Source: Nannobrachium achirus
Taxonomy: Eukaryota; Chordata; Actinopteri; Myctophiformes; Myctophidae
Reading direction: 5' to 3'
NCBI GenBank assembly: GCA_963921795.1
Contig: OY997643.1
Coordinates: 11,914,052-11,978,051, forward strand
Length of the DNA: 64,000 nt
Part shown: positions 1 through 64,000 of the stretch, piece after piece
Layout of the letters: each line of letters begins with the position of its first letter
Numbering within the stretch: the stretch's first letter is position 1
Position numbers and translations under genes: made by a program
Notes under the pieces: generated by a model
What the model was told of the DNA's origin: nothing
Database searches by the model: none
Seen by the model: only the letters and a program-made list of their open reading frames with translations

Positions 1-54
1 GTAGATCTAAATGAAAAAAAAAAAAAAAAACAGACCTAAGATTCTTGGACCACA

Positions 55-360
55 TTGTGAGCTATAGAATTCATAAAGTTTATTAGGATTCCCATTAGCT
101 ATTGCATAAGGACATTATTCTTCCTGGGGTCCACACAAAACATATACATGTTTTACTTTTCCTTCGAACAGTGACGTTCATATCATTCATCATAGGCTAT
201 ACAATGTATTCTCTGATTCCCCATTTCCTTGGAAAGAGAAAAAACTAAATAATTCTATCAAATACAAATACAAGTGAAGTTAAAATCTTGTTTTTCCTTT
301 AGTAATGTGATCTGGCAGTGTGTTCCATTCAACCATGGCTCTACAGCACTTAGTTGATAG
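55..360 (-). mobile_element. LINE 3' end, copy 1
   Basis: On the minus strand this reads toward a tail containing GGACCCCAGGAAGAATAATG, then an AATGGGAATCC segment and AATAAAC, the usual 3' end of a common fish LINE (I/Nimb-like, clade not certain). The intact counterpart at 10230-10613 still encodes the end of the LINE protein. Here part of that coding end is deleted near 270-340. Confidence 0.6.
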
Positions 361-619
361 CACCCTCTTGTGGCATGTCTCGTCTTATGTACTGTGTATG
401 TATGTTACAGTAACAGTAGGTGTAAGTTGATTAGGCCTATATAGACAGGAAGGATGTTTCACCGCATTTATATTTCTCAAGAAGACAACAAGTGATACCG
501 TCAGCCTCTCCTTGACTGTCATCCAAGAGAACTTGACATGCGTTCTTTCTTATTTTCTACATCTTATTTTCTACATATCCTGGTGTGTCTGTTTTGAACC
601 AGCTGCAGCTTTCCCAGGT

Positions 620-1085
620 CCCGCTTGTTTGTCCCTGACCAAACAGGTCCCGCAACTGACCAAACAGGTCATTGAAACTCTAGTCCTTTCACTTGACTTT
701 CAATGGTGGAAAACGCTCTGAACACCCCTTAAAGGTATATTCAGTGATTGTATTTCTCCTCACCAGAATGTTTACTGACCATATAAGGACTTCCACCATG
801 GCCCGTGTTACGAGCATAGCTAGATTCGGTTTTCAGAGGTGGCCAGCCAGTCCTCGACCAATCAGGGTAGAGTATGGCCGTAGTTATGTTATGATGTTTA
901 GTTATGATGGTAAAAAAAAAGGTTTTGAGAACCACAATCGCTCTGAATTAAGAACGTCTGCTAAATGCCTAGATTGTAAACTACTGAACTGATAAAATGC
1001 CAGTCTCGTAGTAAATCAGTATCATACATATCCTGAAGCTGGAGACGTACGTAGGCCTACCGATATTCAGTGATTGGGTCTAATG
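620..1085. repeat. Unclassified repeat in LINE, copy 1
   Basis: This segment separates the LINE 3' end from its reverse-transcriptase fragment in both duplicated blocks (counterpart about 10855-11340). It has the short inverted motif TATTCAGTGATTG near each end (about 740 and 1062). A short frame at 693-992 is shared with 10966-11235, but its amino-acid string is low-information and I do not call it a gene. Confidence 0.4.
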
Positions 1086-1120
1086 ATCAAAACGAAAACA
1101 TTATAATTGTTTAAAACATC

Positions 1121-2602
1121 AGTGACGTCATTACGTGCGCGTCCCGCGTCTCTGACGCATTCACGTTGCCTAGAGACGCATTCACGTCATTGCCCTGGGG
1201 TCCCACGGACGCATCCACGTTAAAATAATTTACCACGTCGCGAAAAAATATATATTTTAAAAAGTCCACAGACGCCACCATTATTCATGGGTGAAGGCAT
1301 GTTACTTTACCCTACGTTAACACAAATGAAATCCGCGTAGAAAGTCTTAAAACAGACGATAGAACTAACAACAGTGCGTTCTATCGTCCACCGACGCCAT
1401 TCTGTGCGCCCATAGATGGTCACAGAATTCAATGGGTGCCTGAGTTTTAGCGTAGCACCGGGCCGCTCTCTGATCATAGTGGCACAGCATGTTAGGTGAT
1501 ACACCAAAAGGGGTTCCCCCACAGAACGTGTGCAACTGACGGCGCAGAAACGTGACGTCTCTACACTGGCAAAACAACAGCGTCGCGGTCAGGGTCCCTG
1601 CGGAATGAACGTGTCGCAAACAGCATTTCGTTTCATTAATATCCTCGCCAGAAACTGCCTGCCGTCTGTCTGTCTCTTTCTGCATGCAGCGGAGCCACCG
1701 CACTCTGCACTGCAGCAGCATGAATGAACGTGCTCTCTCTGTCACTCTGATGTGATGCTGCTACGTTTAGCTACATGCTAAAGCTACTGCCGTGGCTGCT
1801 CTCTGGCACAGTCAGTGAGGCTGGCAGAGGGTCATAAACTCATTAAGTCATAAAAAGACGTCTGATTTTCAAAGCGGAGAAACTAATTATCTGTGATTTA
1901 CAACAGCAGTTCTCCGGAGCGCTCCACTTTCTCATAGTATTACGTCGAGTGGTCTCTCCATACACAGAAGAATACTCAAATGTTTTACTTAAGTAAAAGT
2001 ATCTTCTACTGCAAGTTAAAAGTCCGGAATTCAAAATGTACTTGAGTAAAAGTATAGGCTACACTTTAGGACTAAAAGTAAAAGTACTCATTATGCACAA
2101 TTATTCTGTATCACATGTTACCAAATAATATCCTTTGAAAATAGCCATGGCTGAAGTGGTTATGTAGGCTATACTTTTCAAAGTAACTAGTAAAGTTTTC
2201 AAGTAATTGTAGTGGAATAAGTACAATATTTGCCTCTGAGATGTAGTGGAGTAGAAGTAAAAGTAATGAAAATTGGAAATACTCCAGTAAAGTAAAAGTA
2301 CCTTAAATTGTACTTATAAGTTACCTTTTTATTACCTCAAGAAAAGAAAAAAAAGAACATTATTGCACCAAAGTAATCAACAAGCTAAAACTATACTATC
2401 AAAAATGTCCAAACATTAGCCTAATTGTAAAATAATATAAGATAGAGGCAAATATAAATAGCCGATCTAAAAGCTCACAATGCAAAAAATAAATAAAATG
2501 GGGACCCAAATTGGGGACCCATAATTTTTTTCTGGGACTCATTCGAATGACCACCTGTGGGTCCCGGGACCCATTACTTTGAAAACCTATTAACATCACT
2601 GA
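1121..2602. mobile_element. Insertion block specific to copy 1
   Basis: Copy 2 runs straight across this position (about 11370, ...AAAAAATCTATAAAA...). Copy 1 has AAACAT on both sides of a ~1.48-kb insert beginning CAGTGACGT and ending with its imperfect inverse AACATCACTG. The right end (CAGTGATGTTAATAGG on the minus strand, with GGGTCCCGGGACCC inside) resembles hAT-type MITE ends. The interior may be composite: 1960-2330 is the fish repeat with many AAGTAAAAGTA motifs, and 1130-1240 has repeated GACGCATTCACGT units. No intact gene seen. Confidence 0.55.
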
Positions 2603-2689
2603 AACATCTATAAAAAACTAAACATCTCCACGCTGTAAGGCCAGTAAGGGACAAGATGACCCCGGCCACTTTCATTATCACTGAATACA

Positions 2690-2985
2690 CCTTTAATAAC
2701 AGATACATTCCTCCCCATCTTTACCAGCATGTGTCTCGTACTGTACAAGTGTACATGATAGGTTGTTCACTAGGATAACTCCCAGGAGCTTTGTTTGCTT
2801 CACCTGCTCAACATTTACATTATTCAACATCAGATTCAAATGTGGTTTAGAACTTAGTACATGATTTTTGACAAATACTAGGCTTTTTGTTTTTTGGATG
2901 TTGAACATTAATGTGTTGCTGGCCACATAACCTTTCCACCTCTTCTTTGGCATACCGTGCCAGCTTGTAAATGTGAACATTCCCC
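2690..2985 (-). pseudogene. LINE reverse-transcriptase fragment, copy 1
   Basis: The minus strand encodes a fragment with the string VKQTKLLGVILVNNLS, the conserved region just after the RT active site in non-LTR retrotransposons (KxTKxLGVxLDxxLSW). The following conserved block (KMGR..SVIK) is in another frame, so the copy is frameshifted. It belongs to the LINE whose 3' end lies at 55-360. The same fragment is at about 11400-11740. It is not a functional gene. Confidence 0.7.
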
Positions 2986-3479
2986 CCAGAATATATACTG
3001 TATAGGCATTCTGGAGTTCATGTGGTTATTGCTATTCATAATGATTTTATTATGTCTTCATGTTTTTCAAGATGCATTAATACACACCTCTCTCCCTCAG
3101 GATGTTGCTATTGAGGGGTTTCAGAGCCATGCAGCATTTCCCACCAAGTAAGAATATAAAACTATCTTCTACATGTTTCTACATTAAACATTACATTACT
3201 GTGATCATTTAAAGTTAGGGTAAGTGAAAGTGATATTGATGTGTTAAATGAAGTGGTGAATAGTTTTTTTTTTATTCTGTCATTAATCGTTGTTACAGTA
3301 TACAGTGTTTAATTGATCAGTAACATGGGGTTCCCTGTCTCCCCAGCTCTTTACTAAAGCGTAATGCCTAGCATTTAAACAGTATTATCTTTTTCAATTT
3401 TTTGTGTGACATATGTGACATGCATTAGGGCATTAATTTACGAAAAAATGTAAAATACAGAGATAATAGGTTTCTGCCC

Positions 3480-3655
3480 GACAGTATGGACTCACCCCCA
3501 ATCCAACCCTTGATGCTGAGTGCCAAGCAGGGAGACACTGCTTGGCACTTGGGGAACATTGTTATAGTCTTTAGTATGACCTAGCCGGGGATCGGACCAC
3601 GATCTCCCAGTCTCAGTGGGGACACTCTAACCACACGGCCTCTGAGCTGTTATCT
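3480..3655 (-). mobile_element. tRNA-derived SINE (V-SINE/HE1-like), copy 1
   Basis: Read on the minus strand, it begins with a tRNA-like head. A Pol III A box (TGGTTAGAGTG) is followed about 35 bp later by a B box (GGTCCGATCCCC), then the conserved fish SINE core containing CTTGGCACTCAGCATCAAG and GGTTGGATTGGGGG. The TSD was not resolved. The paralogue in copy 2 is split by a hAT element; position 3567-3574 (GTCTTTAG) is the empty site of that insertion. Confidence 0.75.
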
Positions 3656-3915
3656 AGCGGTTGTCAAACTATGTAATGTTTTTCTTTCTTTTTTTTTTGT
3701 TTTGTTTAGTTGATTTTTTCAATGATTTTGTTACAGTTTCACAATTCACATACACATGTAGGATGTAAAAAGCTAAATATCTCTGTGCTTTATTGTCATA
3801 CTGTAAATGTCACCATTCTACCATATGAATCTGTCATTCAAAATGATTGATGTCATTCACAGAATTGGCATTCTAGGGTTTATGTGATTAATGCTATTTC
3901 TTCATAATGATGTAA

Positions 3916-3918
<3 letters not shown>

Positions 3919-3998
<80 letters not shown>
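3919..3998. repeat. (TC)n microsatellite
   Basis: About 40 perfect TC repeats. The copy-2 counterpart at 14461-14506 is shorter. Confidence 0.95.
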
Positions 3999-4001
<3 letters not shown>

Positions 4002-4164
4002 CGAAATTGCTGCCCGAGTTCACAAACAACATTTTGACTTAGTGAGTTCTGAATACAATCCATGCATGTTTTATATTTGATTTCATAGAAGATACTCTCC
4101 CCCTCTCTCTAGTTTTAGATTATTGGGGCTCAATTACCGCCAAACAAACTCTCGTTAGTTTTTT

Positions 4165-4362
4165 TCACGGCACCATACCGAGCGTTCGTTCTTTCCCCGG
4201 CAGAGCCTGTCTGAGCAGATGGGGGGTGGCGCGGGTGTCTGCAGCAGAAGCAGAAGCATCAGTAACACTACTATCAAATATTGAGCACACATAAACAATA
4301 ATGGCGGCGGGATCACTTTTCTGGTAGTTTTCTATGACTGGATCTACTTTCTCTATTTCTAT
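4165..4362 (-). pseudogene. Broken copy of unidentified frame
   Basis: The minus strand encodes IEKVDPVIENYQKSDPAAII, identical to part of the longer frame at 14641-15030. The 2.85-kb insertion at 4363-7208 cuts this copy, and the remainder (7209-7345) has lost coding sequence and gained a T-tract. It is a disrupted paralogue of an unknown gene or element. Confidence 0.5.
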
Positions 4363-4821
4363 AGCCGCTTTCCAATCCGAGGGATTCACACTTTGAAGTG
4401 CGCATTTCAAGGGTTATGACGTAACTGGGCCGCGCCAAGTGTAGGGCTTGTCCTGTGAAGTGCACATTTTTGCCTGTGGAATGGGACAGCACTACCAAGT
4501 GCATAGGCGAGAACTTGCGGTTGCAAAAATCATTCGTCCGCCATTTTTTCCTCCGCGGTGCTTTGAAACCACGTATTTTACCTTCTTAAACGCCCAAACT
4601 TATTTTTTGTTAGGTGGAATTAACTTTTAAGACATTTTAGGATATTTTAAATTTTTTGGGGGGTCATAATTCACCTAATAATTCACAGCTATTTTGACGT
4701 TCGAGGAGAATTGAGAACCAGCATCACTCGAACCGAGTCGGGCAGTGAGAGTCATGTCATCCGTCCAAGGCATTCGATGTTCAGCTTGGGATGAGCATTG
4801 CATGTCCTGTTGCTTACCTGC

Positions 4822-4870
4822 TCTACAAGCTCACAACGCGGTGCAAAGCGACGCGTTGTGAGCTTGTAGA
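4822..4870. repeat. Dispersed hairpin, copy 1 (perfect)
   Basis: A 19-bp perfect inverted repeat (TCTACAAGCTCACAACGCG) around an 11-nt loop. It is followed by TCTGCTGTTTT, the mirror of the AAAATAGCAGA flank seen in other copies. It lies inside the 4363-7208 element, near an inverted CAGTGTTTCCCAAACG end typical of hAT MITEs. Confidence 0.85.
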
Positions 4871-5802
4871 TCTGCTGTTTTCACTAGTTTGGATCCATGG
4901 CAAACTAATTTCTTTTTTGGGTCACGTACAGGCTAAAACGTTTGGGAAACACTGGCTATAGACCTATACATGATTGTGATATGATTTATTGTGGCTACAA
5001 CTTTCAGACAACCCGTTTCAAATAGTTTTCTGTTGATTAGATATTAAAGAAACTTCTGTTTTTGGTTTTGTCATAATTAAAGGTCTGAACCTCTGAGGTC
5101 TGACAGCGACATAACTGTATGATGAGATTGTTCTGAAGCACAAGATCATGAAATAAAATAACAGTTTATTAACACGCTCTATTACAATTCACACTGTAAC
5201 TGTAACAACATGTATCATGATATTCATATTATGCATAATGTAAAAGCGGCTTCGGAATTAACATCATTTCAGGTCATTTATTGACAGATAAAATGATTTG
5301 TATAAGGCTTATTCTGTGATATGTTTGTGGTTGAAAATGTGTTTGCCCTGCCTCTCTGTGAACAGACGGGAATCACATCACCGTAATCTGATCATCATCA
5401 TTAATAGCAGCAATTAAGCAATACAAGCCCCAAAATAAAAATGCAACATTTCATATCATGTTCAGGCATAATTCATAGTAAATCATAAAGCAAACATTCA
5501 AATGGCTTCAACGCATAATGTAATTCTTTTTACGGAAATATGACAAAGATCTGAAGCTTTATTTAGTTATTATAGTGAAGACTGAATGCCGAGTTCTAAC
5601 CCACAGATATTACACTAGAATACATATAGGCCTATAATCAAATGGACCCCAATACAGTATTTTCTCATTCTGAAGTGTATAACCAAGCAGAAACTGCGTC
5701 TGTTCTGTTTCCCGACATGGAAGGTTTATAGATTCTATTGACATTCTAGCCAAGCCCTTTAGCACATGACATAAATATGCTGTTCTTTTATGTTTCATAC
5801 CG

Positions 5803-5873
5803 TTGCATTATAGCAGCTGCTATAATGCAATAATATAATCAACCTAGGTTGCTATAATGCAATCCTAGGTTGA
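5803..5873. repeat. Two adjacent palindromes
   Basis: Positions 5803-5830 are a perfect 28-bp palindrome (14-bp arms, TTGCATTATAGCAG). Positions 5839-5873 are a second inverted repeat with 10-bp arms TCAACCTAGG and CCTAGGTTGA whose loop repeats CTATAATGC. Both could form cruciforms. No known role. Confidence 0.7.
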
Positions 5874-7469
5874 TCACCCGCAACATCGCAGGTGACCAAT
5901 CTAAATCCATTGCTTTCAGCTGCCACAGCATTTTACATGTAAGCCTACGTTTGTGGTGCTTGGTGAGAGAATAAAACATTTCCACTAAATATCATTTAGC
6001 TATTAGTTCTGAGCCTCTGTTTTGTATATTACAGAGCAGTGGAGATCAAGCAAAGATAATTGTTCCCCCATCGTTAACGTTTATTTATTTATAGCCTATA
6101 ATGCGAATTTAGGACTAAATCACAAATTGTCAATAGGCTATTACTGTTTCACGTAGCCTATTCATAACATCTGTAATTAAGGGAAATACTCTATATTCCC
6201 GATTTGATGTTGCCATAGCCTAGTAGGCCTACTCTCTATCCATTTCTATTTTCAGTTCATTCTGATGTTTGATTATATTCTGAATTGGTTCCTCGTTTAT
6301 TAGTGGACACGTTCACACGTTGTTATAATAGGCTATATATATTTAAAAAAACACTCAAATACCAAACCTGATGCTGGAAGTTCTTTGCCACGGGAACTTA
6401 TAGATTGTTTATTTAATTGGAAATAACATAACGCACATATACAATACACTGGACAATCTGAATTAATAACGGTATGCTCAGTAGAATATGCATTGAATGG
6501 TATAAACTATAAAACTTTGTATAACATGACTAGTTCGTCATGTTACTTGAAAACATTGAAAACAACATTCAACCAAGCATTATACAGAGGCAGTTTCTTT
6601 CATATCTAATCATATTAAGAAAACAATTTGATGGATTGCCTGTTAATTAAGCCACAACAACAAATCATATGTCAGTCATGTTCCACCACCAATTCCAAGG
6701 GAGCGGAGCAGAGCCGTGGAGCCGAGAACAGGTTGCCTTCAGAGGGATTCGATGCGTAGAGCTGCCCGCCCCGAGACGAGACACGACGGTTCTCAGAACC
6801 TTCTGACAATGCCGAGGCATATTTTTAAATAGTCATGATTAATTATGACGTTTATACAACTAAATACTATACCTAAAACACCTTACAATTAAACTCTGTG
6901 GCACCAAACAGAAGTTAGACAGCTCTTTTGTGGATAAAAGTTAAATGCGATGGACAGCAGACACTGTTGTTTTTGTTTTGATCCGGGTTGAATCGTGGAG
7001 GCGCGTTGCATTGTGGGACACCGCTATCCAACGAAGTGCCTGAAGTGACCATCGGTTGTACGCTTCAAAACGAGGAGAAAGTAGTGCACATTCCAAGGGT
7101 AGGGTAACGCGCCCTACGGAATGGGACAGCACTTGGCGCGGCCCAGTGACGTCATAGCCCTTCAAATGCGCACTTCAAAGTGCGAATCCCTCGGATTGGA
7201 AAGTGGCTTATGTCTACAACTGGTGCAAACGAGGGACAAACTTCAACTTTTTTTTTTCACGCCTGTCTTTTACAAAAGATTGTGGTTGGAAATAATGGAT
7301 ATTTTTCTATAAAATCACAAAGTTAAGCTACTTTGATGGCAGTATAAGACATCCTTAAATCCTTAATTAGGCACTAAAAGAGTTAAGAATAATCCCTCGA
7401 GATTAACCGTCTAGTTTGCAAGGGGAGATCAACAAACGCATTAAGTGTGAGTGTCTATAAGGGGTTAAA

Positions 7470-7735
7470 CTGCATAAATTCTGAATATTATCAAAGTATT
7501 CTGTGGCATCATATGGAAGACAGCCCATATCTTTGTGGCTGGTTCTACAGACAAGGATCTCCATGGGCATTAAAGGGATTGTATGTATGATGTCAGATGT
7601 CATAGGATATCTCCATATCCATGGAACTCCAAATATGGGTATCAGGGGTCTCCATATATGGGTATCAGTGGTCTCCATATATGGGTAACTGGTCCGATAT
7701 ACACTGGCCAGATAGCCAAGACATGGCGCGGTCTT
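7470..7735. mobile_element. CCATATATGG-family repeat, 3' piece
   Basis: Contains CTCCATATATGGGTA units, GGTCCGATATACA, CTGGCCAGATAGCCAAGACA and ends GTCTTACTGG. The same 3' module occurs at about 47270-47366 and 54050-54152 and, without the last few bases, at 16230-16340. It is probably a truncated relative of the element at 48404-49733. Confidence 0.55.
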
Positions 7736-7884
7736 ACTGGTTTTTCTTAATAGTTAATGTTTCAATCAATAGAGACAACGCCGCAAGTTGATGTCAAGTC
7801 ATTTATCCATGTGTGTTCCAGCCCAATGGAACGTATGGAATGCATGTGCTAATAAAAAGTATTTAAATATTGCTTTAAGTATTA

Positions 7885-9150
7885 TTAGTGGCCAAGCCAC
7901 GCATTGGCAAAGGCCACTCATTGATATTGTACTTCATCACTATTATTATTATTCCACAACTTTTTCTCTAGTGGCTTGACCGTGCAGTCGCTTTTTACGA
8001 AACTCGGCAGTATGGCAGAGGACTATGCCAAACGGCTATAACACGAAGCTTGCAACAATCGGCCAAAGGGTGGCGCTGTAGGAAGCCTTTGAAAAGTGCA
8101 AACTTTGAACAGGTATAGCTCATGTTCTGTTTGAGATACAGCCATGAAACCTGTATACACTTATGCGTCTCCTCATGCTGAACAACCTTTACACTCTGAC
8201 TTTTGACCTTTGACCTTTAGTTCTCCCACCATTTTGAATTATATGAAAACCAGTAAAAATCTATCTCCTCCTGGGATTTTCGCATCATGCGCACAAAACC
8301 TTTTTCACATGAACTTTGGACCAATACGGTCAAACTGTCTGGTCGGATTTCTTTTAAAGTGAAACATTATTTTTTAATAATTCACTGAATATTGCAGTTT
8401 TATGCAAATTATTCTTCTGCCTCTAAATCATATATGCAAAGTGACACGTTCATGGCATTTGGCAAAGATGTAGAGGGTTAGTCCAAATATCACTGAAACC
8501 AATCTTATTCCAATTGGCCAAAGGGGGGCGCTATTCGAAGCGTTTGAAAATTTCAACTTTAAACGGGCATAAGTCATGCCTCGTTTAGTTTAAAGACATG
8601 CAACTTGCTTACACGCGTGCCTTGACTCAAGCGGAAGCCATCTGTGTCTTTGTTAAGTAAGCTCCGCCCTTAGATTTTCCGCCATTTTGAGCAGTTTGTA
8701 AAACGCTTAAACCCGCTTTTATTCTGGGATTTTCGCGTCACGTGCAGAGAACCTTTTTACATGAACTTTGGACCAATATCTAAAGATCTGTCAGATCGGA
8801 TAAAAAAAAAATGAAACATGCTTTTTTAATAATTCAATGAATATTGCAGTTTTATGCAAATTATTCTTCTGCCTCTAAAACATACATGCAAAGTCACATT
8901 TTCATGATGAAATACTGTAGAGGGTTAGTCCAAATATTACTAAAACCAATCTTAGCCTAATTGGCCAAAGGGGGGCGCTATATCATTTTGAGCAGTTTGT
9001 GAAACGCTTAAACCCGTTTTTATTCTGGGATTTTTTAGCAATTTGCATGAAACATTCGACACACAATCTAAGGACCTTTATCTAACATGCCTATGAAGTG
9101 CACACAAAAAAATAAAAAATAATAATAATAATAAATATAGCTGCAAGCAG
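7885..9150. repeat. ~1.2-kb dispersed repeat, copy a
   Basis: Homologous to 54196-55390 and 59460-60480. Shared motifs include TTTTTACGAAACTCGGCAGT, GGTGGCGCTGTAGGAAGCC, two CCAAAGGGGGGCGCTAT boxes and two GCAAATTATTCTTCTGCC blocks, which suggests an internally duplicated unit of about 450 bp. The right end carries ATATAGCTGCAAGCAGCGAT, found inverted at about 59447. No open frame is conserved among copies, so it is a non-autonomous repeat of unassigned class. Confidence 0.75.
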
Positions 9151-9480
9151 CGATAAAGTGGCCAAAAACACCTCAAATCATCAACACAGCCTGCGATGTG
9201 CGTGAAATCTTGCAAGCACATTCCCGCTAGGTCAAGGAACAGATGCCACCCTTCTCACATTGGCCTGTTATAGCGCCACCAGCGGGTCAACTTTTGCATA
9301 ACACATTTTTGGAACAAAATGCTTCAAATCATGCATGCAGCGTCCGATTGCATCAGTAACATCAAAGAAAGCAGTGCCTGCGATCTTGACATTTTGTACT
9401 TTTATAGCCATTGTTTTCTGTCTTGAAGCGAGCCCACAATTGTTTCGAAGGAACAATATTTTCTAGTTATTAACAACATC
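9151..9480. repeat. AGCGCCACCAGCGGG repeat segment
   Basis: Shares TAGCGCCACCAGCGGG, GGAACAAAATGCTTCAAATC and GCATGCAGCGTCCGATTGC with 59170-59260. It belongs to the repeat set that follows the GCTGCAAGCAGCGAT box. No gene seen. Confidence 0.55.
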
Positions 9481-9633
9481 AGCAAGTACGTATCTGTGAT
9501 ACAGTACATGCCTATTGTCATTATACTTGTGTGACTTAATGAGTGAGTGAATGTGTCACATTTCTTTGTGTTGCACATTAGCTGACTGTGCCTGTGGTGC
9601 AGGGGAGCTTATGATGCTAACACACTCACTCAC

Positions 9634-9807
<174 letters not shown>

Positions 9808-10229
9808 GTGTGTGACACACACACACAGAGTGTTGGAGAAAAAGGGGAACAGAGAGTGGGTGGGAGGAAGAGAGAATATCTGGGCTGTTTCAAAACACAC
9901 ACAAACATGCACATTCGCACGCACGCATGCATGCACACACAAACAAACAGACACGCACACAGAGGAGAGGAGGAGAGTTAGGCTATTTCAACACATTAAC
10001 AAATGTAGGCTACACATAGGGTCCATTTGGTTCCATGTCCACACTCTCAGAGTTATATACCTGTTATGGTCATTCAGGGCTATCTGTATGTGTTTCTTAT
10101 TGTCCGCTTATTTTGTGTGTCTGTGTGCTTTATTGTCATACATTTCACCCTTCTACCATAGTTATTCCCCTCTGTAAAAATGTCCTCTATTCCTAGTAAA
10201 TGAAAAAAGAACGTTGGACCACATTGTGA

Positions 10230-10613
10230 GCTATAGAATTCATAAAGTTTATTAGGATTCCCATTAGCTAGTGCATAAGGACATTATTCTTCCTGGGGTC
10301 CACACAAAACATATACAGTACATGTTTTACTTTTCCTTCGAACAGTGACGTTCATATTATTCATCATAGGCTATACAATGTATTCTCTGATTCCCCATTT
10401 CCTTGGAAAGAGAAAAAACTAAATAATTCTAACTGCCTTAGATTGCAAATGCTTACCTTCAATTCTCTTAAAGTAAAACAAATACAAGTGAAGATAAAAT
10501 CTTGTTTTTCCTTTAGTAATGTGATCTGGCAGTGTGTTCCATTCAACCATGGCTCTACAGCACTTTGTGCTGCATAGACCCTGTTTTTGCTTTAAGGACT
10601 TAGTTGATAGCAC
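10230..10613 (-). pseudogene. LINE 3' end with C-terminal coding, copy 2
   Basis: The minus strand encodes AMVEWNTLPDHITKGKTRF and following residues, matching the C-terminal block of LINE proteins (a W-N-LP core after the RT domain). A 3' UTR ending GGACCCCAGGAAGAATAATG and AATAAAC follows. The N-terminal continuation lies at 11400-11740, separated by the repeat at about 10855-11340. It is an inactive remnant. Confidence 0.65.
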
Positions 10614-11399
10614 CCTCTTGTGGCATGTCTCGTCTTATATGTATATGTGCTGTGTATGTATGTTACAGTAACAGTAGATGTAAGTTGATTATATAGACAG
10701 GAAGGATGTTTCACCGCATTTATATTTCTCAAGAAGACAACAAGTGATACCGTCAGCCTCTCCTTGACTGTCATCCAAGAGAACTTGACATGCGTTCTTT
10801 CTTATTTTCTACATATCCTGGTGTGCACCTAAGGGCAAGCCCTTAGCCGCTCTGTTTTGAACCAGCTGCAGCTTTCCCAGGTCCCGCTTGTTTGCCCCTG
10901 ACCAAACAGGTCCCGCAACTGACCAAACAGGTCATTGAAACTCTAGTCCTTTCACTTGACTTTCAATGACCTGTTTGGTAAGTTGCGGTGGAAAAAGCTC
11001 TGAACACCCCTTAAAGGTATATTCAGTGATTGTATTTCTCCTCACTAGAATGTGTACTGACCATATAAGGACTTCCACCATGGCCCGTGTTACGAGCATA
11101 GCTAGATTCGGTTTTCAGAGGTGGCCAGCCAGTCCTCGACCAATCAGGGTAGAGTATGGCCGTAGTTATGTTATGATGTTCAGTTATGATGGTCAAAAAA
11201 AAAAAGTTTTGAGAACCACAGTCGCTCTGAATTAAGAACGTCTGCTAAATGCCTAGATTATGCCACAGTCTTGTAGTAAATTAGTATCATACATATCCTG
11301 AAGCTGGAGACGTAGGCCTACCGATATTCAGTGATTGGGTCAAAACGAGAACATTATAATGGTTTAAAAAATCTATAAAAAAAGAAACAATTCCATGCT

Positions 11400-11740
11400 G
11401 TATGGCCAGTAAGGGACAAGATGACCACCGGCCACATTCATTATCACTGAATACACCTTTAATAACAGATACATTCCTCCCCATCTTTACCAGCATGTGT
11501 CTCGTACTGTACAAGTGTACATGATAGGTTGTTCACTAGGATAACTCCCAGGAGCTTTGTTTGCTTCACCTGCTCAACATTTACATTATTCAACGTCAGA
11601 TTCAAATGTGGTTTAGATCTTGATGATTTTTGACAAATACTAGGCTTTTTGTTTTTTGAATGTTGAACATTAATGTGTTGCTGGTCACATAACTTTTCAA
11701 CCTCCTCTTTGGCATACCGTGCCAGCTTGTAAATGTGAAC
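11400..11740 (-). pseudogene. LINE reverse-transcriptase fragment, copy 2
   Basis: Counterpart of 2690-2985. The minus strand reads toward the LINE 3' end and includes HMLVKMGRNVSVIKG, the conserved block just after LGVILxxxLS in RTs of this kind. Frameshifts separate the two blocks, so it is a remnant. Confidence 0.65.
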
Positions 11741-12264
11741 ATTCCCCCCAGAATATATACTGTATAGGCATTCTGGGGTTCATGTGGTTATTGCTATTCA
11801 TAATGATTTTATTATGCATTCATTTCTGTCAAGATGCATTAATACACACCTCTCTTACACAACTCTCTCCCTCAGGATGTTGCTATTGAGGGGTTTCAGA
11901 GCCATGCAGCATTTCCCACCAGGTAAGAATATTAAACTATCTTCTACATGTTTCTACATTAAAAATTACATTACTGTGATCATTTAAAGTTAGGGTAAGT
12001 GAAAGTGATATTGATGTGTTAAATGAAGTGGTGAATAGTTTTTTTTATTCTGTCATTAATCGTGGTTACAGTATACAGTGTTTAATTGATCAGTAACATG
12101 GGGTTCCCTGTCTCCCCAGCTCTTTACTAAAGCGTAATGCCTAGCATTTAAACAGTATTATCTTTTTCATTTCCAATGTATTTGTATTTAAGTTCAAAAG
12201 ATAACATTAGTATAACTAAATGCCTTTGAAATTAAATACATTTTACTTTTCAGCATTACAAATA

Positions 12265-12332
12265 TCAAAAATAGCAGATCTACAAGCTCAAAATATGTCG
12301 CAGTGCGAGATGTTATGAGCTTGTTTGTGCTA
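12265..12332. repeat. Dispersed hairpin, copy 2 (decayed)
   Basis: ATAGCAGATCTACAAGCTCA ... GAGCTTGTTTGTGCT forms an imperfect inverted repeat of the 4822-4870 family. It sits in a ~160-bp segment (about 12172-12335) absent from copy 1, so the hairpin was part of a small insertion or was deleted from copy 1. Confidence 0.6.
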
Positions 12333-12548
12333 ATTTTGTGTGACAGAATGATGCATTAGGGCATTAATTTACGAAAAACGATAAAATACAGAGATAATAG
12401 GTTTCTGCCCGACAGTATGCAGTGTGGCCTTCTCCATCATCAAAATTGCCCACCCCTGCAGGGACTCACCCCCACTCCAACCCTTGATGCTGAGTGCCAA
12501 GCAGGGAGACACTGCTTGGCACTTGGGGAACATTGTTATAGTCTTTAG

Positions 12549-14009
12549 CATAGGCGATTCTAGCCTCTTCCAGCAGGGGGTGCACGACCTCCATTACCTC
12601 ATGCACGCGCACGCAGCGCGCGTGCGCGAAAAAAAATGCGGATATTAGCGGTTTTGTAATGTTGTTTTAGCGGATTTCTGCAGTTAATTTTGTACCCAAA
12701 TGTAACACAATATAAACAAAAAAAGTGTAAAACAGGTGCTTCTTTTTCTAGACACCATGAGCATATGTCTATCTATAGGATTTATTTACTTATTTTGCAG
12801 ACAGAGGCAGCACAGCCAGGACATATAAAGCCAAACATCAAGTTAATCATCATTCATCAAGCAATCAAGCAGTCATTTACAGTGTCAAATAAGCATTCAA
12901 TTCAATTCAAATTTAATTGAATTCAATTCAAATTAAATTAGCTTCATTGGCATGAGAAAACATAGATTACATTGCCAAAGCATTAAAGCAATATAACGAA
13001 ACAGTTGAAAAAAGGGAACATAATAGACTATGCACTTGGAGGGAGTACAACAGCATTGTGTAAACAGAGATGTGTCTTTATGTACCTGTCCTCCTGAAAG
13101 CTTGCTCGGAGTTCTCAGAACCAAAGGCCCGACATGGAAAGCAGAACGCCCGGTCATGGCGCACGCTATACTCCAGCCAGGCAAAATCTTTAAACCACTC
13201 CTTTCTGAATTTGCGTTGTTTTTCGCCAGCGGCCTTTAATGGACATTCTACATCTTCTGGCTGATATGGACCCAAAGCCAAAAACTGCTTGGCTTTATCC
13301 GGGCCATGGCAAGGGTCTCTTTCATGAACAAAGTTGGCTTAATTTGGCTCCTCTGGGTCTGGGCCTGGGGTAACAACAGTTGAGTCTGGAGTGGGGCTTG
13401 CTTGCTGTGGAGGAACCGGGGCACCGGTCTCCGGCAACGGCGAGCCTTCCACAGTGATGTCGGTGGCTGGATCACTGCTGCTGCAAGCTCCGTCCACCTC
13501 CTCAGTGTCGAGTGAACCCGTGTTCACATTTCCTGATGATGAATTATCGGTTGTGGCACTGGGTTTGCTCTTTTTTATAAAGAATTGGTCAATTGTCTTT
13601 GTATTTATAGTTCGTTTCGCCATTATTGCTGCTCTGCTGCTGTATCCATATTGTTTTAGGCGGGCGGAAACAGATAAGGAAATCAAGGAATTGTGGGTCA
13701 TCATATCAGAGAGTCACACAGCCGGCCAGCACAGGTGTTAATCTCACAGCCCACCCACAGTGCCTGCCAAGTCTGCCAACAGCGCCGTCGCCAAGCAAGC
13801 TGATAGGTCTTACATTGCAAGCAAGCAAGCTGAAATACTTGCCCCTCCACCTCTCTTTTTGCGCACATTTTACAAATCACGATCACTGTTTTATTTAATA
13901 ATTATAAAATAAAGTTACATTACAAAAAAAAAAAAAAAAAAATCAAAATGGCCGCCTGGCGGCCAGGGGGTGCACGTGCACCCTAGGACACCCCTTAAAA
14001 TCGCCTATG
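12549..14009 (-). mobile_element. hAT DNA transposon remnant (1461 bp)
   Basis: The ends are CATAGGCGATT and its exact inverse AATCGCCTATG; near each end is AGGGGGTGCACG. The flanks are the same 8 bp, GTCTTTAG (12541-12548 and 14010-14017). The duplicated block has a single GTCTTTAG at 3567-3574, which proves the insertion. An 8-bp TSD is the hAT hallmark. It carries only the first part of a transposase-like gene, so it is an internally deleted, non-autonomous copy. Positions 12890-13000 contain an ATTCAATTCAAATT tract followed by TTCATTGGCATGAG and ATTGCCAAAGCATTAAAGC, resembling a fish retroposon 3' tail. Confidence 0.92.
13078..13623 (-). pseudogene. TTF-type zinc-finger hAT protein, N-terminal part
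   Basis: The start at 13621-13623 (MAKRTINTKTIDQFF) is chosen because it begins the conserved part. The first ~95 residues are a low-complexity Ser/Thr/Pro linker. One in-frame stop (13339-13341) follows, and the same frame then continues through GPYQPEDVECPL and EWFKDFAWLEYSVRHDRAFC to FPCRAFGSEN. The WLEYS...D.AFCFPCR.F pattern is the TTF-type zinc finger found at the N-terminus of ZMYM1-like and hAT transposase-derived proteins, where it binds DNA. It ends at a stop (13078-13080), and no catalytic RNase H-like domain follows. I infer an internally deleted transposase gene, also nonsense-mutated. Confidence 0.75.
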
Positions 14010-14455
14010 GTCTTTAGTATGACCTAGCCGGGGATCGGACCACGATCTCCCAGTCTCAGTGGGGACACTCTAACCACACGGCCTCTGAGCTGTTATCTAG
14101 CGGTTGTCACACTATATAATGTTTTTCTTTCTTTTTTTTGTTTTGTTTTGTTTAGTTGATTTTTTCAATCATTTTGTTATGACTGGCCTGAATACTTTGT
14201 TATGTGAGCATAATGAAGCATAGCAAAATAAAAAAATATCCCAAATAAATGAGAGTTTTTTTTATTTTTTTTATTTTACAGTTTCACAATTCACGTACAC
14301 AGGATGTAAAAAGCTAAATATCTCTGTGCTTTATTGTCATAAATGTCACCATTCTACCATATGAATCTGTCATTCAAAATTATTGATGTCATTCACAGAA
14401 TTGGCATTCTAGGGTTTATGTGATTAACACCATTTCTTTATAATGATGTAATTAT

Positions 14456-14460
<5 letters not shown>

Positions 14461-14506
<46 letters not shown>
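14461..14506. repeat. (CT)n microsatellite
   Basis: About 23 CT units; counterpart of 3919-3998. Confidence 0.9.
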
Positions 14507-14507
<1 letters not shown>

Positions 14508-14640
14508 GGTCGTCTCATTTGAGGAGATTGTTGCCCGAGTTTACAAACAACATTTTGACTTAGTGAGTTCTGAATACAATCCATGCATGTTTTGTATTTG
14601 ATTTCATAGAAGATACTCTCCCCCTCTCTCTAGTTTTAGA

Positions 14641-15030
14641 TTATTGGGGCTCTTTTACCGCCAAACGAACGCTAGTTTGTTTTTTCACGGCACCATACCG
14701 AGCGTTCGTTCTTTCCCCGGCAGAGCCTGTCTGATCAGCAGAAGCATCAGTAACACTACCATCAAATCTTGAGCACACATAAACAATAATGGCGGCGGGA
14801 TCACTTTTCTGGTAGTTTTCTATGACTGGATCTACTTTCTCTATTTCTATGTCTACAACTGGTGCAACCGAGGGACAAACTTCAGCCTCGTTCATTGGAA
14901 CGGCTGCACCCGGTCGACTTTCCATGATATCTCTCCATGAGAGATATGCCTGTCTTTTACAAAAGATTGTGGTTGGAAATAATGGATACTTTTCTATAAA
15001 ATAAGCTACTTTGATGGCAGTATAAGACAT
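14641..15030 (-). CDS. Unidentified 129-residue open frame
   Basis: I do not recognise this protein. The frame starts MSYTAIKVAYFIEKY at 15028-15030 and ends in a Lys/Arg-rich tail. Its centre contains EIEKVDPVIENYQKSDPAAI. The copy-1 paralogue (4165-4362 plus 7209-7345) is destroyed by an insertion. The composition is protein-like (WRDIMES, YQKSDPAA), not low-complexity, but there are no recognisable catalytic or metal-binding motifs, signal peptide or membrane segment. It could be an exon of a host gene, with ends not set by the start and stop given, or a fragment of a transposon gene. Confidence 0.35.
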   Translation of the reverse strand: MSYTAIKVAYFIEKYPLFPTTIFCKRQAYLSWRDIMESRPGAAVPMNEAEVCPSVAPVVDIEIEKVDPVIENYQKSDPAAIIVYVCSRFDGSVTDASADQTGSAGERTNARYGAVKKQTSVRLAVKEPQ

Positions 15031-15193
15031 CCTTAAATCCTTATTTAGGCACTAAAAGAGTTCAGAATAATCCCTTGAGATTAACCGTCTAGTTTGCAAG
15101 GGGAGATCAACAAACGCATTAAGTGTGAGTGTCTTTGTGGCTGGTTCTACAGACAAGGATCTCCATGGGCATTAAAGGGATTGTATGTATGAT

Positions 15194-16204
15194 CCCAGTA
15201 AACACCAGACGTCATTTAGACCTATAGTTATGTTTAGCCCTCATTTGAACCGTCTATCGTCAGTCTGTCTATAGCCCGATTGTAGCTGATTACATTTAAT
15301 CCATTATTCCAAAAACAGCTTTAATATCCACACCTGGTTTTCAAATATTGGACTAAAGTAATTTTAAGAGCCAATTTCACTATATAGTCTAGTATAGTTG
15401 TAGCCGTCATCTGAACGCTTCCATTTAAACGATATATCACCGTTTAGGACAAACGTGTGTTAGACCATCTTTTTTTTAAATACATTTTTATCAAGTTGTT
15501 CATTATCGGATGCTAACAGTATCTCCCGGTTCTACCTTAATAGTTGTAGTTTAATTGTATCCACTGAGCAGTTTTCTGGCCATATTTGCACATCTTTTAG
15601 CCGACTAAAAGACGTGCTGGGCAATACCTTTGAAAAATTCTAAAAGTGTAATAAATAATGGCATAATGCCGTGGTGCTGCTCATGACAGCATACTATTAC
15701 TTCTGGCCACATCCCCACCCCCACCATACGATAATGATAAAATAAAATCGTTTTATAGCTATGCATCAATATAAAGTTAGTTTGTGTTGTCAAACAAAAT
15801 GCTCCGACCTAAAACGAACAGCGGGAGGCGATGTCAACTACTAATAGCTGCTAGAACACATACAAGTAATAAGCTGTACCGTGGTCCAGCGGTAGCGCAA
15901 AGGTCTCGTTAACAGAAGTTCCCGAGTTCGAACCCCGTCGACTCCCTGTGTCAAATAATAACAGTGCAAGAATGCAATACAAATACGATCAGCTGCGGTG
16001 GTTCAGGAAGCATACGGCTTTCACTACTTTCGGCGGCCGCTAACGGTGAAATGTAGCCGTTTATATGACGGTGATCTATAGTCTATGTATAGCCGTTGAA
16101 AAAACTTTAAAATTTAAACTCGTCACAGACCGGATCTAGCTAGACGTCCGGTTACGGCGAAGACGTGATTTGAACGCGTTTTAACCCCCAAATTGCTTAG
16201 TGGG
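15194..16204. mobile_element. ~1.0-kb DNA transposon, AT target duplication
   Basis: Copy 1 reads TATGATGTCAGATG (about 7590). Copy 2 is interrupted there by a 1011-bp insert starting CCCAGTAAACA and ending with the imperfect inverse TGCTTAGTGGG, flanked by AT on both sides (15192-15193 and 16205-16206). The interior has dispersed GACGTC/CCGTC words and a tRNA-like stretch but no transposase. A 2-bp AT duplication is reported for ISL2EU-type elements; that assignment is tentative. Confidence 0.75.
15879..15952 (+). other. tRNA-like sequence (SINE head or tRNA pseudogene)
   Basis: It has a clear Pol III A box (TGGTCCAGCGG) and B box (GTTCGAACCCC) about 40 bp apart. The acceptor and T stems pair poorly, so a functional tRNA is unlikely. 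It lies inside the 15194-16204 element. Confidence 0.55.
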
Positions 16205-16500
16205 ATGTCAGATGTAATAGCACATCTCCATATCCATATCTCCAAATATGGGTATCAGGGGTCTCCATATATGGGTATCAGTGGTCTCCATATATGGGTA
16301 ACTGGTCCGATATACAGTACATCACTGGCCAGATAGCCATGACATGGCGCAGAAATAGTTAATGTTTCAATCAATAGAGACAACGCCGCAAGTTGATGTC
16401 AAGTCATTTATCCATGTGTGTTCCAGCCCAATGGAACGTATGGAATGCATACGTGTGCTAATAAAAAGTATTTGAATATTGCTTTAAGTATTATTATTAT
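16205..16500. repeat. CCATATATGG-family repeat in copy 2
   Basis: Continuation of copy 2, with two CTCCATATATGGGTA units, matching 7600-7885 but lacking the CGGTCTTACTGG terminus found in copy 1. No gene. Confidence 0.5.
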
Positions 16501-16909
16501 TATTATTATAATTTTTATTATTTTATGAACATATGACGTACAGCCATCATTCCATAGGACTGGACCACATATGGACAAATGACAAACTTGTGACTGGAGC
16601 GGTCCCTGGCGTAACTCTGAGAACCCCCCAGGGGTCCCAGGCCCCTTGTTGAAGACCCTTGATCTATACTGATTCCGGCTAATCGCATCAAGTTATAAAA
16701 TAATTCCAATGCAATTATTACATTCATTACATTGGCCATATTGCTTTGCCTATTATAGCCTACTCACTTCTAATGATTACATTGATCTGTGTGTGTCACA
16801 TAGGCGTAGATTTGATTTGTCAATAGGCTACAAATCGATTTTGTAGTTTCAAAACTAATTTGCCAAGGAAGGTCCTTTTGCACACCTACTAGGACATGTG
16901 TGTAGGAGC
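16501..16909. other. No gene recognised
   Basis: AT-rich sequence with an ATT repeat at the start. I see no coding pattern, RNA gene or transposon end here. Confidence 0.5.
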
Positions 16910-17479
16910 TAGCCTGACACTCAGCCTGAATTGACATTTCGTTTCACTCCATTATTCAGTCTGAAGTTGCTTCCACCCAGGGCAATTGCTGGGATGGGCG
17001 TTGCCAAAGAGGCAGTCTTCTGCGATTGGTTCACCGTCTGACCAACACAACAGTAGCAAAGCAGATGACGTAGTGTTGTTATGTGTGGCTGGCTAGTGGC
17101 TAGCCTGTTGCTTGCTATTGCTACTTGCTAACCAAAGAAAAAGGCAGAATAGGAGCACTATGAACTAGGAATCAAACACAACATAACATGCCTGCTACTG
17201 GTGTTTCATAGCGAGATCGATACGATCGCATATTACTGCGACGGGCGACGCGATGCACGGTACGGTACGGCGGCGGCGCTTGTTTACTTGGAAACGCACA
17301 TGAGTTCTGGGAAATCCCCACCCACGCTGATCACAAGACGCTGATTCACGACGCTGATTCGCCATACCGATTTTCGAACAAGGAAAGCCTCTTCAATGAG
17401 AGCAATTCTAGACCCCTGAATCGCCAAAACAAAATTTTAAAGGGGTGTGGCTAGCGATTCAGGGTCTGGAACTAGGCTA
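16910..17479. mobile_element. 570-bp MITE-like element, 9-bp TSD
   Basis: The left end TAGCCTGACACTCAGCCTGA and the inverted right end TAGCCTAGTTCCAGACCCTGA are imperfect inverted repeats. The flanks TGTAGGAGC (16901-16909) and TGCAGGAGC (17480-17488) match at 8 of 9 positions. A 9-bp TSD suggests a Mutator-like element. Internal GCGATTCAGGG/CCCTGAATCGC words are also inverted. No coding capacity. Confidence 0.5.
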
Positions 17480-18245
17480 TGCAGGAGCAGGTGCAACAAT
17501 AGAAACAATGGAAGTCCTGCACACTGTCTTCACTCACAGAAGAATAGTTTATTACAACCTTTACGACCTTCATCAAGTATCTGATGAAGGTCATTGATGC
17601 GTGTGATGGCCTTATTGTTCATATCAGAAAGTGTGGGTGTGGGAAGTCTGATGATCTTGGAAGCAATACGGGAAATACTTTGGACAGGGAAGGGAAGTTT
17701 GGCATGGACAGTATAGTGAAAAAACTATACCTCCCGTAAATGGATGATTCCAGGGTGGGAATGTCTGCTGTACATGAAATACACCGTAAGTGTAAATTAT
17801 ATGAATGTTGTTCTTGTCATTTGTCATTTGTCACCTGAACAGAAGAAACAGCAAGGAAGACATATAAATGGGGAACCTCCTATCCTGCATAGGGTGGACA
17901 GATGACATGGTACTACAATCTAACTGAAGAGTTCATTCACTGCAAGAACATTAGTATTGTTTACCAATTCAAAAAGACCAGTCCTTAATAGGATGCTCTA
18001 TTCACCTTATTTCTGGCCCCGCCCCCGGCTTCCTATTCATATCCTGAAAGAGGCGGAGTCTGAAAAAGCTGGCCTGAAAAACATCATTTGGTTTCCTGCT
18101 GTACTTGCATTGAAGTGTCAGTAGTTGGCGTTCTAGGCTCTGGGATCTGAATGTACCTGGGTTGCCATGTCTGCTTATAATAAGCAATTTGTGTCTCTAA
18201 AAAGTATAGTTGCTTATTGGGCTTACTTTCTAATATTTTTTAAAC
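17480..18245. other. No gene recognised
   Basis: I see an inverted short repeat (CTTCATCAAGTATCTGATGAAG near 17569) but no coding exon, tRNA or clear transposon end. Confidence 0.4.
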
Positions 18246-18490
18246 CAGTGGTTCCCAAATGTTTTCATATCTAGGACCCCAGATTGACATACTTGTCCAC
18301 AGTCGCAGACCCCCATCTGAAAATATGTGGTGCCAGGGACCTCCACACGGATTTATGTTGTTAAAATGTTTCAAAAAGATTCTTTTTTTTCCCCCTCAAT
18401 ATTTTTAAATAGCAAATATACAAGCTCACAATGTGTCGCAATGTGACACATTGTGAGCTTGCTGATCTGCTATTTTCAGTTGTAAATGTA
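18246..18490 (+). mobile_element. hAT MITE remnant with hairpin
   Basis: Begins CAGTGGTTCCCAAATGTTTT, a common hAT-MITE terminus, followed by AGACCCCCATCTG-type sequence. It contains a hairpin copy at 18421-18461. A right terminus was not found, so the extent is approximate. Confidence 0.45.
18421..18461. repeat. Dispersed hairpin, copy 3
   Basis: Perfect 17-bp arms (CAAGCTCACAATGTGTC) around a 7-nt loop, followed by CTGATCTGCTATTTT. Same family as 4822-4870, with compensating changes in both arms. Confidence 0.85.
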
Positions 18491-19183
18491 AAGTAGTATA
18501 GCCTAGTTGCTTCTGTTGGGCTTATTTCTTTGGCAAAATCTGGCAACAGACAATTCTGTGTCACTTCCTTACTTGGGAGGAAGAGAAAAGATGTTTTTTG
18601 AAGCAGCACACAGAGAAAAACTCTCTAGCGCTCTCTGTAAAAGAAAATGGCAGCCTCCATAGAGAGGGCCAGGAATATGGTGAATTGCATGTTGGATATT
18701 GTTTTAATTTACATTTGTATTTGCACACATGCACGCTCAATCATAGCAGTCTAGCCTACTGCACTGAGCCACGCCTCAGTTGTTGTGTAAGTCTAATGCA
18801 ATGTTCTATATTCATATAGTAACAGTATTTAAACTATAGGGGTCCATAAGTCTTGTCCATAGAGAACGCCTTTTGAGCTGAGGAGAACTTTGGATAATCA
18901 TGTCCATATAGGGCTTACGGATATTGTTTTTAATGTTCGTTATTAGCAACAAATAGCTTCACTTAAACAACTGAACATTGACTTGCTTCATTCTCTGTGG
19001 ACAAAGCTAGCCCCTACAACATGCTTTGGTTTAGAAACACTGCGTGTATGATTGTACAATAATGTGTATTGTGTATTTGCTAATGTACATGAAGTATTGT
19101 TAAACGTGTGTTCAGTCTCTTCACAACCAACACCATAAGAGAATGAAGCTGAGATGAAGCTGAACATCTTCTGTTTGTAACAG

Positions 19184-19463
19184 GTCTCAACCATGGAGCC
19201 ACTTGAGGGACGCATCTTCAAAACTCTGGATAAGCTGGAGAACTTTGAATTGGAGATGTTCAAGTTGGGTTTGCGTCAACCTGATGTCCTTGAAGGCCTC
19301 GATCCAATCCCAAAGAGACCCCTGAAGAAGGGGGGCAAGAGGACCATCGCTCGTCTGATAGTGTGCAGCTACCCCAGTGATGCAGCTCAGAAGATCGTGG
19401 TGAATGGTCTGAACTACATCCACAGGAATGATCTTGCAGAGAGGTTTCCTCACATATACAAAG
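19184..19463 (+). CDS. Exon encoding a pyrin (PYD)-like death-fold domain
   Basis: The coding part starts at ATG 19193-19195 (MEPLEGRIFKTLDKLENFEL). Residues 1-90 show the PYD pattern: LDKLENFELEMFKLGL (helices 1-2), LEGLDPIPKRPLKKGG, then RTIARLIVCSYPSDAAQKIV and LAERFP. PYDs are small six-helix domains that self-associate or recruit ASC and other PYDs in inflammasome signalling; in fish they are found at the N-terminus of many NLR-like proteins. A splice acceptor (TTGTAACAG, ending 19183) precedes the exon, so it has a short 5' UTR and an upstream exon is expected. The donor is AAAG|GTAGGT after 19463, leaving phase 1. Downstream linker exons are in the same phase. No NACHT, LRR, CARD or B30.2 exon is in the window, so the gene is partial and its exact identity is open. 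Confidence 0.8.
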
Positions 19464-19575
19464 GTAGGTGGAGACAAGTTAACAATTTATTGAAACACAT
19501 TATGTTGTAATTGGATATGAGAAGCAGGTGCAAACCTTTCATATCCATCCATCCGCACACACACACACGCACGCA

Positions 19576-19685
<110 letters not shown>

Positions 19686-19821
19686 ATTTGTGTACCTGGC
19701 TGTCTGTATAGACAACAGTGAATTACTAAAACACAAACATCATCAATTTAATTTAATTTCAGGATCATTCTGGTAATTGCTGTCATTTTATACAAGTGTG
19801 TTGTCTTTTCTGTCACAATAG

Positions 19822-19899
19822 ATGACCAGCATGAAGCTTCAAACACTGACCCACCAATGCAGGCTGCAACTTCAACAACTGATGTCTCTAAAGTTGAAG
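19822..19899 (+). CDS. PYD gene linker exon 2
   Basis: 78 bp, 26 codons, bounded by ACAATAG| and GAAG|GTGAGC. Joined in phase 1 to the PYD exon it encodes DDQHEASNTDPPMQAATSTT plus DVSKVE. It is phase 1-1 and can be repeated or skipped without changing frame. A near-identical copy is at 27668-27745. The product is a flexible Thr/Ser-rich linker with no recognised domain. Confidence 0.65.
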
Positions 19900-20263
19900 G
19901 TGAGCTGACACTATCAATGGATGTCTTTAATAAACTGATTAACCACTTGAACCCCAACATCTATATGCTGCTATGTGGCCGTCACATGTAGAATTCAGGC
20001 CTGATAACGTCATATATTGAGATCTCTGTATGTGTCTCATGTTTTAATTTCCCCCTTGGGGTCGGGTATGGTATGGTCTGGTTTGGGCAAAACTTGAGAA
20101 CTCTACTTTTCATCATCAAGTTATAAACAGTGACAACTGCTTTGACATGGGGGGGAGGGGGGCACGGTGCATTATAGTTTATCTCAATCACATCAAATAA
20201 AAGCAATCTAATGTCAGGATAATTATTGACAGCTAATAGAAGATTTCTGTTTTCTTTTCTGAT

Positions 20264-20330
20264 GTCAGTTGTACATGACCCTCACACTCTATGTTGTACG
20301 ACCGATCAGACTGATATGGCCATATATTGA
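20264..20330 (+). pseudogene. Vestigial linker exon
   Basis: It follows the same intron sequence as 27122 (GTCAGGATAATTATTG...TTTCTTTTCTGA) and begins TTGTACATGACCC after CAG. It then diverges, runs into TGA and lacks a donor. The duplicate at about 35764-35830 is equally degenerate. Confidence 0.4.
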
Positions 20331-20462
20331 GATCTCTGTATGTGTCTCTCATGTTTTAATGTACCTCTTTCTCTCTCACTCTTTTGGGGTCCTGATAATT
20401 ACATGTCTTACTACATCATCAAGTTATAAACACTGACAACTGCTTTGACATGAAGGGGGGGC

Positions 20463-20466
20463 AAGG
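20463..20466. repeat. LTR element TSD (left)
   Basis: AAGG, repeated at 26581-26584. The unoccupied paralogous site has a single GCAAGGCCTG. Confidence 0.88.
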
Positions 20467-22348
20467 TGTAACCCTAGTTACGTAGTAGTAACAGGAAGTA
20501 CAGGTATGTAGTGTTCAATGGTGTATATCATTAACTGGACTAGTATCAGAAGTATTCTAAGTTTTTAAGAGCCAGTATTGCACATCAATAATGACACAGA
20601 CAACGATAAGCTGGAATAGTTGAATGGCCACTTGTATTACAAACAACATGAAATTACAACAAATACAATATATGGAAAATAATAAACAAAAAGAAAAGCC
20701 GGCAGAAATGTGAAACCCAAATGTTCCCAAAGTTTTAGATGTTAGTTATCGATCGATTTCGTTGGGGCCCTTTATCTGAGTCGCGGTATCGGTTTGAATC
20801 TCTTGGTCCTACCTCACTGTCCGTGAGGGAGGGGGATCACCATCAGTGTTCAGACTCTGGGTAGCTCGCCACCCCAGCACGAACTGGGGAATCAGTGGAT
20901 CTGGGGATCGGTGTCGATGGGTAAGGGAGACGGTCAAGCCTCACATACTGTACACCTGGCTCCTCAGTAGGTGAAATGAGAAGGGATGTCCTCTTCTCCA
21001 CACCAAGCTCCAGGGAATCGATGGTGGTTGGTTTCTAAATCACCCAAAAAACCTGACCTATAGTAGGTCAGACAAGATCCAATAGTATGTGTTATTCACA
21101 CACACCATGCAAACCATGTTTCTAAATCTTCATGAATTGGCATGAATTAATACCTTTTAACTTATATGAATTAACCCAAATCATGTCTTTTCATGACTTT
21201 GCAAGAATTGATATTTTGTAACTTATATCAATTAGGCCAATCATGTCTCTTCTTGTAATCATGTACTGTAAAAGCACATTGAAAACATCAAGAAATATCT
21301 AAAGCGCTTATATTCTTTTCACAGTCTTTTAAATATTCACTATATTCAATGAACTGTTTTCTTTTAACCCAAAAATAATTCTATGAAATGCTCCTTTAAT
21401 ATTCACAATAAATTGGGGTAAATTGCATTAAAGTGCATAAAAGTATCCAAATCAGTGTTTTTGTGCAGTACTCTGAGATATTAATGGCTCAAACATCTCT
21501 CCCTGGCTAGCAACAGGTGAGAGATGCACTAATTAACTCCTCAAACACTGAACCCAAAATACACACCTCTTCAGTGACAAACAATACAATAATCAGTGCT
21601 TTCAGCATGTAACATGTGCACAAAATAAATTCTGCCAACTTTGTGTGGCTAATACATCATAAACATCAGCATCAGTTTCATAAATCAACCATACAGTCAC
21701 ATTATTTCACTCACCGATGATCAAAGCAATCAAGGCACAGAATGCATTCACCTGGCTGGACGGTGAATTGCAACAACTCGGTCTCACACTGCTCTACAAA
21801 GTTAAAATGACACAATATTCACATCAGGAGTTGTCTAACAACGTTAGAAATGTGGATGTTTCGAAATGGAAGGTTATCTTTCATTCTTACCAAGCGGATG
21901 GCAAAAGATTGTCTCTCTGTGTACAACACCACATGGAATGCAGCAATGTGGTTCTGGCAGGAACAGGAAGTTCTCTGCTTATAAAGGACAGGAAGTCCAT
22001 CACTAAAGGGCTGGGCATAAGAAGCTCAGAGCTCAGTGATTGGCCACTTAGGATGGCAATCACAGAGCCAGGTAATTTTAACCTTTACTGACTCCTGCAA
22101 GACACCCTGTTTGTTTGTTTTTCAACCTTTTTTTCCTTCCATATTTTCAGCTTGTTCTTCATATTTTAACAACTTGTAGACAATGGAGCAGAGTATATCA
22201 GTATGACTTAAATGTATTAAATCAAAAAGCACTTGTTAAATCGTTTTTAGCACCTTGTAATTCAACTTAAAATGAACTTATTTATTCATCCCATTTTCTA
22301 TTTTCTCCATTTTAAATCCAGGCATGGTCATTTCAAGCCTGGGTTACA
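20467..22348 (-). repeat. LTR (3' LTR of the minus-strand element)
   Basis: 1882 bp, TGTAACCC...GGGTTACA. It contains a ~47-bp segment near 22022-22070 (AGCTCAGAGCTCAGTG...) absent from the other LTR and lacks that LTR's 10-bp CTCTGTGTTT duplication. CTTTATAAG on the minus strand (about 21978-21986) is a candidate TATA box. The reading frame of the element ends inside this LTR. Confidence 0.9.
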
Positions 22349-24705
22349 CCCTCCCCTCCTGAACTCATGTACGTCCCCGGACATGGCAACAGTCGCACAA
22401 TTATTATTTGAGGGGATGGGGCAGGGAAAATGTTCTCAACCTCATCAATCAAAGCATCGGCCAAAGCCGTAGTAAGGCCATGGAAGAAAGATTTCACGTG
22501 GAAGAAGGATTTAACCACTGTGTCCAAGGGATTTCCAACTTCGGCATAGTCAAGTCGCTCTGAGGGATGGCAACTTCTCTCCGATCTCCTGACAGAGACG
22601 GATACCTCCGTTTGTCCCTCTGTCTCCTCTTCAGTTGCTGCATCCGTTTCATCCAACTTGTCCATTATTTTCTCCTCAGATTCTACATTTCCAGTTCCAT
22701 CAGTCTCCTCTTCACTGTCTATGTCAGAGAGCACTGGAAGCTGTTCATTCTGGATATCGACAGCATCAGGTAAGTTTTCTCTTTCCACAGGGCATTCTCT
22801 TTCAGGTAGGTCACTGTTCTCGGTATCAGGTAAGTCACCATCATTTAGGTGTAGCACTTGTACTTGTTCAGTAGGAATTATTTCAGCAGATAAATACTCA
22901 GTGTCACCCTGATGGCAGGTAGGTTCGTTAGGCGTCAGGGGACTATCTGATGTACCATCAGACATATCAGGTGAGTTGTCAATTTCAGTACTACTATCAA
23001 CATCTTGGGCATTCACTGGACTCTCTGCGGAACATACGCCTGGAGGTACAGTATGCTGTGCATCTTGCTCAGTAGACATAGGTGGATCAGGCTGCACTGG
23101 TCTCTCATGGACCGTGGGGACCTGAGGATCCTGGGGCTCTCTGAACCAGTAGTCTGGAATACGATCATCATCATTAACTTCTTCCTCGGAAGAGTGATCG
23201 GCATCAGTGTTCTCATCAGTTGAGGTTGTCGCCTCAGGGTTCACGTCAAGTTCAGGAGGACTTGCTTCAGTTGAGTTCAAGTCAGAATGTACTACTGGAA
23301 CATTCTCAGGAAGAACTTTGGCTAGTTCTGGAGGGTTTTGCTCAACAGTTGATACTGGCATGGATCGTGACTCAGTGTTCTTTGTTCCAAATTTGACTGT
23401 TTCAGGGGCAAGACTGGAACTTGGGGTTTCCAATACTAGGTTTCCATGACTACAAAGGTAAGTGTAGCTTGCTTCGGGTTGGCTTCTGGATTGAACCGGC
23501 CTGCGGTATGGAGGATTGAATCTGCGCCTTAGTGGCCTCTGCTGGTCACCTCGTTGATCCGATTTCTGCTCTCCAACTTCCCCTTCTTTCACTACTTGTC
23601 TGGGTCTTTGAGGCCAGGGCCTACGAGGCCCGCTGCGTCGCGGCACAGGTTGCATGCCTTCATTATCAACATCGCTCTCCGAGGCAGAGCCAAGGCTGTC
23701 ACTCTGTGCGTTCTGATCATTCGGTGTGGAACCACGGGTAGAGGGACGGCGACGAAACCGTCGTTTATCGGATGCATAGCGGCTGCCTTTGACGGGAATC
23801 CCACCTGGACCTGTCACGTTGGCTGCTTTTGAGCCCTTTCTAGCTTCTATAACGTCAAACTCCACAATTTCTCCATCTCCCACACTGTGCACTAATTTTC
23901 TAGGATTGTTTTTCTTGATGGCCGTTTGATGGACAAACACGTCTTCTCTGGTGTCATTTCTGCTTATGAACCCATATCCGTTACGTACATTAAACCATTT
24001 CACTGTGCCGTGCACCGATGTAGCAATAATCCTTCTCTTCGGCTGTGACATTAACCGCCCGGTCATGTCACTTACAGAAAGTGGAGGGACTCTTCTTTCA
24101 ATATTGATCGGTACGGGGTCATTGACATTGGGGCCAATGTTTTTCTGAAGGGCATCTGAGAACGAAATGGGGGGCTGCTCATTGTGGGTAAGAAGCTGTG
24201 GGGTCTCAACAGTGGTCTCAACATGTGCAGTTGAGGCATCTTCGGTCACAGTGTTCATAGCTTCAATATCTTTGCCAATCTGGGACAACACTTCTTTCAA
24301 CACCCCTTCAAACTCATTACCACTTAGCTTAGCTAAGGTTTTAACCTTGGTCATGAAGGTTTTGGTAATGTCACCGCATAGTTCAGTAGTGTACACGCTA
24401 CTTAACGTCTTGACAGTATAAACACTGCCCTGTGCTGTGCGCTTTCTGTGTGGCAAAATTGCCGCTAAGTCTTCTACAGGTTCGCTGCTCGAGTATTCAA
24501 CGATCAGGTTTTGGTAAAATTGGGACGAATCATCAGTAACATAAAGGGACGTTTCGATATTGCCGTACTTTTTAAGAAAATCAATGACCTGGTCATCTTG
24601 TTCTGCTTCTCTGGTCAACCCGCTAACAATGACTGCATTTGGGATTTTCACACCAAACCTTTTCACAAAATCCATATTGGATGTAATTTCAGTATTGATA
24701 TGCAA
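22333..24705 (-). CDS. Gag-Y-box-Pol-tail fusion protein, 790 aa
   Basis: This is one uninterrupted frame. Residues ~11-150 ([54 protein letters not shown]) resemble the N-terminal, RRM-like Gag region of fish Gypsy/PNMA-type elements. No capsid or CCHC domain follows. Residues ~224-305 are a complete cold-shock domain very close to vertebrate YBX proteins: [19 protein letters not shown] with RNP1 (GYGFISR, 243-249) and RNP2 (VFVHQTAI, 256-263), then [16 protein letters not shown]. Residues ~315-410 carry Arg/Pro/Tyr-rich islands like the YBX C-terminal tail. Residues ~440-705 are acidic and presumably disordered. Residues ~706-790 ([20 protein letters not shown], then a hydrophobic stretch) resemble the C-terminus of fish Gypsy Pol; a 6-codon duplication (VKSFFH twice) lies here. 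The stop is within the LTR. The start may be residue 1 or the second Met (residue 11). The cold-shock domain has no introns, which implies capture from mRNA. The predicted role is nucleic-acid binding or RNA packaging. Confidence 0.85.
22349..22360 (-). other. Polypurine tract
   Basis: Minus strand AGGAGGGGAGGG immediately upstream of the 3' LTR, the expected plus-strand primer for reverse transcription. It overlaps the end of the coding frame. Confidence 0.8.
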
Positions 24706-24713
24706 ATTACTGG

Positions 24714-24731
24714 CTCCTGGCTAGCTCGCCA
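24714..24731 (-). other. Putative primer-binding site
   Basis: Five bases after the 5' LTR the minus strand reads TGGCGAGCTAGCCAGGAG. It starts TGG as expected for pairing with a tRNA 3' CCA end. I could not match it to a specific tRNA. Confidence 0.4.
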
Positions 24732-24735
24732 ATTC

Positions 24736-26580
24736 TGTAACCCTAGTTACGTAGTAGTAACAGGAAGTACAGGTATGTAGTGTTCAATGGTGTATATCAT
24801 TAACTGGACTAGTATCAGAAGTATTCTAAGTTTTTAAGAGCCAGTATTGCACATCAATAATGACACAGACAACGATAAGCTGGAATAGTTGAATGGCCAC
24901 TTGTATTACAAACAACATGAAATTACAACAAATACAATATATGGAAAATAACAATAACAAAAAGAAAAGCCGGCAGAAATGTGAAACCCAAATGTTCCCA
25001 AAGTTTTAGATGTTAGTTATCGATCGATTTCGTTGGGGCCCTTTATCTGAGTCGCGGTATCGGTTTGAATCTCTTGGTCCTACCTCACTGTCCGTGAGGG
25101 AGGGGGATCACCATCAGTGTTCAGACTCTGGGTAGCTCGCCACCCCAGCACGAACTGGGGAATCAGTGGATCTGGGGATCGGTGTCGATGGGTAAGGGAG
25201 ACGGTCAAGCCTCACATACTGTACACCTGGCTCCTCAGTAGGTGAAATGAGAAGGGATGTCCTCTTCTCCACACCAAGCTCCAGGGAATCGATGGTGGTT
25301 GGTTTCTAAATCACCCAAAAAACCTGACCTATAGTAGGTCAGACAAGATCCAATAGTATGTGTTATTCACACACACCATGCAAACCATGTTTCTAAATCT
25401 TCATGAATTGGCATGAATTAATACCTTTTAACTTATATGAATTAACCCAAATCATGTCTTTTCATGACTTTGCAAGAATTGATATTTTGTAACTTATATC
25501 AATTAGGCCAATCATGTCTCTTCTTGTAATCATGTACTGTAAAAGCACATTGAAAACATCAAGAAATATCTAAAGCGCTTATATTCTTTTCACAGTCTTT
25601 TAAATATTCACTATATTCAATGAACTGTTTTATTTTAACCCAAAAATAATTCTATGAAATGCTCCTTTAATATTCACAATAAATTGGGGTAAATTGCATT
25701 AAAGTGCATAAAAGTATCCAAATCAGTGTTTTTGTGCAGTACTCTGAGATATTAATGGCTCAAACATCTCTCCCTGGCTAGCAACAGGTGAGAGATGCAC
25801 TAATTAACTCCTCAAACACTGAACCCAAAATACACACCTCTTCAGTGACAAACAATACAATAATCAGTGCTTTCAGCATGTAACATGTGCACAAAATAAA
25901 TTCTGCCAACTTTGTGTGGCTAATACATCATAAACATCAGCATCAGTTTCATAAATCAACCATACAGTCACATTATTTCACTCACCGATGATCAAAGCAA
26001 TCAAGGCACAGAATGCATTCACCTGGCTGGACGGTGAATTGCAACAACTCGGTCTCACACTGCTCTACAAAGTTAAAATGACACAATATTCACATCAGGA
26101 GTTGTCTAACAACGTTAGAAATGTGGATGTTTCGAATGGAAGGTTATCTTTCATTCTTACCAAGCGGATGGCAAAAGATTGTCTCTCTGTGTTTCTCTGT
26201 GTACAACACCACATGGAATGCAGCAATGTGGTTCTGGCAGGAACAGGAAGTTCTATGCTTATAAAGGACAGGAAGTCCATCACTAAAGGGCTGGGCATAA
26301 GAAGTAATTTTAACCTTTACTGACTCCTGCAAGACACCCTGTTTGTTTGTTTTTCAACCTTTTTTTCCTTCCATATTTTCAGCTTGTTCTTCATATTTTA
26401 ACAACTTGTAGACAATGGAGTAGAGTATATCAGTATGACTTAAATGTATTAAATCAAAAAGCACTTGTTAAATCGTTTTTAGCACCTTGTAATTCAACTT
26501 AAAATGAACTTATTTATTCATCCCATTTTCTATTTTCTCCATTTTAAATCCAGGCATGGTCATTTCAAGCCTGGGTTACA
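24736..26580 (-). repeat. LTR (5' LTR of the minus-strand element)
   Basis: 1845 bp, near-identical to 20467-22348. A candidate TATA (CTTTATAAG) lies at 26258-26266 on the minus strand, about 320 bp into the LTR, which would give a short U3 and a long R-U5. The other frame visible here on the plus strand is not supported. Confidence 0.9.
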
Positions 26581-27121
26581 AAGGCCTGCGCATTATTTGT
26601 AAAGTCCTTTACAACTAATGTAGTGAGAGTAGAGGTCAGATCACCTGGCTCACAGGTGCAACCATTTTTCTAACAGTGAATCTACCGATGATATGGCCAT
26701 ACCGATATACTTACTTTCCCTCCTCTTTACATGTCCAAACCATCATAGTCTGGCCTCTGGCTTTATCCCCAAAACATCTGACATGTGATGTTAACTTACT
26801 CATTCCTGATCCTATTTTCAATTAATCAAAAAAATAATAAGAACATAATTCAGTTTCATTTTACACGCAGTCCTTTTCATATAGCCTAAATAAAAATATA
26901 CAGTATTGTGCATCTGAGGTGACGGAATACCTTTGAGAGTTGCAGGTCTGCTGCCATTACATTATTATCGTTTGTCTCTTACCTTTTACTCATTTGAGTG
27001 TCTGGTTATCTTCCCTGCTACAATAACAGTTAATAGCTAAAGGTCAAATAAAAGCAATCTAATGTCAGGATAATTATTGCCAGCTAATAGCAGGTTTCTG
27101 TTGTCTTTTCTGACACAATAG

Positions 27122-27187
27122 TTGTAACATCAGACCCACCAATGCCAGCATCAACTTCAACAAGTAGAGACATCTCGACGGCTGAAG
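27122..27187 (+). CDS. PYD gene linker exon 3
   Basis: 66 bp, 22 codons, phase 1-1, between ACAATAG| and GAAG|GTGAGC. It encodes VVTSDPPMPASTSTSRDIST plus AE, related to exon 2 (shared SDPPM/TDPPM core). It is copied at 36506-36571. These exons form a repeated DPPM-x-A-x-TST linker. Confidence 0.6.
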
Positions 27188-27273
27188 GTGAGCTGACAGT
27201 ATGAATAGATTGAACCACTTGAACCTCAACATCTCTAATCTGGGGGGAATATTATCCCAAAGAAAATTAGATA

Positions 27274-27320
27274 AACAAGCTCACAACGCATTGAAACATG
27301 CCACATTGTGAGCTTGTTGA
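27274..27320. repeat. Dispersed hairpin, copy 4
   Basis: AACAAGCTCACAACG ... CATTGTGAGCTTGTT with a short central loop, followed by GATCGTCTATTG. Duplicated at 36658-36705 as part of the exon duplication. Confidence 0.7.
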
Positions 27321-27667
27321 TCGTCTATTGTTGTTGACGAAGAGGTTTCGTGTAGACAAAAAATCTGTAACTGAGGTCCAGTTTAAAGGGTTGTTTCACA
27401 TTAAAAAATGTTTGGGGTCATTTTAGTGTCTATTCAGGGTTTTGCTTTTCACTCCAGATTTTTTAAGTTGCTTGTATTTAGACATTTGATATTTATTTTA
27501 TCAGACATGCCCCCTTCCTACACAAACTCGTTGTAACTTCACCATTTTAACCCTAACCCAACAGTGAATTACTAAAACACAAACATCATCAATTTAATTC
27601 AATATCAGGATAATTCAGGTAATTGCTGGTATTTTATACAAGTGTGTTGTCTTTTCTGTCACAATAG

Positions 27668-27745
27668 ATGACCAGCATGAAGCTTCAAACACTGACCCAC
27701 CAATGCAGGCTGCAACTTCAACAACTGATGTCTCTAAAGTTGAAG
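27668..27745 (+). CDS. PYD gene linker exon 4 (copy of exon 2)
   Basis: 78 bp, same splice borders as 19822-19899 and the same coding sequence by eye (DPPMQAATSTTDVSKVE). Phase 1-1, so it extends the linker in frame. It arose by the tandem duplication. Confidence 0.62.
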
Positions 27746-27855
27746 GTGAGCTGACACTATCAATGGATGTCTTTAATAAACTGATTAACCACTTGAACCC
27801 CAACATCTATATGCTGCTATGTGGCCGTCACATGTAGAATTCAGGCCTGATAACG

Positions 27856-27864
27856 TCATATATT
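27856..27864. repeat. Fold-back element TSD (left)
   Basis: TCATATATT, identical to 35504-35512; single copy at the empty paralogous site 20010-20018. Confidence 0.88.
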
Positions 27865-27879
27865 CCAGCAAGAGCCGTT

Positions 27880-28125
27880 GGCCGCCGCGTCCACGTCCAT
27901 GGACGCGGCCGTGGACGCGTCCATGGACGCGGACGCGAAAAAAACGTCCGTGGACGCGAGGCCGCGTCCACGGACGCAAACGGCCGGCCGTCCCGGCCGT
28001 GGACGCGGCCGTGGACGAGGCCGTGGACGCAGACGGCCGGGGACGCGGCCGTGGACGAGGCCGCGGACGTGGACGCAAACGGCCGGCCGTGGACGAGTCC
28101 ATGGACGAGGCCGCGAAAAAAAGGC
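27880..28125. repeat. GGACGC/GGCCGT array, left end
   Basis: Degenerate tandem array of GGACGC, GGCCGTGGACGC and their inverses, with many CpGs and internal palindromes (e.g. CCATGGACGCGG). Mirrored at 35240-35490. Arg/Pro/Val frames read from it are repeat translations. Confidence 0.85.
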
Positions 28126-28139
28126 AGCGAAAAAAAAAA

Positions 28140-28500
28140 AAAAGTGTCTATTGTATGTATTTTTTGATGGAGAATTCAAATATGACCTTCTTTTTTGCAT
28201 AGGACAACTCTAACCTGCATCAATTGGTATTTTATAATTGCCAATTGTACCCTATCCATCTGAAAAACAAATTGGATGTCTATTGTATGTATTTTTTGAT
28301 GGAGAATTCAAATATTACCTTCTTTTTGGGATAGGACAACTCTAACCTGCATCAATTGGTATTTTATAATTGCCAATTGTACCCTATCCATCTCAAAAAC
28401 AAATTGGATGTCTATTGTATGTATTTTTTGATGGGGAATTCAAATGTTACCTTCTTTTTTAGATAGGACAACTCTAACCTGCATCAATTGGTGCATCAAC
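28140..28500. repeat. ~120-bp tandem repeat in left arm
   Basis: Three tandem units, each with TCTATTGTATGTATTTTTTG, GGAGAATTCAAAT (or close variants), GGACAACTCTAACCTGCATC and CCAATTGTACCCTATCCATC. The mirrored segment at 34995-35225 has fewer units, so the arms differ in copy number. Confidence 0.7.
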
Positions 28501-28503
28501 CTA

Positions 28504-28540
<37 letters not shown>

Positions 28541-28982
28541 CATCTATCCATCTATCCATCTATTTATTTATACTTCACCTTTAGTCCAGAAGAGAGTTCA
28601 GCATCAGGAACTTGCACACATGTAACTGTGTCATGACTGTGTCATGGAGCTAAAACAGGGCTATGTTAAATACTCAAAATGACTCTGATGGACCAATCAG
28701 GGTGGTGGTGGGGGGAGGGATCAACAATAGACAGAAACTGGATAATGCTTTGTTAACTGTCCCACCTAAGTCCCTGCTAGTCTGAACAAACATCACCTTC
28801 CCTCTCATAACACTACTACTACTACATTTATATAAAGCTGCTCTTGCATTTGAATTCAAGTCTGACACAAGTTAAGGTTAACTTAGGTAGTATTTCATTT
28901 TGCTGGCTTTTAGGGTCTGTGTGTGAGTGTGTAGGCTCACAAATTATTATAATTGTCATTAAGTGACTCTATCTATCTATCT

Positions 28983-29034
28983 ATCCATCCATCCATCCAT
29001 CCATCCATCCATCCATCCATCCATCCATCCATCC

Positions 29035-29073
<39 letters not shown>

Positions 29074-29184
29074 CATCCATCCATCCATCCATCCATCCAT
29101 CCATCCATCCATCCATCCATCCATCCATCCATCCATCCATCCATCCATCCATCCATCCATCCATCCATCCATCCATCCATCCAT
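28983..29184. repeat. (CCAT)n/(CTAT)n tetranucleotide tract
   Basis: Long CCAT array with a CTAT block in the middle. The corresponding place in the right arm is a short GATA tract plus the LINE insertion. A smaller CTAT tract is at 28501-28562. Confidence 0.95.
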
Positions 29185-29199
29185 CTATACTTACTGTTT

Positions 29200-30150
29200 A
29201 CATCTATTTATTTATACTTACTGTTTACATTTTCTATAAATATTTATTTCTATATAAAACTCAGTTGTGTGGAGTTATTGTGTGCCTTTTCTTGTAGCTA
29301 AAGAGTCCATTTGTTCACTAGACATTAAGTCAAGGTTACTATTTTGAGTTGAAGCTAAGTGTTTTATTGCTTTGTGGTTTAACATGATTTAAAAGGCAAA
29401 TTCATTGTTATGGTTACTTTAGAAGACTGCTTTTGCATTCATGAGTTAAAAAGAGAGCCAAGCTAATTCAAAGAGTTAAGTTAAAGGAACACAAAACATG
29501 ACCTAACTCGCTGCCATTGGACAGACAGTTACAACATAGGCCTACTCTTATCTTTCACAGAACAGACAATTATCATTTGTTTTATCTATTTGAGACTATG
29601 TAGCTGCTCTATGGGAAATAGAGCATTATATCAGCCTATTCAATTGATAATGACCAATGGGTGCCAGTTTCTAAGTAGTTAACCATATTAACATAACAAT
29701 ATATGTGGCCTAGACATGGATATTGCCCAATCAACTCGTAATCTACAGAAATGTCCACCACATCACACAGTATAGAACTTAGTAGGCTCAGTGGATTCAC
29801 CTATGTTAAATCATGTCAGGTTAGTTTGGTTCAAGGTTCAAGTATAATAATTTATGAGACAAAAATGTAAACAGCACAAATGTACAATCACATCTCGGCT
29901 AGAATGATAACATAAAGTCCTGACTACTCCTTGTTATTGTGGTCCTAAATACTACAATGATTAGTTTGGATGCATTGCTTCTATCGTGTCCAATTAAAAA
30001 TAAATACATTACATACATACAGAAATCTGCCTTCTCCTGTATTGTATTAGTGACATTCATTATAAATAGTAAAATAACAGGACAGAGCAAAAAAGGCCTC
30101 TGTTGTGTCTTTATCTGATCACATGCAATCAGACACTCACACTGCACAGC
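29200..30150. other. Left arm, no gene
   Basis: AT-rich sequence that is the near-perfect inverse of about 32275-33215. I see no exon. The matching 82-residue frames in the two arms are one sequence seen twice and look non-coding. Confidence 0.6.
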
Positions 30151-30165
30151 AATATATAAACTTTA
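30150..30165 (-). terminator. Polyadenylation signal of zinc-finger gene
   Basis: On the minus strand GTAATAAAGTTTATATATTG lies about 90 bp after the zinc-finger frame ends; AATAAA is the canonical signal. The duplicate in the right arm is near 32255 on the plus strand. Confidence 0.45.
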
Positions 30166-30206
30166 TTACAGGCTCAAGGCCCACAGGGTAAGAAGACAAT
30201 ACATTA

Positions 30207-31120
<914 letters not shown>

Positions 31121-31175
31121 GAGGACAGCACAGGACAGGGAGAGAAAACACACACCTGATAAGAGCCAGATTCAC

Positions 31176-32100
31176 ACATTGATCAGCATTTAAGTAACAT
31201 CATCATTATTATTGTTGAGTCTGAAAAGAACAATACAATGTGATAGATCTTTACACATCTGACCCATAACATTATTAGCAATTCACATGGTTACTATAAT
31301 AGGTGAGTCTTCTAGCTTTTTAAAAATGTAATATTTCATTAATTCTTTCTCTTACTAAGTGTAACATCCCACTTCTTAATTGTATATTATTTGGAAAGGG
31401 TTAGCAAAATGTTTGCCATAAATTCAATGCTGAGTTGCATTTGTTTTCCTACATTTTCCCCTTCAATGTATTATTACAATGTATTTACTATTTCTTACTT
31501 AGGTCTACTTAACTTTGTATTTTTACATTATTATATTGATCAACATTAACACATAGTGTGTGTTAGGTTAGGTTAGTTGCAGAGTGTCCACAACTGTCCA
31601 GAATACACTGTACATAATAGACTCCAGACTTCAAGTGAAGATGAAATCTCTAGACGGCACCAGCGGCAATTCTGATGAACGGGTGGAACCCAAAGACCAT
31701 CAAGATCTCTGTAAGTCACAGACTGAGTAAGTCTCCAGATAAACTCACACACATCAAAGTGTTTAAACATTACTTTTATCATTCATGACACAATCTGGGA
31801 ACCCATCGTCAAAGAAGAAAGGGCGACACCTATCGGTCGGCCTCTCTTCCGTAGCGTTCTCTGAGGCTGTTCTTGAGAGACTATTCATGACATAATATCA
31901 TGTTACTGTTACCTACATGCCTTTATATGGGGAGAACCAAGCAACTTTGACCCAGTTATGATTTTGCTTTTAATAGAAAGGAATCCCTTACATTGTTGTA
32001 TGTTAAATTACTTTCTGATCTGTTTGTGTTCATTATAACAGCCACAGGAAAGATACATTGTTTCAGATTGTTCCAGAGACTGATGACAGACCCTGGATGT
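31176..32100. other. Fold-back centre, possible upstream exon
   Basis: Single-copy sequence between the arms. On the plus strand 31640-31712 reads as an open stretch (KSLDGTSGNSDERVEPKDHQDL) followed by CTCT|GTAAGT, which could be a coding exon of an unknown gene. Otherwise AT-rich and unassigned. Confidence 0.3.
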
Positions 32101-33251
32101 AGCTCTGTCAGGTACACGTCTACCATTAGTGGACACTGGCATGAGTGCCTCTTTAGCTCCGGTGGGGCTTTGTGAATGTACTCTCTGTTGTTGTTTTTTT
32201 AAATTATTATCTTTGTAATGTATTGTCTTCTTACCCTGTGGGCCTTGAGCCTGTAATAAAGTTTATATATTGCTGTGCAGTGTGAGTGTCTGATTGCATG
32301 TGATCAGATAAAGACACAACAGAGGCCTTTTTTGCTCTGTCCTGTTATTTTACTATTTATAATGAATGTCACTAATACAATACAGGAGAAGGCAGATTTC
32401 TGTATGTATGTAATGTATTTATTTTTAATTGGACATGATAGAAGCAATGCATCCAAACTAATCATTGTAGTATTTAGGACCACAATAACAAGGAGTAGTC
32501 AGGACTTTATGTTATCATTCTAGCCGAGATGTGATTGTACATTTGTGCTGTTTACATTTTTGTCTCATAAATTATTATACTTGAACCTTGAACCAAACTA
32601 ACCTGACATGATTTAACATAGGTGAATCCACTGAGCCTACTAAGTTTTATACTGTGTGATGTGGTGGACATTTCTGTAGATTACGAGTTGATTGGGCAAT
32701 ATCCATGTCTAGGCCACATATATTGTTATGTTAATATGGTTAACTACTTAGAAACTGGCACCCATTGGTCATTATCAATTGAATAGGCTGATATAATGCT
32801 CTATTTCCCATAGAGCAGCTACATAGTCTCAAATAGATAAATCAAATGATAATTGTCTGTTCTGTGAAAGATAAGAGTAGGCCTATGTTGTAACTGTCTG
32901 TCCAATGGCAGCGAGTTAGGTCATGTTTTGTGTTCCTTTAACTTAACTCTTTGAATTAGCTTGGCTCTCTTTTTAACTCATGAATGCAAAAGCAGTCTTC
33001 TAAAGTAACCATAACAATGAATTTGCCTTTTAAATCATGTTAAACCACAAAGCAATAAAACACTTAGCTTCAACTCAAAATAGTAACCTTGACTTAATGT
33101 CTAGTGAACAAATGGACTCTTTAGCTACAAGAAAAGGCACACAATAACTCCACACAACTGAGTTTTATATAGAAATAAATATTTATAGAAAATGTAAACG
33201 GTAAGTATAAATAAATAGATGGATAGATGGATAGATGGATAGATAGATAGA

Positions 33252-34488
33252 TAATAATAATAATAATAATAAAGCTTTATTTGTATAGCACCTTTCATGA
33301 CATGAAATGCAGCTCAAAGTGCTTTACAGAGCAGAAAATGAAGCACAGTTACTTAACAGAAAAAATAAAATACACATGAATACAATAAAGCAGAACAATA
33401 AAAACATAAAACATTGAAGAACAATTTCAGAACAGTGTGGACGTCAATAGCATCAAAGAGATAAAAAAAATAATTCAGCTAAAAGCAAGAGTAAAGAAAT
33501 AGGTCTTGAGCTGTGCTTTAAAGCTATCCACAGAGGCTGCCTGTCTTAGGTATAGTGGGAGTTTATTCCAAACTGTCGGTCCGTAGAAGCAGAAAGCTGC
33601 TTCACCATATTTTTTATATTTCATTTTAGGCACATCAAGTAGGTCAGCACTAGAAGACCTGAGTGGGCGGTTTGGAACGTATCTATGCAGGCAGTCATAG
33701 AGGTACGAAGGTGCCAGACCATTTAGAGCTTTATAAACAAGTAAAATAATTTTAAAATCAATCCTAAAAACAACCGGGAGCCAGTGTAGCGACGCTAAGA
33801 CTGGAGTAATATGTTCTCTCATCTTAGCTTTAGTTAAAACTCTGGCTGCCGCATTTTGAACAAGTTGCAAACTGTCAGTTGTTTTCTTTGGCAGACCAGA
33901 GAGAAGTGCGTTGCAGTAATCAAGCCGAGAGAAAACAAAAGCGTGGATCAGCGTTTTTGCATCGTCCAATGTTAGATAGGCTCTAATTCGCGCAATATTT
34001 CTAAGGTGAAAGAAGGCAATCTTGGTGACATGATTAATGTGTGTATTAAAATTCAATTCAGCGTCAATGATCACTCCCAGGTTCTTTACAGAAGTGTTAC
34101 TTTCTTTAGACAGGTTACCAAGTCTACTTATTATTGATTCTCTCTGCGCAGTAGAACCAATTATGAGAACTTCTGTCTTGTCCTCATTTAGTTTGAGAAA
34201 GTTCTCACTCATCCAGCATTTTATGCTAGACACACACATCAGCAATGGGTCTAGAGCACAGGGGTCGTCCGGAGCTACCGAAAGGTACAGCTGGGTGTCA
34301 TCAGCATAGAAATGGAAATTCACACCGTGAGCGGAAATAAGTTCTCCCAGCGGCAGTATATAGAGGGAGAATAATAAAGGACCAAGAATTGAGCCCTGTG
34401 GAATACCAGAGCAGATGTTGTGTTTGTTTGACTCAAAGTCAGCTAGATTAACAAAGTAGCTTCTGCCTGTTAGGTAGGAGTAAAACCA
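33252..34488 (-). mobile_element. 5'-truncated L2/CR1-like LINE
   Basis: Present in the right arm only, inserted in a GATA tract. The minus strand ends in an L2-type 3' tail: AAAGCACTTTGAGCTGCATT, TGAAAGGTGCTATACAAATA, then ATTATT repeats. The insertion postdates formation of the inverted repeat. Confidence 0.82.
33475..34488 (-). pseudogene. LINE reverse transcriptase, C-terminal ~340 residues
   Basis: This is an open frame from a 5'-truncated LINE. It contains RT motifs SGIPQGSILGPLLFSLYI and FHFYADDTQLYLS (catalytic YADD), the thumb block LKLNEDKTEVLIIG, NLGVIIDAELNF, the C-terminal SRLDYCNALLSGLP and LASLHWLPV segments, and GPTVWNKLP near the end. The order and wording match fish L2/CR1-group LINEs. 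The endonuclease and N-terminal RT motifs are missing, and the apparent start codons lie in the GATA repeat. No frameshift is seen in the remaining 340 residues, so insertion is fairly recent. The product would not be functional alone. Confidence 0.88.
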
Positions 34489-34489
34489 G

Positions 34490-34530
<41 letters not shown>
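34488..34530. repeat. (GATA)n tract
   Basis: GATA repeats flanking the LINE; further tracts at 33217-33252 and 34942-34997. Confidence 0.9.
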
Positions 34531-34531
<1 letters not shown>

Positions 34532-34955
34532 GTCACTTAATGACAATTATAATAATTTGTGAGCCTACACACTCACACACAGACCCTAAAAGCCAGCAAA
34601 ATGAAATACTACCTAAGTTAACCTTAACTTGTGTCAGACTTGAATTCAAATGCAAGAGCAGCTTTATATAAATGTAGTAGTAGTAGTGTTATGAGAGGGA
34701 AGGTGATGTTTGTTCAGACTAGCAGGGACTTAGGTGGGACAGTTAACAAAGCTAACAAAGCATTATCCAGTTTCTGTCTATTGTTGATCCCTCCCCCCAC
34801 CACCACCCTGATTGGTCCATCAGAGTCATTTTGAGTATTTAACATAGCCCTGTTTTAGCTCCATGACACAGTCATGACACAGTTCCATGTGTGCAAGTTC
34901 CTGATGCTGAACTCTCTTCTGGACTAAAGGTGAAGTATAAATAAATAGATGGATG

Positions 34956-34996
<41 letters not shown>

Positions 34997-35239
34997 TAGG
35001 TTGATGCACCAATTGATGCAGGTTAGAGTTGTCCTATCTAGAAAAGAAGGTAACGTTTGAATTCCCCATCAAAAAATACATACAATAGACATCCAATTTG
35101 TTTTTGAGATGGATAGGGTACAATTGGCAATTATAAAATACCAATTGATGCAGGTTAGAGTTGTCCTATGCAAAAAAAGAAGGTCATATTTGAATTCTCC
35201 ATCAAAAAATACATACAATAGACACCTTTTTTTTCTTTT

Positions 35240-35490
35240 TTCGCTGCCTTTTTTTCGCGGCCTCGTCCATGGACTCGTCCACGGCCGGCCGTTTGCGTCC
35301 ACGTCCGCGGCCTCGTCCACGGCCGCGTCCCCGGCCGTCTGCGTCCACGGCCGCGTCCACGGCCGCGTCCACGGCCGGGACGGCCGGCCGTTTGCGTCCG
35401 TGGACGCGGCCTCGCGTCCACGGACGTTTTTTTCGCGTCCGCGTCCATGGACGCGTCCACGGCCGCGTCCATGGACGTGGACGCGGCGGC
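35240..35490. repeat. GGACGC/GGCCGT array, right end
   Basis: Inverse of 27880-28125. It lies just inside the right terminus. Confidence 0.85.
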
Positions 35491-36505
35491 CAGCGGCTGT
35501 CTCTCATATATTGAGATCTCTGTATGTGTCTCATGTTTTAATTTCCCCCTTGGGGTCGGGTATGGTATGGTCTGGTTTGGGCAAAACTTGAGAACTCTAC
35601 TTTTCATCATCAAGTTATAAACAGTGACAACTGCTTTGACATGGGGGGGGGGGGGGGGGGGCACGGTGCATTATAGTTTATCTCAATCACATCAAATAAA
35701 AGCAATCTAATGTCAGGATAATTATTGACAGCTAATAGAAGATTTCTGTTTTCTTTTCTGATGTCAGTTGTACATGACCCTCACACTCTATGTTGTACGA
35801 CCGATCAGACTGATATGGCCATATATTGAGATCTCTGTATGTGTCTCTCATGTTTTAATGTACCTCTTTCTCTCTCACTCTTTTGGGGTCCTGATAATTA
35901 CATGTCTTACTACATCATCAAGTTATAAACATTGACAACTGCTTTGACATGAAGGGGGGGCAAGGCCTGTGCATTATTTGTAAAGTCCTTTACAACTAAT
36001 GTAGTGAGAGTAGAGGTCAGATCACCTGGCTCACAGGTGCAACCATTTTTCTAACAGTGAATCTACCGATGATATGGCCATACCGATATACTTACTTTCC
36101 CTCCTCTGTACATGTCCAAACCATCATAGTCTGGCCTCTGGCTTTATCCCCAAAACCTTTGACATGTGCTGTTAACTTACTCATTCCTGATCCTATTTTC
36201 AATTAATAAAAAAAAAAAGAAGAAGAACATAATTCAGTTTCATTTTACACGCAGTCCTTTTCATACAGCCTAAATAAAAATATATAGTATTGTGCATCTG
36301 AGGTGACGGAATACCTTTGAGAGTTGCAGGTCTGCTGCCATTACATTGTCATCATTTGTCTCTGACCTTTTACTCATTTGAGTGTCTGGTTATCTTCCCT
36401 GCTACAATAACAGTTAATAGCTAAAGGTCAAATAAAAGCAATCTAATGTCAGGATAATTATTGCCAGCTAATAGCAGGTTTCTGTTGTCTTTTCTGACAC
36501 AATAG

Positions 36506-36571
36506 TTGTAACATCAGACCCACCAATGCCAGCATCAACTTCAACAAGTAGAGATGTCTCGACGGCTGAAG
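36506..36571 (+). CDS. PYD gene linker exon 5 (copy of exon 3)
   Basis: 66 bp copy of 27122-27187, phase 1-1 (SDPPMPASTSTSRDVST). The donor is GAAG|GCGAGC rather than GTGAGC. GC-AG introns are spliced at low frequency, so this exon may be used weakly. It is the last exon of the PYD gene that I can recognise. Confidence 0.5.
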
Positions 36572-36657
36572 GCGAGCTGACAGTATGAATAGATTGAACC
36601 CCACTTGAACCTCAACATCTCTAATCTGGGGGGAATATTATCCAAAAAATAGTAGAT

Positions 36658-36705
36658 AAACAAGCTCACAACGCATTGAAATATGCCACATTGTGAGCTT
36701 GTAGA
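36658..36705. repeat. Dispersed hairpin, copy 5
   Basis: Duplicate of copy 4, arms around GCATTGAAATATGC, followed by AGATCGTCTATTG. Confidence 0.7.
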
Positions 36706-36905
36706 TCGTCTATTGTTGACAAAGAGGTTTCGTGTAGACAAAAAATCTGTAACTGAGGTCCAGTTTAAAGGGTTGTTTCACATAAAAAAAAAGTTTGGGG
36801 TCATTTTAGTGTCTATTCAGGGTTTTGCTTGTGTTTAGACATTTGATATTTATTTTATCAGACATGCCCCCTTCCTATACAAACTCGTTGTAACTTCACC
36901 ATTTT

Positions 36906-37715
36906 AACCATGATAGATTAATTGAAAACACCCGTCCTTGTTTTTGGTGACCAGGCACGTACGCAGTGGCGTCAGTTCAGAAAAAGCTAAGGTATGGCAA
37001 CACCTGTCATTTTGCCATACCTTAGCAACAGGCATGTTACATTTATTTTAGGAAGTACATTTTATTCTTTCCCCCCGTTTCTAAGGTTTCTTGGGCTGGA
37101 TATGGCAGCCTGGAACGGTTGTTCAAGTGCAGCTAAACTTGGCATGTTAGTAAACGTGCCACAATTAACTATAATGCATTGCACCTGTGCAGCTGACCTG
37201 CGGAACCTGGGAATATACCATTTTGTCAAGATGGGGAGAATATAAGTGTGGAGAATATAATTATAATACCTTGTTAACTCATTTGCTGCGATGCCCGAGG
37301 AGCCTGAAAAAATCCCGCTGTACGGCCCTGCCGTGCCCGAGGAACCCGAGAATTTGCTTTTATATATTGTAATGTTTAATTACACTCTTCCCCAGCCCCT
37401 GATAAAGTTTGAGCAGTTCTGTCATATAGGGAACCCAAAATATCACACATCAAAGTTAGTGTGTTTGAAAACAAGAGTGTAATAAATGTATAAATCTCAA
37501 TAAAAGTGTATAATTCTCCCCATAACCTACAGTGAAGGCACAGTGAAGGCATTTCGCACACACCACTGCAGCCTGCTGCGGCTCCAGCACAGACGTGCAT
37601 TTTTTTTTTTCCAGACGTGCATCCCCTCACTCCAACATGCAGCCATGCCATTCACACACCCCCCCATTCCAACACCAATCCTTGCCCTACTATGGAAGTG
37701 TCGCCAGAAGTCAGT
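36906..37715. other. No gene recognised
   Basis: Contains two GCCCGAGGA(G/A)CC repeats near 37295-37345 and a T-rich tract at 37600. No supported exon. Confidence 0.4.
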
Positions 37716-38505
37716 GGCCGCGTTTCCCAAAGCGATTTTGAGTGCTCGTAAGCTCAGGCATGGTCGTAGAGACCAAAAACGTTTCAAGAACGCCTTCGCA
37801 GCCTGCACAGGCACCTGTCAATCAAGAGCAACGAGGGCTTTCAGGAAACTGGTCGAGAGTGTACAATGGAACCAAATGGCTATGATGACGGTTGAATGCA
37901 CACTTATACGAATGGCCATCGTAAGGAGGATTTTAGAAGCAAACACCTTTCCCGCAAGTTTCCCAGGGTGCTGCAGACGTGCCTTACGATGTTTTTTTTA
38001 AGGGTGCGCCTGGGGCGCCCGTAAGCACCCTTCATAGAAAACTGAGCACTATAACTAAGTATAACTATGAAAGTATATTTAAAAAAGCTATCTAAGTCTT
38101 GTGGATGGTAGAGGCTACACACCTGCTATACAAAATAAACAAGTTAACTATATATTTATATAATAAATAAATAAAACATACAAAGGTGAACTATATGTTT
38201 CATGTTATGCGTGTCGCTTGCTTTGATATATAAGCTACTGAGAAATAGCGCACCACAACACACACTTACATAAAAAAGAACAAGCTTATAGGCTGCCTCA
38301 TTTGTTAAGCGGGTCCGTGGACAGTGGGGGTCCCCTGTCCCCAGCTAAAAGGCATGCAGTGATGCGTGAAAGCGGTGATAGAACTCGGATCATCCAGTCG
38401 CTAGTCCAACACACAACCCCTCGTGCCAACACGACTCAGCGAGAACCAGTCCGCTCAGAGAGTCGGCTGGAGCCAGGCACTCACCATCCTACACTCTGAG
38501 AGTTA

Positions 38506-38721
38506 AGGTGGTTGCACACTGCTGCGTTTTTCGTTGCGAAATGCGTTTTTCAGGGCAAGGAGAGAGAGAGAGATAGAGAGAGCAAGGGACCGAGTGGTGC
38601 GCGAAACGGGCGGCAGTTTGCAAACGTGACTGACATAACGTGAGGTTGATTTTTTTATTTGCGTGCTCCGAAATTCACTCCGATATTCGGCCCGAAAAAC
38701 GCAGCAGTGTGCAACCAGCTT
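38506..38721. mobile_element. 216-bp MITE, TA flanks
   Basis: Inverted ends of about 28 bp (core GGTTGCACACTGCTGCGTTT) flanked by TA at 38504-38505 and 38722-38723. Too short to code; Tc1/mariner-type TSD. Confidence 0.7.
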
Positions 38722-38729
38722 TATCCTAC

Positions 38730-38901
38730 ATTTTGGAACCATTTGGTTCCTAAATTGCAAACTTCCAAACTAAAATATAACAGCCCTGCGCCTCTTTTGC
38801 CCCTCGTGCGTCGTGCCAACACAACACTGAGGTAAAGAGACAGGGCTGTTATATTTTAGTTTGGACGTTTAGGAAGTTAGGAACCAAATGGTTCCAAAAT
38901 G
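38730..38901. repeat. Inverted repeat, ~58-bp arms
   Basis: Left arm ATTTTGGAACCATTTGGTTC...AATATAACAGCCCTG and right arm CAGGGCTGTTATATT... flank a ~55-bp spacer. Probably another MITE or a hairpin-forming repeat. Confidence 0.7.
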
Positions 38902-39730
38902 CAACTCACATTTTGAGAGTGTAGGATGATGATCGCCTGGCTGGCTGGCTCAGCCCACTCTCTGAGCAGACTGGTTCTCCAGCGCTGAGTCTGAAATCAG
39001 GCTAGATGAGGGTCCATTGGTTCATATAACTAATTGTAGCCCTATAATTATTACAGCCAAGACGGGGCGGACAACAGCCTTAGTAGCTGAACACAGCAGG
39101 CTTAATAACATGACGAGTTGTGAGTTGGACTAAGCACTGAGAGCCTCGTGTTCGATTCCCGCTTCAGCAGATCGAACGATACAGAGAGTCCCCGAGTATC
39201 ATTTTGAGAACCAATACTCTAGTCTACCATACTGTCATAGTAGGCCTAGCCTATAAAATAAATACATAGATATTTAAGACGGGCAGTTAAGTCAATTTGT
39301 GCAGTCAGTTATAGGCCTACCAACAGGCAACAGCGCTTTGCAGCTTTGTATGTAGTTTCAAATTAAAACAAGGGGTTTGTACAGTCAGTTTAGCTGCTAC
39401 CAACAGCGCTAAAAGTGTGTTAATTTTCAGCGTTTTTATGTTTTATTGATGGGCCGAGTACAATCACACAAACCAACAGCTGAAATTCATTTGGGAGGGC
39501 AGCTGCTGACGTCCTATCAATCGAAGCCCAGAGCCATTCAAGGAGAGTTTCAGGGAGAGTTGCATCATATCCGTTCACATGGGGCCAGAGTTTGCAGAAC
39601 TCTGTAATACAAGGCTCTGGCCAGCCCAAGGGCATGTGTAGGCTGTTTTGAGAAGGGCGCTTACAAGCGCGTTTGAGAAACGCCATAATCGTAAGGGCCT
39701 CGTACGACATGCGCTTTGGGAAACGCGGCC

Positions 39731-40078
39731 AATGTCTGAATGGCAGCATGTCAGAATGGAGAGCCCCCCAAGCGGAGGCTAGCCTAGCAGTAGCAACAAT
39801 CGATCAAAGAGACCGTTCTGCATAAATCAAACAAAATCCTGTGACATTTTCACTTCAAAAGCCATAATCTGCCATGGGCCTACACAACACACAGCTTCAT
39901 AACCCCCCCAAAAAAATTCAAAGTCTCCACAACAAACTATTATGTCCAGATTTGCAGCGAACAATGATGCTAGATCAGGGTTGTCACAAGAGGGGGGAAA
40001 GTGGGGCTGAGTTACTAGGGCCCAAGGTGGAAGGCCCTACAAGATCTACAAGCTTGCAGCACGGCACCACTTGTTTAT
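39731..40078. other. No gene recognised
   Basis: Contains GGGCCCAAGGTGGAAGGCC and a lone half of the hairpin family (AGATCTACAAGCTTGCAGC near 40042). Nothing coding is supported. Confidence 0.4.
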
Positions 40079-40086
40079 AGGCCTAT

Positions 40087-41517
40087 TAGGGATGTGCCGA
40101 ATACAAAATTCTTGGCCGAAACCGAATACCGAATACTGGAAACATTCCGCCGAATACCGAATACCGAATAGCCGAATAATACATGTATATAATTTATTTT
40201 GTATAATAAATGTTTGTACCATTGCTGTACCTTTGTTGTAAAGCTACCTGATTATGGCAAAACCTAACTTAAATAATAATCACCATATGGTTCCATAAAA
40301 CATTTATTTCTCACTTTTGAATGCACACATAACAAAATAAAATATTTTCTCTTTGCAATGTTAGCATAAAACAAAGTCAAAATAGTGCAATTATTATTAT
40401 TATTATTTGGAACTTTGGAAATCTCAGTTGGAACTGTTACCCCTGCTACCCGATGCTGGATAAGCGGTTGAAGATGGATGGATGGATGAATGGATAATTA
40501 TTTATGCATGTAGAGTAGGCTACATTATTTACATTTATTGTGTAGCAATAAAACACTGGCTTATAGTTTAATTATTGGAAACTAAAGAGCATAAATGCAA
40601 TATTAGGCTTGTCGTTCAGAATGGAAAATAAAGTGGAACTTAGCGTGAGGGGGAGAGGATTACTTGACATTCAGTTAGTTGACACACGTACTGCACAAGC
40701 CAGACTGTGCTGATTGACTATGTCAAATGACCAGTCAAATCAGGGTCAACGAGTCATAGTTATTAACCTAACAGCCTAGGATAGCTGGCAATAATATGCG
40801 ACGACACATCACATTGTTAAAGACGCATCTGATGATGCATCGCGAGTTTCGCGACCATTTCTCGTCTGCAAGCAGTTGGAGCCTTACATCGTGGATATTA
40901 ATGTGTTGCTGTTGTCCTCTCCAATTGAACAGCCAAAGGTAGAAGATCTCTAAGTTATTAATCCAGTGGGAGCAATGGTTTCCAAGAGGTTTTAGCAACT
41001 TTTTTAAGGCAGCGAGCGGCATGAGTGTGTGAAGAGGGGAGGGGAGGGGAGGAGGGAGCAGCATGGAGAGCAGACTGCGTCGGAGCTCGGAGGGAAGGAA
41101 AACCTTTGATCTACAAGCCCACAGCACGTTGCACCCGCGACGCTTTGTGGGCTTGCAAATTGGCGTAGGGGTGTGTCTTGTGAGCCTGTGTATGTGTTTG
41201 AGCGAATGAGCACATACACACCCACGCGCACACACACACACACACACACAAACACACATCACACACAGTCAGTCCGATCGTCAGATACAACTGTGCGGAG
41301 ATTTCTCAGAAATGTGCCGCGGTCCGGACGGAGGTGCGGCGCGGTCCGGACATGGACTGCGGTCCGCCTATTGAGGACCCCAACTAGACCCCTGTCCTTC
41401 ACACTATTCGGTGCTCAACTATTCGTTTTTAAAAGCTATCCAGCCGAAAACCGAAAATGCATTTTTAGCCATTTTCGGCCGAAAATTTTCGGTGCCGAAT
41501 ATTCGGCCTCATCCCTA
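40087..41517. mobile_element. hAT non-autonomous element, 1431 bp
   Basis: Ends TAGGGATG...CATCCCTA, followed inward by CCGAATA words. The exact 8-bp TSD AGGCCTAT is at 40079-40086 and 41518-41525. The ends are rich in GCCGAATAC/ATTCGG repeats. The interior holds a hairpin copy and a CA tract but no transposase. Confidence 0.88.
41111..41156. repeat. Dispersed hairpin, copy 6 (variant)
   Basis: CTACAAGCCCACAGCACG ... GCTTTGTGGGCTTG keeps the fold with CCC/GGG in place of CTC/GAG in the arms, a compensated change. Confidence 0.7.
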
Positions 41518-41520
41518 AGG

Positions 41521-41522
<2 letters not shown>

Positions 41523-41554
<32 letters not shown>
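41523..41554. repeat. (TA)n microsatellite
   Basis: About 16 TA units just outside the 40087-41517 element. Confidence 0.85.
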
Positions 41555-41558
<4 letters not shown>

Positions 41559-41611
41559 AAATCCCCCTATGAAGAACATTCATGGGGGGGCCGCAGTGAA
41601 TCCTTGTACCC

Positions 41612-42150
41612 GGGGCCCAGAACGTGATACTGTGTTCACTCACTCATTCCTTCCACAGTATAACGTCTGGCCTTCCCGGCATAGGCAGCGAGTATCCTGC
41701 TTATTTTCTGATCGGGGAACAACAAACGTAGTCTTCCTGACAACAAGTGAAAAGCTTTCCCTGATTGGTCCATGTGTAGACAGTGAGGTAGATGCATGCT
41801 GCAGCATTTTCAAAACAACAATGGCTGCCCTCGCGATGCAACAAGTGTAACAGTTAACGCCCTAACGATAAAACAAGCAATAAGTGCAGTTATTTCAGAG
41901 TTGGAATCAATTACAACAATTAAAAAGGACCACGGGGGATGCGCTAGCGGAGTTCATCGGCCGAAAAGTCGTGTTTGTTTGCCGTTCTTCCGACTGGCTG
42001 AGAGATGTTTTGCTACGCTGATTGGTTAGAGGAGTCTGTCTGTCAAGGCAAGCACTCCCGCCCACTTTTCAAGCTGCCAATAGGCCGAAGGCCAGACGTT
42101 ATACTGGGGAAGGAACGAGTGAGTGAACGCAGTATGACGTATGGCCCCGC
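41612..42150. mobile_element. Inverted-repeat element, ~60-bp arms
   Basis: Left arm around TGTTCACTCACTCATTCCTT...AACGTCTGGCCTTC is the inverse of 42087-42147. The outer ends begin GGGGCC. TSD not resolved. No gene inside. Confidence 0.55.
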
Positions 42151-42914
42151 CAGGCTACAGAATTGGTCCGACCGACACCCTTGCATCAAAGTCTCAGAGC
42201 CTCTCTGAACCAAAACAAACCATCACAACACAAACACAAACACAAACACATAGATAACATATCTACACCTCACCTCACGTCAGCGGGGGTCCCCTCGACC
42301 ACATTCCGATCATAAGGCACTGCTTGCGGGAGAGTAGACGTCCCCCGGGTCCTGGTCAAGCGACCAATGTCCTCTGTGTCGTGTCCGGAGACTGATTTGG
42401 CCGAAAAACAACACACCACAAACAACGTCTCCATTCGCGTCGGTAAAACTTGTAAGACATCCTCGTCGAGTCTCAATATAACCGTGTGAGATCGAGCTGT
42501 CCGAAACAGATGGGTCCCAGGAACAGTGGAGTAAGAAAAGCAATCGCGACGATTCATTGAAAGTAAGTTGTTTTGTTTTCTTCCTAAAGCTTTCTGTGCT
42601 TCCCCCACAGCGTGTCGGCGTGCGTGCATGCGCATGCAAGCGCAATCGCGCATGCACGCAACGCATGTGCATGTGAGGTGCACATGCGTGCAGACTGAAA
42701 AGAAAGTGATCGTCGATCCATCGTGCGCGTTCCTGCATCTCCCCCTGAGCGTGTGATCAGCATGTGTGATCACAGCAGTGTGATGTTGTGATCCGTTCTA
42801 AAGCCCGCCTGCTATATCCGGTTATGTACACACTCACATACATGCAAGAAACGTTTCCGCATCCGGTATAGACACAGACCGGATCAGCAACTGCCTATGG
42901 CAACTGCACACTCA
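42151..42914. other. No gene recognised; CpG- and CATG-rich
   Basis: 42615-42690 is dense in GCATGC/TGCGCATG alternating purine-pyrimidine words. I see no supported exon. Long frames on the minus strand lack protein-like domains. Confidence 0.4.
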
Positions 42915-43738
42915 CTGCACAGTAGAGCCCTGCACAGGCCTAAAATGTGGAGCCCGGCCCGGCCCTGGCCCGTGGCATTCTAGCCCGGCCCGGCCCTAGG
43001 CCCTTTGGTGAAATACAGAATGATGCCCGGCCCGGCCCGAAGCCCGTCACCTCATTTATTTATTTATTTATTATTATTTAATTATTTTCTTTCAAGCGCG
43101 CATAGCAGGTGCGCTCTTAATTGCGCTCAGATAAAAACCAACCCCACAGTAAGTCAAGAAAACACATAAAACGAAAAAGTACTTGTAGTTTTAGTTTTAT
43201 TAAACATAACTACAGCATGTACAAATATTTCGCGTTTGCGTTTGCAGGCTATTGAGAACAGAGAGGCCTATTAGGCCTATAAACGTCAAGCCATTTTTCA
43301 AACAATAATAAAACTGAATGCCACAATAAAGCAGCAGCAACCATCCAAGTAAGTAGTTAGTCAGTAAACAATAAAGCAAAAATACAACTGTTAAACAAAG
43401 TGTGTGATCTGATGAGACCAGGAGGATAGGAAACAAAGCAGGCTGAGAGAAAAGCAACAACATAAAATAGGTAGGCCTAAATTAACATAGAGTGCCACAA
43501 ACAAACAATCACTATTAATAGCGACAGTTAAGAATCGACAGGCCTAATCAAATCAAGTATAGGCAACGTGATCACATCACAGCTCAAGCCAGCAGCAATA
43601 ACTTCAAGTTCAAATCAGCCTTACCTTTGAGCTGCTGAGGTAACACAGGTAAACAATCTCTCTCTGAAGAACAATATTGCAAAAAATAGTCCAAATCCAG
43701 TCCATACTCCATAGTCCATACATCACAAACAAACAAAG

Positions 43739-43903
43739 TTAATCCTGATTCTGCGGAATCTGCTTCTTTGCGCGAGCGCTGTGAAGAAAAAGAATTGCAT
43801 CAACATTTTCGGGGTTTAATCCAGTTCGCCTTTCCTCCACTGTCCTCCCTGCTGCGCTGAAGACACGCTCGCTTCTGCTGCTACTAGCAGGGATGCTCAG
43901 CAC
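43739..43903 (-). pseudogene. hAT transposase, last exon (dimerisation domain)
   Basis: Minus-strand exon after the acceptor TTTCCCAG. The 54 residues begin VLSIPASSSRSERVFSAAGR and continue through ERRTGLNPENVDAILFLHS. This is the hATC dimerisation signature (P-ASS..SERVFS-AG). The stop is at 43739-43741. It joins in phase 0 to the exon ending at 44094. Confidence 0.85.
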
Positions 43904-44093
43904 CTGGGAAATTATAGATTACATTATTATTATTATTATTATTTACACAAAGGCTGCACATCATAACTATTTCAATACATTTAAAAAACACATAAGAAAC
44001 ACATAAGAAATTCGTTCATTTCATTAACTTTAGGTCTAAAATAAATCACTATGCTATGATTTAACTAGACAATTTGTTACTGAGCGTTCTCAC

Positions 44094-45239
44094 CTGACGG
44101 GCAAGCCGTGAAAGAAACGGAAGGATGTTCTCGTGCTGACGTCACCAAGCCAGCAAGTCTCGATCATCATCATCATCCATGGTGGGGTTAAGGCCCAGGT
44201 ATCTTCTGATTTCATCCACGTCTGTGTCGTCTCCTCCTGTAGAGACATTCTCCCACTCCGCTTCAAAATCAGCCGCTGGTCTCTTTTTTGCTGCTGGCGG
44301 CTGGGTGTCTGACGCACCTGGCTCCTGTTGCCCCTCATCACTTGTTTTAAAGGTCGCTATCCAATTCCTTGCGTCCTGCTGGATGGCATCTCTCTCAGTG
44401 GCACTGAACATACGGAGCTGATTGTATTTTGGCCATAAGAACATTGCCAGTTTATGCTGCGGCTGAATCTCAAACTTCTTACCAATCCACTCCAAGTGGC
44501 GCTGGCGGATGGTAGCCTGATAAGGCAGGTCTGTGCTTGATGGTTGGCAATGACGCTTCAGCCTCTCGTGCCACCACACAACCAGGTTCAGTGTAGTGTA
44601 TTTTTCGCCTTCCATCTCCCGCTGAGCATCATAGAACTCTTGGAGAAAACTGACCAAAAAATCCACTACATCGGGGGACACGTCTGCCATTTTATGCCCC
44701 TCTCCACGGCGGTCCAGCTTTTCCACTACTTCACCATAGACATTCTGGACAGATTTCAGGGTGAGATACACAGTGCTAAAACGTGTGTCTCCCATTTGTT
44801 GAACGGTCTTGGATAACTGGCTTGCCATCCCACTTTGTTATACAAACCGGACAACTTTCTTGACTGCCAGCAGCGTTGCACTAACCTCTGGGACTAGTTC
44901 AGACAGCTTGTTGATATCCAATGCATGGTGGAGGACTGTGTTGTAAACATGATCTTGGCAGTCCAAGCGGCGGTACTGTCGCAGCGCGTACTTAATGTTA
45001 GACCCCTGATCTGTCACCCAGACCACCTTGCTCATCACAGAGGGATCAAACTTGAGAACTGACACGAGGTGCTTCTGCAATTCCCTGCAGATATTATCAC
45101 CTGTTTTGGAGTCCTCGACGGGAAACATTGGCGTGGTGAGTACAGCACTCTTGAGTTGGAAATCTGGCGTTATGTAGTGGCATGTGATGGTCATATAACT
45201 AACCTTACGGTAGTCGTCGGTCCACATGTCTGTGGTCAT
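44094..45239 (-). pseudogene. hAT transposase, catalytic region exon
   Basis: Continuation of the transposase after the nested insertion. It begins TTDMWTDDYRKVSYMTITCH (first catalytic Asp region), then KVVWVTDQGSNIKYAL (second Asp) and RRLDCQDHVYNTVLHHALD. An in-frame TAA (about 44835-44837) precedes QSGMASQLSKTVQQMGDTRF. A second nonsense codon (44142-44144) follows DLLAW where the family has another Trp; the frame then reads RQHENILPFLSRLARQ to a donor CAG|GTGAGA. The order is that of Ac/ZBED-like hAT transposases, which cut and paste DNA with a DDE RNase H-like domain. Two stops and the insertion make it inactive. Confidence 0.88.
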
Positions 45240-45981
45240 AGTCAAGGGGCCAAAACTGAAAAGTGCTTCAGAAATGAGTTTTGCGGCTATGTTTGGGTAG
45301 AAGCTGACAACCTTTTTTTTGTGTTAGAAGGTACCCATAGAAGATGTTTTAAGGTGGTTGGCATTTTGAATTCATTTTCTGGTAACTTTTATAAACCCTT
45401 CAATATGTGAATGCCCATTTCATGATATAGTCAAATAATCCGATTAAACATCATATGCATTTGATTAATTCTTTACTTTTAAATGTATTTCTTTCCATGT
45501 TATATTGAAGGACATAGATAAAAGAACAATATGGAAAGTTATTTTGAATGGTATTGCAATAGATTTGTAAATATTATGGTAAAAGGCAACTTCTTTAATG
45601 GCGTTTTTGTCCATTTTGAGTATACAAGAAATTACACAATTCAAAACACACATCACACCAAAATGGATAAATAGCAGGTCAAAGAATAACAGCAAGACTA
45701 AGAATAAGAACATTTACAACATTGAAAATGTGTCATGCTAAATAGACAATATGACAATACAATTGAATATAACATGACAACACTCAATGCTGATGGCAAA
45801 CTGTACCGTCCTGGGTATTATCTAATAATGGAAATATGTGTAATCAGTAAACAAGAAGCACTCTGGTATGGTCAAATAATGTGAAAGTAATAATAATAAT
45901 ACAATCATGTAATAACAGTAAAATGCTTGTAATAACATACGATTTTGGTGAACTTTTGAGGCACTGCTCAAGGTCTATTTC

Positions 45982-46194
45982 TTAATTTGTCAAATTAGTT
46001 TTTGTACCAAGCTGCACGGGCACATCCATATGCTCCACTACAGTAAATCCCTCTTTTACGACAAACACGATGCCCTGTACTGGTTTCCACTTGCCTTGCA
46101 TCCACAAACTGTACGTTCCAAGCATCTGGCCTAAAGAGGTTTTTAAGTTTAAAGCTGGGGGACCAACCTGCCTTCTACCATGTGCCAGACACAA
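45982..46194 (-). CDS. Unidentified short frame in the 5.2-kb element
   Basis: 70 residues (LKTSLGQMLGTYSLWMQGKW, then a hydrophobic VVKEGFTVVEHM segment). I do not recognise it. The composition is protein-like, and it could be a piece of the element's own transposase. No motif is decisive. Confidence 0.25.
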   Translation of the reverse strand: MCLAHGRRQVGPPALNLKTSLGQMLGTYSLWMQGKWKPVQGIVFVVKEGFTVVEHMDVPVQLGTKTNLTN

Positions 46195-46599
46195 TTGATT
46201 GTTGAGGGTAGCTTTGGATACCCTCGTTGATAGTGGGTCCTCATGATGTGCAGAGTCAAGGCATCACTTGTTGGCGGCAATGTATCAATATTGGCTTTCA
46301 GTTTTCAAAACAGGCCACAGAAAACGGCATGAATTGATTTACTGGTTGATTTTGAGTGTGCATACACACTGCCAATGAGATAGTAGCTGTACTTGGTAAA
46401 AGTTGAGGGCTGGAACATTTCCAGGCTCTCTTTTTTCCTATAGTGAACTGGCAGTGAGAACATTAAATGCTAACAGGCCTTGGCTTATAATATCTCACTT
46501 GACATTTTGATATCTTGAACTTTTTCATGTATCCACATTTCTTGTTTCAGTTGGTATGCAAACATAAGAATTAACACCAGCACATCTGTGTCTCTGCAG

Positions 46600-47366
46600 A
46601 GAATGATGTGCCTCTGATAGCGAGTAACAGTTATCACTTTTATGCCCATATATGAAGATCCCTGATGTCATCGATATATATCACTGGCCAGATGGCAAAG
46701 GCATGGCCCATATCTGTGTGGCTGGTTCAGATAGGGATTTCCATGTATGGGCATAAAATATATTGTATGTACGTATATGGATACATAGTATTATTAATAA
46801 AGGATATACTAAAATAAAACCATATTATGTTCATTCCCAGAAACAAAATCCCTTGTATGCCCATATATGGAGATTTCTGATGTCATCAATCCCAGGCCCT
46901 AACTAGCCAAGAGCCTGCTTTACTCTGATTTACACCCTACCTTCCCCGAAAACGTTAATATTAAGTCCATAAATGTATATGGATATATATATTAATAAAG
47001 GATAAAATAAATAAAATGTCCATAATACACTATGGGCATTCCCAGATGATGTCCTGTTAGGGTCCCCCTCATGCCTTATGATCCCCAGTCATCAAACCCA
47101 GGCCCTAACTTGCCAAGGCCCTGCTTGGCTTTACTAATTAACATACATTTTATGCCCATATATGGAGATCCCTGTCCCAATGTCATCAATATTAAGGACA
47201 TCTGGGAATGCCCATATTTGATAATGCCCATATATGGGCATGTTTTGACATAACATTGTTGACTATCGTGCAGGGGTCTCCATATATGGGTAAATGGTCT
47301 GATATACATCACTGGCCAGATGGCCAAGAATTGGTGCGACCTCGCATGTCGCGCTGAGGCGTCTTA
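46600..47366. repeat. CCATATATGG-family repeats
   Basis: Several units containing TATGCCCATATATGGAGATC, GATGTCATCAAT and AATATTAAGGACAT, ending CTGGCCAGATGGCCAAGAAT ... GTCTTACTAG. Same family as 48404-49733 and 52534-54152. Confidence 0.6.
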
Positions 47367-47390
47367 CTAGTATTAATCTTTACTCTTGCC

Positions 47391-48400
47391 AGCATCAACT
47401 AATATGAGCTTTGCTACCTGCATTTTCATTGCATTACCACATTAGTAGTACATTTACATAATGCAACTTACTCAACATTATTGCAGCACATTTAAAATAA
47501 CTTGTCATTACTGATTTGTGAGATTACAACCAGGCTAGAATACATGACAAGGTTTTAAACATTAATACTTAATAGGTTGTGTGCTTTTACCCAGAGGTGT
47601 TATCTTGGGTCAAGTCAATATCAGATTTGGCTCCTTGACAACCAGGTGTGACTGCACACACAGAATCAGCCATATCCTCCATCCCACCCCTCCAAAAAAT
47701 ATTCATCATCACTTTAGCCACCATCAACTAATATTAGCTTTGCTACCTGTACATTACCACATTAGCAGTACAATTACATTAGCAAATCAGCTCAACATTA
47801 TAGCAGCAAAATCCGATTTTACCACTTTTAAGTATACAGTGATAAAATGACCTAAAAATCATTTTCAGAGATGCCAACCAGGTTAGAACCCATCACAAGG
47901 GGTTAAAGATTAGTTCTGAATAGGTTGGCAACTTCTACCTGCATTTTATACATTACACCATACAATTACATTTGCAAATCTGCTCAACATTATAGGAGCA
48001 AAATCCGATTTTACCACCGTGATAAAATGACCTAAAAATCATTTTCAGAGATGCCAACCAGGTTAGAACCCATCACAAGGGGTTAAAGATTAGTTCTGAA
48101 TAGGTTGGCAACTTCTAACTGTATTTTATACATTACACCATTAGCAGTGAGTACAATTACATTTGCAAATCTGCTCAACATTATAGGAGCAAAATCCGAT
48201 TTTACCACTTTTAAGTATACAGTGATAAAATGACCTAAAAATCTTTTTCAGAGATGCCAACCAGGCTAGATCACATCACAAGGGGTTAAAGATTAGTTCT
48301 GAATAGGTTGGCAACTTCTACCTGTATTTTATACATTACACCATACAATTACATTTGCAAATCTGCTCAACATTATAGGAGCAAAATCCGATTTTACCAC
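47391..48400. repeat. ~192-bp tandem array, left part
   Basis: The units share CAACATTATAGGAGCAAAAT, CGATTTTACCAC, GATAAAATGACC, CAGAGATGCCAACCAGG and GGGGTTAAAGATTAGTTCTG. Successive CCGATTTT words are 191-192 bp apart (47813, 48005, 48196, 48388). The first units (47391-47700) are more diverged. The array resumes after the nested element at 49735. Confidence 0.88.
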
Positions 48401-48446
48401 TTTTTGCGACCGTCAGGGAGCAGTTTACTATGAAAACCTCCACTGG

Positions 48447-48483
48447 CCGTCCGTCCGTCCGTCCGTCCGTCCGTCCGTCCGTC
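48447..48483. repeat. (GTCC)n microsatellite
   Basis: About nine GTCC units near the left end of the 48404-49733 element. Confidence 0.9.
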
Positions 48484-48599
48484 ACACGTCACACGTCACA
48501 CCTTTGCCCTGCTCATATCTCCGCATCAGTATGACATCACGCCACATGTGTACACAAACCTTTGTGTACGTTGCTGTGGCAACAGTCTGTTGTTGCTGG

Positions 48600-48735
48600 T
48601 TTGTTAGTGTACGTTAGCAACCACCTTAGCAACCATGGTTTTACCCTAGCAACCAACTGTTTACCCTAGCAACCAACTGTTTACCATAGCAACCATGTTT
48701 TTTTACCCTAGCAACCAACTGTTTACCATAGCAAC
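48600..48735. repeat. CCCTAGCAACCAACTGTTTA short repeat
   Basis: Five or six imperfect units of TAGCAACCA(A)CTGTTTACC at about 48608-48735. Part of the 48404-49733 element. Confidence 0.75.
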
Positions 48736-48840
48736 CAGATACGCAGAGCAGGGATCTCCATATATGGGCATAAACAGGTGACATCACACTGATGTCAGAT
48801 ACTCAGAGCAGGGATTTCTCCATAATATATGGGCATAAAA

Positions 48841-49288
48841 GGGATTCTGTTAGGGATCTCCATATATGGGCATAAAAGGGATTCTGTTAGGGATCTCCAT
48901 ATATGGGCATACAAGGGATTCTGTTAGGGATCTCCATATATGGGCATAAAAGGGATTCTGTTAGGGATCTCCATATATGGGCATAAAAGGGATTCTGTTA
49001 GGGATCTCCATATATGGGCATAAAAGGGATTCTATTAGGGATCTCCATATATGGGCATAAAAGGGATTATGTTAGGGATCTCCATATATGGGCATAAAAG
49101 GGATTCTGTTAGGGATCTCCATATATGGGCATAAAAGGGATTCTATTAGGGATCTCCATATATGGGCATAAAAGGGATTCTATTAGGGATCTCCATATAT
49201 GGGCATAAAAGGGATGCTGTTAGGGATCTCCATATATGGGCATAAAAGGGATTCTGTTAGGGATCTCCATATATGGGCATAAAAGGGA
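48841..49288. repeat. 37-bp minisatellite, 12 units with CArG consensus
   Basis: Each 37-bp unit reads GGGATCTCCATATATGGGCA then TAAAAGGGATTCTGTTA with few changes. CCATATATGG occurs about every 37 bp (48860, 48898, 48935 ... 49267), and CC(A/T)6GG is the consensus of the SRF-binding CArG box. Whether SRF binds here is unknown. Confidence 0.9.
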
Positions 49289-49734
49289 GTGTATCCCAGA
49301 TGATGCCCTGTTAGGAGATCCACACTAACAGAATCCATATATGGTCCTACCGACAGCTGCTATAAGCCAACCCTGGCGATAAGGTCTGAGTCGAAGAAAT
49401 GCTTCTTTCCTGGCAAGAATTGCCCCTTTATACTGTAGGGCTCGTTTGTGTATTGTATGACATCACGCCACATCATCGGCTGAGGACTGTGTGATGTCAT
49501 CATATCTCCATATATGGAGACATAAGTTGCTCATGCCAAAATATGGGCTGGTGAGGTCAGACTTAGTGTGATGCGTAGGTTATCTCCATATATGGAGATT
49601 CAACTTCAATGAGTAACCATGGCAAACTGTCAACTGCCCGTATGTCTTGATAATTGGTAAAACAAACTTTTGGCCTATTTGTGGAGATAAGCGACCAACG
49701 GTCGCTTATCTCCCGATTAGGGAGTCTTACTGGT

Positions 49735-50440
49735 AAGTATACAGTGATAAAATGACCTAAAAATCATTTTCAGAGATGCCAACCAGGCTAGATCACATCA
49801 CAAGGGGTTAAAGATTAGTTCTGAATAGGTTGGCAACGTCTACCTGTATTTTATACATTACACCATTAGCAGTACAATTACATTTGCAAATCTGCTCAAC
49901 ATTATAGGAGCAAAATCCGATTTTACCACTTTTAAGTATACAGTGATAAAATGACCTAAAAATCATTTTCAGAGATGCCAACCAGGCTAGATCACATCAC
50001 AAGGGGTTAAAGATTAGTTCTGAATAGGTTGGCAACGTCTACCTGTATTTTATACATTACACCATTAGCAGTACAATTACATTTGCAAATCTGCTCAACA
50101 TTATAGGAGCAAAATCCGATTTTACCACTTTTAAGTATACAGTGATAAAATGACCTAAAAATCTTTTTCAGAGATGCCAACCAGGCTAGATCACATCACA
50201 AGGGGTTAAAGATTAGTTCTGAATAGGTTGGCAACTTCTACCTGTATTTTATACATTACACCATACAATTACATTTGCAAATCTGCTCAACATTATAGGA
50301 GCAAAATCCGATTTTACCACTTTTAAGTTTACAGTGATAAAATGACCTAAAAATCATTTTCAGAGATGCCAACCAGGCTAGATCACATCACAAGGGGTTA
50401 AAGATTAGTTTTGAATAGGTTGGCAACTTCTACCCCGAGA
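49735..50440. repeat. ~192-bp tandem array, right part
   Basis: Continuation of 47391-48400; CCGATTTT words at 49917, 50116 and 50308. The unit spanning the nested element has the normal length (199 bp) once the 1330 bp are removed. Confidence 0.88.
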
Positions 50441-50485
50441 TAGCCGCATATGTCTGAATATCAGTTGCGGCCCCCCGACTATCAT

Positions 50486-51034
50486 CCCGACTTGAATTTT
50501 GAATATCACCCCTTTGATTTCAGCAACAAGCGCTTCTCTTTTTTCTGTTGCCTTCGCGTGGCAGTTACGGGAGACAGTTGTGGGATCAGGTAGTAACATC
50601 TTTGCCTCCAGTCGACCATAAGTTGCGCCGATGTTAATTAGTTCCTGCGCTAACTTTTCAAATCCTCCTCCAGCCACTGTTAGGAATGGTAGGATGTCCT
50701 CGCAGCAGAATTCGACACACCTTTTGGATTTCGCACTAGCTGGCACTGGCTTAGAGGCATAATCAGGAATTGATGTTTGTCGTGCAGCACTGGCACTGCT
50801 GCTCTCTGCAGCGCTTTTGAAAAGGCAGCCTCGCTCCACATGTTGCACTAAATGAGACGTTCCCGTTGCTTTACTGTTATATGTTAGGACGTGCTTGCAG
50901 TTTCAACCTACTAGCTCGTTTGTTAGTGTAGTAATCAGATCAAACTGCTTCCAAACCTGCCATTTTCCTGCTCCATTCGCTGCTGCTTGGAGCTCCCCTC
51001 GAGCCAGCTTCTCTCTTATTTTATGAGTATCCAT
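50486..51034 (-). pseudogene. hAT transposase, BED finger and N-terminal region
   Basis: The frame probably starts at 51032-51034 (MDTHKIREKLARGELQAA). The stretch GKWQVWKQFDLI, then CKHVLTYNSKATGTSHLVQH, is a BED-type zinc finger (W..F, C, H), but a stop/deletion at about 50903 removes its first Cys pair. After a linker the frame continues PFLTVAGGGFEKLAQELINI and DPTTVSRNCHAKATEKREAL to KIQVGM, where the 5.2-kb insertion cuts it. BED fingers bind the transposon ends. Nearest named relatives are ZBED1/ZBED4-like proteins. Confidence 0.82.
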
Positions 51035-51372
51035 GATCCATCATTAATCGGTCAACAACACAACGTGTGCTGTGCGTCGGAACTTTGTGTCAGACACTGT
51101 TGTGTGAGTGTGTCTGTCTCTGTCTGTGAACTCTGAGCTGTGTTGTTGTCACGTGACTAGGAAGCAGCGTGCACTCCGTGCAGCTTAAGACATGACCCCA
51201 CTAGGGTAAAATTCACAGCGCAAAATGTTACGGTATGATAATGGGGCTTGTGAGTTCGAGCCCGGCCCGGCCCTAAGCCCGTTGGCGAAATACAGAATAC
51301 AGCCCGGCCCGGCCCGTTTTTGGCAGGCCGGGCCGGGCCCAGGTCGGGTCCCGGCGGGCTTGCAGGGCTCTG

Positions 51373-52533
<1,161 letters not shown>

Positions 52534-54152
52534 TTATTGCGACCGAAGGTCGCATTATACCCTGAAAAATCTCGCAGCTTGTCTGACTGTCCGTATTGTC
52601 AGTACAGGAAGTGATGTCACGTGATGTAAGTGAGTCACAGTGATGTGGTACAGAATGACTCATATATGGGCATAAAAAGGATGTCACGTGACATCACTTC
52701 CTGTACTGACCATTTCTAGCCCAAGGAATGTTTTTTGTGCAAAACAAATGCTTGCAATGGATTCAGCATCATGACAAACCCCTAATTAGACCCCTCACAT
52801 CCTACTTAAATATCCAGAAAAAATGTTTTTCTGGGTATTTTCCTCCTGCATAGAAAGTCGATGGGAGCCCAACTTGATTTGGCCGCTGTGGCAACCCCGA
52901 AGGTCGCAGACTCGGGCACCCTAGCTAAATCATTAGAACAAGCCCCGGGCTACATCTGTGCAAAATTTGGCGCACAAAATTACCATTCTATCTCCCTTAG
53001 GCCTCCGACTATTATTAATAAAGGATAAAATAAAAGTCCATATATGGTCATTCCCAGAAAAAGAAAAAAACTTTTATGCCCATGGAGATTTCTGATGTCA
53101 TAAATCCGAGGCCGAAAATGAGAATGTTAGGGTATAAGGGGGTTATGCCCATATATGGAGATCCACAGGCATCAAACCAAGGCCCTAACTCACCAAGACA
53201 CTGCTTGGCATTACTTATGTACGTTTTATGCCCATATATGGAGATTCCTATATTGTCAACTCTTTTAGTGCTAAAACCGAACAATTTCGGTTCTTTTTTT
53301 CAATCCAATACAATATTGTTTTTGCTATTTTACTTACCCTGAGCTGCTTGTAGAGACGTGGGTAGTCCTGGCTCGTCCATCGCTTTCCAACGAGCCATTC
53401 TACGTGTTCCGACGATTTATTCCATTGAAAATGGTTTAGAATAAAGTTTAGAGCCCCCCCCAAAAAAACTCTATTTTTGCGCGACGTATCCGAGGTGCCG
53501 AAACCGAACAATTCCGGTTTCTTTAATAAAATGAATTAAATAATCGGAGGCCTCAACAAAGCCCCCGTCTAAATTTTGATCCAGGCCGAAAACCTCAAGC
53601 TCTTTCCACCGGCCCGTATCGGGTAACGCCGCCGCATCGCGCCGCCTAATCCAATACATTCTCACATCTTTAGAGACCTTTTTCTCTGAACTGTGTTCCT
53701 GTGGCAGCGAAAACGTTTTTTTTGCGGCTAAATAGCCTCAAATCGGGCTTCAAAAAAAAAAAGCCGATAGCTAACTGTTAGCTCTATTCATCCGGTTCAC
53801 GTTCATAACACTGTTCACAGTGAAATACCAATGCACTTCTGCCTGGGTACCCGGATGTTATAGCGAAGGCCTATGGGGAAATGTCTGGCACTTTAGCGGC
53901 CTCTTGTGGCCCCTGGCAGTCATTGTGTTAAGGACAATATTAAGGATATTATGTTATCAATATTAAGGACATATATGGGAATGCCCATATTTGGTAATGT
54001 CCATATACAGTATGGGCATGTTTTGACATAACATAACTATCATGAAGGGTTCTCCATATATGATTAACTGGTCCCATATACATCACTGGCCAGATGGCCA
54101 AGGGCGTGATGTCACCCTGAGGTCGCAAGTCACCCTGAGGTGTCTTACAAGT
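52534..54152 (+). mobile_element. CCATATATGG-family element, second full-length copy
   Basis: Starts ATTGCGACCGAAGGTCGC and ends GAGGTCGCAAGTCACC...GTGTCTTACAAG, the same start and end logic as 48404-49733. The middle differs: CATATATGGGCATAAAAAGG, GCCCATATATGGAGATC and AATATTAAGGACAT units, and an unrelated segment at about 53250-53800 with two minus-strand frames. Empty site not available. Confidence 0.5.
53248..53665 (-). pseudogene. Unidentified frameshifted coding-like segment
   Basis: Two overlapping minus-strand frames: MRMYWIRRRDAAALPDTGRW through DYLIHFIKETGIVRFRHLGY (53471-53665), and 53248-53511 with EHVEWLVGKRWTSQDYPRLY. The residues look protein-like but I know no family. CCGAACAATTTCGG/CCGAACAATTCCGG at both ends suggests a small repeat unit of its own. 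It may be a captured gene piece or chance. Confidence 0.25.
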
Positions 54153-54195
54153 GCTTAGTTCAGCATAGTATTATTTTTTCATGTATTTATTATTA

Positions 54196-55390
54196 TTATT
54201 ATTATTAGTGGCCAAGGCCACGAAGTGGCAAATGGCCACTTATTGATATTGGACTTCAGCACTATTATTAGTGGCCAAGGCACGAAGTGCCCGAAGGCCA
54301 CTCATTGATATTGGACTTCAGCACTATTATTATTCTTCCGCCACTTTTTCTCTAGCGGCTAGACCGTGCAGTCGCTTTTTACGAAACTCGGCAGTATGGC
54401 AGAGGACTATGCCAAACGGCTAAAACGCGAAGCTCGCAACAATCGGCCAAAGGGTGGCGCTGTAGGAAGCCTTTGAAAAATGCCAACTTTGAACTGGTGT
54501 AGCTCATGCCCTGTTTCAGGTACAGCAATGAAACCTGTATACACTTATGCGTCTCCTCATGCCGAACAACTTTTACGCTCTGACTTTTGACCTCTGAACT
54601 TTATCTCTCCCACAATTTTTAATTATATGAAAAACAGTCAAAATCTATCTCCTCCTGGGATTTTCGCGTAACGTGCGCAAAACCTTTTTTTACATGAACT
54701 TTGGACCAACACGGTCATCGCACAGCGGCCGGATTTTCTTTAAAGCGAAACATTATTTTTTAATAATTCACTTAATGTTGCAGTTTTATGCAAATTATTC
54801 TTCTGCCTCTAAATCATACATGCAAAGTGACACGTTCATGGCATTTGGCAAATATGTCGAGGGTTAGTCCAAATATCACTGAAAGCAATCTTACTCGAAT
54901 TGGCCAAAGGGGGGCGCTATACGAAGCGTTTGAAAACTCAAACTTTAAAGGGGCATAAGTCATGCCTCGTTTCGTTTGAAGACATGCAACTTGCTTACAC
55001 GCGTACCTTGACTCAAGCTGAAGACATCTGTGTCTTTGTTAAGTAAGCTCCGCCCTTAGATTTTCCGCTTTTTGGAGCAGTTCGTAAAACACTTAAACCC
55101 GCTTTTATTCCAGAACTTTCGCGTCACGTGCACAGAACTTTTTTTACATGAACTTTGGACCAATATCTAAAGATCTGTCAGATCGGATTTTTTAAAAATT
55201 TAAACATGCTTTTTTAATAATTCAATGAATATTGCAAGTATTATGCAAATAATTCTTCTGCCTCTAAAACATACATGCAAAGTAAAATTTTCATGATGAA
55301 CTACTGTAGAGGGTTAGTCCAAATATCACTGAAACCAATCTTACCCCAATTGGCCAAAGGGGGGCGCTATATCATTTTGAAAGAAGGCGT
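54196..55390. repeat. ~1.2-kb dispersed repeat, copy b
   Basis: Homologous to 7885-9150 and 59460-60480. Preceded by a tandem duplication of GTGGCCAAGGCCACGAAGTG (54208 and 54269). Confidence 0.75.
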
Positions 55391-55459
55391 CAAGTACATT
55401 ACATGAAACTTTTTCTTTTTTCTTTTCTTTTTAAAAAAAAATTATAGGTCCATTATGTG

Positions 55460-55530
55460 TGACTGAAGTAGTGTAGTGGGCAGTGCCTGTGCCTCGTATA
55501 CGGATGGTTGAGTGTTCAAACCCCATGTCG
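55460..55530 (+). other. tRNA-like SINE head
   Basis: A-box-like TAGTGTAGTGG and B-box-like GTGTTCAAACCCC are about 35 bp apart. Probably a SINE promoter rather than a tRNA gene. Confidence 0.45.
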
Positions 55531-55826
55531 GGTTGAGTTGACGTTAACATCCTGGATGCCCATGGCATGTGCGTATGTCAAACTCTTTAATGTTGACACG
55601 TCTGATCTAACTCCAGATCACGTTCATGTTTAAAATGAGCCCTTCTCTACCGGCCGTTTTGAGTAAAAGAAAATATGATCACTCGAAAATGTCAGAAATA
55701 CTCAGATTACATTTACTCAGATTGATTTCACCCCAAGCCTCCAAAATATAAAAAAGAAATCAATAAATTCAAGGCACTCAGCCTACATAGAACTTTTTTT
55801 TTAAACAAACATGGTTAACAGATCCT

Positions 55827-55900
55827 GTGGCTGCCTAGTGTAGTGGTCAGGGCACATGCCTTACATGCAGAAGCTCGTTGGATCAAATCCCACCTGGGGC
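55827..55900 (+). other. tRNA-like module
   Basis: GTGGCTGCCTAGTGTAGTGG (A box) and GTTGGATCAAATCCC (B box); the counterpart 58456-58530 has GTTGGATCCAATCCC. Stem pairing is incomplete. Confidence 0.5.
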
Positions 55901-56015
55901 TTGTATAAGCATAAAACCATGACATAAATCCTGAAACCTGAAACAAGCAATATAATACAAACTGTCATGTCTACACCTATGTTGTGATTTCCAAGGATTG
56001 CAATGATACCATGTA

Positions 56016-56085
56016 CCAGCTCAGTGGTCTAGTGGTTTGAGTGTCTGCCCTGAGACTGGGAGATCTGGGTTCAAACCCGGGTTGC
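56016..56085 (+). other. tRNA-like module
   Basis: CAGTGGTCTAGTGGTTTGAG (A box) and GGTTCAAACCCGG (B box). The counterpart is at 58764-58830 with GGTTCAAACCCCGG. Confidence 0.55.
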
Positions 56086-56088
56086 GTC

Positions 56089-57841
56089 CAGGGCCGTGCT
56101 TACCATACAGGCAAAATAGGCAGCCGCCTGGGGCCCCCTCACAGCCTGGGGGCCTCATGAGATTATTATTATTATTTAATTTTTTAACCAACATGGCCAT
56201 CAGGGGGCCCCAGTTGAGCTCTCAACTGTGAGACAGAGAACAGTTGAAGTGAGGGTGAGGGTTAACATTAGCTCATTAGAATCTGAAAAGAGCGTGGCTC
56301 TCAAAGGTGTGACCAGAGAACAATGGTCCTGATTACCCAAGCGGTTCTTTTGTGTCTGTTCTGTGATGTCACATACATTACTTTAACTTTAAGAAGGATC
56401 GATGCAGGGAATGGATACATTATTTCTAAAGTGTGTGTATATATTTATATTTAAAAAAAGTTTTGAGGGCCCCCATATTTATATATACATATAATATATG
56501 TGTATCAATTCCATTTCATTTTGGGGGCCCCAGATAGTTTGAAGTGGGGCCCGGGATGAGATCAATATAAAAGAAGGGTAAAAAGGGCCTTAACATGAAA
56601 TGTGATGTTTAACTTGAAATACTTTCACAGGGTTTACTGGGGCTTCTTAAAGATGGCACGCATAGTTTGTATACTGTTTATTTATATTTAACATTTTGAG
56701 GGGCCCAAATATATCCATTTGGGGCCTCTCAATCTCTCAAACAGAAACACCCAGGGGGCTCCATGAGTTATCGTCAAATATAAATAAACAGTAAAAAGGC
56801 CCTTAACATAGTTATGTAATGTATGTGTTTAACTTCGAATGGATATGTATAGCTTTAACCCACTGACTGTCCTGTGAGACAAACTTTGTCTTTGAAAACC
56901 ACTGCAAAACATGCACTTAAAAGTTATTTATATTCTTATTATAATTACGTTTTTTTAAAACACTATAAGTAATAAAACTGATTCAATTCATAGGTTTAAT
57001 AGTGTATGAAACGTGAGCTGAAGTGTGTTATTTAACATGAAGCAACCATCCTTAGATGACATTTCTGCCACAGACATGCAGCTAATTACCACCTGAAAGA
57101 AGTTGGCCTGTCGCTGCAACAATGGGCTCTGATTATCTGAAAAGAGCTTTAATGTCACAAGTTACTTTAGTCTCCTTAAAAATATGAACAAGATTTATAC
57201 TGTATATATTTATATTTAACGTTTTGAGGGCCCCCAAATTCATTTGGTGCCCCACCAGCTCTCAAACTCAAGCTCTCAATACCCTCATATATAAATAGTA
57301 AAAGGGCCCTTAACAAAAGGATGTTAACATGGTCATGTAATGTAATGTTTAACTCAGTATTCTTATTCTTATTACTTTACCTGTCCTGTGTAAGTTGCTT
57401 CTGGTGAGAGAAGTTGAAGCTCATTCTTTATCTTCTATATGTCAAACATTGTGGCCATCCATAGCTGAGTGGTTAGTGAGCCTGCCAAGGGAACCAGATC
57501 CCTGGTTGTCACAGGTACGATTCCAGGCCAGGTTAGCAATGTGTTGCAGTGTCCCTGAGTAAAACACTCAACCCCTGTTTTCTCCCTCCTCCTCTTATTA
57601 TTTTCTCTGGAATTCTTTTGAAAAAGTGCTAGAGTTTATAGGCTATTAAACTTGTGTTATTAAAAAAAATATATATATATATATATTCAAATAATTAAAA
57701 GCTAAAATATAGGAAACAAAACATAAGGGAGTATTTATTCGCGACCCCTAGAAATTGGTCCGCGACCCGCATATGGCTCCCGACCCAGGGGCCTCAAACT
57801 GGGGTTTGCCTGGGGCCTCCAAATCGCTAAGCACGGCCCTG
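56089..57841. mobile_element. hAT non-autonomous element, 1753 bp
   Basis: Perfect 14-bp terminal inverted repeat CAGGGCCGTGCTTA and exact 8-bp TSD GTTGCGTC (56081-56088 and 57842-57849). The interior has three or four GGGGCCCC-rich segments (around 56215, 56465-56525, 56700, 57230) and repeated TTTATATTTAACATTTTGAG words, so it is partly internally repetitive. No transposase. A tRNA-like module lies at about 57453-57532. Confidence 0.95.
57453..57532 (+). other. tRNA-like module inside hAT
   Basis: TAGCTGAGTGGTTAGTGAG (A box) and GGTACGATTCCAGGCC (B box). Longer spacing, class II-like. Likely a SINE remnant. Confidence 0.45.
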
Positions 57842-58080
57842 GTTGCGTCATACCAAAGATTCTAAAAAATGGGACCCAGTTCCTCCCTGCTTGAAACTCA
57901 ACATCTAGGGTTGGATTGGGGGTAACTCCCAGCGACATACTAGCGTCATGTCCAGGGGGTGTACTTGTACAACAAGTTACCTTACGCTACAGAAACAGGA
58001 GATAGGCTCCTACCTTATGAGATTCATAGCCTGGCCGATTCATATGGTCTACATAGCTCTGTTGTTCAGGCCAGACCAGA

Positions 58081-58081
<1 letters not shown>

Positions 58082-58116
<35 letters not shown>

Positions 58117-58131
58117 TGGATGGATGGATGG
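58082..58131. repeat. (AC)n then (GGAT)n
   Basis: Adjacent AC and GGAT short tandem repeats. Confidence 0.9.
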
Positions 58132-58283
58132 ATACCAGTGGCGGCCTGAGTGACATGCATTGTATTATTAATATTTTGTTTAATATTGTTTTAATATTTT
58201 TTATTATATATATATACAGATATTTGTTTTGCTGTTGCGCAGCCTCCACGACCACCGCTCAGTTCACACGGGTGTGATTTTTC

Positions 58284-58840
58284 TGTTCCGAGTAAAAGAA
58301 AATATGATCACTCGAAAATGTCAGAAATACATACAATAGATTACATTTACTCTGATTTCACCGTAAGCCTCCAAAATATAAAAAAGAAATCAATAAAATC
58401 AAGGCACTCAGCCTACATAGAACCTTTTTTTTAAACAAACATGGCTAACAGATTCTGTGGCTGCCTAGTGTAGAGGTCAGGGCATATGCCTTTCATGCAG
58501 AAGGTCGTTGGATCCAATCCCGCCTGGGGTTTATATATGTGTAAAACCATGATATTTGATACACTTCACAGTTTGGTTCCTTGAACAATGTCTGATATGG
58601 AGCCTTCCTAAAAATGTCCCCCAACCCCCCTTGATGCGTATTTTAATATCCGCCATTACTAAATAATGTATTTTGCATCATAAATCCTGAAACAAGCATT
58701 ATAATACAAACTGTCATGTCTAAACCCATGTTGTGATTTCCGAGGATTGCAACGATATTATGTACCAGCTCAGTGGCCTAGTGGTTTGAGTGTCTACCCT
58801 GAGACTGGGAGATCCAGGTTCAAACCCCGGTAAAGGAAAA
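58284..58840 (+). mobile_element. SINE-like compound repeat, copy 2
   Basis: Second copy of 55660-56088 with a ~120-bp extra segment between the two tRNA-like modules (about 58555-58675). Modules at 58456-58530 and 58764-58830. Confidence 0.65.
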
Positions 58841-59459
58841 ACCTGTGCCCTGCATTTTTCACATCTGCCATTTATAGCGCCACCAGAAGGCCAACTTACA
58901 GTATGTAAAACACATTCTTCGATATTACTCCTTCAGATTTTATCTGAAAATCACACAAATCTATACACAGTATCTCTACAGTGATGTAATCATGATGGAT
59001 TTGTCAGATATCATATTCTATCTAATTGGCTAACATTGAATTCCAAGGTTTGCAGGATTGCTCGTTTTTGAACAAAAATCTCAAACGCAGCCTGCTATGT
59101 GTGTGAGATTTTGCACACACATTCCCACTAGGCCAAGGAACAGATGCCACCCTTCTCACATTGGCCTGTTATAGCGCCACCAGCGGGGCAATTTTTGCAA
59201 AACACATTTTTGGAACAAAATGCTTCAAATCCCGCATGCAGCGTCCGATTGCCGTGAAAGGCCCAAGAACACTTGGCACCCTTTTCACTTTGGCCTATTA
59301 TAGAGTCACCACCACTAGGCCAAAAAAAACCTACCTGACCTGCCGGAGTCCTGTTCGGAAGAACACTGCTTCTAGTTTTTCTTTGATATTCTTCTTTGCT
59401 TTCCCTTGATGCCTTTTTGCTTTCCTGCTTTTTATGCCTTGGACACTTTATCGCTGCTT
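58841..59459. repeat. AGCGCCACCAG repeat segment
   Basis: Two TATAGCGCCACCAG boxes (58874 and 59170) about 300 bp apart, with GGAACAAAATGCTTCAAATC; homologous to 9151-9480. Ends with ATCGCTGCTTGCAGCTATAT, inverse of the box at 9133. No gene. Confidence 0.55.
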
Positions 59460-60480
59460 GCAGCTATATTTATTATTATTCTTCCGCCACTTTTTCTCTA
59501 GCGGCTAGACTGTGCAGTCGCTTTTTACGAAACTCGGCAGTATGGCAGAGGACTATGCCAAACGGCTAAAACGCGAAGCTCGCAACAATCGGCCAAAGGG
59601 TGGCGCTGTAGGAAGCCTTCGAAAAATGCCAACTTTGAACAGATAAAGCTCATGCTCTGTTTCAGATCCAGCCATGAAACCTGTATACACTTATGCGTCT
59701 CCTCATGCCGAACAACTTTTACGCTCTGACTTTTGACCTCTGACCTTTACTTCTCCCACAATTTTGAATTATATGAAAAACAGTCAAAATCTATCTCCTC
59801 CTGGGATTTTCGCGTAACGTGCGCGAAACCTTTTTTACATGAACTTTGGACCAATACGGTCATCACACAGCGGCCGGATTTCTTTTAAAGCGAAACATTA
59901 TTTTTTAATAATTCACTGTATAATGCAGTTTCATGCAAATTATTCTTCTGCCTCTAAATCATACATGCAAAGTGACACGTTCATGGCATTTGGCAAATAT
60001 GTAGAGGGTTAGTCCAAATATCACTGAAAGCAATCTTACTCCAATTGGCCAAAGGGGGGCGCTATACGAAGCGTTTGAAAACTCAAACTTTAAAGGGGCA
60101 TAAGTCATGCCTCGTTTCGTTTGAAGACATGCAACTTGCTTACACGCGTGCCTTGACTCAAGCGGAAGACATCTGTGTCTTTGTTAAGTAAGCTCCGCCC
60201 TTCGATTTTCCGCCATTTTGAGCAGTTTGTAAAACACTTAAACCCGCTTTTATTCCGGAACTTTCGCGTCACGTGCACAGAACCTTTTTTACATGAACTT
60301 TGGACCAATATCTAAAGATCTGTCAGATCGGATTTTTTAAAAATTGAAACATGCTTTTTTAATAATTCAATCAACATTGCAAGTTTTATGCAAATTATTC
60401 TTCTGCCTCTAAAACATACATGCAAAGTAAAATTTTCATGATGAACTACTGTAGAGGGTAAGTCCAAATATCACTGAAAC
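59460..60480. repeat. ~1.2-kb dispersed repeat, copy c
   Basis: Third copy of the 7885-9150 family, most similar to 54196-55390. Confidence 0.75.
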
Positions 60481-60567
60481 CAAAAAGAATCATATTTGAA
60501 CTGGGGACCCCCCACCCTGACGTGAGTAGGGTTTTCCCATGATCTGGGCCTTAGGCTAGATGCAGAA

Positions 60568-61053
60568 TAGAGCTGGGACGTTCGCGAACGAATCAAATCT
60601 TTTGAACGGCTCTTTGAAGTGAACGTTGGGATCCGGTTCGCACAGTAGAGAGCCGTTCATTTGGGGGGGAGACCCCCTCCCCCCAATTCAACATCTCCTT
60701 GCTACTCCACTGAGTACTGACTGAGTACAGTGAGTGAGTGAGAGAGAGAGAACAAGTGGAGGAGCGAGTTCATTGTTGCCTGCTTGTTTTTTTTTTTGGT
60801 GTTTTATGAATAACAAAAGTCAAGGTAGCTTAATTTACACACACATTTTATGAAAAGGGTAAATACTAAATTGTGATCTCAACTGTCAGCAGAGGAATGT
60901 GGTGCCACCTTGTGGATTCATGTTTAAACAAATTCTTCTTAAAAATATATGAATATACAAGGAGCCAAATGAGCCAGTCTTTTGAACGGCTCTTTTTAGT
61001 GAGCCAGATCGATGGTACTGTCTCACTTCAAAGAGCCATAAATCCCACCTCTA
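60568..61053. mobile_element. hAT MITE, 486 bp
   Basis: Ends TAGAGCTGGGA / TCCCACCTCTA with exact 8-bp TSD ATGCAGAA (60560-60567 and 61054-61061). GAACGGCTCTTTGAAGTGA-type subterminal words occur in both orientations. No coding. Confidence 0.92.
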
Positions 61054-61076
61054 ATGCAGAATGGTTAGGCACAAGC

Positions 61077-61079
<3 letters not shown>

Positions 61080-61175
<96 letters not shown>

Positions 61176-61190
61176 TGTGTGTGTGTGTGC
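61080..61190. repeat. (GT)n microsatellite
   Basis: About 54 GT units with one AT interruption. Confidence 0.97.
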
Positions 61191-61194
61191 GTTT

Positions 61195-61310
61195 GTCTAG
61201 CTATACTTATGGGGACCATACGCATGTTCACACACTCACATGCTGGGGACGTCTGACACAGTGGGGACAAAATCGTAGGTCCCCATAATGTTATCATTCA
61301 GGAAGATAGG
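61195..61310. repeat. GGGGAC-type short repeat
   Basis: TATGGGGACCATACG, GCTGGGGACGTCTG, CAGTGGGGACAAAATCG and GGTCCCCATAATG are inverted or direct copies of a fish short repeat; also at 62097 and 62288-62360. Confidence 0.5.
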
Positions 61311-61949
61311 GGGCAGTGTTGCTGAAGTGTCTGGTGTTTTTGGAGCTGTGTGAAGCACAGGCTCCCTATACGTGGCCGTGTGGGTCTGTGTGTGTGTGTG
61401 TGTGTGACTTCGGCACGCCACTAGTCCCACAGTTTTGCCACCACACACTCGCGCCATATGTCAAATCGACCGGCTTACTCGGGAATCGTGGGCTATTACT
61501 TTTCTAAGAGAAAGGTTCTATAGTTTAATTGATATTAATTTATTAGTGAATTAATTTTCCCCATTGACTTATAATGGGAATCGCAAAAACTCACATTCAA
61601 TTATTTGTCTCTCGCAAACCATAGGGGCTAGAGTTTCAAGACTTGGAGAGGAGGTTCATAATGATTTCAAGGATTAAATAAAAAATAATTGTGTCATTTG
61701 GCCGCATGGTGGCGCCATAACACCCCACTTTACGTTTTGGCCTGTAACTCTTGAACCGTAGTTCAAGAGTCGGAAAATTAAAAATATTTTTTCCCTGGAT
61801 TCCTTGGGTCATGACGCATCTCCCCATATAGGCCACGCCCATTTGCGCCATGATAGATTTTCCGCCATCTTGAATTTTCTCCAAAACACACTTTTTGCTC
61901 CTTTTCCTACATATTTTCTTCAAATGTCACAAAAATCGGTACACATGAT

Positions 61950-61950
<1 letters not shown>

Positions 61951-62016
<66 letters not shown>
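61951..62016. repeat. (CA)n microsatellite
   Basis: About 32 CA units. It is followed by TTCACACGGGTGTGATTTTT, also found after the microsatellite near 58262, so both tracts lie in copies of the same repeat. Confidence 0.95.
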
Positions 62017-62017
<1 letters not shown>

Positions 62018-62372
62018 CTCCACTTCACACGGGTGTGATTTTTTTAAGCAAGTCCCTCAATTCGCGTTTTCATGTCATATGACACACACACACAACAGTG
62101 GGGACAGCCCCCATCAGACGATAGTTGGTACTGCAGTTTGTGTGTGAGTGTCAGCATGCGCCGTTGAGTGTGTGAGAGAATGGGAGAATGAGAGATTCAC
62201 ACACTACTAGCCAATCACAGGTCAGATATTTGCATACAATGACGTTGGCTTCAAGTCAGCCCATATGGTGAACTTTCTTTCAAGGACTTGGTCCCCGGTT
62301 GGTCCCCGTAATGCATGCATACATGCGTGCGTGTGTGCGTTTGTGGTTGGTCCCCGTAATGCATGCATACAA

Positions 62373-62490
<118 letters not shown>

Positions 62491-62714
62491 TCAGTGTGTT
62501 TGGAAGCATGGTTGATGCTGCTGGCAAATTATTCTTCTGCCTCTAAAACATACATTCAAAGTCACATTTTAATCACACTTTGCAATAATGTAGGTTAGTG
62601 CACTGTGCACTTGTGCACTTGTGCACTTGTAACCCACGGTTCAGCGGGAATTACAGTCATTTTATTTTATTTTTCAAATGGAATATATTCTTATTTTTCA
62701 CATGCAATGTTTTG

Positions 62715-62961
62715 ACCACGGTCCCTGAGTCACAGCTGCCGAGCATTCGTAATCACCACACCCTGTATAAAGCCAGTCTTTCCTTCAGTTTGTTCTGTAA
62801 CCTCATTGGAGCTCCTGCAGGTTTGTACACATTTCATTTCAAGACTATTCCAATTTCTAACAGCATTACTCCATTTATATTTAACCCACACTATATTGCT
62901 TTTAGATCCACCTGACCAACTCTGATATTGACACTGAGGCTGCGTGACTAAGATAATTGGT
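62715..62961 (+). promoter_or_regulatory. Candidate TATA promoter with two 5' UTR exons
   Basis: TGAGTCA (AP-1 motif, 62726-62732), CCACACCC, then TATAAA at 62766-62771. About 30 bp on, an exon could start and end at CCTGCAG|GTTTGT (about 62820). A second exon 62906-62959 lies between TTTTAG| and ATTG|GTAAGT. No coding sequence follows within the window, so this is inference. Confidence 0.3.
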
Positions 62962-63429
62962 AAGTGAACATGTGGCTCGGAAATGTTTTTTTCTGGTTTT
63001 GGGATTGGAATGTAAAAAGATTCATTTCGGGAATGTAATTATTGCTTGTAGATAAGCAGATTTGTCGACTTTATTTTGTTTTAAGCTTGTAGATCGGTTG
63101 ATTATTAGATTTTTTTAGTTTTAGTTTTTTTGCCTGTGAACTGAATCTAATTCACCCTTTGTTAGCCTCCTGGTTGGTCCCTGACTGACCAACCAGCAGG
63201 CTCTATCTGCCTTGTCCCGCCCTGGTTCTGCCTTTTTTATGTTGAATTATCTAAAACATAATTTTTGGAGAAATAAAAACATTTAAATACATGCTGATTC
63301 ACTATGCTGCCACTGAGCAGCTCCAATAGACTGAAACAAAGTTTGAAATTAGAATTGAGCACACAGAATAACAATATGAAGCAATTGAATTAACATGGCA
63401 GTGGATGGAGTGTCCCACTGAATGTCCCA

Positions 63430-63642
63430 CCAAGACAACAACCAATGGGTGTGGAGAGGGGCAGGACAATGGGCGGGACTTGACAAAGGGTGAATTGTTT
63501 GGTTTTCAGAAAGAACTACATTTCCCAGAATGCAGCAGCTAAGATGGTTGCTTGTTGGGCGTCGGCCGATTGAATCCATCTGAACAGTTTGAGCAAAACA
63601 CTGCTGAGTTGAGGAGGCTGTGTGTGCTGCTCTGTTAACCGG
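63430..63642 (+). promoter_or_regulatory. Candidate housekeeping-type promoter and first exon
   Basis: In order: CCAAT (63442-63446), GC box GGGCGGG (63471-63477), the ZNF143-type motif AACTACATTTCCCAGAATGC (63514-63533) and a YY1-like AAGATGG (63541-63547). There is then a leader ending at a good donor CCG|GTAAGA (after 63641). This spacing and order is typical of TATA-less vertebrate promoters. The gene would lie to the right, outside the window. Confidence 0.45.
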
Positions 63643-63842
63643 TAAGACTGTTTGCTTGTATTTTGTATGGTCTCTTTTACCGTTTTACTGTGTTATTTTG
63701 GTTCTATGGTTTACAGTGAGAATGTGTTTTATATTGTCAGGAGTGTGCAGTTGTGGATTATTGCCTGTGTCCACTATTGTTTGGGGTGTGGCCTCATCTC
63801 TTTCTTTAATGTAAGCATTTAACTAAAGAGATGTGAGTATTA

Positions 63843-64000
63843 TTGCGACTGTTAGGTCACAGTTACTATCGAAACCTCCACCGGCTGTCACTCTGTCCAT
63901 GTGACATCATACTTTTGCCCTATTCATATCTCCGTTACCATTGCCCCTATCCATGCCAAACTTTGCACACACTCCTTGGCTGCCTGATTTCTCACATGGC
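63843..64000 (+). mobile_element. 5' end of a CCATATATGG-family element
   Basis: TATTGCGACTGTTAGG...CTATCGAAACCTCCACCGGC and TTTGCCCTATTCATATCTCC match 48404-48530. Truncated by the window end. Confidence 0.5.

Follow-up and report, generated by a model that had tools for sequence, protein, structure and literature searches.

A non-autonomous Ty3/Gypsy-type element of Nannobrachium achirus with a host ybx2 cassette in place of capsid through integrase

Background

In oncogene-transducing retroviruses, a host mRNA takes the place of viral genes and a helper is needed. The borrowing of enzymes by elements without their own is established LTR-element biology. Crocodilian endogenous retroviruses captured KIT-ligand and nectin3 mRNAs, occur in several copies and are reported to be under purifying selection (PMC4299795). 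Template switching between the RNA of an LTR element and a cellular mRNA is the mechanism given for maize Bs1 and for LTR-mediated retrocopies of animals, including zebrafish (PMC5408686). A survey of zebrafish endogenous retroviruses describes LTR elements with the interior replaced by host genes (fga, ddx41, ftr35, igl1c3 and tbk1 are named) and reports 71 gag genes with PNMA domains (PMC8672886). The zebrafish elements BHIKHARI-1 and -2 (crestin) are young non-autonomous LTR elements with one Gag-type protein of about 617 residues, described as a lokiretrovirus Gag with a coiled coil, a capsid and a Gly-rich patch (PMC10996621). Finally, PNMA-type metaviruses have a Gag composed of an RBD, a capsid and a nucleocapsid, and the role of its RRM-like N-terminal domain is called unknown (PMC11011659). 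The unfused relatives of the element described below are of this last kind.

A complete LTR element with a single fused frame

We analyzed a 64,000-nucleotide stretch of N. achirus DNA (contig OY997643.1), hereafter the window, together with the rest of this one genome. The LTR element on the minus strand of the window, at 20467-26580, is complete: it has a duplicated AAGG target, a primer-binding site (PBS), a polypurine tract (PPT) and a single 790-codon frame. We refer to its backbone as type A and to a second backbone, represented by the C22 element and its closest unfused relative C15, as type B. The element has the following features.

20463..20466, no strand: target-site duplication AAGG, left copy (sequence read)
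20467..22348, minus strand: 3' LTR (TG...CA), by sequence read and LTR comparison; copies elsewhere in the genome
22333..24705, minus strand: single open frame of 790 codons from TTG (ORF listing), with its last codons inside the 3' LTR
22345..23208, minus strand: C-terminal Pol tail of the element's own type (A), residues 500-787, matching the pol of relatives and tuna Pol
22349..22360, minus strand: PPT AGGAGGGGAGGG, adjoining the 3' LTR; 10 of 12 bases match the C4 relative
23251..23463, minus strand: Pol-tail stretch of the other backbone (C15/C22 type) that apparently came in with the cassette; 60% over 72 residues to the L089 Pol tail
23467..24050, minus strand: captured ybx2 cassette (cold-shock domain and Arg-rich region), spliced across host introns
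23809..24012, minus strand: cold-shock domain, residues 232-299 (Pfam CSD, E=1.5e-22; zebrafish YB-1 6a6j, 7.4e-46)
24051..24067, minus strand: 17 bases of unclear origin between the Gag region and the cassette
24068..24375, minus strand: remaining Gag N-terminal region; DNA likeness to unfused relatives ends at 24068
24376..24675, minus strand: RRM-like N-terminal domain of a PNMA-type Gag, residues 11-110 (sequence and fold search)
24714..24731, minus strand: PBS TGGCGAGCTAGCCAGGAG, after the 5' LTR; identical in the C4 relative
24736..26580, minus strand: 5' LTR (sequence read and LTR comparison)
26581..26584, no strand: target-site duplication AAGG, right copy (sequence read)

The element had been proposed in a sequence-only reading from two near-identical LTRs, a 4-bp target-site duplication, a polypurine tract and a single frame with a complete cold-shock domain; its presence is confirmed by the sequence read and the LTR comparison, and the frame and its domain are real. 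Both LTRs start with TGTAACCC and finish with GGGTTACA on either strand, their ends being inverted. Over about 1,847 aligned columns they differ by 4 substitutions, to which 13 gap columns and a difference of 47 bases are added. The likely start of the frame is the ATG at 24675-24673 rather than the listed TTG.

The cold-shock domain is the sole match above the Pfam cut-off in the frame, and searches with pieces of the N-terminus, the mid part and the tail gave none. No Pfam match was obtained for the PNMA capsid (PF14893) or a CCHC knuckle, similarity to the unfused relatives ending before the capsid, nor for reverse transcriptase (RT), RNaseH or integrase, and of Pol the tail alone remains. 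The frame thus consists of an RRM-like Gag N-terminus, the host Y-box cassette and a Pol tail, with capsid, CCHC, RT and integrase gone. Its N-terminus matches PNMA-type Gags at up to 69% and the best named fish record at 63%, and its tail matches a Gypsy-type Pol of tuna at 55% over 74%, so both ends are similar to retroelement proteins, as the descriptions Gag-like and Pol-tail-like had implied. A fold search with the N-terminus retrieved mostly RRM-type domains, and the best hit in a sequence search of the PDB had an E-value of only 0.61. The mid region was also considered as a frameshifted part of YBX2, for which the other frames gave no convincing match; it is a type B Pol tail, and against the own-type relatives L019-L024 the stretch 23251-23463 has only matches with E above 3.

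The element shares part of the defining features of three groups. Of a PNMA-type Gag it has the RRM-like N-terminal domain and lacks the PNMA capsid and zinc knuckle. Its cold-shock domain and basic/acidic C-terminal region are nearest to YBX2, but the protein is not complete to the C-terminus, the cassette ending in host exon 7. Of Ty3/Gypsy elements it possesses TG...CA LTRs, target duplication, PBS, PPT and descent from a Gypsy-type gag-pol (the Pol type being judged by domains), and it has no RT, RNaseH or integrase of its own. Because these enzymes are absent, we classified it as a non-autonomous derivative and not as a full Ty3/Gypsy member. Taken together, the sequence comparisons show a non-autonomous Ty3/Gypsy-type (metavirus-like) derivative, in which a spliced copy of the host ybx2 mRNA replaces capsid, zinc knuckle, RT and integrase; a protease presumably also lay in the replaced part.

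Copies of the fusion in the genome

Searching the same assembly for cold-shock domains produced 29 matches, of which 12 lie in long stop-free retroelement frames. DNA searches recovered 11 window-type copies with the Gag N-terminus (95-100% identity; all 19 candidates scored), and the same number with the C22 cassette, along with C22 itself, six host-gene pieces and two weaker intronless Y-box matches (all 16 candidates scored). The fusion is therefore no one-off chimera: the count proposed from the sequence yields 12 copies, 11 of type A and the C22 copy.

The type A copies occupy seven loci: the window on C6, C6:60.3 Mb (two in tandem), C17 (two), C20 (three), C8, C1 and C433. Every one of the 11 frames is open, at 767-796 codons. 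Since every locus is flanked by a perfect 4-bp duplication of its own (AAGG, CATC, ATAG, CTTG, CATG, CTTG and TAGT), the seven loci correspond to seven integrations; each of the three tandem arrays lies within one duplication and has shared LTRs. LTR pairs were compared at four of the seven loci, the window and three others, where they are 100% (C1), 99.95% (C8) and 99.8% (C433) identical. An intronless copy of a split host gene is thus found inside LTRs at several sites, as expected of a host-gene-transducing retroelement.

Origin of the cassette from host ybx2

The host ybx2 gene (named by homology) lies at C14:30.700-30.705 Mb and is split into exons. The C22 element has the fullest capture, matching this gene exon by exon without introns from about 60 bases of the 5'UTR through exons 1-6 into exon 7. 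DNA identity is 86-94% across exons 1-6, and for the 43 bases matched in exon 7 it is 84%. The intronless state of the Y-box domain, from which capture of an mRNA had been suspected, is accounted for by a spliced ybx2 copy, introns being present in the host gene and missing from the C22 copy.

Among the best 120 of 1573 matches in a protein search with the cassette, fish YBX2 predominates, and the two rows with the highest scores are multi-domain proteins of rotifer type (43-47% identity). The proposed cold-shock-domain tree with host YBX genes was built in two forms, with 37 of the 118 listed YBX-type rows or with all 118 and three element rows. When 37 fish YBX2 proteins were combined in one tree with the host gene and eight element rows, host and elements grouped together with 100/100 support and the elements among themselves with 99/92. 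These comparisons identify the host's own split ybx2 on C14 as the donor.

Host ybx2 falls on the side of the acanthomorphs in the same 37-protein tree. A quick tree has it beside Merluccius, Lota and Gadus (SH-aLRT 99), a label that was read after re-rooting and a fork that the careful tree leaves open. Intronless Y-box retrocopies are present elsewhere in the genome. YBX1 was considered as the donor and rejected, the intronless YBX1-like retrocopies being distant from the cassette in a tree with unsettled bootstrap.

Two backbones and a probable single capture

C15 retains the PNMA capsid, RT and integrase regions, its gag frame being broken. Over 1,046 bases the LTRs of C22 and C15 are 99.5% identical, and in the 753 bases that follow the identity is 95%. 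At the left junction the two elements agree at 95% until C22 becomes ybx2 5'UTR, and at the right junction C22 leaves host exon 7 for a C15-type Pol tail, with no poly(A) seen there.

The Arg-rich region has the same five-residue insertion in the window family and in C22, and their joint to the C15-type Pol tail is identical; the sharing of both by the two backbones points to one capture. All 11 window-type cassettes begin and end at positions 113 and 684 of the 686 positions of the C22 cassette. Since the window cassette is shortened and yet joined to a C15-type Pol tail, it most likely moved between backbones. Synonymous divergence (Ks) between type A and C22 is 0.37-0.62 across the cold-shock domain and the Arg-rich region and 0.61-0.79 for the mid part; in the N-terminus it reaches about 2 or saturation, and the tail is saturated.

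The alignments strongly support a history in which the type B backbone would have captured the cassette once, from the 5'UTR into exon 7, and the cassette, with a piece of type B Pol tail, would later have been transferred to the type A backbone and spread to seven loci. We infer the direction from B to A from the fuller cassette of C22 and from the type B tail; capture in B followed by one transfer to A is the simplest history. The sequence-only reading had an mRNA of a YBX-type gene recombining into a Gypsy-type element and replacing capsid through integrase, and this stands with a refinement: the fullest capture is in the C15/C22-type backbone, from which it was most likely passed to that of the window.

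Selective constraint on the fusion protein

Selection was assessed on seven of the 11 type A copies, omitting L002, L006, L007 and L029, which are tandem partners of copies used. The cold-shock domain is characterized by a pN/pS of 0.12 (11 nonsynonymous and 28 synonymous changes; Fisher p 4e-13), the RRM by 0.24 (p 0.006) and the Arg-rich part by 0.49 (p 0.008), and the values are 0.64 (p 0.14) in the rest of the N-terminus, 0.76 (p 0.62) in the mid part and 0.67 (p 0.06) in the tail; these Fisher tests assume independent sites, and the type A copies are related and have probably recombined. Between the host gene and C22, the cold-shock domain has a Ka/Ks of 0.09. Constraint is thus strongest on the cold-shock domain and the RRM and weak on the tail, a pattern from which we conclude that the fusion protein is probably used, its RNA-binding parts mattering most.

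Synonymous variation in the cold-shock domain is high. CpG decay was considered as its cause and rejected, CpG-type transitions making up only 11 of the 28 synonymous changes.

Unfused relatives as candidate helpers

By tblastn, relatives on C4, C14 and C16 match the window frame with their gag (N-terminus) and pol (tail), and the N-terminus is matched also on C23, C22 and C17. Of the first three, C14 and C16 are broken, and C4 alone has open gag and pol frames, with PNMA, CCHC, RVT_1, RNaseH, H2C2 and rve domains in Pfam and the same PBS as the window element. For the closest unfused type A relatives, identity is 83-85% over the DNA of the gag N-terminus and 77% over the LTR, and given this divergence a different element may be the actual helper. 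LTR counts are lower bounds, since 40 of 103 candidates were scored in the LTR search. An autonomous partner with matching LTRs, which the sequence-only reading had suggested looking for, was found in part: autonomous-type relatives exist and C4 has the same PBS, but the LTRs are just 77% identical.

Proposed mechanism and alternative explanations

Both capture and transfer probably came about when reverse transcriptase switched template between RNAs packaged together. Without domains for a particle or for cDNA synthesis of its own, the element must borrow enzymes, for which autonomous relatives are the natural source; it probably moves with enzymes and shell from autonomous RRM-PNMA-Pol relatives, and it retains the cis signals (PBS, PPT, LTR) and has spread recently. 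MSY2, the form present in oocytes, gathers mRNA into particles that are compact and protected (PMC7226217). YB-1 is reported to support HIV RNA levels, and its regulation of MLV vector and MMTV production to be RNA-dependent (PMC6040738). By analogy, the fusion protein would bind RNA, and the RRM, cold-shock and Arg-rich parts could, at about even odds, form an RNA escort that coats the element RNA in germ cells, much as YBX2 does with the mRNA of oocytes, and protects it. That the Gag-like N-terminal domain, common to the helper, would bring this RNA complex into helper particles is a step that could go either way. We give a probability of roughly 0.78 to the whole explanation, a derivative with capture, transfer, borrowed machinery and RNA escort. 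A further reading, in which a retrotransposon lineage would have abandoned its capsid and nucleocapsid, and a germline mRNP protein and the Gag RRM-like domain would form a transmissible RNA-packaging module that passes between element families by recombination and is kept by selection for RNA stability or helper packaging in germ cells, is tentative, at slightly less than an even chance.

Among the alternatives, the least improbable, although still unlikely, is that the fusion is kept mainly for the benefit of the host, as proposed for gag-only BHIKHARI in zebrafish. It has the precedent of gag-only non-autonomous elements with a protein important in embryos (PMC10996621) and would fit the several intact frames, but seven loci with their own target duplications, and near-identical LTRs at the four tested, are the behavior of a mobile element. 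Slightly less credible, to about the same degree as one another, are two other readings. If the ybx2 piece were a neutral scar of template switching and the protein idle, the RNA moving with helper proteins, the cis signals kept by the element would suffice for movement in trans, and the tail and mid parts show no significant constraint; this is opposed by open frames in all 11 type A copies and C22, by the lack of further decayed copies in the cassette DNA search, and by the low ratios in the cold-shock domain and RRM, including that between host and C22. Alternatively, a capsid-less Gag piece might interfere with autonomous relatives or host silencing, in agreement with the retained Gag N-terminal domain, the absence of capsid and the existence of domesticated PNMA genes without capsid (PMC11011659); such interference alone leaves the strongest constraint, that on the cold-shock domain, unaccounted for.

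Two alternative origins of the cassette are very improbable. A LINE-made ybx2 retrocopy could have landed inside a Gypsy element, and intronless Y-box retrocopies do exist in this genome, but the right junction has no poly(A), capsid through integrase are missing exactly at the cassette site, and the cassette DNA search of the assembly found no full gag-pol copy with the cassette flanked by a target duplication. Capture in another fish followed by horizontal transfer was suggested by a first tree without the host gene, which put the cassette beside acanthomorph YBX2 (a cypriniform origin was rejected at AU p 0.006; p 0.057 for Otophysi); host ybx2 itself lies there too, and the idea was dropped once it grouped with the cassette at 100/100.

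The intact Y-box part of the young copies suggests that the captured protein may help the element to spread. The element offers a natural experiment on the requirements of a retroelement for RNA protection and packaging, the capsid being lost, the cold-shock domain almost unchanged and the tail drifting, and it provides a testable setting for the RRM-like domain of PNMA-type Gags. If the module reading is true, a germline mRNP protein of the host serves as a retrotransposon RNA-packaging protein that is transferable between families.

Comparison with known systems

Among the best matches of the open-licence literature, none describes an LTR element with a Y-box or cold-shock gene, although a catalogued consensus may exist. 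The available text of PMC9341512 and PMC12006353 holds no cold-shock gene content, that of PMC10996621 has no match to "cold shock", "Y-box" or "CSD", that of PMC8672886 none to "cold" or "Y-box", and no Y-box gene is named in the covered text of the review of LTR-mediated retrocopies (PMC5408686). With regard to the proposal of a new element architecture, capture of host mRNAs by LTR elements, in some cases under purifying selection, is already known, and a Y-box module in place of the capsid was, as far as this literature extends, not found elsewhere.

The window element resembles BHIKHARI as a young non-autonomous LTR element with one Gag-type protein; its frame has an RRM-like and a cold-shock domain, whereas a coiled coil, a capsid and a Gly-rich patch are described for BHIKHARI, so that by this description the two may differ. 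It resembles elements of the zebrafish survey in the replaced interior, and oncogene-transducing retroviruses in the substitution of a host mRNA for viral genes and the need for a helper; unlike the latter, it carries no growth gene and has an RNA-binding module in the Gag position. In contrast to PNMA-type metaviruses, it has exchanged capsid, CCHC and Pol enzymes for the host Y-box cassette. Crocodilian endogenous retroviruses are similar in having captured host mRNAs inside LTRs in several copies with purifying selection reported; in them (PMC4299795), a ligand is added or a receptor-type gene replaces env, whereas here an RNA-binding protein replaces capsid through integrase. The presence of one cassette in two backbones, a further difference from the crocodilian elements, indicates how a gene, once captured, can come to be shared as a module within a community of retroelements.

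Synonymous variation in the cold-shock domain

Synonymous variation peaks locally in the DNA of the cold-shock domain, at 23809-24012 of the window and in the same stretch of five further Y-box fusion copies in the assembly (L001, L005 and L025-L027). For example, L005 and L027 differ at 11/258 in the cold-shock domain and at 2/495 in the N-terminus. At 37 of the 39 variable sites of the domain, the base of the host ybx2 gene is present in some copy, and the patterns conflict. To judge from these sequences, they look as if old cassette lineages had been shuffled.

Tandem arrays and surroundings

Y-box elements with common LTRs form tandem arrays at three loci, each array being enclosed by a single 4-bp target duplication:
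C20:53229970-53244661, three interiors
C17:33408314-33418879, two interiors
C6:60323975-60334922, two interiors

At C8:49092293-49117898, four Gag starts lie ~8.4 kb apart; by this spacing, the locus is perhaps a further array.

The surroundings of the window's Y-box element include:
19713-20262 and 27044-27858, direct repeats to either side (98% identical over 300 bases, 94% over 70)
30609-31175 (-), C2H2 zinc-finger frame
33475-34536 (-), reverse-transcriptase fragment (RVT_1), at a guess LINE-like

Other cold-shock and Y-box copies

Two open frames carry several cold-shock-domain matches with no introns between them, and we would guess both to be CSDE1-like retrocopies:
C14:23482496-23484169 (-), 663 codons, four matches
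C3:59533967-59534644 (+), 403 codons, two matches

Intronless Y-box copies outside the element family, at C17:21715661, C2:28509441, C15:35742970 and C8:55207312, look by eye to be near YBX1.

RRM-type Gag and unfused relatives

The RRM-type Gag N-terminus is abundant genome-wide. A genome search with that of the C22 element, the second backbone, gave 114 matches (all 150 of 150 candidates scored), and many matches lie in open frames of 560-600 codons. The Pol of the unfused own-type relatives (L019-L024) shares 89-95% protein identity with a tuna record (P0043) across the reverse transcriptase and integrase, a sequence similarity that the autonomous family might owe to horizontal transfer.
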